Assembly (NCBI RefSeq): GCF_000403355.2
Contig: NZ_KE159646.1
Span: forward strand, 1,330,258-1,394,257
Reading direction: 5' to 3'
From: Adlercreutzia caecimuris B7
GTDB lineage: Bacteria > Actinomycetota > Coriobacteriia > Coriobacteriales > Eggerthellaceae
DNA length: 64,000 nucleotides
Positions 1 to 64,000 of this stretch are shown here, in pieces (within the stretch, counting starts at the first letter, position 1; each line of letters opens with the position of its first letter). Under the pieces are notes generated by a model that was not told where the DNA came from, searched no databases, and saw only the letters and a list, made by a program, of their open reading frames with translations. Both the position numbers and the translations under genes were made by a program.

Positions 1-45
1 TTCGAGCACCGTGCCCTCGAGTTCGATTACATCTTCCTTAGCCAA
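1..45 (-). CDS. infA: Translation initiation factor IF-1, N-terminal fragment
   Basis: Only the first 15 codons are inside the window. The minus strand reads M(TTG)-AKEDVIELEGTVLE, which matches the highly conserved N-terminus of bacterial IF-1, the S1-fold factor that occupies the A site of the 30S subunit. The start is TTG at 45-43, preceded by an AAGGAG ribosome binding site seven bases upstream, so the TTG start is well supported. The gene continues past the left edge, where ribosomal protein genes would be expected. The short fragment is the only limit on confidence. Confidence 0.85.
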   Translation of the reverse strand, partial: MAKEDVIELEGTVLE

Positions 46-301
46 AAGTCGCTCCTTCAAGCGGTCTGATAAAGCAGCAACGCAAGATGGTATCAAAGAT
101 GCAAGACAAATTGAAGAGAAATTTTGCACAAGGGCGTAAAAAACCAAAAAGCGGGTTTGGCTTTGAAATGACCTGCTTGTCAGGCCTGCGGTCGAGCCGC
201 GCAGCTCTCGGAGATCAACCGGAGCCGCCAGGTATTTGCGCTGCCTCAGAGCGCCACCGCCTTGTCGGCGAATGGGATGATAGCACAGGCCGCTACGGGA
301 T

Positions 302-333
302 GCAAGGGAGGCGGAGCCTGCAGCCTCCCTTGC
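302..333 (-). terminator. Inverted repeat downstream of the ABC operon
   Basis: GCAAGGGAGGC at 302-312 pairs perfectly with 323-333 across a 10-base loop. It lies 14 bases past the stop of the last gene of the ABC operon (347) on the minus strand. No U-run follows, so it could be a processing or Rho-assisted end rather than an intrinsic terminator. Nothing else recognisable lies in 46-301, the stretch in front of infA. Confidence 0.5.
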
Positions 334-346
334 GCGACATTATCCA

Positions 347-1015
347 TTATCGCTCAGCCGCAAACTTCAAGAAGATGCGCTCCGGACTGTTCGCGATAAG
401 CATGGCAAACTCATTCCCCTCGATAGGATCGCGATGCTGGCGATCATAGGTTTCAAGATAGGCTGGAGACCCCGATAAAAAGAAAGGGACATCCATTTCG
501 TACGTTGACCCCGGCTTGAGCGCAAACGCAGTATCGCCAGCCAGCTCGGGATAGGCGAGACCCAGGAGCTCCTCATCAAGTTGATAGTCTTTGCTCTTAT
601 CCGCGCCCACAATCGTATAGCGAGAAAGAGATACGCCCACTTCCGACGTTCCATCTTCTGCTGACGCGGTGCCCTCGTTGGCGATGACGAGCGTCACGAC
701 AAGCACGTCCGCCCCCGACGATTCCGTCATCTCCTCCCCCTTGATATCGGAAGACGATACCCCAGCTCCAATTAAATATTCCCTCGCCGTCATAATCCGA
801 GCCTTTTCAACGGCAAGCTTGTATCCAGGTGCGAGGTCGTAAGTCGAATCGAAGTAATTGACTCCCAAGTCCGCCCGCTCTCCCATTTCAAGCACTTTCG
901 ACGGCGCTTCAGGAACAAGGGCGTTCACATGATACACCGCGACAGCCCACAGCATAAGCAATGCAGTCAGAACTATTCCGCATATACCTAGCGCAACACG
1001 GCTCCGAACACTCAT
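347..1015 (-). CDS. Membrane-anchored extracytoplasmic protein, DUF5027-like
   Basis: A 222-residue protein with one N-terminal hydrophobic segment (about residues 8-28) and a beta-rich exported domain; no lipobox. The region after the anchor, with a GERADLG motif and a run toward a late PGSTYEMDVPFF segment, parallels the protein at 3388-4113 (GEWVDL motif), so the two look like distant paralogues that flank the transporter genes. This layout recalls DUF5027-type proteins of Eggerthella relatives, an assignment made from memory. ATG at 1015 overlaps the ATPase stop as ATGA, so it is translationally coupled as the last gene of the operon. Function unknown; a role linked to the substrate or immunity function of the transporter is inferred. 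Confidence 0.6.
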   Translation of the reverse strand: MSVRSRVALGICGIVLTALLMLWAVAVYHVNALVPEAPSKVLEMGERADLGVNYFDSTYDLAPGYKLAVEKARIMTAREYLIGAGVSSSDIKGEEMTESSGADVLVVTLVIANEGTASAEDGTSEVGVSLSRYTIVGADKSKDYQLDEELLGLAYPELAGDTAFALKPGSTYEMDVPFFLSGSPAYLETYDRQHRDPIEGNEFAMLIANSPERIFLKFAAER

Positions 1016-1671
1016 GAGAGACCTCTCCCCGCAAATATCTCATGACCGTCGATGTGCCCTTCAGCCAGGTAATACACCTCATCAGATAGCGATTCCATCA
1101 GCTCTCGGTCATGACATGCCCACAATACAGCAGCCCCTCGCTCACGCTCTTTCAATATGAGCCGTCGCAGCATGCGCACTCCATCCCTATCCAAAGCATT
1201 ACTCGGCTCGTCCAAAAGCAATACAGACGGCGACTCCAGAACAGCCGCAGCAAGGCCGAGCCGCTGCTTCATCCCCAGAGAGTATTTTCTAAAAGGACGC
1301 TTATCGTCCTTCCGCAATCCAACCTCTTCCAGAACCTTATCAATAGCCTCCCCACCCACCTTATCGCGAATAGAAGCGAGGAGGCACAAGTTCATGCGAC
1401 CCGTATAGGCGCTCAGGAACTGCGGGGATTCGATAAGAATCCCCATGCTCTCGGGAAACGCTCGATCGATGCCGATAGTCGCACCATCCACGACAACCGA
1501 TCCCTTGTCGGGGGTGATAAGACCCGCGATGAGACGCATGAGCATGGTCTTACCCGACCCGTTAGGTCCGGCAATTGCGGCGATAGCACCATTCGAAACG
1601 CTGAGCGACACATCGTCGAGAATCGTCACCCCTCGAATGTGTTTCGTCACATGCTTTACTTCTATACTCAT
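1012..1671 (-). CDS. ABC transporter ATP-binding protein
   Basis: A 219-residue ABC ATPase that powers the transporter formed by the two upstream permeases. Walker A GPNGSGKT is at about 35-42, the signature YSLGMKQRLG at about 130-139, Walker B LLLDEPSNALD at about 151-161 and the switch His in WACHDRE near 187. The start was set at MSIEVKH (1671) because family members begin there and because this ATG overlaps the permease stop as ATGA; the longer upstream reading is only permease sequence in another frame. The short size and paired small permeases fit drug, lantibiotic or peptide export/immunity ABC systems. Confidence 0.9.
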   Translation of the reverse strand: MSIEVKHVTKHIRGVTILDDVSLSVSNGAIAAIAGPNGSGKTMLMRLIAGLITPDKGSVVVDGATIGIDRAFPESMGILIESPQFLSAYTGRMNLCLLASIRDKVGGEAIDKVLEEVGLRKDDKRPFRKYSLGMKQRLGLAAAVLESPSVLLLDEPSNALDRDGVRMLRRLILKERERGAAVLWACHDRELMESLSDEVYYLAEGHIDGHEIFAGRGLS

Positions 1672-2528
1672 AGTGAATCCTCGCTTCCAAAACAACGCCT
1701 TCGATTGAATGCAATACCGCCAACAAGCATCGACGCAATTGCTACGACCCCGCATACCGCTATGGCCTCGGCAAGCAACCAGCCGTCCGCAACAAACGCA
1801 CCACAGCGTGCCGCCATAGAAAAGGCGCAAAACCCGATCGGCCCCACACCGAAAGCAGACGCGACCAGCAAACCGGCAGAGGCACCGACCCCCGATATCG
1901 TACCGAAAAGGAAGGACAGGCAAAGCTGAAACAATCCGAGGGATATGGCGACTACCACAACCGCACCCATGAAGGAGAGGGCATCATAGGGCGCTCCCCT
2001 CAGTTCCTGCCAGGGAAAATCAATAAGGTAGAGCATATCGGGCGAAACCGACCACGATGGCCCCGAGCCAGCAATCAGCGAAAACAGCAGGGCAACCAGC
2101 AGCGCCGTTGCGCAAAACAGCAGCACTGATCCTGCCACCCAAACGCATTTCGCCCACCACCAAGTCCAACGGCTACCGCAAGCAATGAGGACCTGCTGCC
2201 CGAAACCGCGCAAGCTTTCCCGAGGGTATCGTGCAAGTCCGACCACCAGCAGCAGGAAGAACACGAACCACCCGATGGGAGGCGCGAAGGCGCGATCATC
2301 ACCGCCCGTGAAAGGCACGCAACCCGCGAAGTAGCCGAGCAGATAATCGCCGAGCGTAAAGGCGACATCAAAGGTCATGCCGTCATCTGCACCGGCAAGC
2401 GCCATTCCGACCTCGAGACGCAGGGCAACGAGCATGAGGACGCAGCAAAAGGCGCATGCCGTGAGCCATATTCCCGTAGAGCGCAGCGTCGCAAGAACGT
2501 CCATGACAAGGCATCGCAAGCACCTCAC
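1668..2528 (-). CDS. ABC transporter permease
   Basis: A 286-residue hydrophobic protein with about six membrane spans, starting with a short cytoplasmic segment and a first span near residues 17-40, followed by a large extracytoplasmic loop (GADDGMTFD region). It belongs with the ABC-2 style permeases that partner stand-alone ATPases. Its start overlaps the stop of the upstream permease (ATGA) and its stop overlaps the ATPase start, so the three proteins are made together. Substrate cannot be read from the sequence. Confidence 0.75.
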   Translation of the reverse strand: MRCLRCLVMDVLATLRSTGIWLTACAFCCVLMLVALRLEVGMALAGADDGMTFDVAFTLGDYLLGYFAGCVPFTGGDDRAFAPPIGWFVFFLLLVVGLARYPRESLRGFGQQVLIACGSRWTWWWAKCVWVAGSVLLFCATALLVALLFSLIAGSGPSWSVSPDMLYLIDFPWQELRGAPYDALSFMGAVVVVAISLGLFQLCLSFLFGTISGVGASAGLLVASAFGVGPIGFCAFSMAARCGAFVADGWLLAEAIAVCGVVAIASMLVGGIAFNRRRCFGSEDSL

Positions 2529-3391
2529 TGCTCATCCCTCCGACATCCTACCCGCATCAACAACAGGCACGCACCTGCCAACAGCAGAACTTCGCCGGCA
2601 ATGATCCAGCCATTCTGCACGTACTGGGTGGTGTAAGCACGAAGGTTCTCGAATAGACTCAGCTGGAAGCCTCTGATGCCGCCGAGCGCAAGGAAAATGC
2701 GCTCGTTGAGGAACTGCACCGCATAAATTGCAACGTAAGGAATCGTGAGGACCGCCACCCGATTGACGGTGAGGCAACCCAGAAGCAGCACAAAAGCGGC
2801 CCACGCACCACAGAGAACGAAGTCGAGCATACAATAGGCCGCTACGTAGATTCCGGGAGCCTCGTAAAACCAAGAGGCCCACAGATTGTCGTGATAGATT
2901 CCCGTCGTAATGACGTCGAAGACCTCTGGCGCAATGGCCGGAGCGGTCGTTGCCACGAGAGCGAGGTTCACCAACTGCGGCACCACTACCACCGTGCCCC
3001 CAGCGGCGAAGGCCGCCACGGCCTTCGCCACAAGATACTGCCTGCGGCGCGTGCGTGTGTAAATCTGGCCCACGTACCCACTACGCCGCTCTGAAGCAAG
3101 AGACCATCCGAAAGGAGCCACGGCAAGCAGAGGAGCGGTCTGGTAAAAAATAGAGCACCAAACGGTGTCACCTCCTACCGACATCCAAGAGATAAAGCAG
3201 CTGTAGGACGCAGGCGAGATGAAAACATCGCCTTCGCCGGCCGCCATCTCGTCAAGGTACTGGAAAAACGAATCTCGCCCCATCACCTCTACGGCCTCGG
3301 CGCAGCAGAGAAACAGACCTATTCCCAGAGCAACGATGAAGTAAGGATTCGCAATAGCCTTGCGCAATTCCATCTTCAGCAATCGTCTCAC
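2525..3391 (-). CDS. ABC transporter permease
   Basis: A 288-residue integral membrane protein. It starts MRRLLKMELRKAIANPYFIVAL, the typical basic amphipathic start plus first span of ABC-2 permeases, then has a long extracytoplasmic loop (about 40-95) and five further hydrophobic stretches. It shares no obvious identity with the next permease, so the two probably form a heterodimer. It starts four bases inside the end of the upstream gene and ends four bases inside the next, all on the minus strand. Confidence 0.75.
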   Translation of the reverse strand: MRRLLKMELRKAIANPYFIVALGIGLFLCCAEAVEVMGRDSFFQYLDEMAAGEGDVFISPASYSCFISWMSVGGDTVWCSIFYQTAPLLAVAPFGWSLASERRSGYVGQIYTRTRRRQYLVAKAVAAFAAGGTVVVVPQLVNLALVATTAPAIAPEVFDVITTGIYHDNLWASWFYEAPGIYVAAYCMLDFVLCGAWAAFVLLLGCLTVNRVAVLTIPYVAIYAVQFLNERIFLALGGIRGFQLSLFENLRAYTTQYVQNGWIIAGEVLLLAGACLLLMRVGCRRDEQ

Positions 3392-4113
3392 AAATGACTC
3401 CTTTTATCTTCGCACTCAAGCGCCACCCTGATTCCGCAATTTGGGTCGCCGATCCGCAAGGCGGAGGGGACGCCATCGCCAGCCATGACAATACCCGAAT
3501 GAAACGTCCTTGTTTCCCCTGGTTCGAGCCGAAAGACATTGCCGTCGCCATCCTCCAGAGAACCATCTTCTATCATGCCATCGAAATAAATCTGGTCGAA
3601 TGATTCAATGCCTTCAAGTGAAGCAATAAACGAGTTGCAAAAGCCGTCTTTCCCAGATTTCGTTGAGCCAGGAAGTGGAGAGGCGTCGACGTTTTCAACG
3701 GTGTAGGTCAGCAAGCAAAGAGAATATCCATCCTGCTTCCATGTCGGGAGATAGCTGGGAAGCTGAATGCCATCAGCAGGAATTCCCGCTGCTCCAGGAG
3801 AATCAAACAGCGCCACTTCGTCTATACGCAAACGCAACGTGCCATCCCATTCGCCGAGAGGGCGATAATCTGGCTCAATACTGCTCCTGTCCGTGTTCCT
3901 TTTCGCCATATCCGCCATAACTCCTTGGTTATCAAGATCGACCCACTCCCCTATTGGGTAAACCTCTAGGGGGGAGGACTGCGCAGGAACAACTTCTCCG
4001 GTGTAAGAAATGACCGATGCCGCAAAACCGACGACAATGACCATGGCAGCAAAAGCCACCAAGCGGAGGCGTTCACCAAATCGGTTTCCCACGCGTCCAG
4101 CCCTTTTAATCAC
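3388..4113 (-). CDS. Membrane-anchored extracytoplasmic protein, paralogue of 347-1015
   Basis: A 241-residue protein with one transmembrane anchor (about residues 18-38) and an exported domain. It carries a GEWVDL motif just after the anchor and a late LEPGETRTF segment that match in position the GERADL and LKPGSTYEM segments of the protein at 347-1015. Such paralogues at both ends of one ABC operon suggest accessory subunits. The start overlaps the end of the secreted-protein gene by eight bases. DUF5027-like by appearance; no biochemical role can be assigned. Confidence 0.6.
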   Translation of the reverse strand: MIKRAGRVGNRFGERLRLVAFAAMVIVVGFAASVISYTGEVVPAQSSPLEVYPIGEWVDLDNQGVMADMAKRNTDRSSIEPDYRPLGEWDGTLRLRIDEVALFDSPGAAGIPADGIQLPSYLPTWKQDGYSLCLLTYTVENVDASPLPGSTKSGKDGFCNSFIASLEGIESFDQIYFDGMIEDGSLEDGDGNVFRLEPGETRTFHSGIVMAGDGVPSALRIGDPNCGIRVALECEDKRSHL

Positions 4114-4609
4114 CGTTAATCACCTTATAAGTACGTGAGCTGTCAGGGCTCCATTCGCCTTTCACGTCCCCACGTTGCGAATCAGCCCAACCCGTCAAAC
4201 GAACCATGTACCCTGCCGCTGCCTTATTAACCTTAATGCTGCAATCCGTGTTGATTTTCTTAAGCGTTGCTCTTTTCTTCGTGCCAGCAACAACATTGGA
4301 CCATTTACTTCCGGTCCACATATCGACATAAACACGGCACCGATCACATACCATTTTTGAGGCACGAACATAAACAGGAGTGCCGTTATCTTTCCTTCTG
4401 GGCTCATCACCAAGGCTTGTCGCTCCACTTTTTTTAAAGGTGAAATAGAAACTTGTATTTACGTTGTTGGCATAAGGCTGGATTGAGGAGGCAGATCCCG
4501 ACGACATGCCCCCGATATCTTCGCCATCCACATCCGCAAAAGCAAACCCTGACGGAACCATAACCGTCATTGCAAGAAGGCAGGCAGCTAGTTTGATCGG
4601 AACTTTCAT
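4106..4609 (-). CDS. Secreted small protein, first gene of the ABC operon
   Basis: A 167-residue protein with a clear Sec signal peptide: basic MKVPIK, a hydrophobic core LAACLLAMTVMV and a likely cleavage after AFA near residue 23. The mature part is about 140 residues, rich in Lys, Ser and Thr, with a CDRC pair and another single Cys. Its pattern (aromatic FYFTF stretch, K-D-N-G-T-P-V-Y core, WSPDSS near the end) loosely recalls DUF2712-type secreted proteins that Bacilli encode beside ABC transporters, but this is tentative. ATG at 4609 was chosen for its AAGGA site; the longer reading starts inside the hairpin region. Position suggests it is the cargo or a partner of the transporter. Confidence 0.65.
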   Translation of the reverse strand: MKVPIKLAACLLAMTVMVPSGFAFADVDGEDIGGMSSGSASSIQPYANNVNTSFYFTFKKSGATSLGDEPRRKDNGTPVYVRASKMVCDRCRVYVDMWTGSKWSNVVAGTKKRATLKKINTDCSIKVNKAAAGYMVRLTGWADSQRGDVKGEWSPDSSRTYKVINGD

Positions 4610-4664
4610 TTTCTTTTCCTTTCTCTTGGGATTCCGACAAGGAAACCATAAGAGAAAAGAGAGG

Positions 4665-4710
4665 CGCTGTATGTCATCAGGGCTTATGAAATGCCTGATG
4701 ACATACAGCG
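4665..4710 (-). terminator. Perfect 17-bp inverted repeat between regulator and ABC operon
   Basis: CGCTGTATGTCATCAGG at 4665-4681 is exactly complementary to 4694-4710, with a 12-base loop. It begins 18 bases past the stop of the tandem LuxR gene and lies about 55 bases ahead of the secreted-protein start. On the minus strand it is followed by a pyrimidine-rich tract (CCTCTCTTTTCTCTT), so an intrinsic terminator or attenuator is likely. A long perfect palindrome could equally be a protein-binding site. Confidence 0.7.
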
Positions 4711-4728
4711 GCGGCATCAGTTCCGCAT

Positions 4729-7341
4729 TTAATTGCTCGAATCGAGAACCTTTTTAACAGCATCGGCAAATTGAGCCTTCGAGTTCACGCCCAACCGCCG
4801 ATACAACGCTAGGCGTGCATTGTTAATCGCTCCCACCGATGAATATGACTCTGCGGAGATTTTCGTTGTCGACCACCCGCGAAGAATGCCCAGCCCCACC
4901 GATACCTCCGTGGAAGAAAACCCTTTGGCAACTAGATAAGCCTCCGCACGAGTCAACTCAGACGCATCGAAAAATTTGGAGATCCCCCACAGCTCGTATT
5001 CACTCTTTACCTCGCGATAGAGTTTCGCCTGTCCGTAAGCAATCACCACCAGTAGCACCATAGCCGCCGCGAACCCAATCATAGGGAAAAACACATCGCT
5101 CGGGTCAAGATAATCGAAAACCCAGCTGCTGTACTCCATAAGGTCATTTATAAAATTCGTCACAATGCGACCAAAAGCCACACCAATACCAAGCGCAGCC
5201 GTTATAAGCCCAAACCGCGACGGCAAAAGGGGAGCCGAAAGAACGACACGCCCTAATGCAACAAGTGCCAGAGCGGGCATTACGTAAGAGCCCCCTCCCA
5301 TCATAGTTGCAACTGCTCCAACAACGAGCAAACCCCCCGCTGAAAAACTCCCTATGCCCAGAAGACGGCCCACCGTCAACAGAGTGGCGAAAACCAGCCA
5401 AGCTGCAACAAGGAGCGATGCGGCCACCGGGCGACCAAGATCAGTCCAAGCCATCTGAATAAAAAAACCAACGAACAACGCCGCCATCATAAGCCAAACC
5501 GTCACTGCAAGAGAGCCAGCAAGTAGGTAGCAGCCGCTCCCGTCGCCCGAGCTCTTAACATCAATAATCCCTTTTACAACTATACTAAGCAAAAAAGAGC
5601 CGCAGAGCGCAACGAGAAACATCAGCCCTTCCGCCGCAGCACGGGTCACTCCCCCGCCCAATGCGACTTTTAAAAATACCAAGGTGCACCAGAGCGCTAC
5701 TGCAGACATATGCAGGATTCTCTCCGCTTTCCCCCGAGATGCAAGCTTTATGCCGCTCCATTCGACGAGTCCGAAAAGCATAAAGCCCGCTCCCAGGCCA
5801 AACAACAGAGGCGCCTCCGAACCCATAGCTGCATTGCTGGATACTTGCGTGGGAATGAGCACGTACGCTATTACTACCGACCCAAGGATACCCGTTATGA
5901 CTGATGCCGCACGAGAAGAGTCCAACGGCCTCGATACCGACGAGGAGGTATCCTTATGCGACTGCGCTTTCGCCAAGAAGCGCGTTTCTCTGCAGCTTCG
6001 GTAAACACTTGAAGCTTCTTCGCCGTTGGCCAAATCAAGCTTGCGATAAGCGCGCTGCAAGTAAGCACGCACTGTTGAAGACCCAATGCCCATCACGTCT
6101 GCCGATTGAGCAGACGTGGCACCTGCAAGCATAAGTGCTAGAGCCTGCTGCTCCCGATCGGTGAGAGCCTTCACTCTGCCCTCATCGTAGATTTCCGCTA
6201 GTTCGATTTCGGTGGCAAGCTCCGCGAAGGACGATTTATTCGCCGCCTCCTTCACAAATTCATCGCCTGACAGCTCTTTCGCTTCGTGAGGCTGGCGACC
6301 AAACCCACCCCACACGCCAACAACAACCAAGCCAACCGAAGCAACAACGCATAGAACGGAGAGGAAAAGCCAGCCACAGAAGGGCATTTTCTCGTAAACA
6401 AGCACCGATCTGCTGAAAAAATTCCACACGATGATTCCAAAAGCATAGGCCGCAAGCACCCGACACCCCTTGTCCCACTGCGGGAAAAGCGAGAACCTCT
6501 TTGTTTTTTCGCTGACAAGCGCATCTCTGCGCTCGCGCCCATTCCTCGGAAAATAAAGGCACCATGTCACCGCCAGCAAGAGGGCAATGATTCCCGAGAG
6601 CGCTGCAGCAGCTGAAGGGCCCAACTGAAACCAAAATACTTCACCGCTAAAGGCCCGAGGGACGGAGGGCAACCATGCTTCCTGATGAAATACGAAGAAT
6701 TCCAGAGGTTCTTTTGAGAAGCCCGCCACGCAAGAGAGCGCAATCGCTGTTGGATACATGGAAACGACCCTCGCAGAATCATCCTTCGCTGCCTGACAGC
6801 TGGCACCGAATTCTCGGACACCGACCCAACAAGGGGCAAAAGCGCAGAGAAACGCCGCGACGAGCAAGCCCATTTTCCCACATTCCTCCACGCACACCCG
6901 CCATGGTGTGTCAAAAATAAGGCTTATCGGAAAAACAAAAGGGCACGCCGTCCCCTCATGTGAGTGAAGGGGCATTGCCGCGTATATAACTTCAGGATCA
7001 CCCTCAAGCACAACAAAGAGACCGACCAGCTCAGCTACGCTGAGTGCAACAGCCAGCAACCACCCACTCGCGAAAAGAACTGCCATTGCAATTCTCGCCC
7101 AACAGCAAGTCGATAGAATCCCCTCGGCCCTATTGCGTAAGACGCTCATAGCAGCAGAATTCCAAACCGCACCAAACAAGCACCCGATCAATAGCCCGAA
7201 GGCCACCCAAGCGTAGAAACCCGTAAGAACGGGACCTCGGTAAGGCTCAGCCAGGAAAAAGGGCGTTGCGGTTAATGCCACAAACCAAATAATCCACGCC
7301 GTACCAATAACCGCCGCTCTCGCAGTGCTCCCACGCTTCAT
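4729..7341 (-). CDS. Tandem membrane LuxR-type regulator (two membrane/HTH units in one chain)
   Basis: About 870 residues. Unlike usual membrane LuxR regulators of this lineage (one multi-span half plus one C-terminal helix-turn-helix, about 450-500 residues), this protein repeats the layout. Spans cover roughly 15-350, a first LuxR-type HTH follows at about 390-455 (LTDREQQAL ... SSTVRAYLQRAYRKL), then new spans at about 480-775 and a second HTH at the end (LTRAEAYL ... AINNARLALYRRLGV). HTH1 keeps the classic T-x-R-E-x-x-x-L start; HTH2 is divergent (TRAEAYLVAKG). It sits directly upstream of the ABC operon on the same strand and probably controls it. The start is ambiguous: ATG at 7341 or TTG at 7362. 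Confidence 0.75.
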   Translation of the reverse strand: MKRGSTARAAVIGTAWIIWFVALTATPFFLAEPYRGPVLTGFYAWVAFGLLIGCLFGAVWNSAAMSVLRNRAEGILSTCCWARIAMAVLFASGWLLAVALSVAELVGLFVVLEGDPEVIYAAMPLHSHEGTACPFVFPISLIFDTPWRVCVEECGKMGLLVAAFLCAFAPCWVGVREFGASCQAAKDDSARVVSMYPTAIALSCVAGFSKEPLEFFVFHQEAWLPSVPRAFSGEVFWFQLGPSAAAALSGIIALLLAVTWCLYFPRNGRERRDALVSEKTKRFSLFPQWDKGCRVLAAYAFGIIVWNFFSRSVLVYEKMPFCGWLFLSVLCVVASVGLVVVGVWGGFGRQPHEAKELSGDEFVKEAANKSSFAELATEIELAEIYDEGRVKALTDREQQALALMLAGATSAQSADVMGIGSSTVRAYLQRAYRKLDLANGEEASSVYRSCRETRFLAKAQSHKDTSSSVSRPLDSSRAASVITGILGSVVIAYVLIPTQVSSNAAMGSEAPLLFGLGAGFMLFGLVEWSGIKLASRGKAERILHMSAVALWCTLVFLKVALGGGVTRAAAEGLMFLVALCGSFLLSIVVKGIIDVKSSGDGSGCYLLAGSLAVTVWLMMAALFVGFFIQMAWTDLGRPVAASLLVAAWLVFATLLTVGRLLGIGSFSAGGLLVVGAVATMMGGGSYVMPALALVALGRVVLSAPLLPSRFGLITAALGIGVAFGRIVTNFINDLMEYSSWVFDYLDPSDVFFPMIGFAAAMVLLVVIAYGQAKLYREVKSEYELWGISKFFDASELTRAEAYLVAKGFSSTEVSVGLGILRGWSTTKISAESYSSVGAINNARLALYRRLGVNSKAQFADAVKKVLDSSN

Positions 7342-7605
7342 GTATCGCCATACTCTCCACAACTTTACGCCTTACGTCTCCCCTCCATAAAAGATCAGTA
7401 TATCATTGGATGGTTTTACGCCGTGGTGCCCCAGGCGCTATTGATACCTATTGGGGCAGCTTGAAAGCCCAGCGATCTTACCCTTCCCCCGGCATTCCCG
7501 CCAACGTTGGCGAGCCAGCAGCAGGCCGCGAGCGCCACGCTGGCGCGATGGGGCGGCTCGGCAGGGGCCTCTTGGACAGGAGCGCGAGTGAACGGATCCC
7601 CGTCT

Positions 7606-8045
7606 CTAGGTGCGCGCGCCATTCGAAGCTGCGACCGAACGCTGCGCCCATTCTTCTTCGCCATCCACCTGCAAGAGCAAAGGCGCATTATCGTCCCGAT
7701 ATCTTTGGGGGCACTCGGCAAGAGCAGAGGTATCCTCGCCGGCAACATGCCACGCAATGCCGCGATCCACCTCGCGATAGCCGTGGGCGACGAAATTCCG
7801 GAAGCCCCCGATCTGTCGCCATGGGTAATCGAGGAAGGAGAACACGACGTCATCGGAAAGATGGATGGTATCTTCAGCGATGCGATAAACGGGGGGCATC
7901 ACCGCATCGTAGGCCAATTCCCCATCATCCGAGTCATCATTCACGAACTTCTCCCCATCAAGGGAGAAACGTTGGATACGGGTTGTAAGAGTCCTCGCAT
8001 CGTCTCGATAATGACGCTTATGAGATCGAGATCGCGCTCAGCTGC
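7606..8045 (-). pseudogene. Decayed HepT-like toxin (minimal nucleotidyltransferase partner)
   Basis: The reading at 7606-7944 contains the HepT (DUF86) core, including GFRNFVAHGYREVD with the R-x4-H nuclease motif, and an LSDD segment. Its natural N-terminus, ERDLDLISVIIE, lies further upstream (about 8000-8035) in a different frame, so at least one frameshift near 7990-8010 separates the halves. In intact systems HepT is a RNase neutralised by AMPylation from MNT. The neighbouring nucleotidyltransferase is also frameshifted, so the pair is probably dead. Confidence 0.7.
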
Positions 8046-8335
8046 TGTATAGAGCACCTCCTCATCACGCTGCATGCGCTTTCGGAAAGCCGGACGCATA
8101 AACTCAAGGGGGTTGGCCACCATCTCGACAGAACGGCCCAAGTACCCCCCAGCGATTCCTGAATATCGAGCAAGTCGGCATAATCGATTTCCAGATCGCA
8201 TTCCAGCCGTACGTCAACATCGCTTTGAGGCCCTGCCTCGCCGCGAGCGAACGAGCCGAACAGGTACACCGCGCGCACGTCGTAAGGCACCACAGCGCTC
8301 TTCAGGACTTCCGCTATGTGCTCGATCGTCAACAT
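8046..8335 (-). pseudogene. Decayed MNT-type nucleotidyltransferase antitoxin
   Basis: From ATG 8335 the frame gives MLTIEHIAEVL and the catalytic GSFARGEAGPQSDVD motif (G-S-x10-D-x-D), typical of minimal nucleotidyltransferases. It shifts frame at a run of six G (C6 at 8145-8150 on the plus strand): before it the protein reads DIQESLGG, after it the family C-terminus (YLGRSVEMVANPLEFMRP) continues in the next frame. One extra G would restore it. The normal stop before the HepT start is also missing. Confidence 0.75.
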
Positions 8336-8380
8336 GGGGAAAGTATGGCACGCGTGCACACAGCGAGGACAAACCGCCCC

Positions 8381-9658
8381 CTACTCCCCCAGGTACTCGC
8401 GCTGGCGTTGGCGGGCGAGCTGGAGGCCGCGGGCGACGAAGCCCTGGCCGAACACCTCGCGGATCTTCCAGGCATAGCGACTCTCGGGCTCGTCGAACTT
8501 GCGGCGCTCGAAGGCGAGGCAGTCGTGCACCGACTCGCCGAAGTCGGCGTAGAACTCCTCCATCTGGTCGATGAGCCTCTTCGCGGCCTTCACGACCGAC
8601 TGAGCGCTGCCGTCGGGCTGCACGATCTTCACCGTCTTCAGGTCGTAGTGCGCCGCGTTCTTGAAGTTCTGCACGGCCTGCACCTGGTCCTTCGGCGCCA
8701 AGCGCGGGCCTTCCGTGGAAGCGGCCCACACGAGGAACAGCTGGCTGAACAGCACGTCGCGCTCGTCGATGCCGGCGCGCACGAGCGGGTTCAAGTCCAC
8801 CATGCGCAGCTCGATATGGCTGATGCCCTCGCGCAGGCCCTCCAGGCTGTAGGGTCCGAAGTTCTTCAGGCGGATGGGGTAGTACAGCTCGGAGGGGTAG
8901 CGAATCATGCCCGTGTCGATGTAGGACTGGATGGAGTCGGCGTAGGCCGCCGCGCTCGTGTAGTCCAGAATGGGCGCGAAGAAGTTCCAGTAGCCGAGCT
9001 CGGAGCAGCGCACCGTGGCCAGGCCCTGGAACAGGTCGCCGCCGATCTTGCCCTTCTCCACGAAGGACGAGTCCATAACGGGGCTCGCGGCCATGACCGC
9101 GGTGAGGATCCAGCCCCAGGTGACGCAGTTCTCGGCCAGGCGCACGTACAGATCGTCCCGATAGGCGCCGAAGTCGTCGCCGCCGGTGAGGGCGAAGTCG
9201 GCCCGCAGCAGCTCCTCGCCGAGGGAGTAGTTGATGTGGATGCCCGAGAAGGCCATCTTGTAGCGGCCATAGCGGTCGGAGAGGTACTCGCGGTAGGCGG
9301 TCTTGCCGACATCGTCGCCGAAGTACTGGGCGATGGGGATGTCCTTCTCCCCCAGGATATAGGGCGGGTTGGAAAAGGGCCAGAGCAGCTCGCGCTCGGG
9401 CAGGTTCGCGATGGCCCGCTGCACGAGGCCGTTGTAGTGCTCGAGCGACTGCACCGCCTCGGCCGGCGTGGCGCACACCGGCGTGTTCACCTCCACTTGG
9501 TTCTCGGAGAAGTCGCGCACGATGTGCACATCGTCGGCGAAATCAGCCGGCGTGTGGGCCAGAAAGCCACCGCCGTCGATACGCAGGGATTCTTTCTCCA
9601 GCCCGAAGCCGCCTTCCAGAAGATGGGCGCGGACCGATTCATCGTGGGCATGCAGCAT
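8381..9658 (-). CDS. gshA: Glutamate-cysteine ligase
   Basis: A 425-residue enzyme joining glutamate and cysteine with ATP to give gamma-glutamylcysteine. The N-terminal GFGLEKESLRI motif and the ENQVEVNTP and FSGIHINYSLGEELL segments are typical of GshA-like ligases related to the N-terminal half of bifunctional GshAB. ATG at 9658 has a strong GGGAGG site five bases upstream; the longer reading lacks one. No glutathione synthetase is adjacent, so the product may be gamma-glutamylcysteine itself. The gene stands alone, with the decayed MNT/HepT pair downstream. Confidence 0.85.
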   Translation of the reverse strand: MLHAHDESVRAHLLEGGFGLEKESLRIDGGGFLAHTPADFADDVHIVRDFSENQVEVNTPVCATPAEAVQSLEHYNGLVQRAIANLPERELLWPFSNPPYILGEKDIPIAQYFGDDVGKTAYREYLSDRYGRYKMAFSGIHINYSLGEELLRADFALTGGDDFGAYRDDLYVRLAENCVTWGWILTAVMAASPVMDSSFVEKGKIGGDLFQGLATVRCSELGYWNFFAPILDYTSAAAYADSIQSYIDTGMIRYPSELYYPIRLKNFGPYSLEGLREGISHIELRMVDLNPLVRAGIDERDVLFSQLFLVWAASTEGPRLAPKDQVQAVQNFKNAAHYDLKTVKIVQPDGSAQSVVKAAKRLIDQMEEFYADFGESVHDCLAFERRKFDEPESRYAWKIREVFGQGFVARGLQLARQRQREYLGE

Positions 9659-9812
9659 GGTTGCCTCCCAAGGGCGCGTTGGCGGAGTCGAGCCCGCCAA
9701 ATCTGATGTTCACGCTTAAGTTTACCAGTTACGACTTACGGCCACGGGAACAACAGCGCAATGCCATCGATCGGTCAACGACGCTGCGCCGGCGCGCAGC
9801 TGGCCTCCTACT

Positions 9813-9942
9813 GGGAAGAAAACGACGGTTCTCGTAGCTCTCTGGAAGAGGAAGTCCTTTCAAAACTTTTGCGAACAGGGAAAACTCGAACTAGATCCTC
9901 TGCCGAGAGGCCTCTGACTACGAGAACCGTCGTTTTCTTCCC
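9813..9942. repeat. 130-bp element with perfect 25-bp inverted ends
   Basis: The 25 bases at 9813-9837 (core AAAACGACGGTTCTCGTAG) are exactly complementary to 9918-9942, with an 80-base interior that has no reading frame of note. The two ends can form a long hairpin as RNA or DNA. A related core (AAAATGACGGTT) opens the hairpin element at 50772-50911. It lies between the divergent glutamate-cysteine ligase and tRNA-Lys. A miniature inverted-repeat element or structured RNA are both possible. The rest of 9659-10016 shows nothing further. Confidence 0.75.
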
Positions 9943-10016
9943 AAAATCCCGTCGTCCAATTTCGCATTGACCGCGTCCCGCGCGAGCGGTAAACTATACG
10001 CTTGCGTGAAGGAGTC

Positions 10017-10092
10017 GGGCCTTTAGCTCAGTCGGTAGAGCAGGGGACTTTTAATCCCAAGGTCGCGGGTTCGATCCCCGCAGGGCCCACCA
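10017..10092 (+). tRNA. tRNA-Lys (anticodon TTT)
   Basis: A full cloverleaf can be drawn: acceptor GGGCCTT pairs with AGGGCCC, D-loop AGCTCAGTCGGTAGAGC, anticodon loop CTTTTAA with anticodon TTT, T-arm GCGGGTTCGATCCCCGC, and an encoded CCA end at 10090-10092. Confidence 0.97.
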
Positions 10093-10147
10093 CTTTTCTC
10101 AAGCTCGGCAACGTAGCCGCGCCCGCATCACGCATTCGATACGGCAC

Positions 10148-10221
10148 TGGGGTATCGTCCAACGGCAGGACTCTGGTTTTTGGTACCAGCTACCTAGGTT
10201 CGAATCCTAGTACCCCAGCCA
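10148..10221 (+). tRNA. tRNA-Gln (anticodon TTG)
   Basis: Acceptor TGGGGTA pairs with TACCCCA; the anticodon arm CTGGT-TTTTGGT-ACCAG gives anticodon TTG; T-arm CTAGGTTCGAATCCTAG; encoded CCA at 10219-10221. It lies 55 bases after tRNA-Lys, probably in the same transcript. Confidence 0.97.
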
Positions 10222-10293
10222 TTTCCTTTCCCCTCTCAGCAATGAATATATTTCAGAGTCGTGCGGGATGGGGATTCGAGCTGCATCCCCTCC

Positions 10294-11817
10294 CTACCGG
10301 GCGCCCTTCTCGGTTTTCGCGACGACGAGGAACAGGGCGAGCGCGCAAGCGCCGATGGCGGCCATGGCAAGATACAGGTTCGCGTACCCAATGAGCGGCA
10401 CCACTGCCCCCAGCAAGATGGGGCCCACGCCCACGCCCACGTCGAGCAGCATATAGAAGGTGGCATTGGCCACCGACAAGCGCGCATCTGACGTAACGCG
10501 CACGGCCATAGCCAGGCCGCACGACTGCACGGTGCCCACGCCGAAGCCGAGGAGCGCCGCTGCGCCGAGCACCATCCAGTCGTTGGACGCCAGCGCCAGC
10601 ACCACCATGCCCAAAACGAACGAGACGAAGGCCGGCACCATGACCGGATGCGGCCCCACGCGGTCGAAGGCGCGGCCGGTGAAGGGCCTCGTCGCGAACA
10701 TAGCCAGAGCGTACACGACGAAGAACACGCTGGCGGCGCGGGCCAGTCCGATCTCCGTCGCATAGGGCGTGAGGAACGTGAGCAGGCTGGAATAGCCGAA
10801 GAACAGCAGGCCGCACACCACCGAGATGGGCAGCACGCCGGCCTCCACGAAGCGCGCCAGCGGCGAGCCCTCCACCTTCGCGGCGACCACTTCTTCCAGA
10901 TGGGTAGAGGGAACCCGGCCGCAAGCCGGGCAGTCGGCATCGGCGTCGGCGCACACCGGGCACGGCGCGTCGTCCGCGGAAACGGCGGCGGCCGCGCAGG
11001 CGGCACGGGTATTATCGGCAACTGCGGCCGCGTCTTCGCGCGCCTGCTCCAAGGGGGCGTCGGCCACGGTACCGGCCACCGCATCGGAGGCCGACGCCAT
11101 CTCGGCCTCAGCTTCCTGCTCGTTCCCGCGCACCCGCGTCGACGGGGCTGGGCGCAGCAGCAGGGCCGCGGGAATGGACGCAGCTACCAGCACGCTCGCC
11201 ACGATGAACACCACCGGGTAGCCGAAGTTGTTCGCCAGGAAGATGCCCGCAAAGGGCCCGATGGCGCTGCCCAACGTGACGGACAGCATGAAGTACCCAA
11301 TGCCCTCGCCCTTGCGATCGGGCGGCACCACACTCGTGATGACCGTGGCTATGGTGGTGGAGCACACGCCGTAGGCGAACCCGTGCACGAGGCGCACGCC
11401 GATGAGCGTCCCTACCGGCTCGTTCAGCAGATAGAGGGCCGTCAGCCCCACCTCGGCGATGCAGCCGACCAGAAGCAGCGGCATACGCCCGAACCGCTCC
11501 ATGAGAGGCGCGGCAGTGAAGCGCGAGAACAGCGTGCCCACGATGAACGCGCTCGCGCAGAAGGCGGCTACGGCGGCCGGGGCCTGGTACACCGCAAGCG
11601 CATAGGCGGTCATGACCACCATGAGCATGAAATAGTTACCGGCGATGAAGAAGTTCAGCAGCGTGCCGGCCACGAAGTTGCGCGTCCAGAGGGGCTGGGG
11701 CGCGGGCTTGGCACGGGACGCCGGCGCAGTTGCGGGAACGGGGCGAACGGCGGCAGACGCCGCAGATTGGCGTGCAGGGGAAGCGGCCGGACGGGTCGCG
11801 GCAGCAGGGGCAGACAT
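10294..11817 (-). CDS. Major facilitator superfamily transporter with a Cys-rich central loop
   Basis: A 507-residue, 12-span MFS exporter-type protein. The first six spans cover about 46-222 and the last six about 325-500; the inter-span motif LMERFGRMPLLLVG near 105-118 is the MFS A-like motif. An Ala/Pro-rich tail of about 42 residues precedes span 1. The central cytoplasmic loop is unusually long (about 222-325) and acidic, and holds CPVC at 286-289 and CPAC at 296-299, which resembles a zinc-ribbon knuckle pair. ATG overlaps the UspA stop by one base (TAATG), so the two genes are co-translated. Substrate unknown. Confidence 0.8.
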   Translation of the reverse strand: MSAPAAATRPAASPARQSAASAAVRPVPATAPASRAKPAPQPLWTRNFVAGTLLNFFIAGNYFMLMVVMTAYALAVYQAPAAVAAFCASAFIVGTLFSRFTAAPLMERFGRMPLLLVGCIAEVGLTALYLLNEPVGTLIGVRLVHGFAYGVCSTTIATVITSVVPPDRKGEGIGYFMLSVTLGSAIGPFAGIFLANNFGYPVVFIVASVLVAASIPAALLLRPAPSTRVRGNEQEAEAEMASASDAVAGTVADAPLEQAREDAAAVADNTRAACAAAAVSADDAPCPVCADADADCPACGRVPSTHLEEVVAAKVEGSPLARFVEAGVLPISVVCGLLFFGYSSLLTFLTPYATEIGLARAASVFFVVYALAMFATRPFTGRAFDRVGPHPVMVPAFVSFVLGMVVLALASNDWMVLGAAALLGFGVGTVQSCGLAMAVRVTSDARLSVANATFYMLLDVGVGVGPILLGAVVPLIGYANLYLAMAAIGACALALFLVVAKTEKGAR

Positions 11818-12248
11818 TACCGGTACGCGCCTTCTTTCGCGATGAGCACGGTGATGGGCGATTCCTTCGTGACCGCGTAGCTGACGCTTCCGAGGAAGCC
11901 CTTCACGCCGCCCTGACCGCGGCTGCCCATGATGATGAGGTCGCAGCCCTCGTCCTTCGCGCAGTTCACGATGAGGTCGGCCGGCGAGGTGCCCTTGAGT
12001 ACCTTCACCTCGGCAGGGTTCGGCAGCTCGGCGGCGATAGCCTCCAGCTCCCGGCGGATGGCCATGGCGTCCTCCACCATGACGGTGTCCATACCGGCGG
12101 CTGCCGAGCCCGAGGAGAACAGGCGCATGACGTGTACGAGCACCACCTCCGCGGCAGGGTTCGACTGGGCTATCTCGCGCATGACCTCCAAGGCCCGGTG
12201 CGACGGAGCGCTGCCATCGTAGGCCACGAGGATCTTATGACACCACAT
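11817..12248 (-). CDS. Universal stress protein (UspA family)
   Basis: A 143-residue cytosolic protein with the Usp fold: ILVAYDGSAPSHRAL at the start (ATP-type DGS), then the phosphate-binding GSRGQGGVKGFLGSVS motif near 112-127. The start at 12248 (MWCHKILVAYDGS) has an AAAGGA site; the longer upstream reading lacks one. Co-operonic with the MFS transporter, so it may help set transporter activity under stress (inference). Confidence 0.85.
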   Translation of the reverse strand: MWCHKILVAYDGSAPSHRALEVMREIAQSNPAAEVVLVHVMRLFSSGSAAAGMDTVMVEDAMAIRRELEAIAAELPNPAEVKVLKGTSPADLIVNCAKDEGCDLIIMGSRGQGGVKGFLGSVSYAVTKESPITVLIAKEGAYR

Positions 12249-12357
12249 GGGGGCATCCTTTCTGTCAGCATACCTGATAAGCGGACTGTCAAGTCCTGCG
12301 ACCATTGTAGACCCGCCCGCCAAACGCCACAAATTGTTTTAGTTCTTGTTGACTGTG

Positions 12358-12386
12358 TTACAAAAATAGAACAAATGTGCTATAAT
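12358..12386 (+). promoter_or_regulatory. Promoter for the small toxin-like gene
   Basis: TTACAA (12358-12363) and a consensus TATAAT (12381-12386) are separated by exactly 17 bases. Transcription would begin near 12392-12394, at the start of the AGAACAGGTGGT sequence that is repeated in inverted orientation at 12609-12620. Confidence 0.8.
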
Positions 12387-12436
12387 CACTTACAGAACAG
12401 GTGGTAGGGTTGCCTCTGAGTTTTCTGGAGGTACCT

Positions 12437-12529
12437 ATGGTTACTTGGACAGATCTGTTTGCATTCTGCCTCGTTGTAATAGCGGCCATCAGCCTGGCGC
12501 TGGAACTGTCTCGGCGCCGGAAAGAGTAA
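12437..12529 (+). CDS. Small hydrophobic peptide, probable type I toxin (holin-like)
   Basis: A 30-residue peptide, MVTWTDLFAFCLVV... ending LSRRRKE: one membrane span (about 7-22) and a short basic tail. Size and layout match Fst/Ldr-like and 'putative holin-like' type I toxins, which insert in the inner membrane; homology itself cannot be tested here. The GGAGG site at 12427-12431 is strong with a 5-base spacing. It has its own consensus promoter and a convergent promoter downstream whose RNA would be antisense to its 3' half. It is too short to have been called by routine gene finding. Confidence 0.75.
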   Translation: MVTWTDLFAFCLVVIAAISLALELSRRRKE

Positions 12530-12539
12530 AGCCGCCCCC

Positions 12540-12617
12540 GCCTAAGCGGAAGCGGCCCCTCAACACAATTACGCAAGTATTGTGAGGCGGCCCGCCGTAG
12601 CCGCGGCGACCACCTGT
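12540..12617 (-). ncRNA. Putative antisense (antitoxin) RNA
   Basis: Predicted from the minus-strand promoter at 12623-12650. The RNA would start near 12617 with AGAACAGGTGGT, run through the symmetrical hairpin and be complementary to the 3' untranslated part of the toxin mRNA. The 3' end is a guess based on the hairpins. No transcript evidence can be obtained from sequence alone. Confidence 0.5.
12554..12592. terminator. Symmetrical hairpin, probable bidirectional terminator
   Basis: GGCCCCTCA...CAAT pairs with ATTG...TGAGG-GGCC around a 9-base loop with a small bulge. It lies 24 bases past the toxin stop, between the two converging promoters, where the shared bidirectional terminator is found in par-type loci. 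A second GC hairpin (12531-12556) overlaps its left side. No long U-tract is seen. Confidence 0.55.
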
Positions 12618-12622
12618 TCTTC

Positions 12623-12650
12623 ATTATAAGAGCCGTCGAGCGAAAGTCAA
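12623..12650 (-). promoter_or_regulatory. Convergent promoter for the putative antisense RNA
   Basis: On the minus strand TTGACT (12650-12645) and TATAAT (12628-12623) are 16 bases apart, a near-consensus sigma-70 promoter pointing back at the toxin gene. The insertion sequence starts only 18 bases beyond the -35 box, so the promoter has been left intact. Confidence 0.75.
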
Positions 12651-12667
12651 CAATCTTCTCCGCGATG

Positions 12668-14288
12668 ACGGCGTGACCTTGATGGGGGTGACGTCCCCTC
12701 GACCTCCTACCAGCCAGTTCCGGCCATTCCGGAGTCGACGGCGGCAGCATAGCGCACCTCGCCCGACGAGGAGGCCACGGATGCCCTGGGCGGCTCGTAT
12801 CCCGACCCGACGCGGGGAGGGCAGCCGGTCGCGGACAGGCCGCGCCGCTCCAGCGCGGCCGTCTCCCGGCCCTCGTCCCTGCGGCGCCTGAGGGGCGTGG
12901 CCGACCCCGCGCGGGTCCTGGGCGGCACGGCCCTGCCGGAGGCCCGCCTGCTGCGCAGCCGGGCCATGTGCGAGGCGCCCGGCCGCGACCACGCGCACGG
13001 CACCGACGCCATCCTGGACTTGTACAGGTGCTGGTTCTCCGACTCCATGGTGCCGAGCGAGGGGCCGTCCACCGCGATCAGGTCGGCGTTTCTGCGCAGG
13101 TAGGCGAGCACCCGCGGCGCGCCCTTGCGGGCGAGCCCCATGTCTATGCACGCCTCCAACAGCGCCGCGGCGGCCTCCTTCCCGCCGTCGTTGACGACCT
13201 CCACGAGCCGCCGCCCCATGGCCGCGTCGTCGAAGCAGGACAGCAGCGCGCGGTTGACGTGGAACGGGTCGAGGTGGCCGACGACCTCCACGCGCAGCGG
13301 GAAGTAGGCGCCGCCCCGCTTGCACCAGCCCTCCCCGTCGGTGCCCAGGTGCACGCGCTCCAGCGCGGACAGGTCGAACTCGGAGCCGATGGCGGCCACG
13401 GCCTCCGGCCAGAACTCCCCCGGCGCGCACGCGCACCCGTGGCGCACGCAGCGCTCGCGGGCCGCCTTGCGCCCGCGCACCACCTTGCCCGAGTAGGCCG
13501 CCATCGCCTTGATCTCCACCTTGGACGGCTCGCCGGGGGCCGTGCCCTGGAGCGCCACCCATGTGCCGTCGGCTTCGACGCACACCTGCGCAGCCGCGGT
13601 CCTGCCGCCCGGCTTTATCCCCAGGTCGAACAGGTCGCGGGCCGCGCGGGCGTCCTCCTCGGCGCAGCGCTCGCCGGCCGCGTGCACGGCGGCCATCACC
13701 GTCTTGGCGCTCACGCGCGAGCCCCCGGCCCGGGCGAGCAGCCCGGCCGCGGCGGCGTAGGACACCTCGGCGCCCGCCTCCACGAGGAGCTCCTCGGCGG
13801 CCGGCGACACCCTGGCGCCCCAGGGAAGGCCCAGCTCGTCGGCCAGCGGGACGCAGGCGCCGCCGCCCCTTGCGCGCAGCCTCCGCCAGCGGAACGAGAC
13901 GTCGCCGACGACGGTGGCCAGCGAGCGCTCCCGCACGTCGTGGACGCTCAGGCCGGAGGGGAGCTCGGCGCACAGCGCCGCGTCCAGGCGCTCCAGAGCC
14001 CGGCCCATGGCCCGGGCCATGATCGCGTGGCCCTCGGTCAGGGCGCTGCGCTCGAACGAGGCGAACGTCAGGCCGCCGGACATGAGCATGCCGGTGAAGA
14101 TGTCGGCCATGGCGGCCTCCGCGGCCGCGGATGCTGTAGAATTGCCCATCGGGGATTCCTCTCTTTCTCGATTCTTGGTCGATAAGAGATTAGGGGAATC
14201 CTCCTCGCTTTGCTCCGGCTCATCGGCCGGCCTCACGGCCGCCCTCGTCGCCGGAGTCGCTATGCATCCCCAAAAAGGTTACGCCGTG
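12668..14288 (-). mobile_element. ISLre2-like insertion sequence, intact
   Basis: About 1.62 kb. The left end ACGGCGTGACCTTGATGGGG and the complement of the right end ACGGCGTAACCTTTTTGGGG form imperfect terminal inverted repeats. CTCCGCGATG occurs immediately outside both ends (12658-12667 and 14289-14298), a target duplication of 9-10 bp as expected for ISLre2 elements. One full-length transposase fills it. The preserved direct repeats indicate a fairly recent insertion into the gap between the toxin locus and the HD-domain gene. Confidence 0.85.
12707..14149 (-). CDS. ISLre2-type transposase
   Basis: A 480-residue transposase of the UPF0236/ISLre2 type. Recognisable segments are VHLGTDGEGW, VVGHLDPFHVNRALLS and MESENQHLYKSRM, spaced as in that family and likely holding its acidic catalytic residues. 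ATG 14149 is preceded by GAGAGGAA; the longer reading extends toward the IS end. No frameshift is seen. GC content is higher than its neighbours. Confidence 0.85.
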   Translation of the reverse strand: MGNSTASAAAEAAMADIFTGMLMSGGLTFASFERSALTEGHAIMARAMGRALERLDAALCAELPSGLSVHDVRERSLATVVGDVSFRWRRLRARGGGACVPLADELGLPWGARVSPAAEELLVEAGAEVSYAAAAGLLARAGGSRVSAKTVMAAVHAAGERCAEEDARAARDLFDLGIKPGGRTAAAQVCVEADGTWVALQGTAPGEPSKVEIKAMAAYSGKVVRGRKAARERCVRHGCACAPGEFWPEAVAAIGSEFDLSALERVHLGTDGEGWCKRGGAYFPLRVEVVGHLDPFHVNRALLSCFDDAAMGRRLVEVVNDGGKEAAAALLEACIDMGLARKGAPRVLAYLRRNADLIAVDGPSLGTMESENQHLYKSRMASVPCAWSRPGASHMARLRSRRASGRAVPPRTRAGSATPLRRRRDEGRETAALERRGLSATGCPPRVGSGYEPPRASVASSSGEVRYAAAVDSGMAGTGW

Positions 14289-14301
14289 CTCCGCGATGCT
14301 C

Positions 14302-14901
14302 CTACTCTGCGACGAAGGTGTCGCGGTCGGGAGCGAAGGACTGCATGGCCTCGATGGTGCGGGCGAACAGCTCGTCCAATTCCCAGCCGAGCATCTCCGC
14401 GCCGCTCGCGATGACCTCGCGGCTCACGCCGGCGGCGAAGCGCTTGTCCTTGTACTTCTTCTTGAGTGACTTCACATTGAAGTCCATGACCGACTTGCTC
14501 GGGCGCATGACCACGGCCGCGCCGATGAGCCCGGTGAGCTCCTCGGTGGCGAACAGGATCTTCTCCATCTGCAGCTCGGGCTTGGGAAGGTCGGGGTTGA
14601 AGTCGGAGGTGTGCGATTGGATGGCGCGGATGAGCTCGGGCGTGCCGCCGGCCTCCTCGATGAGCGGCGCGGCAAACAACGTGTGCTTCTCCGGCTCATC
14701 GTCGTGCTCTTCCCAATCCAGGTCGTGCAAAAGGCCCACGATGCCCCAGAACTCCTCGTTTTCCGGATCGTACTCGCGGGCGAAGTAGCGCATGGTCTGC
14801 TCGACGGTCTCGCCATGCTCGATGTGGAAGGGATCCTTGTTGTGGGCGGCGAGCAGCTCGAAAGCCTCCTCGCGGGTCATGCCGGCGGAAAGTGCGCTCA
14901 C
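14302..14901 (-). CDS. HD-domain phosphohydrolase-like protein
   Basis: A 199-residue cytosolic protein with the HD metal motif: H at ...HIEHGETV, LLHDLDWEEHDD (the HD pair), and later IRAIQSHT. This pattern matches small HD hydrolases related to HDIG proteins; substrate unknown. The start is GTG at 14901, chosen because AGGAGG lies five bases upstream; the ATG at 14880 has none. Its stop is only 14 bases from the insertion sequence, whose duplicated target lies just outside the gene. Confidence 0.75.
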   Translation of the reverse strand: MSALSAGMTREEAFELLAAHNKDPFHIEHGETVEQTMRYFAREYDPENEEFWGIVGLLHDLDWEEHDDEPEKHTLFAAPLIEEAGGTPELIRAIQSHTSDFNPDLPKPELQMEKILFATEELTGLIGAAVVMRPSKSVMDFNVKSLKKKYKDKRFAAGVSREVIASGAEMLGWELDELFARTIEAMQSFAPDRDTFVAE

Positions 14902-15142
14902 AGGCGCCTCCTCTCGTCTCGTGTTTTCGCTTGGGAACACTATAGCGCCTCCCATGGCGTGCGACCGTTGGAATTCGCCCCACGAAGAGCAGGGCGCCGC
15001 TGGAGATACCTCCAACGACGCCCCGAAAACGTTGCGCGAGACGGGCACCCGGCACCATACCGGAAGAGCCCGCACCCGAGGGGAGTCCCTGCGCTTAAGG
15101 GGCGGGCCGCACCCGATAAGCGACCCGCACTCGAACCGATTC

Positions 15143-16894
15143 TTAAGCGGCCTGCTTCTTCCCGAAGATGGTTCGCGCCCCCTTCACCGCCAAGATGACG
15201 GCGAACACCATGAGCAGAAGCCCGATGACGAGCTGGAGCACCGTAGCCGCGTCCACCGTGCCGGCGACGATGAGGCCGATCTTGCCCCACACGGTAAGCG
15301 CCAGCGAGCAGAGCGTCACCACCATCATGAAGGCCATGGGCAGGTAGAACATCTTGTTGTTGCGGCCGGCGTTGCCAAGCCACGCGCACACGGCGAGCAG
15401 ACCCAGGGCGGCCAAAAGCTGGTTGGCGGCGCCGAACAGCGGCCACACGAGCTGGTAGCCGGTCAGTCCCAGCCCCACGCCGAAGACCACGGTGATGATA
15501 GTGGCCACCCACGGATTGGTGAGCACCGCGCGCCACCCGGTCAGCTCGCTCATCTCCATGCCGTGGGGGCAGAACAGCTCCTGGAACATGTAACGGCCCA
15601 GGCGGGTGGCGGTGTCGAGCGAGGTGAGGCAGAACACCGACACGGCCAGCACCAAAAGCGCGTAGGCGATGGACTCCACCCCGGCCAGGCCGGGCACGCA
15701 GGCGAGCATCTGGGAGAGGCCCGCGGCGAATACCTGGGTCGGCGAAGCGTAGGTGCCGTCCATGTAGCCGGCGAACACGAAGGCCACCGCGCACAGCGAG
15801 ATGACGGCGACGAGGCACTCCAGCAGCATGCCGCCGTAGGCGATGGGCTGGGCCTCGGCCTCGCGGTCGAGCTGCTTGGAGGTGGTGCCGGAGGCTACGA
15901 GGCTGTGGAAGCCCGAGATGGCGCCGCAAGCGATGGTGATGAACAGGGCCGGGAACAAGAAGCCGGAAGCGGCCACCTTGCTCTCCCCCGCCACGGCGGA
16001 AAAGCCCGTGAACGCCGGAATCTCGAGCGAGGCGGCATCGCCGGTCAGGCCAGCGCCGATGATGCCGACGAGCGCCAGTGCGATCATGCCGTAGAGCAGG
16101 TAGCTCGACAGGTAGTCGCGCGGCTGCAGCAGGATCCACACCGGGGCCACCGAGGCCAAAAGGATATAGAGGCCCACGATGAACATCCACGTGGTGTTGT
16201 CCAGAGCGATAACAGGCAGATTGTAGCCAAGCGCCACTACGACCACGATGATGGCGATGGCCGAGACGATGTTGGCCGCCGCGGGAATCTTGCGGCCGCG
16301 GGTAACGAGGCCGTAGATGACGGCCACCACGATGAACAGCACCGAGATCATGGCCGTGCGCATGTTCGCCATGTTGGCCGCCTCGGCGGCAGCGGCCTTG
16401 GCGGCGTCATCGAGCGGTACGGGCGTGACAGCAAAGGTGCTCGCCACGATGGAGGCGAAGGCGGCCACCACCAGGATGAGCGTCAGGTAGGCGAAGATGC
16501 AGAACAGCTTTTTGGCCGTGTCGTCGATATTGTGGGCGATAACGGTGGCCAGCGTCTGCCCCTTGTGGCGGATAGAGGCGAACAGCGCGCCGAAATCGTG
16601 CATGGCGCCAAAGAAGATACCGCCGATGAGCACCCACAGAAGCACGGGCACCCAGCCGAAGATGGCAGCCTGAATGGGGCCGTTGATGGGGCCCGCGCCG
16701 GCGATGGATGAGAAGTGGTGGCCGAGCACCACATAGGGCGGCGCGGGCACGTAGTCCTTGCCGTCCTCCAGCTCATGGGCCGGCGTGGGGCGGTCGGGCT
16801 CAACCCCCCATTGGCGGGCGAGCCAGCCGCCGTAGAAGATGTAGCCCGCGACGAGCACGACGATGGCTACGATGAGAATGACCAGTGCGTTCAT
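15143..16894 (-). CDS. cstA: CstA-family peptide/pyruvate transporter
   Basis: A 583-residue carbon-starvation protein with about 16-18 membrane spans. VVLGHHFSSIAGAGPINGP and HDFGALFASIRHKGQ are hallmark CstA segments. CstA/BtsT proteins import peptides or pyruvate using ion gradients. The start at MNALVILIV follows a GGAAGGA site. A single-gene unit; a GC-rich inverted repeat downstream (about 14990-15035) may end it. Confidence 0.9.
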   Translation of the reverse strand: MNALVILIVAIVVLVAGYIFYGGWLARQWGVEPDRPTPAHELEDGKDYVPAPPYVVLGHHFSSIAGAGPINGPIQAAIFGWVPVLLWVLIGGIFFGAMHDFGALFASIRHKGQTLATVIAHNIDDTAKKLFCIFAYLTLILVVAAFASIVASTFAVTPVPLDDAAKAAAAEAANMANMRTAMISVLFIVVAVIYGLVTRGRKIPAAANIVSAIAIIVVVVALGYNLPVIALDNTTWMFIVGLYILLASVAPVWILLQPRDYLSSYLLYGMIALALVGIIGAGLTGDAASLEIPAFTGFSAVAGESKVAASGFLFPALFITIACGAISGFHSLVASGTTSKQLDREAEAQPIAYGGMLLECLVAVISLCAVAFVFAGYMDGTYASPTQVFAAGLSQMLACVPGLAGVESIAYALLVLAVSVFCLTSLDTATRLGRYMFQELFCPHGMEMSELTGWRAVLTNPWVATIITVVFGVGLGLTGYQLVWPLFGAANQLLAALGLLAVCAWLGNAGRNNKMFYLPMAFMMVVTLCSLALTVWGKIGLIVAGTVDAATVLQLVIGLLLMVFAVILAVKGARTIFGKKQAA

Positions 16895-16941
16895 TCCTGT
16901 CCTTCCTTTCCTTTCCCTTTATCTCCCCACGCGCGAAACCC

Positions 16942-17553
16942 TCACGGCCGACGCCTCTGCCCCGGCGCCTCGACATCGCCTGCGGAACCGCCCGCACCCG
17001 CCGCCACGGATGCGCCCTTTCCGCCCTCTGCCAGGGCACCTTCAGCAAACGCGTTCGCCGCCAAGGTTTCCACGAGTGGCTTTCCCTGAGTATTGGCCCA
17101 CACGCGGCGCGCCGACAGATCGACGACGGCGACGCGCATATCGGCCCATCCCTTCAGCCCGAAGGCGAAGTTCTTGCGAAACCGGGCCCGGCGCACGAGA
17201 GCCGGCACGGCTTCGTCCACCCTATCGGCCACCACGACCAGCGACAGGTACGAGCTCATGTGGTCGGAAGTCAGCTGCACCTTGGCCAGGGCCTCGTGGG
17301 TCATGAAGTGCAGCAGGTCGTTCAATTCCGCCTCGTCCAGATAATCAGCGGGCCAGAAAAACAGGTACTCGTGACTGGAGGCCTCCCACAGCTTCGCTCG
17401 CTTCACGAGCACGTACTGGGAGGCCGATGAGTGGAATTCGGCATAACCGGAAAAAACGCGGCCCGCGAAGCGGTGGTCGCGCTCGACGTCGAACCACGCC
17501 TCATGGGCGGCGAGAAGCCGATCGACGACTTCCATACGGCCAGCCATAGCCAT
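16942..17553 (-). CDS. Conserved hypothetical cytosolic protein
   Basis: About 203 residues, beginning MAMAGRMEVVDRLLAAHEAWFDVERDH, soluble, with mixed alpha/beta pattern and no membrane span or signal. The central part (EYLFFWPADYLDEAELNDLLHFM) and a late VAVVDLSARRVWANTQGKPL stretch look structured; the C-terminal 40 residues are low-complexity Ala/Gly. I do not recognise the family. The start was taken at the ATG preceded by GGGGAAGAAGG; ATG 17547 is an alternative. Confidence 0.55.
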   Translation of the reverse strand: MAMAGRMEVVDRLLAAHEAWFDVERDHRFAGRVFSGYAEFHSSASQYVLVKRAKLWEASSHEYLFFWPADYLDEAELNDLLHFMTHEALAKVQLTSDHMSSYLSLVVVADRVDEAVPALVRRARFRKNFAFGLKGWADMRVAVVDLSARRVWANTQGKPLVETLAANAFAEGALAEGGKGASVAAGAGGSAGDVEAPGQRRRP

Positions 17554-17718
17554 CGCCTTCTTCCCCGAAAAATGACCCTGCAAAATGAACGTAACGAGAT
17601 TAGTACGATCTCGCCACCAGCGCAAGGAGTTATTTTGACGAATTGTCAGTTCAGAGGAAAATCCGGCCCCGCCGCCAACCCGCCTTTGCCCGAGCAAAGG
17701 CGGCCTGTCGCCCGAGCC

Positions 17719-18681
17719 TCAGAACACCACGCCCAGGACGTTGCAGACGAGCCCCCAGAACACGCCGATGACGTAGAGCAACGCGATGATGGCCGCATTC
17801 TGCCGCCAGGGACGGTTCGCCCGCACGAGCACGAGCAGGCCCACGCCGGCCGACACCAGAAGCCCGGCCAGCATGGCCCCGGCTCCCAGCACCCCCTCCA
17901 CGTACAACTGGGCGATGACCACGCTGGCAGCGCAGTTGGGAATGAGTCCCACGAGCGCTGTGGCGAAGACCGAGAAGGCGGGATTGTCGCCGAGGAGGCG
18001 GGCCAAGGCCTCCTCCCCCACCGTCTCGAGCACGATGTTCAGCACAATGGTGATGGCGAAGATGAACAGCGTCACCTGCACGGTGTGCTTCGTGGCGCTG
18101 AGGAGGATGCCCTTCCAGCCGTGGCCGTGGCTGTGGGTGTGCTCCACGTCGTCGTGGTGCTCGTAGGCCCGCTCGGGAGCGGCCTCACAGGTGCGGCAGT
18201 CGTGGTTGCAGCCGCACTGGTCCTGCTCGCACAGCTCATGGATGCGCAGACGGTCCTTGTCGCGGCGGGCCAGGCGCAGCACCGCGTCCACCACAAAGCC
18301 CATGACCATGCCGATGACCACCTTCGCGCCCATGATGGACAGGATGGTGTTGCCCGGCACCGCCTCGGCCAGAAAGATGGGCAGCATCTCGTCGGAGGTG
18401 GACAGAAACACCGCGAACAACGTGCCGAGCGTGATGACGCGGCCCGCGTACAGCGTGGCCGCCACGGCCGAGAAGCCGCACTGGGGCACCACGCCGAGGA
18501 AAGCGCCCACGATGGGGCCGGCCGCTCCGGCGTGGCGGATGGCACTTTGAGTTCTCTCGCCCGTCTTGTGCTCGAGCCACTCCATGGCCAGGTAGGTGAC
18601 CCACAGAAACGGGATGAGATAGAGCGTATCCGCGACGGAATGCTCCGCCACGTGCTCGGCTATGTGCATGATTTCGTTCAT
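17719..18681 (-). CDS. Putative heavy-metal/manganese exporter (ArsP_2-like, about 10 spans)
   Basis: A 320-residue membrane protein with two inverted repeat-like halves marked VVPQCGFSAVAATLYAGRVITLGTL (about 64-88) and LIPNCAASVVIAQLYVEGVLGAG, as in the 'putative manganese transporter' ArsP_2 family. The cytoplasmic linker at 151-188 is very rich in Cys and His (CEQDQCGCNHDCRTC then HTHSHGHG), consistent with metal sensing or delivery. It begins only about 15 bases after the groEL terminator hairpin and has a poor ribosome site. Confidence 0.75.
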   Translation of the reverse strand: MNEIMHIAEHVAEHSVADTLYLIPFLWVTYLAMEWLEHKTGERTQSAIRHAGAAGPIVGAFLGVVPQCGFSAVAATLYAGRVITLGTLFAVFLSTSDEMLPIFLAEAVPGNTILSIMGAKVVIGMVMGFVVDAVLRLARRDKDRLRIHELCEQDQCGCNHDCRTCEAAPERAYEHHDDVEHTHSHGHGWKGILLSATKHTVQVTLFIFAITIVLNIVLETVGEEALARLLGDNPAFSVFATALVGLIPNCAASVVIAQLYVEGVLGAGAMLAGLLVSAGVGLLVLVRANRPWRQNAAIIALLYVIGVFWGLVCNVLGVVF

Positions 18682-18695
18682 AGGCTCATTGTAGA

Positions 18696-18723
18696 AGAAA
18701 GGCGACCCGAGGGCCGCCTTTCT
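18696..18723 (-). terminator. Terminator of the groESL operon
   Basis: AGAAAGGCG (18696-18704) pairs with CGCCTTTCT (18715-18723); on the minus strand the stem ends in CTTTCTTCT. It is 54 bases past the groEL stop and directly in front of the metal exporter. Confidence 0.75.
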
Positions 18724-18776
18724 GCGAGTTAGTTTGTCGAGCGGTTACTGAACCGCCAGGCCTTGGGGCGTACGGC

Positions 18777-20438
<1,662 letters not shown>

Positions 20439-20442
20439 CTAT

Positions 20443-20730
20443 TTATTCAACTACAGCGTAAATGTCGTCGGCACGCAGGATAAGCACGTTCTCGCCGTCC
20501 AGGGCGATCTCGGTGCCGCCGAACTTACCGTAGATGACCTTGTCGCCCACCTTCACGGGCATGGGGATCAGCTTGCCGTCCTTGTCCATCTTGCCCTCGC
20601 CCACGGCGATGATGGTGCCGGTCTGCGGCTTCTCCTTCGCATCGGAGGCCAGGAAGAGACCGGACGCGGTGGTGACCTCGGCCTCGTCCTGCTTCAGGAT
20701 GACGCGGTCGCCCAGAGGCTTCAAATTCAT
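20443..20730 (-). CDS. groES: Co-chaperonin GroES (Hsp10)
   Basis: A 95-residue lid protein for GroEL, starting MNLKPLGDRVILKQ and containing the mobile-loop region (EVTTASGLFLA) and GDKVIYGKFGGTEI. ATG 20730 has an AAAGGA site. First gene of the heat-shock operon. Confidence 0.97.
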   Translation of the reverse strand: MNLKPLGDRVILKQDEAEVTTASGLFLASDAKEKPQTGTIIAVGEGKMDKDGKLIPMPVKVGDKVIYGKFGGTEIALDGENVLILRADDIYAVVE

Positions 20731-20805
20731 AGCTTGCCGTCCTTTCAATGGTTTGCGTAGTGCGGGTGTACAACCTCTCATTTAACCACTCGATCGGGTT
20801 AAGTG

Positions 20806-20832
20806 CTAGCACTCCGCAACTACGAGTGCTAA
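20806..20832 (-). promoter_or_regulatory. CIRCE operator for HrcA
   Basis: CTAGCACTC-N9-GAGTGCTAA, one base from the consensus TTAGCACTC-N9-GAGTGCTAA, 76 bases ahead of the groES start. It predicts heat-shock control by HrcA, whose gene is not in the window. Confidence 0.93.
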
Positions 20833-20882
20833 ACAGGAAGACATCATAACAGCAACGGGGAGGAATACAAGAGGCGTGAAGG

Positions 20883-20913
20883 AAAAACTTGAGTTTTTTC
20901 CGCTCAAGTTTCC
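20883..20913 (-). terminator. Intrinsic terminator of the two-component operon
   Basis: On the minus strand AAACTTGAG pairs with CTCAAGTTT across a short A-rich loop, followed by TTTTCC. It lies about 60 bases past the response-regulator stop (20974). Confidence 0.8.
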
Positions 20914-20973
20914 TGCAATTATAGCATTGATCAGGTATTACCTCATCGCTCTTATTTTTGTGCACCTGCGCAG

Positions 20974-21693
20974 CTATGCTCGTGCAGGTGCCACAAGCCC
21001 CGTCTCGTAGGCGAACACGACGAGCTGGGCACGGTCGTGGGCATCGGTTTTCGCCATGATGCGCGCCAGATGGGTCTTCACCGTGGCCGGCGAGATGAAC
21101 AGCTCGGCCGCGATGTCGTCGTTGGAAAGGCCGCGAGCCACGAGCATGAGGATCTCCCGCTCGCGGTCGGTGAGCGACGCGAGCGCCGCCCGGCGGCTGT
21201 CGGAGGCCTCGGTGCTTCCCCACCCGGCGCGCGGGCGGGCGGCCACGAAGGTCTCCACGAGCCGGCGCATCACCGAGGGCTGGATAAGCGCGTCGCCGTC
21301 GGCCACCACGCGGATGGCCGCGGCGATATCGTCGGGATCGGCGTCCTTCAGCAGAAAACCGCTCGCACCGGCGGACAGGGCGTCGAAGACGTACTCGTCG
21401 ATGTCGAAGGTGGTGAGCACGAGCACGCGCGTCTTCGCCAGCAGCGGATTGCCCGTGATGGCACGGGTGGCCTCGATGCCGTTCATCTCGGGCATGCGGA
21501 TGTCCATGAGCACCACGTCGGGCTTGAGGCGCTGGGCTTCGGCCACGGCCGCCTCGCCCGTTTTCGCCTCGCCGACGATCTCGATGCCCGGATAGGTGCC
21601 GAGAATCATCTTGAAGCCGCTGCGCACCAGGTCCTGGTCGTCCACAACGAGCACGCGAATGGGACGATCAGCCTCAGCCATGGGATCGGTCAT
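20974..21693 (-). CDS. NarL/FixJ-type response regulator
   Basis: A 239-residue regulator. The receiver domain begins IRVLVVDDQDLVRSGF, has the phospho-acceptor in DVVLMDIRMPEMNG and the LTTF/LKD switch residues; the LuxR HTH at the C-terminus reads LTDREREILMLVARGLSNDDIAAELFIS. ATG 21693 has GAAGGAGG upstream. It overlaps the sensor kinase by 20 bases and is its cognate partner. Confidence 0.92.
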   Translation of the reverse strand: MTDPMAEADRPIRVLVVDDQDLVRSGFKMILGTYPGIEIVGEAKTGEAAVAEAQRLKPDVVLMDIRMPEMNGIEATRAITGNPLLAKTRVLVLTTFDIDEYVFDALSAGASGFLLKDADPDDIAAAIRVVADGDALIQPSVMRRLVETFVAARPRAGWGSTEASDSRRAALASLTDREREILMLVARGLSNDDIAAELFISPATVKTHLARIMAKTDAHDRAQLVVFAYETGLVAPARA

Positions 21694-22933
21694 GGGGCTC
21701 CTCCTTCTGCGCCAGGGGAATGGACACCTCGATGCGCGTACCGCCCTGCGCGCGCTCTGCGGCGACGAAGGCGCCATGGAGCAGCCGGGCGCGCTCGCGC
21801 ATGCCCAAAAGCCCATGGTGGTCGCCGGAGACATCGGCCCCGGCGAGGCCCCGCCCGTCGTCTTCCACCACAAGCCGAGCGCAACCGGCAGCGCCGTCGG
21901 CGGCCAACTCGACGAACGCCTCGGAGGCTCCGGCGTGGCGCACGATGTTCGTCACGGCCTCCCGGGCGATGCCGTAGAGGGCCACGTCGATAAAGGCCGG
22001 CACCACCGTGCGGTCGTAGCCCTCCATGGCCAACGACGCCTGCACCCCGGCGCCCTCCAAGTACGCCACCAGGTCGGCCATGCGCTCGGTGCCCTCGGTC
22101 GGCGCTGTCTCGGCCGGCCCCTCGCCCGTGCGCAAGACCCCGATCATCGCGCGAATCTCCTCGAGGGCGGCCTTGGAAGTGCGCCGCACCTCGGCGATGG
22201 CCTCCTTGGCTGCGGCCGGGTCGCGCTCCACCAGCCGCTCGGCGGCGGCAGCCTGAATGCTCACCGCCGACAACGAGTGGGCCGTGATGTCGTGCACCTC
22301 GCGGGCGATGGAGACGCGCTCCTCTTCCACGCGACGGCGAGCCTCGGTCTCGCGGGTGCGCTCGGCAGCCAGCGCCCGCTCCTCAATGGCGCGCGTGCGC
22401 TCCTGATGCTCGCGCAGCCCGTAGCCGGCGAACGCCGCCGCCAAGGCCAAGGTGGCGTTTTGAAACGCGGTGAGCTGCGTGAGGATGCGGGACTGGTCGG
22501 GAGGCGCCGGGGCGAACAGGAACACCGCCGCCGCCAAGGCGCAAGCCGCTACCGCCTCGCCGCGCGGGCGCGTGGAGGCCACGGTGAACAGGGCCACCAG
22601 CGGACCGACCACAGACAGCGCAATGCCGTTGAGCTCTACCTGCAAGGCGCACCACGACAGAAGCGTCCAGGCGAACACGGCCCACGAGAACTTCCGGCGC
22701 AACACGAGAGGCAGCGTCGTGAGCGCGATGGCCGCCACGGTCATCGCCGTGGGAACCATGGCTTGGATGCCCATCAGCCGCCGCATGAAATCATCGGGGA
22801 TGAGCAGGTTCACCGCCAGCGTGAGCTGGAGGCACGCGAATCCGAAGGCTCCCAGCGCGATAACCGCGTCGATGAGCCAGTCGGTAGCCGCGAAAGCTTG
22901 GTTCTGTCGAAAGAGCTTATCCATGAGCACCAT
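21674..22933 (-). CDS. Sensor histidine kinase of the NarL-partner (HisKA_3) type
   Basis: About 419 residues. N-terminal membrane region of five to six spans (about 15-175), then a coiled stretch (about 180-215), the dimerisation/phosphorylation motif REVHDITAHSLSAVSIQ and a GHKL ATPase domain with AREAVTNIVRHAG and DDGRGLAG. It should phosphorylate the downstream regulator. The start is uncertain (22933 or 22924), since no good ribosome site precedes either. Confidence 0.88.
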   Translation of the reverse strand: MVLMDKLFRQNQAFAATDWLIDAVIALGAFGFACLQLTLAVNLLIPDDFMRRLMGIQAMVPTAMTVAAIALTTLPLVLRRKFSWAVFAWTLLSWCALQVELNGIALSVVGPLVALFTVASTRPRGEAVAACALAAAVFLFAPAPPDQSRILTQLTAFQNATLALAAAFAGYGLREHQERTRAIEERALAAERTRETEARRRVEEERVSIAREVHDITAHSLSAVSIQAAAAERLVERDPAAAKEAIAEVRRTSKAALEEIRAMIGVLRTGEGPAETAPTEGTERMADLVAYLEGAGVQASLAMEGYDRTVVPAFIDVALYGIAREAVTNIVRHAGASEAFVELAADGAAGCARLVVEDDGRGLAGADVSGDHHGLLGMRERARLLHGAFVAAERAQGGTRIEVSIPLAQKEEPHDRSHG

Positions 22934-22988
22934 GGTAAACGACCCGCGCCGGCAACGCCATACTCCGCGCAGGGTAGTTGCGAGCTTG

Positions 22989-23831
22989 TCAACCGTAGAA
23001 GGGCGCTGCCGGATAGGGAGGCTCGAGGGCGCGCTTGAAGGCATTGGCCGCGGTGCGGGAAAGCACGTAGTCCACCAGTCGCGCCGCCTCATCGGCAGGA
23101 TAGCCGTCGTCCACGAGCGCCGAGGTGACGGCGGACGCGTCGCACCCTCCCTCCACGCTCGCCACGAGAATGCGGTCGAGAGTGGCGTAATCGATGCCGA
23201 GGGATTTCTCGTCCTCCTGATCGGGAGCCAACTCGGCCGACGGGGGCTTCACGAACACGTTCACCGGAATGGGCAGCGTCTCGCCGGCCTCGGCGGCCCG
23301 GCGGTTGCGGGCGCGGGCCATGGCGAACACTTCGGTCTTGTAGACGCCGCCCAGAGGCGCGAAGGCCCCGGCCGTGTCGCCGTAGAGGGTGGAATACCCC
23401 ATGCAGGCCTCGGACTTGTTGCCCGTGTTCAGCATAAGCCAACCGCGGGCATTGGAAAGCGCCATAAGGCACACCATGCGGCAACGCGCCTGGGTGTTCT
23501 CGGCAGCCAGGCCGGAAAGCGCCCCGCCGCAGGCCCGAGCGAGCACCGACTCGAAGGCCTCGAAGGGCTCACAGATGGACACGGTGCGCACCTCCACGCC
23601 CAGATTGGCGGCAAGCGCCTCGGCATCGTCGATGGACGACTCGCTCGAGTAGGGGCCCGGCAACATGACACCGTGCACATGCTCGGCACCGAGGGCATCG
23701 GCGGCCATGACGGCCACCAGCGACGAATCCATGCCGCCGGACAGCCCGATCACCACATCGGAAAAACCCGCATCACGCACGAAGGCGCCGAGAGCCGCCG
23801 TGCAGGCGTCGAACATTTCAAGGGGTTCCAT
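22989..23831 (-). CDS. nadE: NAD+ synthetase (ammonia-dependent type)
   Basis: A 280-residue enzyme that amidates nicotinic acid adenine dinucleotide with ATP. The PP-loop GLSGGMDSSLVAVMAADALG is at about 29-48, and LNTGNKSEACMGYSTLYGD is the deamido-NAD site. No glutaminase domain, so it uses ammonia. It starts 56 bases past the kinase start, on the same strand. Confidence 0.9.
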   Translation of the reverse strand: MEPLEMFDACTAALGAFVRDAGFSDVVIGLSGGMDSSLVAVMAADALGAEHVHGVMLPGPYSSESSIDDAEALAANLGVEVRTVSICEPFEAFESVLARACGGALSGLAAENTQARCRMVCLMALSNARGWLMLNTGNKSEACMGYSTLYGDTAGAFAPLGGVYKTEVFAMARARNRRAAEAGETLPIPVNVFVKPPSAELAPDQEDEKSLGIDYATLDRILVASVEGGCDASAVTSALVDDGYPADEAARLVDYVLSRTAANAFKRALEPPYPAAPFYG

Positions 23832-23972
23832 AGCCGTCCTCTCACTAGCCGAAGCGAAGTCCCCGGAGCTGCGAGTGCCCGCAGCCGCCCGGACAGCGGT
23901 CGCGGCGCGGGTGGCGAGCGCAGCCGCCGATCTCAGTATGACCGACGTTTGTTTCCCGTCGGTTACCGGGCC

Positions 23973-24329
23973 CTACGCATCGGGCACGTCTACCTCGATG
24001 GAGTCTATCTGCAGCTCGCGGCCGGCTAAAAGCTCGGTGGCGAAGCTGTCGCACTTCGGGCAGAAGCGACTGTACAGGTCGTGCTCGAATTCCTCGCCGC
24101 ATTCCAGGCACAGGCTCCGCGGGCGAATCATGGTCAGATCGAGCGTGGCGCCACGGGTGAAGTCGTCGGCTTCCGCCAACGCCTCGAAGGCGAAGACGAG
24201 CGCATCCTCCACCGCCTCGGTGGCCTCGCCGATGGACACCTTCACGCCGAGAAGGCGCGTGGCCCCGGCCCCGCGGGCCGCCTCCACCGCCGCGTCCATC
24301 ACCCCGGTCATGAGTCCCAGCTCGTGCAT
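23973..24329 (-). CDS. hypA: Nickel metallochaperone HypA
   Basis: A 118-residue NiFe-hydrogenase maturation factor. It begins MHE, the N-terminal nickel site, and has the zinc site CLECGEEF...RFCPKC at about 74-94. No other hyp or hydrogenase genes are in the window, so its partners are elsewhere. Confidence 0.9.
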   Translation of the reverse strand: MHELGLMTGVMDAAVEAARGAGATRLLGVKVSIGEATEAVEDALVFAFEALAEADDFTRGATLDLTMIRPRSLCLECGEEFEHDLYSRFCPKCDSFATELLAGRELQIDSIEVDVPDA

Positions 24330-24354
24330 AGCGCCTTCCTCTCATCTTGATACG

Positions 24355-24380
24355 AAAAGGGGCGGAGTCTCCTCCGCCCC
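24355..24380 (-). terminator. Intrinsic terminator after tatC
   Basis: On the minus strand GGGGCGGAG pairs with CTCCGCCCC over a four-base loop, followed by TTTTCG. It separates the tat operon from hypA. Confidence 0.85.
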
Positions 24381-24420
24381 CGTGCTTTCCCTCTGCCAAA
24401 ACGCGCCGGAAGAGCGCTTC

Positions 24421-25203
24421 CTACTCGTCTTCCTCGGCAGCGAGCTTCGCGTTCTGCCGCTTGATGCGGTTGGCCAGCACCAGGCGGGCGAGCAGCAAGC
24501 TGCCCTCGTAGAGCACCACCAGAGCCGCGAACATGAGCAGCATGGTCACCGGCGACGCATCGGGGGTGGCCATGGCGGACACTACCATGAGCACCACGTA
24601 AACCATGCGCCAGCTACCCCGCAGCTTCTTATAGGGCACCACATCGAAGATAACCAGGTAGAAGATGACCAGGGGCAACTCGAAGGCGAAGCCGAAGGCC
24701 AGCTCGAACTTGATGATGGTGTCAATGTAGGACGACATACGCGGCAGGGCATCGCCGAGACCCATGGCCTGGTCGGTGAGCCACTGGAACGCCGGGTTAA
24801 GGATAATGAGGTAGCAGAACACCGTGCCGAAGATGAACAGGGCCACAGCGGCGGCAAAGGTGGGGATGAACCACCGGCGCTCGTTAGGCTTCAAAGCCGG
24901 CAGGAAGAACGCGAGAATCTGCCACAGAATAACCGGAGCCGTGGCCACGATGGACACCCAGATTGAAATTTTGAAACGGGTGGAGAACGCCTCGAAGGGA
25001 TCGATGGCGATGGTCTGGACAAATCCCTCGGCATTGGTAGGAAGGAATTCCGCGATAGGCATGAGCAGGAACTGACCGATGGTGGGCGTGGCCATGTAGA
25101 ACACGATGACGGCCACCGCCAGGCAGGCCACGATGCGCACAAGGCGCATGCGCAGCTCGCCCAAGTGGTCGAAAAGCGGCATGCGTGCCGGTCCGATAGG
25201 CAT
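24421..25203 (-). CDS. tatC: Twin-arginine translocase subunit TatC
   Basis: A 260-residue, six-span receptor for Tat signal peptides. It starts with MPLFDHLGELRMRLVRI and has the conserved AFFLPALKPNERRWFIP segment and FGFAFELPLV. ATG 25203 is one base after the TatB stop and has AAGGAG. It would handle the Tat substrates in this window (33374-35899, 52837-54531). Confidence 0.95.
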   Translation of the reverse strand: MPIGPARMPLFDHLGELRMRLVRIVACLAVAVIVFYMATPTIGQFLLMPIAEFLPTNAEGFVQTIAIDPFEAFSTRFKISIWVSIVATAPVILWQILAFFLPALKPNERRWFIPTFAAAVALFIFGTVFCYLIILNPAFQWLTDQAMGLGDALPRMSSYIDTIIKFELAFGFAFELPLVIFYLVIFDVVPYKKLRGSWRMVYVVLMVVSAMATPDASPVTMLLMFAALVVLYEGSLLLARLVLANRIKRQNAKLAAEEDE

Positions 25204-25204
25204 G

Positions 25205-25885
25205 CTAGTTCTCCTTCTTCTCGGCGGCGGGCGTATCGGCGGCCGGGGCGGCCGGTGCCGCATCGGCGGCCTCGGTTACCGTCTTGGCATCCTCGGCGGC
25301 CTTCTTGGCCTCGGCCTCCGCCTTGCGCTTGGCCGCAGCCTCCTCGCGCTTCTTGGCGGCCTCGGCCTTGCGAGCCTCGGCGGCGGCCTTCTTCTCCTCG
25401 GCCTCCTTCGCTTTGCGCTCTTCAGCCTCGGCTTCCTTCTTGGCCTGGCGCTCCTTGTCGTAGCGGGCCTTGCGCTCGGCGAAGCTCTCGGGCTTGGCAG
25501 GGGCAGCCTCGCCGTCGGCGACCTCGGCCTTGGCTGCAGCTGCAGCTGCAGCGCCGGCGGCGGCCGTGGTGGTGCCCGTCTTCTTCGCGGCCTCACCCAC
25601 CTTCTTCGAGGCCGTCGTGGCGGCCTTCTTCGCGGCGGCGGTGCCCTTGCTCGCCTTCGCCGCTACGTCATCGAGAGCGTCGAGCGGATTCTTGAAAGGC
25701 TCGTCGGAGTCCTTATCGAACACCATCTCGCCCTTCAGCACGCCGCTCATCTCCTCTTGGGCGCTTCTGAATTTAGCAATGGCCTTGCCAAGGGTCTTCG
25801 CCATGGCAGGCAGCTTATCGGGCCCGAAGATGAGGAACCCGAACAGCAGAATGAGGAAAAGCTCGAATCCGCCGATTCCAAACAC
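25205..25885 (-). CDS. tatB: TatA/TatB-like translocase subunit with a long charged tail
   Basis: 226 residues. An N-terminal span (about 3-20) with FGPDKLP hinge and amphipathic helix (AKTLGKAIAKFR) is diagnostic for TatA/B; the Glu in GGFELFL fits TatB. The remaining roughly 150 residues are an Ala/Lys/Glu-rich, coiled-coil-prone tail much longer than in E. coli TatB. No separate tatA is adjacent. Coupled to tatC. Confidence 0.88.
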   Translation of the reverse strand: MFGIGGFELFLILLFGFLIFGPDKLPAMAKTLGKAIAKFRSAQEEMSGVLKGEMVFDKDSDEPFKNPLDALDDVAAKASKGTAAAKKAATTASKKVGEAAKKTGTTTAAAGAAAAAAAKAEVADGEAAPAKPESFAERKARYDKERQAKKEAEAEERKAKEAEEKKAAAEARKAEAAKKREEAAAKRKAEAEAKKAAEDAKTVTEAADAAPAAPAADTPAAEKKEN

Positions 25886-25907
25886 GTCGCGATCCTTTCG
25901 TAGGGCT

Positions 25908-26120
25908 CTACATGGAGAGCACGGTTAAAGCCATGGTGGGAATGCAGAGAGCCAGCACGAGAATGACGCAGACGACGATGGTGAAGATCTTCTTCGTGCG
26001 GGCGCGGGCCTCGGCGGCCTCCTTGGCGCGACGCTCGCGCTCCTCGGCAGCGCGAATGCGCTCGGCCTGCTGCTTGCGGGTCGTGCTCTTCGCCCCGGTC
26101 TTGTTCTTCTTTTGAGCCAT
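25908..26120 (-). CDS. Small C-terminally anchored membrane protein
   Basis: A 70-residue protein: a highly charged helical N-terminus (MAQKKNKTG ... RERRAKEAAEARARTKK) followed by one span at about 45-66. ATG 26120 has GAGGAG upstream. First gene of the tat operon, 22 bases before tatB, so a role in Tat assembly is conceivable. I do not recognise the family. Confidence 0.6.
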   Translation of the reverse strand: MAQKKNKTGAKSTTRKQQAERIRAAEERERRAKEAAEARARTKKIFTIVVCVILVLALCIPTMALTVLSM

Positions 26121-26173
26121 CGTGTACGCTCCTCGCAGTTTCTCTCGTAGCAAATTCGCCATTATCGCAGATT

Positions 26174-26218
26174 GCGCCGCCCAGCGCCAGAGGAAAACCC
26201 TCCGGCGCTGGGCGGCGC
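26174..26218 (-). terminator. Strong hairpin downstream of the amidohydrolase-like gene
   Basis: GCGCCGCCCAGCGCC (26174-26188) is exactly complementary to 26204-26218, with an inner GAGG/CCTC pair in the loop. There is no U-run, so termination is likely but not proven. Confidence 0.6.
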
Positions 26219-26334
26219 TGCATGAATTCCATGGTTTACCGCATATGCGGGGATGCGAGGTGGAGCCAGCCGCCCCCCCGACGCACCCGAGACGCGAAAA
26301 CCCGCAGACTGCACGTATCGCGCCAGCGGCCTGC

Positions 26335-27693
26335 CTAGGCCTCGGGACGCAACTTGCTGCGAATCTCGATGACCCGGGCGATGTTCTTCGCCACTTCCAC
26401 CTTCACGTGCCAGCGGTTCTTCTCGTAGAGCACGTCGCCGTCCACCATGGTCATGAGCACGTCTGCCGTAGTGCAGGTGTTCACGACAGCGGCCACCGGG
26501 TCGGTGGTGAAGGACTGGTGCGAGCTGGACAGGTCCACGGCGATGAGGTCGGCGCACTTGCCGATCTCCAGCGAGCCCACCTTGTCCTGGAGGCCGAGAG
26601 CGCGGGCGCCTCCGATAGTGGCCACCTCGAGCATGGTGCGCGCGTCGAGGAAGTCGGTGTTCACGGCGCGCTGCAAGAGCATCCCTAAGCGCATCTCGGA
26701 GAGCATGTCGGTGGACTCGGTAGCTGCCGGCGAGTCGGTGCCGAGGCCCACGCGCAGATCGGCGCGGAGGAACTCGTCCAACGGCGCGACGCCCATGCCC
26801 AGCTGGGCGCAGGCCCGGGGGCACACGCATACGGCCACGTTGTACTCGCGCAGCTTCTTCAGATCGGCGTCGTCTACGCATACCGCGCCGACGATCATGA
26901 CGTTGGGCGCATCGAAAGCGCTCCAGTTCAGGGCATAGCGCACAGGACTCACGCCGGTGGGCAGCCACGGCGGGATCTCCACGTAGCCGCGCTTCACATC
27001 GCCGCCGTGCACCTGGAAAGGCGAGGAGCCGTACTTCACGAAGTCGCACTCCTCGCGGCTGCCGGCGAGCCACATGGCCACAGGCAGGTTCTCCTTGGTG
27101 GCGAACTGGGAAACGGCCATGAGCGTGGCCGGATGGTTGGTGAACAGGGGCGCCGGGGCGATGCCGATGGTGACGCGGTCGGAATCCACCTCCTCGCGCC
27201 AGTGCAGGATATCCTTCTGGGCCAGCTGCATGGCGGCGTTGATGCGGTCGCGATCCATGGCAGCCACGGAACGGTAGATGACCGAGCGCAGTCCGAGCTT
27301 GTTCACCGCAGTGCACGAGGCGCCGGTGGTGGTGATGTCGGCCACGGTGGTGATGCCGCTGGACAGGGCATCCAAACCGCCGAGGATGGCCGAATCGAAC
27401 CAGTCCACCGCCTCGAGACGGGCGGATTTGCGGGCCACTTCGGAAAGCCACTCCACATAGGGGGCATCGTTCACCACGCCACGCAGCACCGATTGCTCGA
27501 GACGCGTGTGCAGATCGACCAGACCGGGCATGATAGCGGCAAGACCCTGGTCGACGACTTCCTCGTCGGGGTAGCGCAAGCGCAGCATGTCGGCGCTGCC
27601 GATGTCGCGGATGACGCCGTCGCGCACGAGCACCGCGCCATCGACGATGGGCTCGGAGGTGACGGGCAGGATGTACTGGGCACAAAGGAGCAT
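26335..27693 (-). CDS. Amidohydrolase-fold protein lacking metal ligands
   Basis: A 452-residue protein of the amidohydrolase superfamily, close in layout to the MTA/SAH or aminofutalosine deaminases: N-terminal beta-sandwich, PGLVDLHTRLE (59-66), IGIAPAPLFTN, GTDSPAATESTDML (318-330), GKCADLIAVDL. But most metal-binding residues are replaced: the HxH motif is H62-T-R64, the usual HLAET is W208-L-A-G-S, the AHC motif reads A-V271-C; only Asp320 remains. It is unlikely to act as a standard deaminase. It lies divergently from menG, so a link to menaquinone biosynthesis is possible but inferred. Confidence 0.75.
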   Translation of the reverse strand: MLLCAQYILPVTSEPIVDGAVLVRDGVIRDIGSADMLRLRYPDEEVVDQGLAAIMPGLVDLHTRLEQSVLRGVVNDAPYVEWLSEVARKSARLEAVDWFDSAILGGLDALSSGITTVADITTTGASCTAVNKLGLRSVIYRSVAAMDRDRINAAMQLAQKDILHWREEVDSDRVTIGIAPAPLFTNHPATLMAVSQFATKENLPVAMWLAGSREECDFVKYGSSPFQVHGGDVKRGYVEIPPWLPTGVSPVRYALNWSAFDAPNVMIVGAVCVDDADLKKLREYNVAVCVCPRACAQLGMGVAPLDEFLRADLRVGLGTDSPAATESTDMLSEMRLGMLLQRAVNTDFLDARTMLEVATIGGARALGLQDKVGSLEIGKCADLIAVDLSSSHQSFTTDPVAAVVNTCTTADVLMTMVDGDVLYEKNRWHVKVEVAKNIARVIEIRSKLRPEA

Positions 27694-27915
27694 GGTGCCT
27701 CCCTTCTTGCGAGGAGGGGTACGCGATCAGCGACCCATGATAGCATGGACTTTCCGCCGCGCGCGGATAGGCGCGGAGGTTTTGCGGTACGGGGGCGTAT
27801 ACTGGGGGCCGAACGTTGACCGAACCGCCGCGCGGAATTCCCCGGGGGGCCGCAGGCTCCCGGCCACGTGCGACACCGGGCCCCGCCGCCCGCCGATCCG
27901 AGGGAGCTGCACTCC

Positions 27916-28659
27916 ATGACCATCGACACCGCCACCGGGCTCGAGGCCCCGGCCGAGCTCTCGAGCGAGCGCGTGCGCGACATCTTCTCGTCCATCGCGC
28001 GCAAGTACGAGCGGTTCAACGCCATCTCCAGCTTCGGCGCCTACAAGCTGTGGCTCGCCGGCATGATGCGCCAGGCCCCCATCGAGGAGAGCCACGACGT
28101 GCTGGATATCGCCGGGGGCACCGGGGACGTCACCTTCACCGTGGCGCGTACCAAGCACCCGCGCCACATCCAGTGCACCGATCTGGTGCCCGAGATGCTG
28201 GATGTGGCCCGCATGCACGTGGACGAGGGCGACGGAGCGGGCGTGCCCATCGACTTTCAGGTGGTGGACGCCCAGGACATCCCCTACGCCGACGGGTCCT
28301 ACGACGCGATCACCATGGCCTACGGCATCCGCAACATGCCCGACCGCCCGCGGGCCCTCTCCGAGATGTTCCGTGTCCTGCGCCCCGGGGGCGCGCTCGT
28401 GTGCCTGGAGTTCTCCACACCGCCCAACGGCGTCTGGCGGGCGCTGTACCACTTCTACCTGCGCCATCTCATCCCCTTCTGGGGAGGCCTCATCACCGGC
28501 GATAAGGACGGCTTCGTGTACCTGGCGAAGTCCATCCGCGCCTTCCCCGACCAGGAGGGCCTGGCCGACATGATGCGCGAGGCCGGCTTCACCGACGTGA
28601 CCTGGAAGAACTACACCGGCGGCATCGCCGCCGTGCACGTGGCGCGAAAACCGGAGTAG
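27916..28659 (+). CDS. menG: Demethylmenaquinone methyltransferase (MenG/UbiE)
   Basis: A 247-residue SAM methyltransferase making menaquinone from its demethyl precursor. It has VRDIFSSIARKYERFNAISSFGAYKLW at the start, the SAM motif VLDIAGGTGDVTF and AYGIRNMPDR, both family signatures. ATG 27916 (MTIDTATG) has GGGAG upstream. Menaquinone is the electron carrier expected for the reductases here. Confidence 0.93.
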   Translation: MTIDTATGLEAPAELSSERVRDIFSSIARKYERFNAISSFGAYKLWLAGMMRQAPIEESHDVLDIAGGTGDVTFTVARTKHPRHIQCTDLVPEMLDVARMHVDEGDGAGVPIDFQVVDAQDIPYADGSYDAITMAYGIRNMPDRPRALSEMFRVLRPGGALVCLEFSTPPNGVWRALYHFYLRHLIPFWGGLITGDKDGFVYLAKSIRAFPDQEGLADMMREAGFTDVTWKNYTGGIAAVHVARKPE

Positions 28660-28733
28660 CTTCGCGAGCACGAGGCGTTCTGATCATCAAGCGCGAGGCA
28701 GTCTGCTGATGGACCGCTCGGAAAGGGAGGGGT

Positions 28734-29609
28734 ATGTTCGGGTTTGTGGTGGCTGATGCCGAGGCGCTTTCCGACGAGGAGAAGGAGCGCTACCGCTCGC
28801 TGTACTGCGGGCTGTGCTTCGCGCTGCGCGACCGCTACGGGCAGCTGTCGCGGGCGTGCCTTACCTACGACCTCACCTTCTTCGTGCTGCTGGCGAACTC
28901 GCTGCACGAGCCGGCGGAAGCTTCCGGCGCCAGCCACTGCGTGATGCATCCGATGCCGGCCGCAGCCCGCCCCTGGTCGCGCTCGCCGTGGACCGACTAC
29001 GCGGCCGACCTTTCCATGGCCCTCGCCTACCACAAGGTGCTCGACGACGTGGCCGACGACGGCAGCGCGAAAGCACGGGCGGCCGCACGGCTGCTCGCCG
29101 GTGCCTACGAGCGGGCGCAAGCCCGCATTCCCGACCAGTGTGCCGAGATCGAGCGGGCCATGGCGGCCATTCGCGCCATCGAGCAGGAAGACGCCGAAGC
29201 CGAAGCCGACCCCGATGCGGCGGCGCGGGAGTTCGGTATCCTCCTCGGCCGCCTGTTCGCCCACAACCAGGGCTTCTGGACCGAGGGCATGGAAGCACTC
29301 GGCTGCGCGCTCGGGCGCTTCATCTACCTGATGGACGCCGCCGTGGACTTCGCTGCTGATGCGCAGTCGGGCAGCTACAACCCCTTCGTGACGCTCGGAG
29401 CCACCCCTGAGACCATGCGCACTACGCTGGCGCTGGCAGCCGCCGATGCCGCCGAGGCCTACGAGCGGCTGCCTCTCGTGCAGGACGCCCACCTCATGGA
29501 CGCCATCTTGTACTCGGGCGTGTGGGCTCAGCTCAATAAGACCTATCCGGTTGAAGCGGCCACCGGGCAAAGCAGAGGGGACCCGCCAAGCGAATCCCCT
29601 CGAAACTGA
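28734..29609 (+). CDS. DUF5685-like protein
   Basis: A 291-residue all-helical soluble protein. MFGFVVADAEALSDEEKERYRSLYCGLCFALRDRYG, then SRACLTYDLTFFVLLANSL and a late FIYLMDAAVDFAAD fit the DUF5685 family found in Coriobacteriia and Clostridia, whose fold resembles isoprenoid synthases. Molecular function unknown. It follows menG by 74 bases on the same strand, possibly one transcript. Confidence 0.75.
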   Translation: MFGFVVADAEALSDEEKERYRSLYCGLCFALRDRYGQLSRACLTYDLTFFVLLANSLHEPAEASGASHCVMHPMPAAARPWSRSPWTDYAADLSMALAYHKVLDDVADDGSAKARAAARLLAGAYERAQARIPDQCAEIERAMAAIRAIEQEDAEAEADPDAAAREFGILLGRLFAHNQGFWTEGMEALGCALGRFIYLMDAAVDFAADAQSGSYNPFVTLGATPETMRTTLALAAADAAEAYERLPLVQDAHLMDAILYSGVWAQLNKTYPVEAATGQSRGDPPSESPRN

Positions 29610-29633
29610 CCGGCATTCGGAATTGCGCCGGCA

Positions 29634-30389
29634 CTATTTGATGAACGCCCCCAGCAGGTTGGCCGCCGTGGCGTAGAAGGGAACGCGCGACTCCTCCTGC
29701 ACGGCCGCAGCGAACTGCGGCATCCACTGGCGGGCGTGGTCGGCCATAAACTCGTCCCAGGCCGCCTCGGGGCTGCCGCCGGGCAGATCGGCCGAGGCCA
29801 CCACCTCGCCGGGCTCGCCGGGATCCTCGAACTCCTCCAGCGCATCCTCGTCTTCCACCACGTCCTCGACGGCGGCGGCGTCGCCCGCGATGCCCTCGGC
29901 CTCGGCGGCATCGGCGGCAGCGCGCAAGGCCAAATATTCCAGAAGCTCCAGCTCGGTCCACACGGCATCGAGCGGCTCGTTGGTGCCCTCGGGACGGCCC
30001 AGCCCGCACGCCTTGCAGAACCGCTCCACTGCCATGGAGTGCGGGTTTACGAACAGCAGCGGCTGCACGCCCTCGGCAGTCGCGCGCCACACGCCCTCGT
30101 AGGGGCTGCAGGCGGCCTGCGGGGCGCCCACGAACAGGCGCGTGGCCTCGGGCCGCAGCTCCTTCTGAATGTCAGCCGGGTCGGCCAGGGCCGCGGCCTC
30201 GGCGGCTCCGGGCGCGGTAGCCGACGACCAGGCAAGGCCGAGCGCGGCGGCGATCTCATCGGCGGCCTCGCCCCACTCGCCCGAGGCGATGGCCTCGGCG
30301 AGCACCTTGTCCTCGGGATAGCGGAACGACAGGGCCAAAAGCTCGCACATCGCCGCGCGCGCCTGCCACAGGTCAGCGGATACGGTCAT
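29634..30389 (-). CDS. TorD/DmsD-type molybdoenzyme chaperone
   Basis: A 251-residue all-alpha chaperone for maturation and Tat targeting of the molybdoenzyme encoded in the same operon. ATRLFVGAPQAACSPYEGVW (the Y/F-E region) and the helix ending in ANLLGAFI match the family. An acidic insertion (about 165-205) is unusual. The start was set at MTVSADLW (30389), eight bases after GGAGG, rather than the ATG two codons upstream. Confidence 0.85.
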   Translation of the reverse strand: MTVSADLWQARAAMCELLALSFRYPEDKVLAEAIASGEWGEAADEIAAALGLAWSSATAPGAAEAAALADPADIQKELRPEATRLFVGAPQAACSPYEGVWRATAEGVQPLLFVNPHSMAVERFCKACGLGRPEGTNEPLDAVWTELELLEYLALRAAADAAEAEGIAGDAAAVEDVVEDEDALEEFEDPGEPGEVVASADLPGGSPEAAWDEFMADHARQWMPQFAAAVQEESRVPFYATAANLLGAFIK

Positions 30390-30440
30390 GAACATCCTCC
30401 TTCACTTGATTTGCTTGAAGGCAGTATAGCGCGAAAACCG

Positions 30441-30914
30441 CTAACCGACCTCGAAACGATCGTCTTCCAAGACGGTCCCTTCGCCCTTTTGCGAACTTCG
30501 TGCCTCCAGTGCGCCCCGCCGCATCCACGCCCACGCCATCGGCGCGCGGAGCACCACATGCACCAGCAGTGCCGCCAGGAGCACCTTCGCCGAGAGGGCG
30601 TGCAGCGGATCCCAGAAGTGGTAGCCCGCAGCGTACAGGCCGAGCGCCGGCAGCACGTCGCCCGACACCATGACGCCCGATACGGCGCACGTCGCCAGGG
30701 CCGCCAACAGGATGCCGTTCAGCGCCGCACGGCCCCAGCGGCCTCGCCGGAAGGCCAGAAGCCCGTCGGCGCTCGCCACCATATGGGCTGCCATGACAAC
30801 TACCGCGACAAGCCCGACATACTCGTGCGCCGGAATGCCCGTGAGCGCCGGGTTCGCTGCCACCAGATACCCTGCCAGCACCGCCAGATCGAACGCAACT
30901 CTTCCGCGATTCAC
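30441..30914 (-). CDS. DUF4405-like b-type cytochrome membrane protein
   Basis: 157 residues with four membrane spans and membrane-placed histidines (PAHEYVG, MAAHMV, YHFWDPLHALSAK, LLVHVVL), typical of DUF4405/b-type cytochrome membrane subunits. The GTG start (VNRGRVAF) follows GAGGAGG and overlaps the upstream stop as GTGA. Likely carries electrons between the quinone pool and the periplasmic cytochrome-like protein. Confidence 0.75.
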   Translation of the reverse strand: MNRGRVAFDLAVLAGYLVAANPALTGIPAHEYVGLVAVVVMAAHMVASADGLLAFRRGRWGRAALNGILLAALATCAVSGVMVSGDVLPALGLYAAGYHFWDPLHALSAKVLLAALLVHVVLRAPMAWAWMRRGALEARSSQKGEGTVLEDDRFEVG

Positions 30915-31300
30915 GATGCACCTCCTCGAACCGGACGCGCGCCTCCGCGCGCCGACCGCCGCACCAAAAGCCACAGTCCCAGCACGAGCACCGTGGGCAT
31001 GAGAATCCACATATTCAGACTGGCATCCGATGCCTGGTGGTAACGGCCTGTGAGCGACTCCCACGCATGGCACTCCACCGAGGCGCAACCGGCTTCGGGG
31101 CAGACCATCTCGTGAACGCCGTCGGGCTCGGGCACGGCGCCGAATCCGTGGCAGGCCCCACTCGCGCAGCCCACCGCGGGGCAGGGAGAGTCGGCGGCGA
31201 TAGGGCGCAGCCCGCTTTCTGGAGCCGCGGCGAAACCGGCAACAGCCACCACAGCGACAACCGCCAGCAGCACCGCGAGAGCCAAGAGTCTCTTTTTCAT
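30911..31300 (-). CDS. Exported membrane protein with two CP-x2-GCAS-x2-CH motifs
   Basis: A 129-residue protein with an N-terminal signal/anchor (about 4-26), an exported domain and a C-terminal span (about 97-114). The domain has two tandem copies of C-P-x2-G-C-A-S-x2-C-H (Cys40/45/50-His51 and Cys67/72/77-His78), so each heme-like C-x4-C-H is preceded by another Cys. These may bind heme c unconventionally or an iron-sulfur centre. ATG 31300 has GAGGAG. It is part of the molybdoenzyme operon between NrfD and the cytochrome b-like gene. Confidence 0.65.
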   Translation of the reverse strand: MKKRLLALAVLLAVVAVVAVAGFAAAPESGLRPIAADSPCPAVGCASGACHGFGAVPEPDGVHEMVCPEAGCASVECHAWESLTGRYHQASDASLNMWILMPTVLVLGLWLLVRRSARGGARPVRGGAS

Positions 31301-31363
31301 ACCTGCTCTCCTCACGGAAAAGGCCCGCGCCAAAGGGGCGGCGCGGGCTGCATGCAGAGAGGA

Positions 31364-32641
31364 CTACTCACCGTCGGTCGGACGCAGGGGCAGAAGCTTC
31401 ACGCCCAGCAGGAACACGAGCACCCCGAGGGCCACCACGCCGAGCGTGACGCCGAACTCGAGCGGAGTAGGCCAGTAGACCATCGGGCCGTAGATGCCCG
31501 AAAGGCCCATATCGAAAGCCGGGTGCTGCATGGCGGTCAGCGGGCCCGGCATATCCAGGTTGGCCAGCTGAAAGCCGCCGACCAGCAGCTGCACGCGCTT
31601 GCAGAAGATGCCGGCGATGGCGAGCAGCGAGCCGACCACCAGAAGCCCACCGCGGCGCAACGCCGGCGTGAAGCAGATGACGGCGCACGCCGCGCAGCCG
31701 ATGATCTCCACCCAGAAGTAGGGCGCGAGCGGGCCGGTCGTCAGCATGGCCACCACTTCCAGGCCCGACCCGCCGGGGAAGCCCTCGGTGAGCAGGTCGC
31801 ACCCGAAGAAGTACAAATCCACCATCACAAAAGCGCCGAGCAGCTTGGCGAGCTTCACCAGGTTGGCCTGCTCCCACTTCAGGTAGCCCGCACCGCGCAG
31901 GGCCACGGCCACGCAGATAACGAGCGCCGTGCCGCACACGAGGGCGGAGGACACGAACCAGGGGGCGAGAAGCGCGGTGTGCCACATCTCGCGGCCGGCC
32001 TGCAGGCCGAAGATCCAAGCGGTCACGGAGTGCACGAGCACGGCGCACACGAGGGCCACAACGGAGATGACGCGCAAAACGGTGCGGGATACCTTGCCCG
32101 CCTCGGCCCGCACCTGCGCCCACAGGTACACGCAGGACAGGATAAGGTAGGTGCCGAGCACCAGGATGTCCCACATGAGCGGGCTGCCCAGATTGGAGTA
32201 CGCGAACAACTCCCACAGGCGTGCGGGCTGGCCCAAGTCAACCACCACCATGCCGATGGCGGCCACGGTGCAGGCGATGGAGCTCATCACCGCCACCTTC
32301 GAGATGCCGCCGAACCCGGCAACGCCGAAGGCCTTGGGCACCGACGAGATGATGAGGCCGCCAGCAGAGAGACCCACGAAGAACATGAACGACGTGATAT
32401 AGAGGCCCCACGAGTTCAGGTTGCGCATACCGGTCTGCACCATGCCGCCGGAAAGCTGCATCGCCCAGAGCACCAGGCCGGCCACCACCACGACGGCCGA
32501 CACGCCGATGGCGACGTTCAGTCCGCGACCACCCCACGAGACGGCCTTGGCACCGGCCGCCGCGCGGGCCTTTTTGCGGCCCTGAGCCGCACTGAGGTCG
32601 AGGTCGTCATCCAAGACGGCCCCGGAAGAGAAATCAGCCAT
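31364..32641 (-). CDS. NrfD/PsrC-type membrane subunit
   Basis: A 425-residue, about ten-span quinone-interacting subunit of a DMSO-reductase-family complex. SWGLYITSFMFFVGLSAGGLIISS and VDLGQPARLWEL are typical NrfD segments. It exchanges electrons between menaquinone and the FeS subunit encoded just upstream. A 40-residue charged N-terminus precedes span 1. Confidence 0.88.
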   Translation of the reverse strand: MADFSSGAVLDDDLDLSAAQGRKKARAAAGAKAVSWGGRGLNVAIGVSAVVVVAGLVLWAMQLSGGMVQTGMRNLNSWGLYITSFMFFVGLSAGGLIISSVPKAFGVAGFGGISKVAVMSSIACTVAAIGMVVVDLGQPARLWELFAYSNLGSPLMWDILVLGTYLILSCVYLWAQVRAEAGKVSRTVLRVISVVALVCAVLVHSVTAWIFGLQAGREMWHTALLAPWFVSSALVCGTALVICVAVALRGAGYLKWEQANLVKLAKLLGAFVMVDLYFFGCDLLTEGFPGGSGLEVVAMLTTGPLAPYFWVEIIGCAACAVICFTPALRRGGLLVVGSLLAIAGIFCKRVQLLVGGFQLANLDMPGPLTAMQHPAFDMGLSGIYGPMVYWPTPLEFGVTLGVVALGVLVFLLGVKLLPLRPTDGE

Positions 32642-32750
32642 GAGAATCTCCTAGAGGTAGGCGGGCAAGGCAGCGAGCCCCGCCCGCGTTAGTTTGCGAT
32701 TCACGCCGCGTCATGCGGCGCGCGAAAAAGGCACCGAACGTGCACGGCTG

Positions 32751-33371
32751 CTACACCAGGTAGTACACCGAGGGCTTCGTCCCCTCCTCGGGAAGCAGCT
32801 GCTTGTACTCGCGCGAGGCGATGAGCCGGGATACCTCAGACTCGGGATCGTCCAAATCACCCCAGTGGCGGGCGCGCTCGGGGCAAACGTCGATGCAGGC
32901 AGGCTGATCGCCCTTCGCTTGACGGTGCCAGCACATCGTGCATTTTTCCACCACGTGCTTCTCATGGACGGGAATATCCGCAGCCCCAAACGCTACACCT
33001 GTGTAATAGGCCGGCTCCTCCCAATTGAAAGACCGCACCCCCGTATAGGGGCAAGCTGCCATGCACATGCGGCATCCGATACATTTCTCGTAGTCCTGAC
33101 GCACGATGCCCGTCTCCGGATCCTTGTAGGTAGCACCCACCGGACACACCTTCACGCAAGCTGGATTCTCGCAATGTTGGCAAGCAACCGGCAAATAGGA
33201 GAGGCGCGTGTTGGGAAACTCGCCAACCGGTATGTCCATATATTCGCCGCCCTCAGTCATTATCCTGTTCCACCAGACTTCTTTGGGAAGGTTGTTCTCA
33301 TACCGGCAGGCAACGGCGCAAGTGTGGCAGCCGATACAACGCTTCGTGTCAATCGCAAATCCATATCGCAT
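32751..33371 (-). CDS. 4Fe-4S ferredoxin subunit of the molybdoenzyme
   Basis: A 206-residue DmsB/NrfC-like protein with four Cys clusters: CIGCHTCAVAC, CQHCENPACVKVCP, CIGCRMCMAACP and CTMC...CIDVCP. No signal, so it is exported with the catalytic subunit. ATG 33371 has GGAGGAG; the molybdoenzyme stop (33374) is only two bases before it. Confidence 0.93.
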   Translation of the reverse strand: MRYGFAIDTKRCIGCHTCAVACRYENNLPKEVWWNRIMTEGGEYMDIPVGEFPNTRLSYLPVACQHCENPACVKVCPVGATYKDPETGIVRQDYEKCIGCRMCMAACPYTGVRSFNWEEPAYYTGVAFGAADIPVHEKHVVEKCTMCWHRQAKGDQPACIDVCPERARHWGDLDDPESEVSRLIASREYKQLLPEEGTKPSVYYLV

Positions 33372-33373
33372 GG

Positions 33374-35899
33374 CTACTCCTCCACTTTCCTGACTTCCAC
33401 CGCTGTATCGTAATAAACATAGCTGCCAGCGCAAGCATCCGCGCGATTGGCGGTAAGCTCCTGATAACCGCCTTCAATGAACTGGCTACGCTGCCAGCCC
33501 TTCGGGATGTAGCACAACGCCTCTGGCAGCGCGTCATCCACCACAGCCTTAACGACGCAGCGACCGCGATCATTGAATACCTCGACCACGTCCCCATTTG
33601 CAATGTCGCGGGCCTCCGCGTCGGGACGGGAAATGTGAAGCAAGGGCTCCTTGTCAATCTCTCGCAACGTCTCGCTCGAGAACCACTGGGAATGGGTCCG
33701 TCCACGTTGGTGGAGCTGCAAGTATCCGAGGGGGTATTTCGACCGAATCTCAGCACCGGGCCAATTCTCGAACGGAGGCAGCCAGACGGGGAACTGCTGA
33801 TCCTTGGCCTCGCTTTGCCAATCCTGTCCATATTCGTAGCAGGCCGTGGGTATCTCGCAGTAAATCTCAGCTCGCCCTGACGGGGTGGGAAACTCGTTAT
33901 CGTATTCGAATCCACCGACCATCCACGGCTCTTCCTCGGTGCCGAGCTGACGGATCGCTTTCTTTTCCTTCAAGGTTGCATGGTCGATTCCCCGTGCTCT
34001 GTTCTCGTCGGAATCGAGTCCGATATCAATCCATTCCTCATCTGTGAAATAGGGGTAGTGCTCCTCGTAGCCCAAACCATGGGCAATCAGAGTGGTAATC
34101 TCGCTGTCGTTCTTGCACTCCCACAAAGGCTCGATCGCCTTGCCTCCGTACACAAGATAGGGGTTGGAGAAGTTTCCGCGTATGTCGGGATACTCGAGCC
34201 AGAACGAAGCAGGAAGCACATAATCGGAATACCGCGCCGTGTCAGTCATTTCGATGTCGGTGGTAACAATAAGGTCGAGATTGCCCACCACATCCTCCAG
34301 CCACAATCTCTGCTGAGGGTAGTTGCTTGCAGGATTGCCCGTCGCGCCCACAAATGCCTTGATGGGGTAGTCCTCTCCGCAGTACTTGCCCGTCCTCACC
34401 GTCTCAAGCCAAGCGGCAGAGCAGAGACGTGGATCCATATTCGCAATATCAACTGGTGATACACCTGTGGAGACAACCGGGTTCACATAGAGAGGCGCCA
34501 ACGCTCCCTTAGGGCAGCCCGGTCCACCGAGGCCGGATCCGTGGCGTGAAAGATTGTTCGTCAGCGCCGCGATAATCGCAAGCGTCTGACCCCACAGATG
34601 GCTCCCGCGGTAATGGTCGATGCCGAACTGGGTATAGGCCATTACCGGCTCGTCGGAGGTGTAAATATCCACAAGCTCGCGAATGGTTTCCACTGGTACG
34701 CCCGAAAGCTCGGAGGCATCTTCGACGGTATAAGCCGCCATATGCTCTTTGAGGGCAGAATAAGCGGTTTTCACCTTGATGCCCCGAACCTCGAACTCGC
34801 CTTCGAGGACAGGGGTGTCGCACTCGGTATAGAGGGCGATCTCACCCGTAACCTCGTTCATCACGTAGGCGGGATCGGCCTTTGTGCTCCCTGCCGTATT
34901 CAAGGTCACCGCATCGCGCACATCGGCCAACTCGCCGCCCTCGATGTCGGATCGGCGCAAAAACAACCCAGTATCCTGGCGAATGAGGAAGGGCGCCGTG
35001 GTGGCACGCTTGACGTACTCCACATCGATGCGGTCCTCTTTTACGATCTCATTCAACATGGCCAAGGCCAGATAGAGGTCGGTACCCTGCTTGATTTGAA
35101 TCCACTCGTCACAATAATGGGATGTCGCCGAGCGCATGGGGTCGATGCACAGCAGCTTGGCTCCGTTGTCCTTCGCCTGCAAGATGATGCGCCACGTCTG
35201 CGGAGTAGTTAGAACAGGGTTGGTACCCCACACGATAATGTATTTGGAGTTGACCATGTCCTTCGGTTCGTTGCTGTAGCCGAATGTGCCGCCGCCGATC
35301 ACTCGATTGGTGCCCCAGCCGACCGCCCAGTCATACATCAATTGAAGGAAGCACCCACCGACCGTGAAAGCAAGCCGAATGGTTGCCGCCTCTTGGCCTC
35401 GATAATTGCCCGAAGAGAAACCAAACGTGACAGCTCGCGGGCCGTACTCTTCCCGAATTGCCTTCAGCTGGGTCGTGATCTCGTCGATAGCCTGATCCCA
35501 GGAGATGCGCTCCCACTCACCTGCCCCACGCTCGGTGCCCTCGACGCGCTTGAGCGGGTACTTCAACCGGTTGTCGCTATAGGTACGCTCGGGAATGCTC
35601 AGACCGCGCAGGCAGCATCCCGAATAGATCTCCTCAGGGTAGTCGCCCCGAGACATTTTGACGACCTTGCCATCGCGCACATGGGCGTTGAGCATGCATG
35701 CTTGAAAGCAGTTAGCGCTGCAAATGGTCGAGACAATCTCCTCATTTTCAGGGACAGCCTCTTCTTGGGCCAATGCGGCAAGAGCTCCCCCACCAAAGCC
35801 AAGCGACCCTGCTGCCGCAGCACCCAACGAAGTGGCTCCAGCGGCCTTGAGAAAGCTTCGGCGCGTCAACTTGGAGGTCGAGCTATCAAAACCCAACAT
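33374..35899 (-). CDS. Molybdopterin oxidoreductase, catalytic subunit (Tat-exported)
   Basis: An 841-residue DMSO-reductase-family enzyme. Tat signal LTRRSFLKAA at 11-20; 4Fe-4S ligands C60-x3-C64-x3-C68 and C95/96; Mo-bisPGD domain with WGTNPVLTTPQTW and a C-terminal dinucleotide-binding barrel (LHQRGRTHSQWF, NDRGRCVVKAVV). The acceptor or donor cannot be read from the sequence, and the residue bound to Mo was not identified. First gene of a six-gene operon down to the TorD chaperone (29634). Confidence 0.92.
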   Translation of the reverse strand: MLGFDSSTSKLTRRSFLKAAGATSLGAAAAGSLGFGGGALAALAQEEAVPENEEIVSTICSANCFQACMLNAHVRDGKVVKMSRGDYPEEIYSGCCLRGLSIPERTYSDNRLKYPLKRVEGTERGAGEWERISWDQAIDEITTQLKAIREEYGPRAVTFGFSSGNYRGQEAATIRLAFTVGGCFLQLMYDWAVGWGTNRVIGGGTFGYSNEPKDMVNSKYIIVWGTNPVLTTPQTWRIILQAKDNGAKLLCIDPMRSATSHYCDEWIQIKQGTDLYLALAMLNEIVKEDRIDVEYVKRATTAPFLIRQDTGLFLRRSDIEGGELADVRDAVTLNTAGSTKADPAYVMNEVTGEIALYTECDTPVLEGEFEVRGIKVKTAYSALKEHMAAYTVEDASELSGVPVETIRELVDIYTSDEPVMAYTQFGIDHYRGSHLWGQTLAIIAALTNNLSRHGSGLGGPGCPKGALAPLYVNPVVSTGVSPVDIANMDPRLCSAAWLETVRTGKYCGEDYPIKAFVGATGNPASNYPQQRLWLEDVVGNLDLIVTTDIEMTDTARYSDYVLPASFWLEYPDIRGNFSNPYLVYGGKAIEPLWECKNDSEITTLIAHGLGYEEHYPYFTDEEWIDIGLDSDENRARGIDHATLKEKKAIRQLGTEEEPWMVGGFEYDNEFPTPSGRAEIYCEIPTACYEYGQDWQSEAKDQQFPVWLPPFENWPGAEIRSKYPLGYLQLHQRGRTHSQWFSSETLREIDKEPLLHISRPDAEARDIANGDVVEVFNDRGRCVVKAVVDDALPEALCYIPKGWQRSQFIEGGYQELTANRADACAGSYVYYDTAVEVRKVEE

Positions 35900-36070
35900 T
35901 TCTCCTCCTCTTTCATGCAGAAGGAAACGCGAGACTTGGGCGGAGAGCTACTCCGATCCCGTCACCTTGCGTCCCTCTCTCCTCCCATCCCCCATGGACG
36001 AATCCAGTTGCATGCTCGCGGCACGTGCGATGGGATTCCAACACAGTTTCAAGAATCGGCCGAATTCTGC

Positions 36071-36110
36071 TGCCATCAGTTTGTCATACTCTGTCATAGA
36101 CTGTCAAGAG
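36071..36110 (-). promoter_or_regulatory. Four tandem 10-bp direct repeats upstream of the molybdoenzyme operon
   Basis: TGCCATCAGT-TTGTCATACT-CTGTCATAGA-CTGTCAAGAG repeat a decamer with strict 10-bp phase, with a further inverted TATGACA at 36127-36133. Phased direct repeats fit cooperative binding of a response-regulator-like protein on one DNA face. A matching array exists at 39301-39330. The repeats are about 170-230 bases ahead of the molybdoenzyme start (35899). Confidence 0.6.
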
Positions 36111-36226
36111 AAAATATAGGGCAATGTATGACAAAGAGGGGCTATAACGGTGTTTCCGCAGGTTAATTACCTATTCCTCTGGATAAATGATTCGATTCAA
36201 AATGCACGATCCGGCAATGTCAAGTC

Positions 36227-36254
36227 TTGAAAACAGAATATTTGTTTGTATTAT
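36227..36254 (+). promoter_or_regulatory. Putative promoter for the small membrane peptide
   Basis: TTGAAA (36227-36232) and TATTAT (36249-36254) with a 16-base spacer, about 80 bases ahead of the peptide start. Confidence 0.5.
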
Positions 36255-36333
36255 AGTTGATAAGCGGGGAGCAGGACTCTCTGCATACACCTTCCCTATC
36301 ACCAATTCTAGATGCGGGAGGGAGGTGATGCAG

Positions 36334-36459
36334 ATGAGCGTTTTCCTAGCCTTGGTTCAGACTTTTGTGGCAGCCGCCTCGTTAGGGGTAGCACTTCTGG
36401 CCCTGGAAAGGGTCGACCCACCGCCAGGCGGTGGGTCTAGTCACAAAAGCGAGGACTAG
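36334..36459 (+). CDS. Small membrane peptide (41 aa), possible type I toxin-like
   Basis: MSVFLALVQTFVAAASLGVALLALERVDPPPGGG...: one span (about 3-24) and a Pro/Gly-rich acidic tail. The second ATG (36334) is used because GGAGG is eight bases before it; the first ATG is too close. The tail overlaps a perfect 11-bp hairpin (GACCCACCGCC). It resembles the 30-residue peptide at 12437 in size and isolation, but no clear convergent promoter was seen. Confidence 0.55.
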   Translation: MSVFLALVQTFVAAASLGVALLALERVDPPPGGGSSHKSED

Positions 36460-36471
36460 GCACCCTCGCTA

Positions 36472-36508
36472 CCGGGACGTCCTTGCGGCGTCCCGGCCCC
36501 TCGGGGCC
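36472..36508 (+). terminator. Two stacked GC hairpins after the small peptide
   Basis: CCGGGACG (36472-36479) pairs with CGTCCCGG (36489-36496), then GGCCCC pairs with GGGGCC (36503-36508). They begin 13 bases past the stop codon; no U-run. Confidence 0.5.
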
Positions 36509-36588
36509 AAGTTCTCTAGGCGTTGCCCATTGTAACACGCTTACTGCTATTCCGCTTCGCCATCATCCGTCAGAACACTCAGCGGAGT

Positions 36589-36673
36589 CGTTATTTATAC
36601 TTTTTCCCGAATCGTATAAATAACGGTGATTTCGAGTGCTCCTTATTTGTACTTTTCACCCAATTGGATAAGG
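36589..36673. promoter_or_regulatory. Two AT-rich palindromic operator-like sites
   Basis: CGTTATTTATAC (36589-36600) pairs with 36614-36625. A related second site, CCTTAT...ATAAGG, spans 36641-36673. Both share TTATTTRTACTTTT followed by a CC.AAT segment, which argues for two copies of one operator. They lie just past the SPFH gene end (36679). The regulator is unknown. Confidence 0.5.
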
Positions 36674-36678
36674 AAGCG

Positions 36679-37650
36679 CTACCCCTTCTTCGCGGCTTTT
36701 GCCAGAGCATCGGCGGCATCAGGGTTGGTGAAGCCCTCGCTGAAGGCGCTGGGGATGACGAGCGTGCCGCCGGAGGCCCTCACGGACTCGTAGGCCAGGT
36801 GCATGGTGCGCAGGCGCATGGCCTCCGGATCGCCTTCGTAGTTGGCGCTCGCGTCTTTCAGCATGTCGGAGATGTCCGCCTCGGCCTCGGCCAGGATCAT
36901 GCGGGCGTCGCGCTCACGGGTGGCCACAGCTGCGGCGGCCATGGAGGCCTGCAGCTCGCGGGGCACCACGATGTCGCGCACCTCCACGTCGATGACGTCG
37001 ATCCCCCAGCCGTCCAGCTTCTCCTCCAGCGCGTCCTTCAGTTCGGCGTCCAGCTGGTCACGACGACACGCCACCTCGGCCAGGCTCGCGCGGCCGATGG
37101 CCTTGCGCAGCGTAGCCTGGGCCATCCACGACACGGCGCTGCCGTAGTCCTCCACCTCGCAGGCGGCCTTCTTCGGCGAGAACACCATCCAGAACACCAC
37201 CGCGTCTACGTTCACGGGCACCAGATCGGCCGTGAGCGTCTCCTCAGCGCCGAAGTAGGTGACCGCCACGCGCTGATCGATGCGCACGGTGTAGAACTCC
37301 ACGATGGGCCAGGTGAACACGATGCCTGGCCCCGCCACGCGGTTGAAGCGGCCGAAGCGCATGACCACGGCCTTCTCCCATTCCATCACCACGTGCACCG
37401 AGCTCGCCGCCAGCGCGCCGGCCGCGACCGCGCCCACAATGGCCCCAAGCCCGATGACGCCGGCGACAATCTGCGCCAAGGCCAGCACCGCGGCCACTAC
37501 GACGATAAACACGATAAGCGTGAAGGCCACGGCCCCGTTGCGCGAGGTGCGACTACGCCCCGTTTCCAGCCGAGCGCTCGTCGGCGCCGCCGGCCGCTGC
37601 GGGTTCGGGGAACTTGACGAGACGTCCGCACCGCGATTTCTGCGTGTCAT
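36679..37650 (-). CDS. SPFH/Band 7 membrane protein
   Basis: A 323-residue stomatin-like protein. A polar N-terminus (about 1-38), one or two membrane spans (about 40-88), then the Band 7 domain (EWEKAVVMRFGRF, GPGIVFTWPIVE, then AAAVATRERDARMILAEAEAD helix). Such proteins organise membrane microdomains. ATG 37650 has GAAGGAG upstream. It starts 98 bases inside the GntR gene, an unusually long overlap. Confidence 0.87.
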   Translation of the reverse strand: MTRRNRGADVSSSSPNPQRPAAPTSARLETGRSRTSRNGAVAFTLIVFIVVVAAVLALAQIVAGVIGLGAIVGAVAAGALAASSVHVVMEWEKAVVMRFGRFNRVAGPGIVFTWPIVEFYTVRIDQRVAVTYFGAEETLTADLVPVNVDAVVFWMVFSPKKAACEVEDYGSAVSWMAQATLRKAIGRASLAEVACRRDQLDAELKDALEEKLDGWGIDVIDVEVRDIVVPRELQASMAAAAVATRERDARMILAEAEADISDMLKDASANYEGDPEAMRLRTMHLAYESVRASGGTLVIPSAFSEGFTNPDAADALAKAAKKG

Positions 37651-38086
37651 ATCCTGCTCCTTCGCTCTTGTCGCGCTTGGCCTTGGCCGCCACGAGGGCG
37701 GCGGTGAACTGCGCGTCGATATCCTCCAGCGACATGCCCAGCTCCTGGCAGCGCTGCAAGTACTCAGCCGTCACGATCTCAGCCGTCACCTCGGCCGACA
37801 CGCCCGGCTTGTTCGACACATCGGCCACAAAGGCACCTTGGCGGCGCTTCGAGACGATGTAGCCGTCCTCCTCCAGACTCTGGTACACCTTGCTCACGGT
37901 GTTGTAGTTCACCTCCACCTCGGCGGCGAGCCCGCGCACTGTGGGCAGCTGGTCGCCCGGCAGGTAGAACCCCGAGGTGATGAGGTAGATGAAGCGGTTC
38001 TTCAGCTGAAGCCAGACGGGAATGGAGCTGGCATCGTCCAGCGCGAACAAGTCGCCGGCCGGAATGGTGCGTCCTAGCTCGACCAT
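37553..38086 (-). CDS. GntR-family regulator, YtrA-like
   Basis: A 177-residue repressor type. Its winged HTH (about 20-90: IPVWLQLKNRFIYLITSGFYLPGDQLPTVRGLAAEVEVNYNTV) is classical GntR; there is no large effector domain, as in YtrA. The last 33 codons overlap the SPFH gene start in another frame. It overlaps the NrfD gene by 13 bases at its own start. Likely controls these neighbours. Confidence 0.88.
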   Translation of the reverse strand: MVELGRTIPAGDLFALDDASSIPVWLQLKNRFIYLITSGFYLPGDQLPTVRGLAAEVEVNYNTVSKVYQSLEEDGYIVSKRRQGAFVADVSNKPGVSAEVTAEIVTAEYLQRCQELGMSLEDIDAQFTAALVAAKAKRDKSEGAGYDTQKSRCGRLVKFPEPAAAGGADERSAGNGA

Positions 38087-39237
38087 AGGGAAAAATCCTC
38101 TCTCATCGGGAAAGATGCCCGGTTGTTGCTGGCAGCGGCCTCGCCGTCGGCAACCTCAGCCGCAGCCGCCCCGCCATCAACGGCCGCGCCAGAGGCTTCA
38201 GCGACCAATCCAGAGCCGAACGACTCGGTGCCCGCGACATCTTCCACATCCTGCAATTCCAGGGGGCGCTGCGCCCCAGCTTCCACCACGGCCCAGCGCA
38301 GCCCCGCACCGCCCACGAGCACGGCGAGCGCCAGCGCGGCCAAGACCGCGGGCGGCGCATCGAAGGCAGGGGCGGGAGCGGAGACGAGCCCGCCGACTCC
38401 GGCCGGCGCGGCAAGCCCCGAGCCGGCGCCCCACCGCTCGCGCAGCCACAGCGCGCCCTCGATGGCAAGAGGAGCTGCCAGGCCGCACAGCACAAAGCCG
38501 CCCCACCAGGGAAGCGCCGCCGCGCCGCCCTCGAGGCTCGCAACCGACGCGACGACGCCGGGATGCCCGCTTGTCGCCGCCTGCGCGAAGAAGAGCGCCG
38601 CGGCAGCTGCCTCGGCGGCGACAATGGCGGCATCCACCCGCAGGATCGCGCGCCCGAGGGCCGCTGTGCGCCCGTCGGCCTCCACGAACAGCGAGCAGCC
38701 CGCGAACAGAACGCAGCCGCACGATGCCGCCGACAGCACGAACAGCACGGGAACCCACGGGCTCGCCCACAGGCGCACGCCGGCAAGCCCCTGCAGCAGA
38801 AGCCCCGCGTACACCGCCACCGCGCAAGCCAGCACCACCGCCGCCACCTCCAGTGCCATCATGGCGCGGCGGCCGAACCAGGGCAGGTACGCGAATCGTC
38901 CGAGCGCCAGGACCGCGCCTACGGCCAGCAACGCCGCAAGCGCCCAGGCGCCCACGTTCATGAGCGTGAAGGCAGGTGTGAAAAACAGCGCGAGCACTCG
39001 ATCAATGCGCCCCAGATCAGCCACTAGACAGCCGGTACCCATGGCAAGCGCGCCCAAGGCGGCCGCGAGCACCAGGGACACGAGCCGCTCCGCCGCCGGA
39101 GCCTCGGCCACCGAGCTTGCCGCGGCGGCTCCGAAGGGAGCCTTCACGAAGAGCAGGTCGGCCAAGGAAGCAGCGGCTATCCCGCCGGCGCCCACGCCGG
39201 CGAGGAACAGATAGGCCGCCACAAGCTCGCCGAACAC
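38074..39237 (-). CDS. Orphan NrfD-like membrane protein
   Basis: 387 residues with about eight to ten spans; AGVGAGGIAAASL near the start and LVADLGRIDRVLALFF are NrfD-like. The C-terminal 70 residues are Ala/Glu-rich and soluble. GTG 39237 (VFGELVAAYL) has a GAGAGGGG site. No FeS or molybdenum subunit is adjacent, unlike the operon at 29634-35899; GntR and SPFH follow instead. Confidence 0.75.
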   Translation of the reverse strand: MFGELVAAYLFLAGVGAGGIAAASLADLLFVKAPFGAAAASSVAEAPAAERLVSLVLAAALGALAMGTGCLVADLGRIDRVLALFFTPAFTLMNVGAWALAALLAVGAVLALGRFAYLPWFGRRAMMALEVAAVVLACAVAVYAGLLLQGLAGVRLWASPWVPVLFVLSAASCGCVLFAGCSLFVEADGRTAALGRAILRVDAAIVAAEAAAAALFFAQAATSGHPGVVASVASLEGGAAALPWWGGFVLCGLAAPLAIEGALWLRERWGAGSGLAAPAGVGGLVSAPAPAFDAPPAVLAALALAVLVGGAGLRWAVVEAGAQRPLELQDVEDVAGTESFGSGLVAEASGAAVDGGAAAAEVADGEAAASNNRASFPMREDFSLWSS

Positions 39238-39272
39238 CGGTCGTCCCCTCTCCGTCTCGCATGCTTCCGCAA

Positions 39273-39330
39273 AGTATGACACAATCGCGCAGAAAAGTAT
39301 ATGACAGCATGAGACAGAAGACAGAGACAA
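39273..39330 (+). promoter_or_regulatory. TATGACA-type repeat array ahead of the orphan NrfD gene
   Basis: AGTATGACA (39273-39281) is followed by ATGACAGCAT-GAGACAGAAG-ACAGAGACAA (39301-39330), again with 10-bp phase. The core ATGACAG is the same as at 36081-36110 (opposite strand there). The array is 35-95 bases ahead of the NrfD start. Confidence 0.6.
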
Positions 39331-39407
39331 GCAGGAAGCTCCTACAAAGCTCGGCGGCATAGGAACCTTTCGCCAGCCCCCGACCACCCCGAGGGAAAGG
39401 CCTTCCC

Positions 39408-40118
39408 CTATTCCACGCGCAGCATGCGGTAGCCGATGCCGACGTGGGTCTGCAGATAGACGGGATTAGCCGGATCGGGCTCGATCTTCCTGCGCAACGT
39501 CGCCATGAACACACGCAAACTGGGCAGATCGCTGGCCAGAGCCTGCCCCCACACCTCTTTCAGAATGTAGTTGTGGGTGAGCACCTTGCCGGTGTTGCGG
39601 GCCAAAAGAACCAGCAGCTTGTACTCGATGGGCGTGAGGTGCACCTCTTCCCCATCGCGGGTAGCCACACCGGCATCGAAGTCGATGGCCAGACCTCCGT
39701 TGCGATAGACTTCCGGCGCCGTTGCCGCGGGCTCGTCGTAGGACAGGCGGCGCAGGGCCACGCGCACGCGCGCCAGAAGCTCCTCCACCGAGAAGGGTTT
39801 GGTGAGATAGTCGTCGGCGCCTGCATCGAGCGCGCCCACTTTGTCCGCATCCTCCTGCCGTGCCGACAGCACGATGACCGGCGTGCGCGACCACCCGCGC
39901 AGGGCGCGGATGACCTCCACGCCGTCGCGATCGGGCAATCCTAAGTCCAAAATAACCAGATTGATATCGTTCGCGCAAGTCAGCTCAGCCAAAGCCGCCG
40001 TGGCCGATGCGGCCTCGCGATGGGAGAATCCGTGCACGTCAAGCGCCGTGGCCACCAGATTGCGCACGGCCGGATCGTCTTCCACCACAAGAACGGCGCC
40101 GTCCTTCTCGACACCCAT
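39408..40118 (-). CDS. kdpE: Response regulator KdpE
   Basis: A 236-residue OmpR-type regulator: receiver with VLVVEDDPAVR and LVILDLGLPDRDG (phospho-Asp), and a winged helix DNA-binding domain (LTPIEYKLLVLLARNTGKVLTHNYILKEVWG). ATG 40118 overlaps the KdpD stop as TGATG; GTG 40124 is an alternative. Activates kdpFABC under potassium limitation. Confidence 0.93.
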   Translation of the reverse strand: MGVEKDGAVLVVEDDPAVRNLVATALDVHGFSHREAASATAALAELTCANDINLVILDLGLPDRDGVEVIRALRGWSRTPVIVLSARQEDADKVGALDAGADDYLTKPFSVEELLARVRVALRRLSYDEPAATAPEVYRNGGLAIDFDAGVATRDGEEVHLTPIEYKLLVLLARNTGKVLTHNYILKEVWGQALASDLPSLRVFMATLRRKIEPDPANPVYLQTHVGIGYRMLRVE

Positions 40119-42991
40119 CAGCACTCACCTTCCTCGCGTTGCGCCGCCAGACTTGCCGACGGCCCCTCGGCCGCCGCCGATGCCGCCGGCCCCTCGGCCG
40201 CCGGCAAGCTGAAAGAGAAGACGCAGCCGTGCGGATAGGCATCGCGCAGGGAGATGTCGCTGCCGTGAGCCCGCAGAATGGAGCGGCACAAGGCCAGGCC
40301 CAACCCCATGCCACGGCGCGCATCGCCGCCTTCTCCGGCATTGGACGCCTCCCCGTCGGTGCGGCCGCCATGGTAGAACAGATCGAAGACCCGAGCCTTT
40401 TCCGCAGCGGGAATGCCCGGGCCGTCGTCGGCCACGCTCACAACCACCCAGTCGCCCGTCGTCCGGCGCTGCCGCTCGGCGGCCACGCGAATGGACGAGC
40501 CGGCCGGCGTATAGGCGATGGCGTTGTTCAGCAGGTTCACCACCACCTGCACGATAAGGCGTCCGTCCATATCCGCCATGAGCAGATCGTCGTCCAGATC
40601 GACGGCAATGCGATGGTCGGCCGCCGCGCGGCTCGTGTGCCGCAGGGCATCGGCCAGCACGTCCGAGACGAGCTCGGGCATGCGCGTCACCTCTACGTCG
40701 CCGTCGTCGAGTCTCGTTACCGACAGCAGGTTCTCCACCAGATCGATGAGCCAGCTCGCATCCTCGTAGATATCGGAGGCCAGACGCCGGCGCTGGGCCG
40801 CATCGAGGGCTTCGCCCGAGCTGAGCAGCATATCGGCATCCCCCGAGATGCTCGTGAGCGGCGTGCGCAGATCGTGGGAGATGGCCCGCAGCAAGTTCGA
40901 GCGCAGCGCCTCCTTCTCGGCCTTTACCGAAAGGTTGCGATGCTCGGCCGCCGCGGCGAGCGCCTGGGCCTGCTGCCCGCACTCGTCCAGCAGCGCCGCG
41001 AGCAGGTTGCGCTCGAAGGAACCGAAGCTGTCGCCCCCCTCCTCCATCACCAGGCCGGCCACGCCGAAGACGCGCTGAGCGGTGCGAATGGGCAGGTAGA
41101 GGCAGCGCGCCTCGCGCAGCGTGTCGGTGGTGGCGCCGGCCGGCTCGCCGTTGACCGCCACCCACGATGCCACGGCCGCCTCGTCGGGGGCCGTAAGCGC
41201 GTCCGATTCCGCATCTCCGCCGCCGGTGCCGGGCACGTCGAACACCCGCGGGGCCATGAGACTGCCCGTCGCCGAACCACCGACCTGGTACATGACCACC
41301 GGACGGTCGAGGATCTTCACCACCTGAGCCGCCGCCGTTTCCAGACATGCGCTCAAGGTTGCCGCAGCCTGGAGCTTGCGACTGCTTTCCAAGAGAACCT
41401 CTGTGCGGTAGGAGCGCTTCGCCGCCAGAGCCGCCTGCCGCTTCAGGCGAATGGCCAACGATGAGGCGGCCAAAGTGCCCACCAGCAAAAAGGCAAAGAT
41501 AACCGGCGCCGAGAGCCCGTAGGCGTGGAAGGTGAAGCGCGGCGCGGTGAAGAAGAAGTTGTAGGCCACCACGCTGCCGAGCGCCGCCAGCACGGCGTAC
41601 AGGAATCCATCGGCCCGTGTTGCCAGAAGCAGCGACACCAGAAGGTAGATCATGAGGATAACCGATGTGGTGGGACTCACGGCCCAGGCCACCGTGCTCG
41701 CCAGCGTCGCGCATGCCACAGCCGCCACGGCGCGCCCCGCGTCTGCGGCCGTGGGTCGAAAGCCGGTGTAGGCGCGCAGGCGTTCCAAGACCGAGGGAGC
41801 ATCCACCGCGGGCACGGCCGTCACCATGGTCTCCGGGGCGGCCCGCATGAGCCGCCAAGCCACATCCCCGCGGCCGAGCAGACGCACCCGGCCCGAGGTG
41901 GCCGGCACCACGATGCGCCGGATGCCCGCCGTGGCCGCATACAGCGCCAAAGGCTGCACCGGATCATCGCCCTCCAGCGTGACCACATGGGCCCCCAGCT
42001 CCTCGGCAAGCGCCACAGCGCGGCCGAGAGCATCGCCGTCGGCATCGTCCCCCGTCGTACCGGTGCCCTCGTGCTCGCCGCCCGATTCCACCACAAGGGC
42101 GGTGCACGAGCCACCGAACGCCTCGGCCAGATTCATCGCCGTGCGGATGACGCGCGGGGCGGCGGCATCGCCGGTCACCAGCGCAAGCACATCATCGCCG
42201 CCTGCCGCGTGAGGCACCGACGCTTCAGTCGAGGCGCGGGTGAGACGGTCGGCCGCCCGACGCAGGGCTATCTCGCGCAGCGCTGCCAGATTCGAGCGGG
42301 AGAAGAAATGGGCCAGCGCCGTGCCCACCCGCTCGGGTGCGTAGATCTTGCCCGCCTGCAACCGCTCGATGAGCTCTGTCGGCTCCACGTCGACAATCTC
42401 CACCGAATCGGCCGCGTCGAAGATGCGGTCGGGAACACGCTCGCTCGGTGCCACGGCGGTCACGGCCGCGATGCGATCGTTGAGCCCCTCCAGATGCTGC
42501 ACGTTCACCGTGGTGTACACGTCGATGCCGGCTCGCAGCAGCTCCTCCACATCTTGATAGCGCTTACGGTGGCGGCAGCCCGGCGCATTGGTATGGGCCA
42601 GCTCGTCTACGAGCACGATCTGCGGGGCGCGCTCGAGGGCTCCGTCCAAATCGAATTCCCGCAGCGCGATCCCACGGTGCTCGACCGCTCGGGGTTCCAT
42701 AACCTCCAAGCCGTCCAGAAGAGCAAGCGTGTCGGCACGGGTGTGGGGCTCTACATAGCCCACCACGATGTCGGCACCAGCCTTCTGGGCCCGGTGCGCC
42801 TCAGTGAGCATGGCATAGGTCTTGCCCACCCCGGCCGCATAGCCGAAGAACACCTTCAGCTTACCGCGCGCAGGTCCCGTCGCACCCTCCGCATCGCCTG
42901 CGGCCTCTTCCTCGCGAATGCGCCGGAGAATGGCGTCGGGATCGCGGCGGACCGCCTCCTCATCCCCGTTGTCGCGCCCGAGCGCCACCAC
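40118..42991 (-). CDS. kdpD: Potassium sensor histidine kinase KdpD
   Basis: About 957 residues. N-terminal KdpD domain with GYAAGVGKTYAML (Walker A) and DELAHTNAPG, a Usp-like domain (about 245-370), four spans (about 425-520), a GAF-like segment, and a kinase core with ISHDLRTPLTSI and DDGPGIPAAEK. GTG 42991 is preferred because GGAGGAG precedes it; ATG 43009 has no such site. Confidence 0.93.
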   Translation of the reverse strand: MVALGRDNGDEEAVRRDPDAILRRIREEEAAGDAEGATGPARGKLKVFFGYAAGVGKTYAMLTEAHRAQKAGADIVVGYVEPHTRADTLALLDGLEVMEPRAVEHRGIALREFDLDGALERAPQIVLVDELAHTNAPGCRHRKRYQDVEELLRAGIDVYTTVNVQHLEGLNDRIAAVTAVAPSERVPDRIFDAADSVEIVDVEPTELIERLQAGKIYAPERVGTALAHFFSRSNLAALREIALRRAADRLTRASTEASVPHAAGGDDVLALVTGDAAAPRVIRTAMNLAEAFGGSCTALVVESGGEHEGTGTTGDDADGDALGRAVALAEELGAHVVTLEGDDPVQPLALYAATAGIRRIVVPATSGRVRLLGRGDVAWRLMRAAPETMVTAVPAVDAPSVLERLRAYTGFRPTAADAGRAVAAVACATLASTVAWAVSPTTSVILMIYLLVSLLLATRADGFLYAVLAALGSVVAYNFFFTAPRFTFHAYGLSAPVIFAFLLVGTLAASSLAIRLKRQAALAAKRSYRTEVLLESSRKLQAAATLSACLETAAAQVVKILDRPVVMYQVGGSATGSLMAPRVFDVPGTGGGDAESDALTAPDEAAVASWVAVNGEPAGATTDTLREARCLYLPIRTAQRVFGVAGLVMEEGGDSFGSFERNLLAALLDECGQQAQALAAAAEHRNLSVKAEKEALRSNLLRAISHDLRTPLTSISGDADMLLSSGEALDAAQRRRLASDIYEDASWLIDLVENLLSVTRLDDGDVEVTRMPELVSDVLADALRHTSRAAADHRIAVDLDDDLLMADMDGRLIVQVVVNLLNNAIAYTPAGSSIRVAAERQRRTTGDWVVVSVADDGPGIPAAEKARVFDLFYHGGRTDGEASNAGEGGDARRGMGLGLALCRSILRAHGSDISLRDAYPHGCVFSFSLPAAEGPAASAAAEGPSASLAAQREEGEC

Positions 42992-43098
42992 AGTCTCCTC
43001 CCACTCCATTGCTTAGTGTTTCCATCATCCTATCACTGGCCACAGCCCCGATGGTTTCGTTCACTTAACAGTTGGTCAATCTAAGGAAACAGGGAAGG

Positions 43099-43224
43099 CG
43101 CCCAAGGAAGTCAGCGAGGGTCCGACAGGTGCCTGGAATTGTGCTGAACCGCGGCTGAGCGGCCTTCGTGCCGCGAAGGAAAGCGGTGAAGCGCAAGGCC
43201 AGGTGCCTGTCGGAACCGCAGCGT
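43099..43224. repeat. Dispersed structured element, copy 1
   Basis: About 126 bp, roughly 85% identical to 57720-57844 in the same orientation. Ends CCGACAGGTGCCTGG and CCAGGTGCCTGTCGG can pair (two wobbles), and inside is GCGGC-CTTCGT-GCCGC. In copy 2 this inner stem reads GCAGC-CTTCGT-GCTGC, a compensatory change. Both copies lie 17-36 bases past the stop of a minus-strand gene (here kdpC). Nothing else is seen in 43010-43259. Confidence 0.85.
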
Positions 43225-43259
43225 CGGCGTAATGCGTTCGTCCCGCCAGGGCGAACGAA

Positions 43260-43868
43260 TTACAGAATGCCGTCCAACATGAGGTTCACCTTCAGCACGT
43301 TCACTCGGCTCGCCCCGAGGGCGCCCAGCAGCGGCTTCTCGGTGCACTGGCGTATGATGGCGCGCACCTCCTCCTCCGAGCGTCCCGTGGCCGCCGCGAT
43401 GCGCCCCACCTGGTATTCGGCCGCCGCCGGCGAGATATGCGGGTCGAAGCCCGATCCCGAGGCGGTTACCAAATCGCTCGGCACCGGCGCATCCCCCTCG
43501 CCGGGATGGGCCGCGCGCACTACCGCCGCCCGCTCGGCCACCACCGCGGCGAACTCGTCGCTTGCGGGACTGATGTTCTCCGGCTCGTACCACAGAAGCG
43601 GCTCGCCGTCCTCGCCGGCAAACGTCGTCGCGTTCGCCACCGTGGGACGGCCCCACAGATGCGTCGGATCGCTGAAGGGCTGGCCCACCAGCTCGCTGCC
43701 GTACTTCACACCATCGACCTCGATGATGGAGCCCGTCGCCTGGGCGGGGAAGGCCACGGCCCCCACCCCGGCCACGGCCCAGGGGTACACGATGCCGCAG
43801 AGCACCGTGGCCAGCAGGAAGAGCACCGCCGCGCTTGCCGCGCCGCGCGCTATCGTCGTTCCGTTCAT
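43260..43868 (-). CDS. kdpC: Potassium-transporting ATPase subunit KdpC
   Basis: A 202-residue single-span subunit of the Kdp pump. It begins MNGTTIARGAASAAVLFLLATVLCGIVYP, then GSELVGQPF and DLVTASGSGFDPHISPAAAEYQVGR, family hallmarks. AAAGGA site before ATG. Confidence 0.93.
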   Translation of the reverse strand: MNGTTIARGAASAAVLFLLATVLCGIVYPWAVAGVGAVAFPAQATGSIIEVDGVKYGSELVGQPFSDPTHLWGRPTVANATTFAGEDGEPLLWYEPENISPASDEFAAVVAERAAVVRAAHPGEGDAPVPSDLVTASGSGFDPHISPAAAEYQVGRIAAATGRSEEEVRAIIRQCTEKPLLGALGASRVNVLKVNLMLDGIL

Positions 43869-43895
43869 GATTCGTCCTTTCCCTTGCCGAGGCCC

Positions 43896-45974
43896 TTAGG
43901 CCACGCCCACGGCGACCATCAGCATATCGAGCGCCTTGATGGCCACAAACGGCACCGCCACGCCGCCGAGACCGTACACCGCCAGATTGCGGGCGAGCAG
44001 GCTCGTCGGCGTGCCCTCGCGGTACTTCACGCCCCGCAGCGCCAGCGGAATGAGCGCCACGATGATGAGCGCGTTGTACAGGATGGCGGCCAGCATGGCT
44101 GAAGCCGGATTGGCCAGGTGCATGATGTTGAGCGCCTCGAGCCCCGGGTACAGCGGCACGAGCAGCGCTGGGATGACCGCGAAGTACTTCGCCAGGTCGT
44201 TGGCGATGGAGAAGGTGGTGAGGCTACCGCGGGTCATGAGCAGCTGCTTGCCGATGCGCACGATCTCGATGAGCTTGGTGGGCGAGGAATCCAGATCCAC
44301 CATGTTGCCGGCCTCCTTCGCCGCCTGGGTGCCGGAGTTCATGGCCACGGCCACGTCGGCCTGGGCGAGCGCCGGGGCGTCGTTGGTGCCGTCGCCGGTC
44401 ATGGCCACGAGATGCCCCTCGGCCTGATAGCGGCGGATGGCCGCCAGCTTCGCCTCGGGCGTCGCCTCGGCGATGAAGTCGTCCAGCCCCGCCTCGGCGG
44501 CGATGGCCGCGGCCGTGAGGGGGTTATCGCCGGTGACCATGACCGTCTTGATGCCCATGGCGTGCAAATCGGCGAAGTTCTCGCGAATGCCCGACTTGAT
44601 GATGTCCTTCAGATGGATGACCCCGAGCACGCGCCCGTCGCGCGCCACCACGAGCGGCGTGCCGCCGGAGCGCGCCACCTCGTCGGCCAGCGCCGCCGCC
44701 TGGGCGGGATAGGCGCCGCCGAGCCCTTCCACGTAGGCGCGCACCGCATCGGCCGCGCCCTTGCGAATCTCGTGGCCGCCGAAATCGACCCCGCTCATGC
44801 GCGTCTGGGCCGTGAAAGGAACCACGGAAAAGCCGGCGCCCGACAACGTGCGCTCGCGAATGCCGAAGCGCTCCTTGGCGAGCACGACCACGGAACGGCC
44901 CTCGGGCGTCTCGTCGGCCAAGCTCGCCAACTGGGCCGCATCGGCCAAGTCGCGCTCATCGACGCCGTTCACCGGCAGGAAGGCCGCGGCCTGGCGGTTG
45001 CCGAGCGTGATGGTGCCCGTCTTGTCGAGCAAGAGCACGTCCACATCTCCCGCCGCCTCCACGGCTCGCCCGCTCGTGGTCAGCACGTTGGCCGCGTTCA
45101 GGCGACTCATGCCGGCGATGCCGATGGCCGACAGCAGCGCGCCGATGGTGGTGGGCGCCAGGCACACGAACAGGGCCACGAGCGAGGTGATGCCGAGGGG
45201 GTTGGCCTCGCCGGCACCCTCGGCCGTGAAGGAGCCGAAGGCGTACAGCGCGAAGGTGACGACGAGGAACACGAGCGTCAGCGCGATGAGCAAAAGCTCA
45301 AGCGCCTGCTCGTTGGGAGTCTTCTTGCGGGCCGCCGACTCCACCATGGCGATCATCTGGTCGAGGAAGCTCGCGCCGGCCTCGGCCGCCACGCGGGCCA
45401 CAAGCCAGTCCGACAGCACGGTGGTACCGCCCGTGAGCGCCGAGCGATCGCCGCCGCTCTCGCGCACCACCGGAGCCGATTCGCCCGTAATAGCGCTCTC
45501 GTCCACACTCGCAGCCCCCATGAGGATCTCGCCGTCGGCCGGCACCTGCTCGCCGGCACGCACCACGTACACCTGACCGCGCTTGAGCGACGCCGAGTTC
45601 ACCGCCTGGGCGCGGGCGACGAGCGCGGCAAGGGCGTCGTCGGCATCGGCAGCTTCGGCGAGCACGGCCTCTTCCACCACGAGCGCCTCCACATCGCGCT
45701 TCGCGCTGCGCAGGGCATCGGCCTGGGCCTTGCCGCGACCCTCGGCCAGCGACTCGGCGAAATTGCCGAACAGCACCGTCGCCCACAAAATGAGGCAGAT
45801 GGCGACGATGTAGCCGCTCGGCGCGTCGGCGATGCCCGCCAACGACAGGCAGAACAGCGCCGTGGTCAGGCACGCCGACAGGTACACCATGAACATAACG
45901 GGATTCTTCGCCTGGCAGCGCGGCGCCAGCTTGGCAAAGGCATCGCGCACCGCCCGCTTCGTTTCCGTTTTCAT
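43896..45974 (-). CDS. kdpB: Potassium-transporting P-type ATPase KdpB
   Basis: A 692-residue catalytic subunit. [12 protein letters not shown] holds the phosphorylated Asp; [14 protein letters not shown] and [16 protein letters not shown] follow as expected. Seven spans. Pumps K+ with KdpA; 16 bases after kdpA and 27 before kdpC. Confidence 0.97.
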
Positions 45975-45990
45975 ACCTTCCCCACCTTAC

Positions 45991-47778
45991 TTAGAGAACC
46001 GTCGTGAACTGCTCGGCCAGAGGACCGAGCGCCAGCGCCGGCAGCAGCGTGAGCGCGCCTACCAGCACGATGATGACCAGCAGCAACCCCACGAACAGGG
46101 GGCTTGCCGTGGAAAGGGTGCCCGCACCGGACGGCTGGGGCTCGCGGGCGGCCAAGCTGCCCGCCAGAGCCAAAACCGCCGCCAGGGGCACAAGGCGTCC
46201 GAGCAACATTTCCACGCCGAGCACGCCGTTGACGAGCGGCGTGTTGGCCGCAAGGCCCGCCAGCGCGCTGCCGTTGTTGGCACCGGCCGAGGTGGCCGCG
46301 TACAGCAGGTCGCTGAAGCCGTAGGCGCCGCCTTGGCTCGTGGACACCGCACCGGTCGGCGCCAAGGCCAGCACCGTGGCAGCCGCCAAGATCACCAGCG
46401 CCGGGGAGACGACTGCCACCGTGGCCATGCGCATTTCCGCCGGGCCGATCTTCTTGCCCAGGTATTCTGGGGAACGGCCCACCATGAGGCTCGCGATGAA
46501 CACCGTGAGCACGGCAAATCCCACCAGAGCCGCCAGGCCCGTGCCGACGCCGCCGCCCACGACCTCGCCGAGGCCCATGAGCACGATCGGCACCGCCACG
46601 CCGACGGGCGTCATGCCCGCCATCGAGGCATTGGTGGCGCCGGTGGCCGTGGCCGTGGTCAGCACGGCCCACAGAGCCGAGGGCCCGACACCGATGCGGC
46701 ACTCCTTGCCCTCCATGTTGCCGGCCGACTGGCCCAAGTCACCCACGTACACCGCGCCGTCGGCGGCCAGCTGCGGCGTCGCGGCAGTCTCAGCCGCCAC
46801 CACGGCCACGAGCGCCACGCCGAGAAGCACCAGCACCGCGGCCATGAGCGCCCGGCCTTGGCGGCGATCCCCCACCATGCGCCCGAAGGCCAGCACGAGC
46901 GCGAAGGGAATGAGCGGCATGGCGGCGCACTGGAGGAAGTTCGTCAGCGGCGTGGGATTCTCCAATGCCGACGCGGAGTTCGCCCCGTTGAAGCCGCCGC
47001 CGTTGGTACCGAGCTGCTTGATGGCCACCTGCGATGCCTGGGGCCCGAGCGGCACGACGGCCTCGGTCACCTCCCGCACTGCCGCCGGATCGTCGGCCGC
47101 AACCACATTGCCCTGGGCATCTATCGCCACCGGCTCCAGCAGCTGCACGGTCTCGTACCCCTCGAAGGTCTGGGGCGTTCCCTGCCACAGCCCGACAAGG
47201 GACAGCGCAAGCGCCAGGGGAAGCAGCACGTAGAGCACTGCGCGCACCACGTCGACGAAGAAGTTCCCCAGCTTCCCGGTACCGTGGGCCGCTAGGCCCC
47301 GCAACAGCGCGAAGGCTGCGGCAAGCCCTACCGCCGGCGAGAGGAAGTTCTGCACTGCAAGACCTGCGGCCTGGGAGAAGTAGCTGAGGCGCGTCTCGCC
47401 GGCCACCGGCTGCCAGTCGGTGTTCGTCACGAAGCTGGCCGCCAGATTGAACGCCGTATCGGCGGGAAGGCCCGCGCAGCCCTCGGGATTCCAGGGCAGG
47501 CGCCCCTGTCCCATGAGGATGGCCGTAAGGCCCGCGAAGCAGACCGCCGTGAACAGAAGCGCACTCACAAGAAAGCGCCTCCAGCCCATGGAGTCCTCTT
47601 CGCGCACGCCCATGAGGCGGCACGCGGCGCGCTCCACCGGCCCCAGCACGCGACGGGCCGGGGTCAGGCGCCCCTCCATCACGTTCACCAGATAGCCCGA
47701 GAGCGGTATCGCGCAAGCCAGCACGAGAGCCACAAGCGCCGCTGCCTGCAACAGCGCCGAAGTCACTGCCGCGCCCAT
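45991..47778 (-). CDS. kdpA: Potassium-transporting ATPase subunit KdpA
   Basis: A 595-residue K+-selective channel-like subunit with ten spans and the filter-like segments TNTDW (about 110) and LGTNGGGFNGANSA (about 235). ATG 47778 shares TGATG with the kdpF stop, so it is co-translated. Confidence 0.96.
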   Translation of the reverse strand: MGAAVTSALLQAAALVALVLACAIPLSGYLVNVMEGRLTPARRVLGPVERAACRLMGVREEDSMGWRRFLVSALLFTAVCFAGLTAILMGQGRLPWNPEGCAGLPADTAFNLAASFVTNTDWQPVAGETRLSYFSQAAGLAVQNFLSPAVGLAAAFALLRGLAAHGTGKLGNFFVDVVRAVLYVLLPLALALSLVGLWQGTPQTFEGYETVQLLEPVAIDAQGNVVAADDPAAVREVTEAVVPLGPQASQVAIKQLGTNGGGFNGANSASALENPTPLTNFLQCAAMPLIPFALVLAFGRMVGDRRQGRALMAAVLVLLGVALVAVVAAETAATPQLAADGAVYVGDLGQSAGNMEGKECRIGVGPSALWAVLTTATATGATNASMAGMTPVGVAVPIVLMGLGEVVGGGVGTGLAALVGFAVLTVFIASLMVGRSPEYLGKKIGPAEMRMATVAVVSPALVILAAATVLALAPTGAVSTSQGGAYGFSDLLYAATSAGANNGSALAGLAANTPLVNGVLGVEMLLGRLVPLAAVLALAGSLAAREPQPSGAGTLSTASPLFVGLLLVIIVLVGALTLLPALALGPLAEQFTTVL

Positions 47779-47867
47779 CACCGATCGCCTCCCCGCAGCA
47801 GCAAGGCTGCTAGGTACACCATCGCGGCCAGCGCGCACGCTCCCACGATTGCCGTTACCACCGTCAT
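47778..47867 (-). CDS. kdpF: Small Kdp subunit KdpF
   Basis: A 29-residue single-span peptide, MTVVTAIVGACALAAMVYLAALLLRGGDR without the last residues shown elsewhere, that stabilises the KdpABC complex. It is first in the operon, overlapping kdpA. It was too short for routine calling but matches KdpF in size, position and hydrophobic pattern. Confidence 0.88.
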   Translation of the reverse strand: MTVVTAIVGACALAAMVYLAALLLRGGDR

Positions 47868-48009
47868 GTCTCGCCCTTGTCTCTTCCAGCCCCGCCAGGG
47901 GCTTTTGCCATGCCCGGTGCGGATGGCGATAAAGCGCCGGGCCTTCCGCACCTGATAGAAACAAGCATAGGCAGAGGCGAATAAACGCGCCGTTAAGGTT
48001 TTCGCTCAG

Positions 48010-48031
48010 GTATTAAGATGGTATTAAGACA
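48010..48031 (-). promoter_or_regulatory. KdpE-type direct repeat upstream of kdp
   Basis: GTATTAAGATG-GTATTAAGACA are two 11-bp direct repeats, the phasing typical of OmpR-family regulators. They lie about 145 bases ahead of kdpF. Confidence 0.6.
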
Positions 48032-48047
48032 AGGCCCTCACAAGGGT

Positions 48048-48240
48048 CGGGGAGGGGAAGGGGTCTCGGCGGACGTCTGAGCGCCCTCCGGAAAACGCGG
48101 CTCATAAGAAGCAGATTCTACTTCAGCAGCAGCGATGCGGGGATGGTACCGACCTGCGTGCGCCATCTTCTCTGCTTCGCTTGCCGCGTTTGGAGGAGGA
48201 CAAGCGCGAAGTCGGCCGCCGAGACCCCTTCCCCTCCCCG
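48048..48240. repeat. 193-bp element with perfect 25-bp inverted ends
   Basis: CGGGGAGGGGAAGGGGTCTC and the next five bases at 48048-48072 are exactly complementary to 48216-48240. The interior has further pairing (CCTCC...ACGCGGC with GCCGCGTTTGGAGG). It fills the gap between kdp and tsaD, starting 17 bases from the kdp repeats and ending 17 bases from the tsaD stop. No gene is visible inside. Confidence 0.7.
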
Positions 48241-48257
48241 GCCCCCAGGCGACTCCC

Positions 48258-50678
48258 CTAGTAGGGCTGCTCCAGATCGCCTTGGGCGAGGGCGTCAGTG
48301 GAAAGGGGCGAGAAGGCGCCGGCGCGGTAGCGATCCAGCGCCACTTCCGCGATCATGCCGGCGTTGTCGCCGCAGGAGGCGAGCGGAGGCATCACGAGGC
48401 GCACCCCCTCCTCGGCGCACATCTTCTCGTAGGCCTGCCGCAGGGCAGGATTCGCCGCCACGCCGCCGCCGAGGCAGAAGGTAGGTGCGCCGGTCTCGCG
48501 CAGAGCCGTGCGGGCCTTGGCCACCTGCACGTCCACCACGGCCGCCTCGAAGCTCGCGCAGATGTCGGGTACGTTCAGCGCACGTCCGGCCGCTCGCTCG
48601 TTGTTGATGTAGGTGACCACGGCGGTCTTCAAGCCCGAGAGCGAGAAGCTGAAGTCCCCCGAGTGCAGCATGGCCCGGGGGAAGGGAATGGCAGCAGGAT
48701 CGCCCTCGGCCGCGAACTTCGATACCACCGGGCCGCCGGGGTACCCCAATCCGAGCGCCTTGGCCACTTTGTCGAAGGCCTCGCCCACCGCGTCGTCGAT
48801 GGTGGCGCCGAGCACCTTGTAGTCGCCCCAACCGGCCATGGACACGAGCAGCGTGTTGCCGCCTGACACGAGCGACACCACCGCCGGCGGCGCGAAGTCG
48901 GGCAGGCCGATCTTGTTAGCGTAGAGGTGCCCTTCCAAATGGTTCACCACGATGAAGGGGATGTCGGCCCCCCAGGCCGCCCCCTTGGCGAAGGCCACCC
49001 CCACCACGAGCGCTCCCACGAGCCCCGGCGCATAGGTGACGGCCACTGCATCCAAGTCGCGCCACCGCACCGACGGGCGCGCGAGGCTCGCGGCGGCAGC
49101 ATCGAGGGCTTCATCGCATACGCCGCAGATGGCCTCGATATGCTTGCGGCTGGCGATCTCGGGCACCACGCCGCCAAAGCGGGCGTGGAAGTCCACCTGG
49201 CTCGCCACGACATCGCTGCGCAGCACGCCGGCGCCGTCGATGACGGCGGCCGCCGTCTCGTCGCACGACGACTCAATGGCCAAAATGAGCGGGCGGGCAA
49301 CCTCGCAAGCGCCCGCCGCCCCGTCGGCACCCTGGGTGCACGGCCCGTTCGGCACGGCGGCCAAGGTCACTGTCGGCAGCGGGCCCGCCATAATGACGGC
49401 ATCCTCTCCGTCGGAATAGTAGCGCGGGCGCTTCCCCGCCACAGTCAGGCCGAGAGCCCCGTAGAGCGCCTGGGCGCCCGCGTTGGCCGTGCGCACTTCC
49501 AGCGAGCAGGTGCGGGCCCCCAGGTTGCGCGCGTCGTCGGCCACACGGGCCAGCAAGGCACGCGCGATGCCGTGGCGGCGCCAAGCGGGATCCACCCCCA
49601 CCTTCAGGATCTGCACGTCGCCGTCCACTACCCAGCCGCCGGCATAGCCCACCAAGGGCGCGTCGGCCGTAAGCGGCATCTTCGGGTCGGCGGCGTAGGC
49701 GGCCCACCACACGCGGTCGGATCGTCCCAGCTCGTCGAGCACCAGGGCCTCGCTCCATGCGTCGGTGCCCATCACCGCGGCCTCCAGGGCCGCCACGTCG
49801 GCTCCGTGGCGCGCGTCGAGGGGCTTGTAGGCAATGCCCTCGCCGTTGGCCCGGGCGTTGGCGATGGCCGTGTCGTTCATGGTCACATGCTTGCTGCCGC
49901 GCTTGCCCGCCAGGGCGTCGTCGGCCCGGGCCAGGCGCTGCCGCTCGTTCTCCTCGGCGTCGGACAGGCGCGTGTACACCGGCAGTAGCAGACCGGGATC
50001 GTGCCGGCACGCGTCGAGGGGGTCGCACTGTCCCGCCCGCCAGGCCGCCTGCACCGCCTGCAGCAGGCCGCGGCCCGTCGGCGCCCACCGGTCCTCGGGC
50101 GCGAAGGGGCCCGCGCCGGCGAACAAGTCGCCGTACTTGCGCAGTCCGTCGCCGGCAACGAAATCCGCCGGGCCGCCCGCGGCCAGCTCTTCGGCGGCCT
50201 CGGCAGCCTTCACCACCCGGTCGGCCGTCAGGCGCACGGCGCCGCCATCGGTCAGCGAGAAGCGCACGGGGTACACCTCCCGGCGCATGGCGTCGGCCAC
50301 CACCGCACCGGTGCCGCGCAGACCCGCGTCCCACAGGCCCCACGCCACGGCATCCAAGGAAGAGACCCCCACAAGGGCGGCGCCCAGGGCGCTCGCAATG
50401 CCCTTGGCCGTGGCGAGGGCGATGCGCACGCCGGTAAACGACCCCGGTCCGCGGCCCACGGCCACGCAGGCGATCTCGTCGCGGACCGCGCCCGCTTCGG
50501 CGCACAGGCGATCGATGCGGGGAACAAGCTGAGTGTTCGAGGCCCGCCGCGCCTCCACTTCCGCCGAGGCCACGACCGTCACCGCGGACCTGTCGGCATC
50601 GAGCAGCCCGAGCCCCAGGGCAATGACCTCGTTGGCGGTGTCGAAAGCGAGAACGAAGGAGCGCACAGCTGTACTCAC
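48258..50678 (-). CDS. tsaD: TsaB-RimI-TsaD fusion (t6A biosynthesis and protein acetylation)
   Basis: An 806-residue fusion. TsaB occupies about 1-255 (LAFDTANEV, GRGPGSFTGVRIAL), a RimI-like GNAT acetyltransferase about 283-432 (VDPAWRRHGIARALL), and TsaD about 463-806 (ESSCDETAAAVIDG, NHLEGHLYAN, SFSLSGLKTAVV). It makes threonylcarbamoyladenosine on tRNA with TsaE and acetylates S18. The start is GTG 50678 with GGAAGAGG upstream; the ATG five codons before lacks one. Three proteins usually separate are joined without a frameshift. Confidence 0.93.
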   Translation of the reverse strand: MSTAVRSFVLAFDTANEVIALGLGLLDADRSAVTVVASAEVEARRASNTQLVPRIDRLCAEAGAVRDEIACVAVGRGPGSFTGVRIALATAKGIASALGAALVGVSSLDAVAWGLWDAGLRGTGAVVADAMRREVYPVRFSLTDGGAVRLTADRVVKAAEAAEELAAGGPADFVAGDGLRKYGDLFAGAGPFAPEDRWAPTGRGLLQAVQAAWRAGQCDPLDACRHDPGLLLPVYTRLSDAEENERQRLARADDALAGKRGSKHVTMNDTAIANARANGEGIAYKPLDARHGADVAALEAAVMGTDAWSEALVLDELGRSDRVWWAAYAADPKMPLTADAPLVGYAGGWVVDGDVQILKVGVDPAWRRHGIARALLARVADDARNLGARTCSLEVRTANAGAQALYGALGLTVAGKRPRYYSDGEDAVIMAGPLPTVTLAAVPNGPCTQGADGAAGACEVARPLILAIESSCDETAAAVIDGAGVLRSDVVASQVDFHARFGGVVPEIASRKHIEAICGVCDEALDAAAASLARPSVRWRDLDAVAVTYAPGLVGALVVGVAFAKGAAWGADIPFIVVNHLEGHLYANKIGLPDFAPPAVVSLVSGGNTLLVSMAGWGDYKVLGATIDDAVGEAFDKVAKALGLGYPGGPVVSKFAAEGDPAAIPFPRAMLHSGDFSFSLSGLKTAVVTYINNERAAGRALNVPDICASFEAAVVDVQVAKARTALRETGAPTFCLGGGVAANPALRQAYEKMCAEEGVRLVMPPLASCGDNAGMIAEVALDRYRAGAFSPLSTDALAQGDLEQPY

Positions 50679-50771
50679 GGAAACCTCTTCCATGCCGTAT
50701 CGGTATTTCGTTCCGGTATTGTACCGCAGCCCTCGCGGCCCGCCGAGCGGCACGGGCCGCGACGCGCGACT

Positions 50772-50911
50772 GCCGACGCGAGATGCAAAAAAATGACGGT
50801 TGAGCGAGTTCGTCTGCGACCACAAGCATGCTCGAGCGAGGTTTTGGCCCGGAAAGGGAGGCGCGCCGGCCCCCTCGGCTCGCGAAAACGTCATTTCCCG
50901 CATCTCGCGGC
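50772..50911. repeat. 140-bp long-hairpin element in front of tsaB-rimI-tsaD
   Basis: CGCGAGATGC (50777-50786) pairs with 50900-50909, AAATGACG (50791-50798) with 50889-50896, and GAGCGAG with CTCGCG further in, giving a long interrupted stem. The 5' arm core AAAATGACGGTT resembles the element at 9813-9942. It is in the gap between tsaE and tsaB-rimI-tsaD. Confidence 0.65.
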
Positions 50912-50962
50912 ACTTGGCTCGCCGCAGGCGAAACACAGGACAGCAGCCGGCGGCACAGGTGC

Positions 50963-51475
50963 CTAGAGCTTGCACTTCCCCAGACGCGCCTTGGAGTCGT
51001 TGGCCCACACGCACAGAAGCTGACGAGCGCGGCTGCCGTAGGAATGGGCCACGATACGGCGAGACTCGTCGGACTCAACGGTGACAGTCAGCTCCAGGTA
51101 GTCGTAGGGCATGTCCTCGGGGAACTTCTCGGCCCATTCCACGAAGGCCACTCCGTCGCCGTCGCCGTCGATGGCGCTGTAGTAGTCGATGTCCTCCAGC
51201 TGGAAACGATCGTCCAGCCGGTACAGATCATAATGGCGCACGGGAATGCGGCCCTCGCCGTATTCCAGCAGAATGTTGAAGGTGGGGCTCGTGACCGGCG
51301 AGCGCACGCCGAGGGCGGCGGCCACCCCCTGCACGAACTGGGTCTTACCGGCGCCCAAGTCGCCATCGAGCACCACCACATCGCCCGGATGCAGGTAGGG
51401 CGCCAATGTGGAGGCGAGCTGCTTGGTCGCCTCGGGGGTGGAAGTGGTGCGCTGGTATGTCAGTCCGTTTGCCAT
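50963..51475 (-). CDS. tsaE: tRNA threonylcarbamoyladenosine ATPase TsaE
   Basis: A 170-residue P-loop ATPase regulating the TsaBD complex. [20 protein letters not shown] (Walker A) and [11 protein letters not shown], then HYDLYRLDD and [12 protein letters not shown], are typical. Upstream of its partner fusion and separated from it by the hairpin element. Confidence 0.94.
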
Positions 51476-51677
51476 GGCCCTATCTTACGGCTCGCGCCCC
51501 ATAGCGCAAGTCCCGCCAGGGCAAACGCGCAAAACCCGACCGAATTACCCATATTCCTTACGATTTCTTAGGCTGGGGACCCCACAGCGGTTCTGGCCGA
51601 GAAGACCGGTGCCGCCTCCGCCAGACGGCACGCCGTTCCCGCTCGTACCCGCTTGCCCGCGCGGTGCCCCGGGAAAG

Positions 51678-52499
51678 CTACTTCGCGGACTTGGTGCGGT
51701 GGCAGGCGTACATGGTCGCGCCTACGAGCACGCCGCCCACGATGTTGCCGAGCGTGACGGGAATGAGGTTCGCCGCGATGAAGTCCCCGAAGGTGAGCAG
51801 GGCCGTGTTGATGCCGGCCGCGTCGATCATACCGGTGTAGGCCGGGTTCATATAGGCGAAGATGCCCGCCGGCACATAGTACATGTCGGCCACGCAGTGC
51901 TCGAAGCCGGCCAGCACAAACCCCATGATGGGGAAGAAGATGCCGAGGATGCGGCCTGCGGTGTCCTGGGCGGTGTTGGCCTGGTACACCGCGATGCACA
52001 CCATGAGGTTGCAGAAGATGCCCAGCACGAAGGCGTTCGCCCACGGCAGCCCGTTCTTTGCGGCCGCCACCTTGGCCGTGTACACGGCCAAGTCGCCCCC
52101 GCCGATGTTCAGCTGGCCGAAGAACGCCATGCAGGCGGCCAGAAGCACCGCGCCCACGAGGTTGCCGGCGAACACGATGCCCCAATTGCGCAGCAGACGC
52201 CCCCAGGTGATGCGGCCGTCCAGCGCCGCCGTGATCATAAGGGCGTTGCCCGTGAACAGCTCGGTGCCCATGAGGATGACCATCATGAGTCCCACGGGGA
52301 AGATGAGGCCCGATACGAGGCGCACCATGCCGGCGTTGTCGAGGGCGTGGGCCGCCGTGGAGGAGGTGACGCCGCCTAGGCCGATGAGCAGACCCGCGGC
52401 CACGGCGAGGACGAACAGGCGCCACGCCGGCGATTCCGCCTTTCCCACCGAAGCCTTCATGTAGTTGTCGGTGATCTCGGTGGGCGTGAAGATGGGCAT
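51678..52499 (-). CDS. Formate/nitrite channel (FNT family)
   Basis: A 273-residue, six-span pentameric channel protein. AGLLIGLGGVTSS, LFTGNALMITAALDG and GNLVGAVLLAACMAFFG match FocA/NirC signature regions. ATG 52499 has GAAGGAGA. Could export or import formate, fitting the formate-tetrahydrofolate ligase in the window. Confidence 0.88.
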   Translation of the reverse strand: MPIFTPTEITDNYMKASVGKAESPAWRLFVLAVAAGLLIGLGGVTSSTAAHALDNAGMVRLVSGLIFPVGLMMVILMGTELFTGNALMITAALDGRITWGRLLRNWGIVFAGNLVGAVLLAACMAFFGQLNIGGGDLAVYTAKVAAAKNGLPWANAFVLGIFCNLMVCIAVYQANTAQDTAGRILGIFFPIMGFVLAGFEHCVADMYYVPAGIFAYMNPAYTGMIDAAGINTALLTFGDFIAANLIPVTLGNIVGGVLVGATMYACHRTKSAK

Positions 52500-52510
52500 G
52501 GTCGCTCTCC

Positions 52511-52551
52511 TTCTCGTGAATGTCAGTGAAAGACATATCATTTCACGAGAA
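52511..52551 (-). promoter_or_regulatory. 10-bp inverted repeat overlapping the FNT ribosome binding site
   Basis: TTCTCGTGAA (52511-52520) pairs with TTCACGAGAA (52542-52551), with an inner TGTC/GACA pair. On the minus strand the 3' arm abuts the Shine-Dalgarno of the FNT gene, so the hairpin could affect translation, or be an operator. Confidence 0.5.
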
Positions 52552-52687
52552 AGCCTCTGACGCTGCGTCATCATTGCGCCAATCGGCTGACGGCACGACC
52601 TCCTTTGTCTTTTCCCGCAATTCCCATCCAACTTAGCACGGCGAATGCGAAGATGCGGGCACTGTTTCCAAAAGCGCCTCCATACAG

Positions 52688-52745
52688 GTGCTTCCCCATT
52701 TTATGGGAAGCACTCCGAGCAAAACTATCCCCATTCCATGGGAAG
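52688..52745. promoter_or_regulatory. Two operator-like palindromes ahead of the flavin reductase
   Basis: GTGCTTCCC-CATTTTAT-GGGAAGCAC (52688-52713) is a near-perfect palindrome; a second copy, TCCCCATTCCATGGGAAGCG, lies 35 bases further (centre to centre). They are about 95-150 bases ahead of the flavin reductase and are good candidates for the convergent LuxR regulator. Confidence 0.7.
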
Positions 52746-52836
52746 CGCGAGCCGGCTTCATGGGCCATGATGATCACTGGCAAGAGACGTTCGGGCACCG
52801 CAGCCCGCGTCCAAGAAACAGTGCAAGGAGGGACTC

Positions 52837-54531
52837 ATGCAGACCATGGATCGCAGAATGTTCATCAAAGGCGGCATCGGCGCAGCGGCCGGAACCGCCC
52901 TGCTCGCAGTGGCGGGGTGCGCCCCATCCGCCACTGCGAGCGGGAAATTGGCCGACACCGCAAACGACGAGCTTCCCGCCGACCTCAAGGAGAGCGACTT
53001 CGATTTCAGCATCGTAGAGCGCGAGCCGATCGCCGAGTTCGCCGCCGAGGAAACCTACGACATCGTCGTAGTAGGCGCGGGCTGCGCCGGCGTGCCCGCC
53101 GTACTTACCGCCGTGGAAGAGGGCGCAAAGGTAGCCTGTCTCCAGAAAGAGGCCGTGGTGTCCGCCAATGGCAACGGTTGCTCCTTCGTCGCGAAAGAGC
53201 ACTCCACCCCCGCCGGCATCAAGCGCTGGCGCAGCGACTGGGCCCGCCTCAACGACTGGAGGATCAACAACGACTTGTTCGACTACTATGTGGAATATGC
53301 CGAGGAAGCCGTGCCGTGGGTGATATCCCAGGGCCGCTCCGTCGGCATCGAGCCCATCGAGTTCCTCACCGACAGCTCCATCCGCTACGATGACGGCAGC
53401 GTTGTCGCCGTTTGCGACGCGACCCAAGCCTCGAATCAGGACCTCATGACCGCTCTCGCCCAAAAGGCAGCCGACGGCGGTGCCACGTTCTACTACGAAA
53501 CCCCCTGCGTGCAGCTCGTCCAGGAAGAGGACGGCACCATCACCGGCGCCATCGGCAAGCAAAAAGACGGCACCTATGTGAAGCTCACCGCCACAAAGGG
53601 CGTAGTGCTGGCCGCCGGCGATTACATGAACAACGAGTCTATGGTGGATCGGAACATGCGCGATGCGTCCATGTTCCCCCTCTGCCTGGTCAACCACACA
53701 GGCGACGGGCACATCCTCGGCATTCTGGCAGGCGGGCGCATGGCACCGCTCGGACACGCCCGGCAGATCCACACCAACTATATCGGCCCCTTCATGTTCT
53801 ATCCCTTCCTGGCCCTCGATGTCAACGGCAAGCGCTTCTGCAACGAAACCATTCCGATGAGCAGCCTGAACATCTCCATGTCCGCCACCTACAAACCCGA
53901 GGATCGCGGCATCCACTACCGCATCTTCGACTCTAAGACCGAAGGCGCCGTGGAGGGCATCCCCGGCGTACCGCCGGTGGCCCTCGTAGGCGAGGGCAGC
54001 GCCTGGATGGATCCCGAAACGGTGGTGTCGGGGAATACCCTCGAGGAACTCTGCGAGGCGGCCGGCATTCCCGTCCAGGAGGGAGTGGCCAGCATCGAGC
54101 GATACAACGAGCTGTGCGCCAAGGGCACCGATGACGATTTCGGCGTGGCCGGATCCGACATGGCGGCCATAGACACTCCCCCGTTCTTCTGCATCAAGGG
54201 AGATGTGGGCATCTCGGGCATCAACGCCGGTATCATGGTGGACGACCGCTACCGAGTGACCGACGGCGAGGGCAATCCCATTCCCGGCCTCTACGCCGCC
54301 GGCATCCAGGCGGGCAACCCCTGCGGGGGCATCAACTGGAACATGCCGGGCGGCTTCTCGAACGCGCATATCTTCACCGCCGGACGCTACACCGTCATCC
54401 ACGCGCTAACCGGGGACATGACACCCTCGAACCCGGCGAGCTTCGATTCTATCGCCGACTCCTTCATCGGGGAAGACGGCGGCTACGCCTGGGACAGCCC
54501 CGCTTGCGCCACGGCCATCTCGGTCTGGTAA
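52837..54531 (+). CDS. Tat-exported lipoprotein FAD-dependent reductase
   Basis: A 564-residue flavoprotein of the fumarate reductase/FAD_binding_2 type. Tat signal DRRMFIKGG followed by the lipobox AVAGC (Cys at about 28), then the FAD motif DIVVVGAGCAGVPAVLTAVEEGAKV and GGINWNMPGGFSNAHIF near the end. No heme or FMN domain; electron donors must be separate. Eggerthellaceae hold many such reductases, each with its own substrate, often beside a LuxR regulator as here. Substrate unknown. Confidence 0.87.
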   Translation: MQTMDRRMFIKGGIGAAAGTALLAVAGCAPSATASGKLADTANDELPADLKESDFDFSIVEREPIAEFAAEETYDIVVVGAGCAGVPAVLTAVEEGAKVACLQKEAVVSANGNGCSFVAKEHSTPAGIKRWRSDWARLNDWRINNDLFDYYVEYAEEAVPWVISQGRSVGIEPIEFLTDSSIRYDDGSVVAVCDATQASNQDLMTALAQKAADGGATFYYETPCVQLVQEEDGTITGAIGKQKDGTYVKLTATKGVVLAAGDYMNNESMVDRNMRDASMFPLCLVNHTGDGHILGILAGGRMAPLGHARQIHTNYIGPFMFYPFLALDVNGKRFCNETIPMSSLNISMSATYKPEDRGIHYRIFDSKTEGAVEGIPGVPPVALVGEGSAWMDPETVVSGNTLEELCEAAGIPVQEGVASIERYNELCAKGTDDDFGVAGSDMAAIDTPPFFCIKGDVGISGINAGIMVDDRYRVTDGEGNPIPGLYAAGIQAGNPCGGINWNMPGGFSNAHIFTAGRYTVIHALTGDMTPSNPASFDSIADSFIGEDGGYAWDSPACATAISVW

Positions 54532-54558
54532 TCGACCACTTTTCGCCCTCCCCCCCCT

Positions 54559-54588
54559 GCGACCGGGCCCCTCAGCGGGCCCGGTCGC
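54559..54588. terminator. Bidirectional terminator between flavin reductase and luxR
   Basis: GCGACCGGGCCC (54559-54570) pairs with GGGCCCGGTCGC (54577-54588), followed by CTTTG on the plus strand. It overlaps the end of the luxR gene. Confidence 0.8.
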
Positions 54589-56011
54589 CTTTGTCCACAG
54601 CCTCGTTCACCATGTCGATGAGCTCTTGACGCGAGTGCACGCCGAGCTTTCGATAGAGGCTCTTTGCGTAGGTTTGGATGCTGTTCACCGACAGGAACAA
54701 GCGCTCGGCAATCTTTTTCTGGGTGTTACCGCGGTAGAGCAGCCCAAGCACTTCGCCCTCCCGCTCGCTCAAGCCATGTTCGTCGGCCAGAGCAGCGATA
54801 ACCGCCGACACATCGATGGCACCCGCAAGGTACCCAGAGCGCGCGGGATCCGCACCGTCAAGGCGCAGTCGCACGAACCAGAGCATCCCCAGCGTCATGA
54901 CAAAGGCCGTAACGAGCATGACGGCATTGACGACTGAATCCATCTGCGCGGAAGAGAGCCCGACAAGTCCGATGGCGTGAATGGCACAATCGACGGCAAC
55001 GGTGAGCATGGGCGCGACAACCGCGGACTGCCACCAAGGAAGACCCCGCGCACGCATCCCCTCTTGAACCGCCACCCACAGCAGCATGATGGCCATGGGA
55101 CGGCTCGGCAGGATCAAAGCTCGGCATAGGACGGCCAGCGGCGCATACAGCAGGGCGGTGCAATAGAGGCAGGCGATGCAGAGGATGAAGAAACCGAGCC
55201 ACGGATAGCCCGCGCGACCCTGGCGCCATGCAGCGAATGCGCAGAGGCAAAAAGCCGGGTAGAGTCCAAGGGCGACGGCGCAATGGATCCACCCATCGGA
55301 AAACCACGTCTCACCCCGAGCCACCGACGAGAGGCTCATGAACGCCCCGCTTCCCAGCAGGTAGCACAGTAGAATGGCAGCCGCGAGCGCAGCAGCACGA
55401 CCCGAAAGCGACGACGCAGGGCGTGGCGGAGACGGCGGCTCGGAATCACTGCGGCCGAGGCGGCCGAGAATCACCAGGAAGACACCGCCCAAGGCGGGCA
55501 TGAGCGGGTTGGAGATCTCCCCGGTGGGCAGAGGATCCGTAAGCGCCACGATAGCCTCGCCGATCAGGAACGACAGGAACAGGGAGAGGGCGAGCACGAC
55601 GGCGTTGTCCCGAGAAGACAAACGCCGCGATGCCCCCGCAAGGGCAACGGCGGCCACCACGCCATAGATCGCCATGATGGCGGGATAGGCGACCATCAGC
55701 CAAAGCGGTATCGCTCCGATATGAGCGCTGACAATGAGCGCGGCGCCGCAGGCAAGCAGCGCGGCGCCGGACCCAACGACAGCCATCGTGCTTCCGGCCA
55801 CCCGCTCGGCCAGACCGTCACGAAGCGCTACGAGAACCCCGCCTGAAAGGGCCATCGTAACGAGCGTGACAACGCTGCTGGCGAATACAGGGGCCGCATC
55901 GTAGGAGGTATAGGATTCGGGCACTACGTTCGACGGGTAGGGAAACAGCACGAACAACGCCCAAAAGCAGGCGTAGGCCAACGCGAGCAGCAGGATGCGC
56001 AGCTTGTTCAA
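54572..56011 (-). CDS. Membrane LuxR-family regulator
   Basis: About 479 residues: roughly 12 spans (about 10-385) and a C-terminal LuxR HTH (LSEREGEVLGLLYRGNTQKKIAERLFLSVNSIQTYAKSLYRKLGV). The start at TTG 56011 follows GAGGGG with five-base spacing; ATG 56068 has no ribosome site. Convergent with the flavin reductase, whose promoter has two matching palindromes. Membrane signal sensing with direct DNA binding is the family mode. Confidence 0.87.
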   Translation of the reverse strand: MNKLRILLLALAYACFWALFVLFPYPSNVVPESYTSYDAAPVFASSVVTLVTMALSGGVLVALRDGLAERVAGSTMAVVGSGAALLACGAALIVSAHIGAIPLWLMVAYPAIMAIYGVVAAVALAGASRRLSSRDNAVVLALSLFLSFLIGEAIVALTDPLPTGEISNPLMPALGGVFLVILGRLGRSDSEPPSPPRPASSLSGRAAALAAAILLCYLLGSGAFMSLSSVARGETWFSDGWIHCAVALGLYPAFCLCAFAAWRQGRAGYPWLGFFILCIACLYCTALLYAPLAVLCRALILPSRPMAIMLLWVAVQEGMRARGLPWWQSAVVAPMLTVAVDCAIHAIGLVGLSSAQMDSVVNAVMLVTAFVMTLGMLWFVRLRLDGADPARSGYLAGAIDVSAVIAALADEHGLSEREGEVLGLLYRGNTQKKIAERLFLSVNSIQTYAKSLYRKLGVHSRQELIDMVNEAVDKGDRAR

Positions 56012-56122
56012 CCTCTCTCCCCTCGAATCAGAACCGGTCGCGCGCGGCCCCAGGGGGGCCGCCACCATTATACCCGCTATCTGCCCCCAAGGGGCAAGGC
56101 TCGTTTCACGAGTCGTCCGCCC

Positions 56123-56983
56123 CTAGCGCTGCCCAGCCTCTGCCGCCTGCACCACATGGGCCATGGTAACCGTGGTGGTCACGCCGCCGAGGCCCCGGGG
56201 CACCGGCGTGATGGCGCCTTCGGGCCCCAGCACGGGCTCCACGGCGTCGAAGTCCACATCGCCGCAGAGGTTGCCCGCCTCGTCGAAGTTGATTCCCACG
56301 TCGAGCACCGTCTGGCCCGGCGCGAAGTACTCCGGCCCGAAAGCGCGGGCCCGGCCCGTGGCGCACACCACAATGTCGGCCTCGCGGGTGTGAGCCGCCG
56401 CGTCCTCGGTACGGGAATGGGCCAGGGTCACCGTGGCGTGGCGGGCCAACAGCATCATGGCCACAGGCCGCCCGATCACCAGGCTGCGGCCGAGCACCAC
56501 CACCCGCTTGCCCTTAACGGGAATGCCGTAGAAGTCCAAGGTCTCCAGGCAGGCCCGGGCCGTGGCCGGGGGGAAGCCCTCCCCCGTATCGGCGAACACC
56601 CCGGCCAGCGATGCCGAGCCGATGCCGTCGATGTCCTTTTCCGGGGCCAGTCGATCGCACACGGCCCGCTCGTCCATGGAGGGGGGCAAGGGGCGGAACA
56701 TGAGGCAGCCGTGGATGCCGTCGTCGGCGTTCACCGCGTCGATCACCGCTTCCAGCTCGCCTTGGGGGGCATCGGCCGGCAGCTCGAAGCGGCGCACGGC
56801 GAGCCCCAAGGCCTCGGCCCGCTTGCACGCGGTGCGCTCGTAGGACAGATCGTCCGGACGCACTCCCACCCGCACGATGGCCAGCGTCGGAGTCACGCCG
56901 ACCGCGGACAGGCGCTCGATGCGGGGCGCCAGATCGTCAGCCAGGGCCGCCGACACTTCCTTGCCAGTGAGCAGCTTCGCCAT
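56123..56983 (-). CDS. folD: Methylenetetrahydrofolate dehydrogenase/cyclohydrolase FolD
   Basis: A 286-residue enzyme interconverting methylene-, methenyl- and formyl-tetrahydrofolate. It has IVRVGVRPDDLSYERTACKRAEALG, then VVVLGRSLVIGRPVAMMLL and a closing TPVPRGLGGVTTTVTMAHVV. ATG 56983 overlaps the fchA stop (TAATG). Confidence 0.94.
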   Translation of the reverse strand: MAKLLTGKEVSAALADDLAPRIERLSAVGVTPTLAIVRVGVRPDDLSYERTACKRAEALGLAVRRFELPADAPQGELEAVIDAVNADDGIHGCLMFRPLPPSMDERAVCDRLAPEKDIDGIGSASLAGVFADTGEGFPPATARACLETLDFYGIPVKGKRVVVLGRSLVIGRPVAMMLLARHATVTLAHSRTEDAAAHTREADIVVCATGRARAFGPEYFAPGQTVLDVGINFDEAGNLCGDVDFDAVEPVLGPEGAITPVPRGLGGVTTTVTMAHVVQAAEAGQR

Positions 56984-57597
56984 TATCCCAGCCTCTCCAC
57001 TACGTCGGCATACACATCGTCGGCCAGGGCGCTGCCAGCGGCGATGAGGTCCTCCATCTGCTCGCGATAGGCGGCGGCCCGGGCCTCGTCGTCCATGGAG
57101 CCGATGTTGATGCGCACGTTCAGGCTGGCCGCCAGAAGGGCCGCCTTGGCGAGCACCGCCCCGGCTCCGGCGTCGGACACGGCCAGCACCGAGCCGTGGC
57201 GGCCCAGGAACACGCAGGACTCGATTACCTGCACGCACTGGCGCATAATCTCCAGCGGCACCTCGCAGGCATCCACGAGGGCCACTTGCAGGGCCGCACG
57301 CTGAGCAGCGGTTTCCTCCTCGGTGCCGCGCGGCAGCCCGTAAGCGGCGGCCAAGGGCGCGAAGGCCTCGGCATCGGCATCGATGAGCTCCAAAAGGCGC
57401 AGGCGCGTGGCCTCCAATTCCAACAGTTCGGCCTGCACGCGCTCCTCCACGTCAGCGTACTTCTTTTTCCCCACGGTGAGGTTGCCCACCATGGAGGCCA
57501 GGGCACTCGCCAAGGCCCCCACGTAGGCGCTCGCCCCGCCCCCGCCCGGTGTGGGCGCCTTCGACGCCAGCGCCTCGATGAACTCGGTGTTTACCAT
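56983..57597 (-). CDS. fchA: Formimidoyltetrahydrofolate cyclodeaminase-like protein
   Basis: A 204-residue FTCD-type protein: ASKAPTPGGGGASAYVGALASALASMVGNLTVGKKKY is the family signature. Start at MVNTEF (57597), seven bases after GGAGG; ATG 57603 is too close. Works with folD and fhs in tetrahydrofolate one-carbon metabolism. Confidence 0.88.
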   Translation of the reverse strand: MVNTEFIEALASKAPTPGGGGASAYVGALASALASMVGNLTVGKKKYADVEERVQAELLELEATRLRLLELIDADAEAFAPLAAAYGLPRGTEEETAAQRAALQVALVDACEVPLEIMRQCVQVIESCVFLGRHGSVLAVSDAGAGAVLAKAALLAASLNVRINIGSMDDEARAAAYREQMEDLIAAGSALADDVYADVVERLG

Positions 57598-57657
57598 ATT
57601 CATTCCTCCCTCTGAGCAATTACGCACGGCCAGCGGCCGTCCATTCTAGCAACAAAC

Positions 57658-57690
57658 AAGGCCCGCAACTTCACGTTGCGGGCCTTTCTT
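57658..57690. terminator. Intrinsic terminator, bidirectional
   Basis: GGCCCGCAAC pairs with GTTGCGGGCC over a five-base loop, flanked by A's and TTTCTT. Probably ends the fhs transcript, just ahead of fchA. Confidence 0.8.
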
Positions 57691-57719
57691 ATAAATCTAA
57701 ACACCCTAACCCACTGGTT

Positions 57720-57844
57720 CGCCCAAGGAAGTCAGCGAGGGTTCGACAGGTGCCTGGAATTGTGCCGAACCGCGGGCGAGCAGCCTTCGTGCTGCAAGGG
57801 AAAGCGGTGAGGCGCAAGGCCCGGTGCCTGTCGGAGCCGCAGCG
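57720..57844. repeat. Dispersed structured element, copy 2
   Basis: Same element as 43099-43224, same orientation, with the inner stem GCAGC-CTTCGT-GCTGC and terminal pairing CGACAGGTGCCTGG with the CCGGTGCCTGTCGG end. It lies 21 bases past the fhs stop and ahead of the terminator at 57658. Confidence 0.85.
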
Positions 57845-57864
57845 GCAGCTGCGTTGGGTTGTTC

Positions 57865-59553
57865 CTAGAACAGCCCAACAATGGTGCCGTCTTCCAGCAC
57901 GTCGATCTTGTGGGCCGCCGGCGCCTTGCCCAAACCCGGCATGGTCATAATGGAGCCGGTGAGCGCCACGATGAAGCCGGCACCGGCCGACACCTTCACC
58001 TGGCGCACCGTGACGGTGAAGTCGCGGGGAGCGCCCAGCTTCGTGGCATCGTCCGAGAACGAGTACTGGGTCTTGGCCATGCACACGGGCATGTCGCCGA
58101 AGCCCAGGGCCTCCAGCTGCGCGATCTCCTTCTGCGCGGCCGGCTCGAACACCACGCCGTCGGCCCGGTAGACGCGACGGGCAATGGCCTCGATCTTCTC
58201 GGCGATGGAAAGGTCGCTCTCATAGGAGAACGAGAACGTCTCGGCCGAGCGGCCGGCCGCGTCCCCACTCTCGCAGAGGGCCACCACCTCGTCGGCGAGC
58301 GCCAGGCCGCCCTCGCCGCCCTTGGCCCACACCTCGGACAGGGCCACGTTCACGCCCAGCTCGCGGCACTTGGCCTCCACCAGGTCCAGCTCGGCCTTGG
58401 TGTCGGTCGGGAAGGCGTTGATGGCCACCACGCAGGGCAGGTTGTACACATTCGTGATGTTCTCCACGTGCTGCAGCAGGTTCGGCAGACCCGCCTCCAG
58501 CGCTTCCAGGTTCTCCTCGTTCAGGTCGGCCTTGGCCACGCCGCCGTGGTTCTTGAGCGCGCGCACGGTGGCCACCACCACCACGGCATCGGGCGCGAGG
58601 CCGGCCAGGCGGCACTTGATATCGAGGAACTTCTCCGCGCCCAGATCGGCGCCGAAGCCGGCCTCGGTGACGCAGTAGTCGCCCAGCGCCATGGCCATGC
58701 GGGTGGCCATGATGGAGTTGCAGCCGTGGGCGATGTTGGCGAAAGGACCGCCGTGCACGAAGGCCGGGGTACCCTCCAGCGTCTGCACGAGGTTCGGCTT
58801 CAGGGCGTCCTTCAGAAGCGCGGCCATGGCGCCCTCGGCCTTCAGATCGTGGGCGGTGACCGGCTTGTCATCGTAGGTGTAGCCCACCACGATGCGGCCC
58901 AGGCGCTCCTTCAGGTCGGTGATGGAGGTAGCCAAGCAGAAGATGGCCATGACCTCGCTGGCCACGGTGATGTCGAAACCATCCTCGCGGGGCACGCCGT
59001 GGGCCTTGCCGCCGAGGCCGTCCACGATGTGGCGCAGCTGGCGGTCGTTCATGTCCACCACGCGCTTCCAGGTGATCTTGCGCACGTCGATGTTCAGCTC
59101 GTTGCCGTTCTGGATGTGCGCATCCAGAAGCGCGGCGAGCAGGTTGTTGGCAGCGCCGATGGCGTGGAAGTCGCCCGTGAAGTGCAGGTTGATGTCCTCC
59201 ATGGGCACCACCTGGGCGTACCCGCCGCCGGCAGCGCCGCCCTTGATGCCGAACACGGGCCCGAGCGACGGCTCGCGCAGGGCCACGACCACGTTCTTGC
59301 CGCGCTGGGCCAGGGCATCGGCGAGCCCGACGGTGGTGGTGGTCTTGCCCTCGCCGGCCGGCGTGGGGTTGATGGCGGTCACCAGGATGAGCTTGCCCGG
59401 GGCGTGCTCCTCCTCGCGCAGCAGGTTGTAATCGACCTTGGCCTTGTAGTTTCCGTACAACTCGAGGTACTTCTCGTCGACGCCGGCGATGCGGGCGATC
59501 TCTCCAATGGGTTTCGGTTCGGTCGCCTGGGCAATTTCAATGTCGGTCAACAC
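57865..59553 (-). CDS. fhs: Formate-tetrahydrofolate ligase
   Basis: A 562-residue enzyme making 10-formyl-tetrahydrofolate from formate with ATP. It has [21 protein letters not shown] (P-loop), [24 protein letters not shown] and [17 protein letters not shown]. Start at GTG 59553 with AAGAAGGG upstream; TTG 59550 is possible. Pairs with folD and fchA, as in acetogen-type one-carbon pathways. Confidence 0.95.
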
Positions 59554-59764
59554 GTCGGGCCCTTCTTTCTCATGTCGCGGCGCCGGGAAACCCCGGTGCG
59601 CCTTTCCTCGTAGATGTGCCCTGCACGGGCGACCATCGGCCGCCGCCGGGGCACTCCCCCATTCTAGCGAGGCGCGCGGGCCTGAGGACGCCCGCATCCC
59701 CAAAGGGCGCAACTTCCCCGCATTACGGGCACCGTCACAGATGCCGATGGCCGCCCAATGCCCC

Positions 59765-60535
59765 CTACGCCTCGGCGCGAGCGGCGATGAGGCGCAGGCC
59801 TTCCAGGGTCAGCTCGGAGTTCACCGCGGTAATAGTGGACGAGTGCGGCGCCACCACCGGCGCCAGGCCCCCGGTGGCGATGACCGGGGCCTCGTAACCC
59901 AGCTGAGCGAAGATGCGGCGCACGAGGCCGTCTACCCGGTCGGCCTCGCCCAGCATGATGCCGGCCTGGATGGCCTCCACCGTGGAGGTGCCGATAACCT
60001 TGGGCGGCACTACCAAATCGATCACGGGAAGGCGCGCGCCGTGGGAGAACAGGGCATTGGCAGACGTCTGCACGCCTGGCGCGATCACGCCGCCGCGGAA
60101 TCGGCCCTCGCTGTCGACAACCTCGATGTTGGTGGCCGTACCGAAGTCAACGACCACCACCGGCGCCCCGTACAGAACGCGCGCCGCCACCGCATCGGCC
60201 ACGCGATCGGCGCCAATCTCGGCCGGGCGCGGATAATCGGCGTCGAACAGGCCCTCGGCCGTCTTCGCCGAGCACACCAGCGGCGTGGCTCCCGCAGCAT
60301 CCTCCACCGCACGCACCCACGCCTGGGTAAGCGAGGGCACCACCGAGGCGACAGCTCCCGCCCTCACATCCTCGAAGGCAAGGCTTTCCAGGGAAAATAG
60401 CGACGAGAGCGCCACACGCAGCTCATCGGCGGTAGCAGTGCGGCTCGTAGCGATCCGCCACATAGATTCAAGGCTTTCACCAGCATAAACTCCGATGACG
60501 GTATGGGTGTTCCCTATGTCGATGGCAAGTAACAT
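59765..60535 (-). CDS. coaX: Type III pantothenate kinase
   Basis: A 256-residue enzyme for the first step of CoA synthesis. [16 protein letters not shown] at the start, [11 protein letters not shown] and [15 protein letters not shown] are CoaX hallmarks. ATG 60535 has only a weak AGAAAGA site. Divergent from the response regulator. Confidence 0.92.
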
Positions 60536-60567
60536 AATTATGACAATCTTTCTCAATTTTCCAGTAA

Positions 60568-60596
60568 ACTGTGACACAGTGTTTATAGTGACACTG
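60568..60596. promoter_or_regulatory. Palindromic operator-like region ahead of the response regulator
   Basis: ACTGTG-A-CACAGT (60568-60580) and AGTG-A-CACT (60587-60595) are perfect palindromes, and CAGTGT pairs with ACACTG across them. A TATAGT (-10-like) lies between. They sit in the shared gap between coaX and the regulator. Confidence 0.5.
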
Positions 60597-60672
60597 CACC
60601 TGATTATATCAAGGTTCAAACGATATGCCCCCAACGGGCAATCGTCGAGATGACGAGAGAAAGGCAAGACCC

Positions 60673-61368
60673 ATGATTGAGACACCGAGCCGAATCCTTG
60701 TCGTTGACGACGAGCCGTCGATCACGGAGTTCGTAAGCTACGCGTTGAAGAAAGAAGGTTACGAGATCGACGTCGTCGACAATGGCGAAGACGCTTTCGC
60801 CCTGGCAAGCACGAACAACTACGATCTTTTCGTGCTCGATATCATGCTGCCGGGCATCGACGGCTACGAGCTGTGCCGCCGCCTGCGCTCGAAAACCACG
60901 GCGCCCGTGCTGTTCCTTTCCGCTCGCGATACCGAGCTGGACAAGGTGGTGGGCCTGGAAATCGGCGGAGACGACTACCTGGCCAAGCCCTTCGGCGTGC
61001 GCGAGCTCATCGCCCGCGTACGCGCCCTGCTTCGCCGCGGCCAAGGCGGCGAGTTCCCCGGGGCCTCCAATTCCATTACCGCCTCCGGTATCACGCTGGA
61101 CGAGGACGCCCACACCGCCGCTGGCGATCACGGCGAGATCGACCTCACCCCGCGCGAGTTCGAGCTTTTGGCGAGCCTCATGAAGAGCGCCGGCAAGGTA
61201 GTTTCCCGCGAGGATCTGCTGCGCGACGCCTGGGGCTGGGAGTACCTCACCGAGACCAAGACGGTAGACACGCATATCAAGCGCCTGCGCGACAAGATCC
61301 ACGCCGCCGGCTACGATCCGGCCCTCGTGGAGACTGTTCGCGGCTACGGCTACCGTTTCAAGGCTTAA
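60673..61368 (+). CDS. OmpR-type response regulator, no kinase adjacent
   Basis: A 231-residue regulator. Receiver: ILVVDDEPSITEF, FVLDIMLPGIDGYE, LSARD, LAKPF. DNA-binding winged helix: LTPREFELLASLMKSAGKVVSREDLLRDAWGWEY. ATG 60673 with GAGAAAGG. No sensor kinase adjoins, so its partner is elsewhere or it acts alone. Confidence 0.9.
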   Translation: MIETPSRILVVDDEPSITEFVSYALKKEGYEIDVVDNGEDAFALASTNNYDLFVLDIMLPGIDGYELCRRLRSKTTAPVLFLSARDTELDKVVGLEIGGDDYLAKPFGVRELIARVRALLRRGQGGEFPGASNSITASGITLDEDAHTAAGDHGEIDLTPREFELLASLMKSAGKVVSREDLLRDAWGWEYLTETKTVDTHIKRLRDKIHAAGYDPALVETVRGYGYRFKA

Positions 61369-61394
61369 GTTCGCCGCGAACATACCCCGCACCC

Positions 61395-61428
61395 AAGGAG
61401 GCTCCCACCGGGAGCCTCCTTCTTTGTT
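61395..61428 (+). terminator. Intrinsic terminator after the response regulator
   Basis: AAGGAGGCTCCC pairs with GGGAGCCTCCTT over a three-base loop, then TCTTTGTTG. Confidence 0.85.
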
Positions 61429-61467
61429 GTATCTCCCCGAGATCGGGCCGCGGGGTAATGCTCAGTC

Positions 61468-61740
61468 GCTCAGACAGTCCTCGCTCGGCAGAACAGGACG
61501 TTTAGTCCTGTTCTGTTCGCTGCGGAACTCGCTTGGTGAGCACCACCCCGCGTCCCTCTACGCTCAACCATAGCCGAGCAGGGCGCGGATGCGGAACTCG
61601 CTCGGTCGGAACACCCGCCGTCTCCTCTACGCTCATTCTCGGTTGAGCAGGCGGGGGACAGGGGGCGTGCCTCCACGCGCAGTTCCGCAGCGAACGGAAA
61701 TGCCCGGTGGGCATTTCCGCCGAGCGAGGACTGTCTGAGC
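61468..61740. repeat. 273-bp structured element with perfect 22-bp inverted ends
   Basis: GCTCAGACAGTCCTCGCTCG and two more bases (61468-61489) are exactly complementary to 61719-61740. Inside are hairpins AACAGGAC-gttta-GTCCTGTT and GGAAATGCCC-ggt-GGGCATTTCC, and two tandem copies (about 68 bp) starting GCGGAACTCGCT. No convincing gene. It fills the gap between the response regulator and bioY. Confidence 0.7.
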
Positions 61741-61774
61741 ATGGAGGTATGTCCCTGGCCCCCGCCGGACGAGC

Positions 61775-62419
61775 CTACTTCACCACGGCGCGGACGGCAT
61801 CGGCGCAGACGACGGCAGCCACGATTTTGCAGAAGTCCACCACCATGAAGGGGGCAACCGCGGTCAGAAATGCCGTGGCCAGATCCACCTGACCCACCGC
61901 CATATACTGGATGCAACCGCACGCATAGGCGATGGCCGTGAAGATGATGCCGGCGACTATATCAACGCCGAAGTTGCGCACGAACAGCACCGCACGACGA
62001 CCCGGCGAGAGCGCGGCGACCTCGGCCCGCGTCAGCTTAGGCGCACCCTTGCCCCCGGCCACGCCGAGCTTCGTGCGCACCACGTACAGGAACAGCGCCG
62101 CAGCGGCCACACCGAGCAGATAGCCCCACAGAAAGCCGCCCGTCGGGCCGGCCAGCACGCCGATGCCCCCGCGCATGCCCGAGAACACCGGCACGCCCAC
62201 GGCCCCTAAAAGCAGGTATCCCGCAATGGAGGCAATGGCCTCCTTGGGTGAGAGCACCACCACGGCGAAGGTGACGGCGAACATCTGCAGCGTGAAGGGA
62301 ATCGGCCCCAAGGGCACCGTCACCCAAGCCGAGACGGCGATAATGGCGATCGCGAGGCCCACGAAGGCCACGGAGCGCGTGCGCGCGGAAGCGCTCGTTT
62401 TCGTACGTACTGTTTCCAT
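61775..62419 (-). CDS. bioY: Biotin transporter BioY
   Basis: A 214-residue, six-span S component of an ECF biotin importer: VTVPLGPIPFTLQMFAVTF and GPTGGFLWGYLLG are BioY signatures. ATG 62419 has AAAGGAG. Energising subunits are not in the window. Confidence 0.92.
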   Translation of the reverse strand: METVRTKTSASARTRSVAFVGLAIAIIAVSAWVTVPLGPIPFTLQMFAVTFAVVVLSPKEAIASIAGYLLLGAVGVPVFSGMRGGIGVLAGPTGGFLWGYLLGVAAAALFLYVVRTKLGVAGGKGAPKLTRAEVAALSPGRRAVLFVRNFGVDIVAGIIFTAIAYACGCIQYMAVGQVDLATAFLTAVAPFMVVDFCKIVAAVVCADAVRAVVK

Positions 62420-62513
62420 AGTACTTCTCCTTTCGACAACAAGGAGATACTACGGCACGGCTTTGGAAGCCTCGCACGCGTTCCGCCCAAAGCGGCCAGA
62501 GGCATATGATTCA

Positions 62514-62543
62514 ATAGTTTTTGTGCAACTGCACTAAAACTAT
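62514..62543. promoter_or_regulatory. 30-bp palindromic operator ahead of bioY
   Basis: ATAGTTTTTGTGCA-AC-TGCACTAAAACTAT is a palindrome with one mismatch, 95-125 bases ahead of bioY. It may be the site for a biotin-responsive repressor; it does not fit the BirA consensus I know. Confidence 0.6.
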
Positions 62544-62597
62544 CGCGCGTCCGTTATGCGAGCCGGTGCGCGACCCGTGTCCTGCAGGGCGGCTTTT

Positions 62598-64000
62598 CTA
62601 CCGTGCGTACTTGCGAGCAAGGCGACGCAGACGCACCATTTCCCAACCGATGAACAAGGCCGTGGTGAAAATGGAGAGGAAATCGGCAATGGGCATGGCG
62701 AACAGAAGCGCATCCAGGCCATTGTACTGGGGCGCCACGGCAGGCAGCCACAACGGGATGACGTACAGAAGCGGCAGCAAAAACAGGATCTGGCGCGTCA
62801 GCGTGAGGAAGATCGACCTCGCTGGCTGACCGGTGGCCTGGAAGTAGTTCGCGCTCACGATCTGGAAGCCGACGAAGGGCAGCATGAGGAACTGCAGGTG
62901 TATGGCGAAGGCCGTGAAGTCCACCAAGCCATCGTGCTTGATACCGAACGCATGGGCAATGGGCGCGGCGAACAACTGCACGAGAGCGAACATGAGCAGC
63001 GAGATGGCCGTGGCCGCGCCAATGCCGTACCACAGCGTCTTGCGCACGCGATCCACCTTGTGAGCGCCGTAATTGAAGCCGAGCAGCGGCTGCAGGGCGA
63101 TGGATATGCCCACGAGCGGCATGATGGAGAACTGCGCGATGCGCTGCACCACGCCGATGGTGGCAAGCGCATCGTCGGCACCGATAGGCGAGAGGGCGCC
63201 GTACTTCACCAACTGGAAGTTCAGCACGAAATTCACCGCCGCCATGCCGGCCTGCACGCAAAAGCTCGGGAAACCGTAGGCCACGATGGTGCCGTCCATG
63301 CGCGGGCGCAGCCCCATAGTGGACAGGCGCAGGCGCATAGGCACGTCGGCCCGACCGCAGAAGTACCACAGTACCGCCACGCAAGAGCAGCCCCAGCCGA
63401 GCACGGTGGCAAGGCCGCTGCCCGCTACACCCCAACCGAGCATGATGACGAACAGGAAGTTGAAGGCCACCGAGCTCACCAGACCGATGACCATAGTGCC
63501 GAGGGCTCGGTTGGGTGCCCCGCACGTGCGGATGAAATTGTTCACGCCCAGGCCGATGCATTGCAAAATGAAACCCGTGCAGATGATCTGGATGAACACC
63601 GTGGCGTGCGGGCGCACCTCGTCGGTGGCGCTCGAAAGGCTCAGCAGCCAATCGGTGGAGGCGGGAAACCATCCCAAAAAGGCCACGATCACGGCCATAA
63701 CGAGACTGAGCGACACCACGTTGCCGAGCACGCGCTCGGCCTCCTCCCGCTTGCCCTCGCCCAAGCGAAGTGCGGCCAGCGCGTTGCCGCCGTTGCCCAC
63801 GAGCATGGCGATGGCCATGAACACCACCATGATGGGATTGGCCACCGTCATGGCCGAAAGGCCGATCTCCCCCACGGCGTGGCCCAAAAACACCGAGTCG
63901 ATGATGGCGTAGGAGCCGTTGATGAGCATGCCTACCACCGACGGAATAGCGAACTCCAAGATAAGCTTCGGAATGGAGGCGGAACCCATGCGCAGCACCT
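62598..64000 (-). CDS. MATE-family efflux transporter, N-terminus at the window edge
   Basis: At least 466 residues, 12 spans, MATE type: ILEFAIPSVVGMLINGSYAIIDSVFLGH, GNGGNALAALRLGEG and QPLLGFNYGAHKVDRV. It expels drugs or cations in exchange for Na+ or H+. The frame is open to the right edge, so a few N-terminal residues may be missing; GTG 63998 is a possible start. Confidence 0.88.
   Translation of the reverse strand, partial: VLRMGSASIPKLILEFAIPSVVGMLINGSYAIIDSVFLGHAVGEIGLSAMTVANPIMVVFMAIAMLVGNGGNALAALRLGEGKREEAERVLGNVVSLSLVMAVIVAFLGWFPASTDWLLSLSSATDEVRPHATVFIQIICTGFILQCIGLGVNNFIRTCGAPNRALGTMVIGLVSSVAFNFLFVIMLGWGVAGSGLATVLGWGCSCVAVLWYFCGRADVPMRLRLSTMGLRPRMDGTIVAYGFPSFCVQAGMAAVNFVLNFQLVKYGALSPIGADDALATIGVVQRIAQFSIMPLVGISIALQPLLGFNYGAHKVDRVRKTLWYGIGAATAISLLMFALVQLFAAPIAHAFGIKHDGLVDFTAFAIHLQFLMLPFVGFQIVSANYFQATGQPARSIFLTLTRQILFLLPLLYVIPLWLPAVAPQYNGLDALLFAMPIADFLSIFTTALFIGWEMVRLRRLARKYAR

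Follow-up and report, generated by a model that had tools for sequence, protein, structure and literature searches.

LuxR-type proteins act as homodimers on symmetric sites. A comparable arrangement, in which a membrane sensor is encoded beside the exporter that it switches on, is that of the BceRS-BceAB-type modules. In the Coriobacteriia a family of membrane-bound regulators, the 10-12-TM LuxR family, has been described, with 83 TM LuxRs in E. lenta DSM 2243 that have a single C-terminal HTH, and according to the main text of that report DadR, HcdR and CadR activate the neighbouring promoter in a substrate-dependent manner (Dong et al. 2022, PMC9734109). The protein studied here resembles these three, as they are presented in that text, in its multi-pass membrane region, its C-terminal LuxR/GerE HTH, its origin in the same class and the placement of its gene beside a presumed target. 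However, it differs from the 10-12-TM LuxRs of that account in having two HTHs, of which the first lies between unrelated membrane regions of about 8 and 10 TM helices, and its neighbour is an ABC exporter cassette, whereas that of the DadR/HcdR/CadR type is a metabolic enzyme (PMC9734109). It thus falls outside the definition of that family, which asks for one C-terminal HTH preceded by 10-12 TM helices, and the main text of that paper contains no two-HTH form. Nor did we find a tandem or two-HTH LuxR described in the literature, subscription papers and preprints aside; in our judgement, the 10-12-TM family is already known and the two-HTH variant is newly described here.

The window, that is the whole 64,000-nucleotide stretch of Adlercreutzia caecimuris B7 DNA that was analysed, contains on its minus strand an ORF that is open for 877 codons from a TTG (4729-7362). 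On the strength of the ORF list and the homologues we place the start at the ATG at 7341, also the start of the copy in a same-genus species, which gives a product of 870 residues (4729..7341, minus strand); the TTG at 7362 is the alternative. This single intact frame agrees with the preliminary description, which had seen one chain of about 870 residues with a classic HTH in the middle and a divergent one at the end, and had named a frameshift or an overlooked stop around residue 465 as what might undo that view. A protein search of 140 genomes of the family recovered from the same-genus species a full-length, 55%-identical copy of 878 aa (L047:10185-12821), which is syntenic, with the glutamate-cysteine ligase side upstream and the secreted protein downstream, as well as distant relatives with frames of 800-1000 codons. 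Given this copy in a second species and the dozens of long frames elsewhere, the two-HTH frame is no sequencing accident, and a missed stop, frameshift or assembly error is ruled out. Between the two species HTH1 (77% identity) and HTH2 (71%) are the best conserved parts of the chain, as against 51-54% for the membrane regions and 32% for the linker. The two-HTH chain is unusual in its own 2.96-Mb genome, since nearly all of the 48 GerE matches found there lie in single frames of about 450-600 codons. The earlier remark that single-unit proteins are the norm thus holds, as does its example at 54572-56011, which had been put at about 480 residues and has 498 aa from the longest start with one C-terminal GerE domain. 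A scan of the genome contigs with P0001 alone found no relative. A phage or plasmid origin of the regulator was rejected, as tblastn against phage and plasmid sequences gave no match for it. Gene calls in the relatives are our own ORF choices, and the family counts given below, which come from sampled genomes, are lower bounds.

The chain consists, in this order, of a first membrane region of about 8 TM helices (6301..7329), HTH1 (5998..6177), a second membrane region of about 10 TM helices (4966..5919) and HTH2 (4747..4956), all on the minus strand. The helix counts are those of an AlphaFold2 model built from a 32-sequence alignment, in which about 8 and 10 long helices make up the two membrane regions, and for the first region also reflect the hydropathy of relatives. 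HTH1 (residues ~396-455) is a classic LuxR/GerE DNA-binding domain, which Pfam GerE matches at residues 399-450 with 45.2 bits against a cut-off of 23.5. HTH2 (residues ~803-872) is a divergent version with the signature yLxsrGLsetQ...GTVNsARxxaYRxLGVHS, delineated with our own profile (A2) and an alignment of 51 sequences; in the window protein the C-terminus draws no GerE call from Pfam and a weak LuxR-type match from NCBIfam, at residues 813-865 (LIC13292, 5e-4). Despite the missed Pfam detection, HTH2 is a real GerE domain, because both HTHs are predicted with pLDDT >93 and each with the GerE helices, and because Pfam GerE matches twice in relatives that have tandem HTHs. The structures of NarL, DosR, LiaR and GerE match the HTH models. 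The protein is therefore a member of the LuxR/GerE superfamily, as defined by a GerE-type HTH, through HTH1 by Pfam and through HTH2 by profile and model. The charges of the loops suggest that both HTHs lie in the cytoplasm; their mutual orientation is not fixed by the model (pTM 0.52). Profile-profile comparison with hhalign shows HTH1 and HTH2 to be homologous (probability 98.9%), whereas homology between the two membrane regions was not detected (0.1%). Thus, of the duplicated unit in the preliminary description, the placement of the GerE HTHs at mid-chain and C-terminus and the duplication of the HTH stand, whereas that of the membrane regions does not, and a tandem duplication of the whole LuxR unit was rejected.

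Domain calls in relatives were made with family-specific HTH1 and HTH2 profiles. The HTH2-only profile drew high-scoring matches in four families of the order Coriobacteriales (f1, f2, f3 and f5), and in 397 genomes of the phylum nothing above 56 bits was seen outside this order. Among the loci read from the order, HTH1 lies upstream of HTH2 in 68 of the 71 ORFs with HTH2, and L190, among the three exceptions, reaches the end of its contig. Together with the same-genus copy, this provides the recurrence of the fusion in related genomes, with both HTHs conserved, in which the preliminary description had looked for support. The gap between the two HTHs ranges from 1 to 508 residues, and 15 proteins have them in direct tandem. 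The architectures include TM-HTH1-TM-HTH2 (about 460-980 aa), HTH1-TM-HTH2 (L046) and tandem HTH1-HTH2 followed by one TM helix, in some cases with PASTA domains. Given this range of gaps and the direct tandems, the HTH pair is, to judge from the relatives, the conserved unit, and the membrane regions are interchangeable and mutually unrelated. In a tree of HTH domains, in which about 60 residues leave the deep branches soft, the 51 HTH2 domains all group into a single clade (support 0.95), and 30 sampled single-HTH LuxRs of the own genome fall in a separate one (0.98). Furthermore, HTH1 and HTH2 are no more alike within a molecule (25.5% identity) than between proteins (25.7%), which together with the single HTH2 clade indicates that the pairing is ancient. 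The window protein belongs to this family by having HTH1 and HTH2 in one chain, an HTH2 inside the HTH2 clade and the motif described below beside an operon. As read from these loci, the two-HTH membrane design recurs through the order, usually beside a transporter operon and with a common DNA motif. In three of the relatives (L141:8647-10008, L143:8792-10324 and L173:3782-5104) the tandem HTH1-HTH2 is joined through one TM helix to extracellular PASTA domains (Pfam 69-81 bits), and these look like one-component cell-wall sensors that directly carry the paired HTHs. Before another paired-HTH regulator (L158, 5' of 5939-8881) we noted a near-perfect 25-bp inverted repeat, which differs from the operator motif.

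Downstream of the regulator lies a set of minus-strand genes for an ABC exporter. It begins with a secreted DUF2712-like protein (SEC; 4106..4609, likely start ATG 4609), which has a signal-peptide-like N-terminus and whose homologues are the first gene in 8 loci, and continues with a membrane-anchored accessory protein (ADP1; 3388..4113), conserved at D1/D2 in more than 20 loci, and a permease (PERM1; 2525..3391), conserved downstream and covered by profile A4. A second permease (PERM2; 1668..2528), the ABC ATPase (1012..1671) and a second membrane-anchored accessory protein with weak DUF5028 similarity (ADP2; 347..1015) complete it, PERM2 and ADP2 being recognized by domain search and conserved neighbourhood. 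The closest named model for the ATPase is TIGR03740 (lantibiotic protection), and the cassette is like the LanFEG-type transporters of this class in that nearest model and in its two ABC-2-type permeases. However, the ATPase scores 156.5 bits, below the curated cut-off of 309.75, the cassette has the secreted DUF2712-like and anchored accessory proteins in addition, and the permeases could be assigned to no named family. SEC itself has no match to Pfam DUF2712 (PF10916), its relatives reach 15-20 bits, below the cut-off of 22, and we found no description of DUF2712 in the literature, subscription papers and preprints aside.

The regulator is followed on its own strand by the cassette in more than 20 loci drawn from several families, and this genetic coupling upholds the early view of the regulator as sitting just upstream of an ABC operon. 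For the same-genus species, the cassette is picked up again at the beginning of a second contig (L241), which fits a contig break. PERM1 gave 64 matches when searched against 400 genomes of the class, 46 of which had at least one; in a set of 20 further loci picked by permease, 5 have a two-HTH regulator beside the cassette and about 13 do not. Since cassettes without the regulator exist, two of them among the permease-picked loci of the own genome, the regulator is a frequent but not an obligatory partner. Those two SEC-permease-ABC cassettes (L222:151-4637 and L223:7036-11749, on C1 near 1.86 Mb and 0.53 Mb) have neither an adjacent LuxR gene nor the upstream motif. Rfam gave no match over window positions 300-8500, and hence no known leader RNA is present there. 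The segment 347-7362 has a GC content of about 54% and a GC3 of about 0.5-0.66, as compared with about 65% and 0.8-0.9 in its surroundings. From its sequence, the regulator with its cassette is probably an acquired island beside gshA, common to this and one same-genus species.

A conserved motif, TCATA-N5-TGAYTACAGACA, is situated in the gap that separates the regulator from the cassette, and its -35 box stands 17 bp before a -10 element of the form xAnnnT. An EM search (width 22) over 26 regulator-coupled loci converged on TCATAnnnnnTGAYTACAGACA with a log-likelihood ratio of 203, as against 67-80 in 12 dinucleotide-shuffled sets. When 18 non-redundant loci were anchored on the motif, a hexamer 17 bp further on had A at its second position in 16 and T at its sixth in 17 of them; this A/T block at a fixed distance marks the -10 element and hence CAGACA as the -35 box. 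The upstream part of the motif is centred near -43. The lux box at class II promoters lies at the same place. In the window, the predicted operator with its -35 box reads TCATA-AGCCC-TGATGACATACA (4668..4689, minus strand; leave-one-out score 25.9, the only match in the genome), and the predicted -10 hexamer, TATGGT (4645..4650, minus strand), follows 17 bp after CATACA. A perfect 17-bp inverted repeat with a 12-bp centre (4665..4710) surrounds the operator, and the same-genus copy retains 9 bp of it; the repeat could serve two molecules, be two sites or form a terminator-like hairpin. It was rejected as the conserved element, being present in few loci while the right-hand motif is general, and the symmetric 33-bp pattern TGTCATCAG-N15-CTGATGACA had no match, its spacer being one base too long.

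Given that the motif was found post hoc in DNA chosen by homology, we checked it by leave-one-out scoring, a control of regulator-less cassettes, gene-order variants and a collection-wide scan. A leave-one-out score of at least 13 (top 29.8) was reached in 18 of the 26 coupled loci, the other 8 having no convincing site, whereas none of 13 regulator-less cassettes carries the motif (maximum score 4.4). In 2.75 Mb of loci, both strands, 78 matches scored at least 14, many of them the same site in overlapping loci, as against 7 in 1.81 Mb of shuffled sequence. At up to one mismatch the motif occurs once in the own genome and once in that of the sister species. Beyond the training set, the motif is found before ABC operons arranged in other gene orders, in most cases again accompanied by xAnnnT at the correct spacing: it stands between the regulator and a divergent operon (L191), ahead of a convergent one (L140), ahead of an ABC pair between two regulators (L167) and before a tandem-HTH gene itself (L145). 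A strict pattern run over 84,980 species genomes hit 21 places; all four in the Coriobacteriia, in Adlercreutzia sp. ZJ176, Ellagibacter isourolithinifaciens, Olsenella phocaeensis and one uncultured Coriobacteriales genome, lie beside an HTH2 gene, and the last of these is independent of the building of the motif. The other 17 are scattered and have no HTH2 gene. At L167:35-9602 an ABC exporter pair in the opposite orientation is enclosed by two paired-HTH regulators, and copies of the motif occur before the exporter genes and near the start of one regulator.

Since the motif tracks the regulator and not the cassette, it is most likely the regulator's own site. That it would instead be a mere promoter class, or the site of another factor, we consider quite improbable: it does contain a sigma70-like -35/-10 pair, but a generic promoter is hard to reconcile with its absence from the 13 cassettes without regulator, its single occurrence in 2.96 Mb and the way it follows the regulator into other gene orders. 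Its half-sites, TCATA and TGAYTA, are dissimilar and start 10 bp apart, and to such an asymmetric site, so unlike the symmetric ones of LuxR homodimers, two different HTHs in one chain would be the natural counterpart. The reading that we hold to be probable is that the protein is a one-component membrane activator which uses both HTHs on one asymmetric operator to switch on the exporter operon. A chain of about 18 TM helices (8 + 10) would expose HTH1 between its membrane regions and HTH2 at its C-terminal end, with both domains facing the cytoplasm. Some membrane signal, which may be an antimicrobial peptide or reflect what state the adjacent exporter is in, would let the two HTHs jointly occupy TCATA-N5-TGAYTA; this predicted site has its centre near -43 and overlaps the -35 box of a sigma70-type promoter. 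The bound regulator would recruit RNA polymerase by class II activation, and this would switch on the SEC-ADP1-PERM1-PERM2-ABC-ADP2 operon and with it the export of a putative cargo. Quite possibly, although here we are more tentative, the protein would be a single-chain pseudo-heterodimer, in which two different linked HTHs read dissimilar half-sites about one helical turn apart within one asymmetric class II operator, the sensor being placed between or attached to the pair as a membrane region or, in relatives, as a C-terminal TM and PASTA part; such proteins would be the first LuxR/GerE regulators of this kind, and order-wide in the Coriobacteriales.

Activation rather than repression is suggested by the position of the site over the -35 box together with the weak -10 hexamers (xAnnnT). 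A regulator that represses the operon until a signal arrives would likewise overlap the -35 box with its site, yet this is a rather unlikely reading, as weak -10 hexamers are those of activator-dependent promoters and the characterised 10-12-TM LuxRs, DadR, HcdR and CadR in the main text of PMC9734109, are activators. The preliminary description had proposed that one chain could bind two sites or two signals. On such a reading HTH1 would answer the first sensor and HTH2 the second, with integration of inputs or DNA looping. The mutually unrelated membrane regions would suit this, as would the operators of the window and the same-genus species with their inverted second copy (window 4686-4707). 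However, a single match to the motif turns up in the genome when one mismatch is allowed, most coupled loci have a single composite site, and in the 15 relatives with tandem HTHs the pairing is kept with no membrane region between them, which speaks for the HTHs acting together on a single site and against two independent ones; the reading thus appears unlikely, although two different membrane sensors in the chain would be conceivable. We also regard it as doubtful that HTH2 is a degenerate dimerisation or regulatory domain that does not bind DNA, leaving HTH1 to bind alone as a homodimer like an ordinary LuxR. Helix 4 of NarL/GerE domains mediates dimers, and HTH2 of the window protein lies below Pfam detection, both of which would fit such a role, but the conservation of HTH2 comes close to that of HTH1 (71 vs 77%), its recognition helix follows a strong consensus across 51 proteins, both domains of the tandem relatives score as Pfam GerE, and the asymmetry of the predicted operator is not that of a homodimer site.

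With NarL/LuxR/GerE regulators and the quorum-sensing LuxR, the window regulator shares the GerE fold and a predicted operator near -43 over the -35 box, as in the lux box, but it differs from NarL and the quorum-sensing LuxR, which form homodimers of single-HTH chains on symmetric sites and have soluble receiver or ligand domains. BceRS-BceAB has a histidine kinase and a response regulator where a one-component LuxR-type protein is found here, and its permease architecture is different. Two different HTHs in one chain, paired with an asymmetric site at the lux-box position, would break the textbook rule of homodimers on symmetric sites, and the doubling points to a previously undescribed mode of DNA reading for the LuxR family. 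The operator sequence, its half-sites and the promoter are predicted to the base, and the regulator provides a functional lead to an exporter cassette of gut Coriobacteriales that had not been described, with Adlercreutzia, Ellagibacter and Olsenella as named examples.

Several other features of the window were noted in passing. On the minus strand at 7416-8359 a nucleotidyltransferase (MNT) frame precedes a HepT-like stretch that lies in other frames, apparently the broken remnant of an MNT/HEPN toxin-antitoxin pair. The ORF at 10002-10394 is spurious, as its translation resembles tRNA genes, and two tRNAs likely lie there. A transposase-like protein of the UPF0236 family is encoded at 12707-14236 amid otherwise housekeeping genes.
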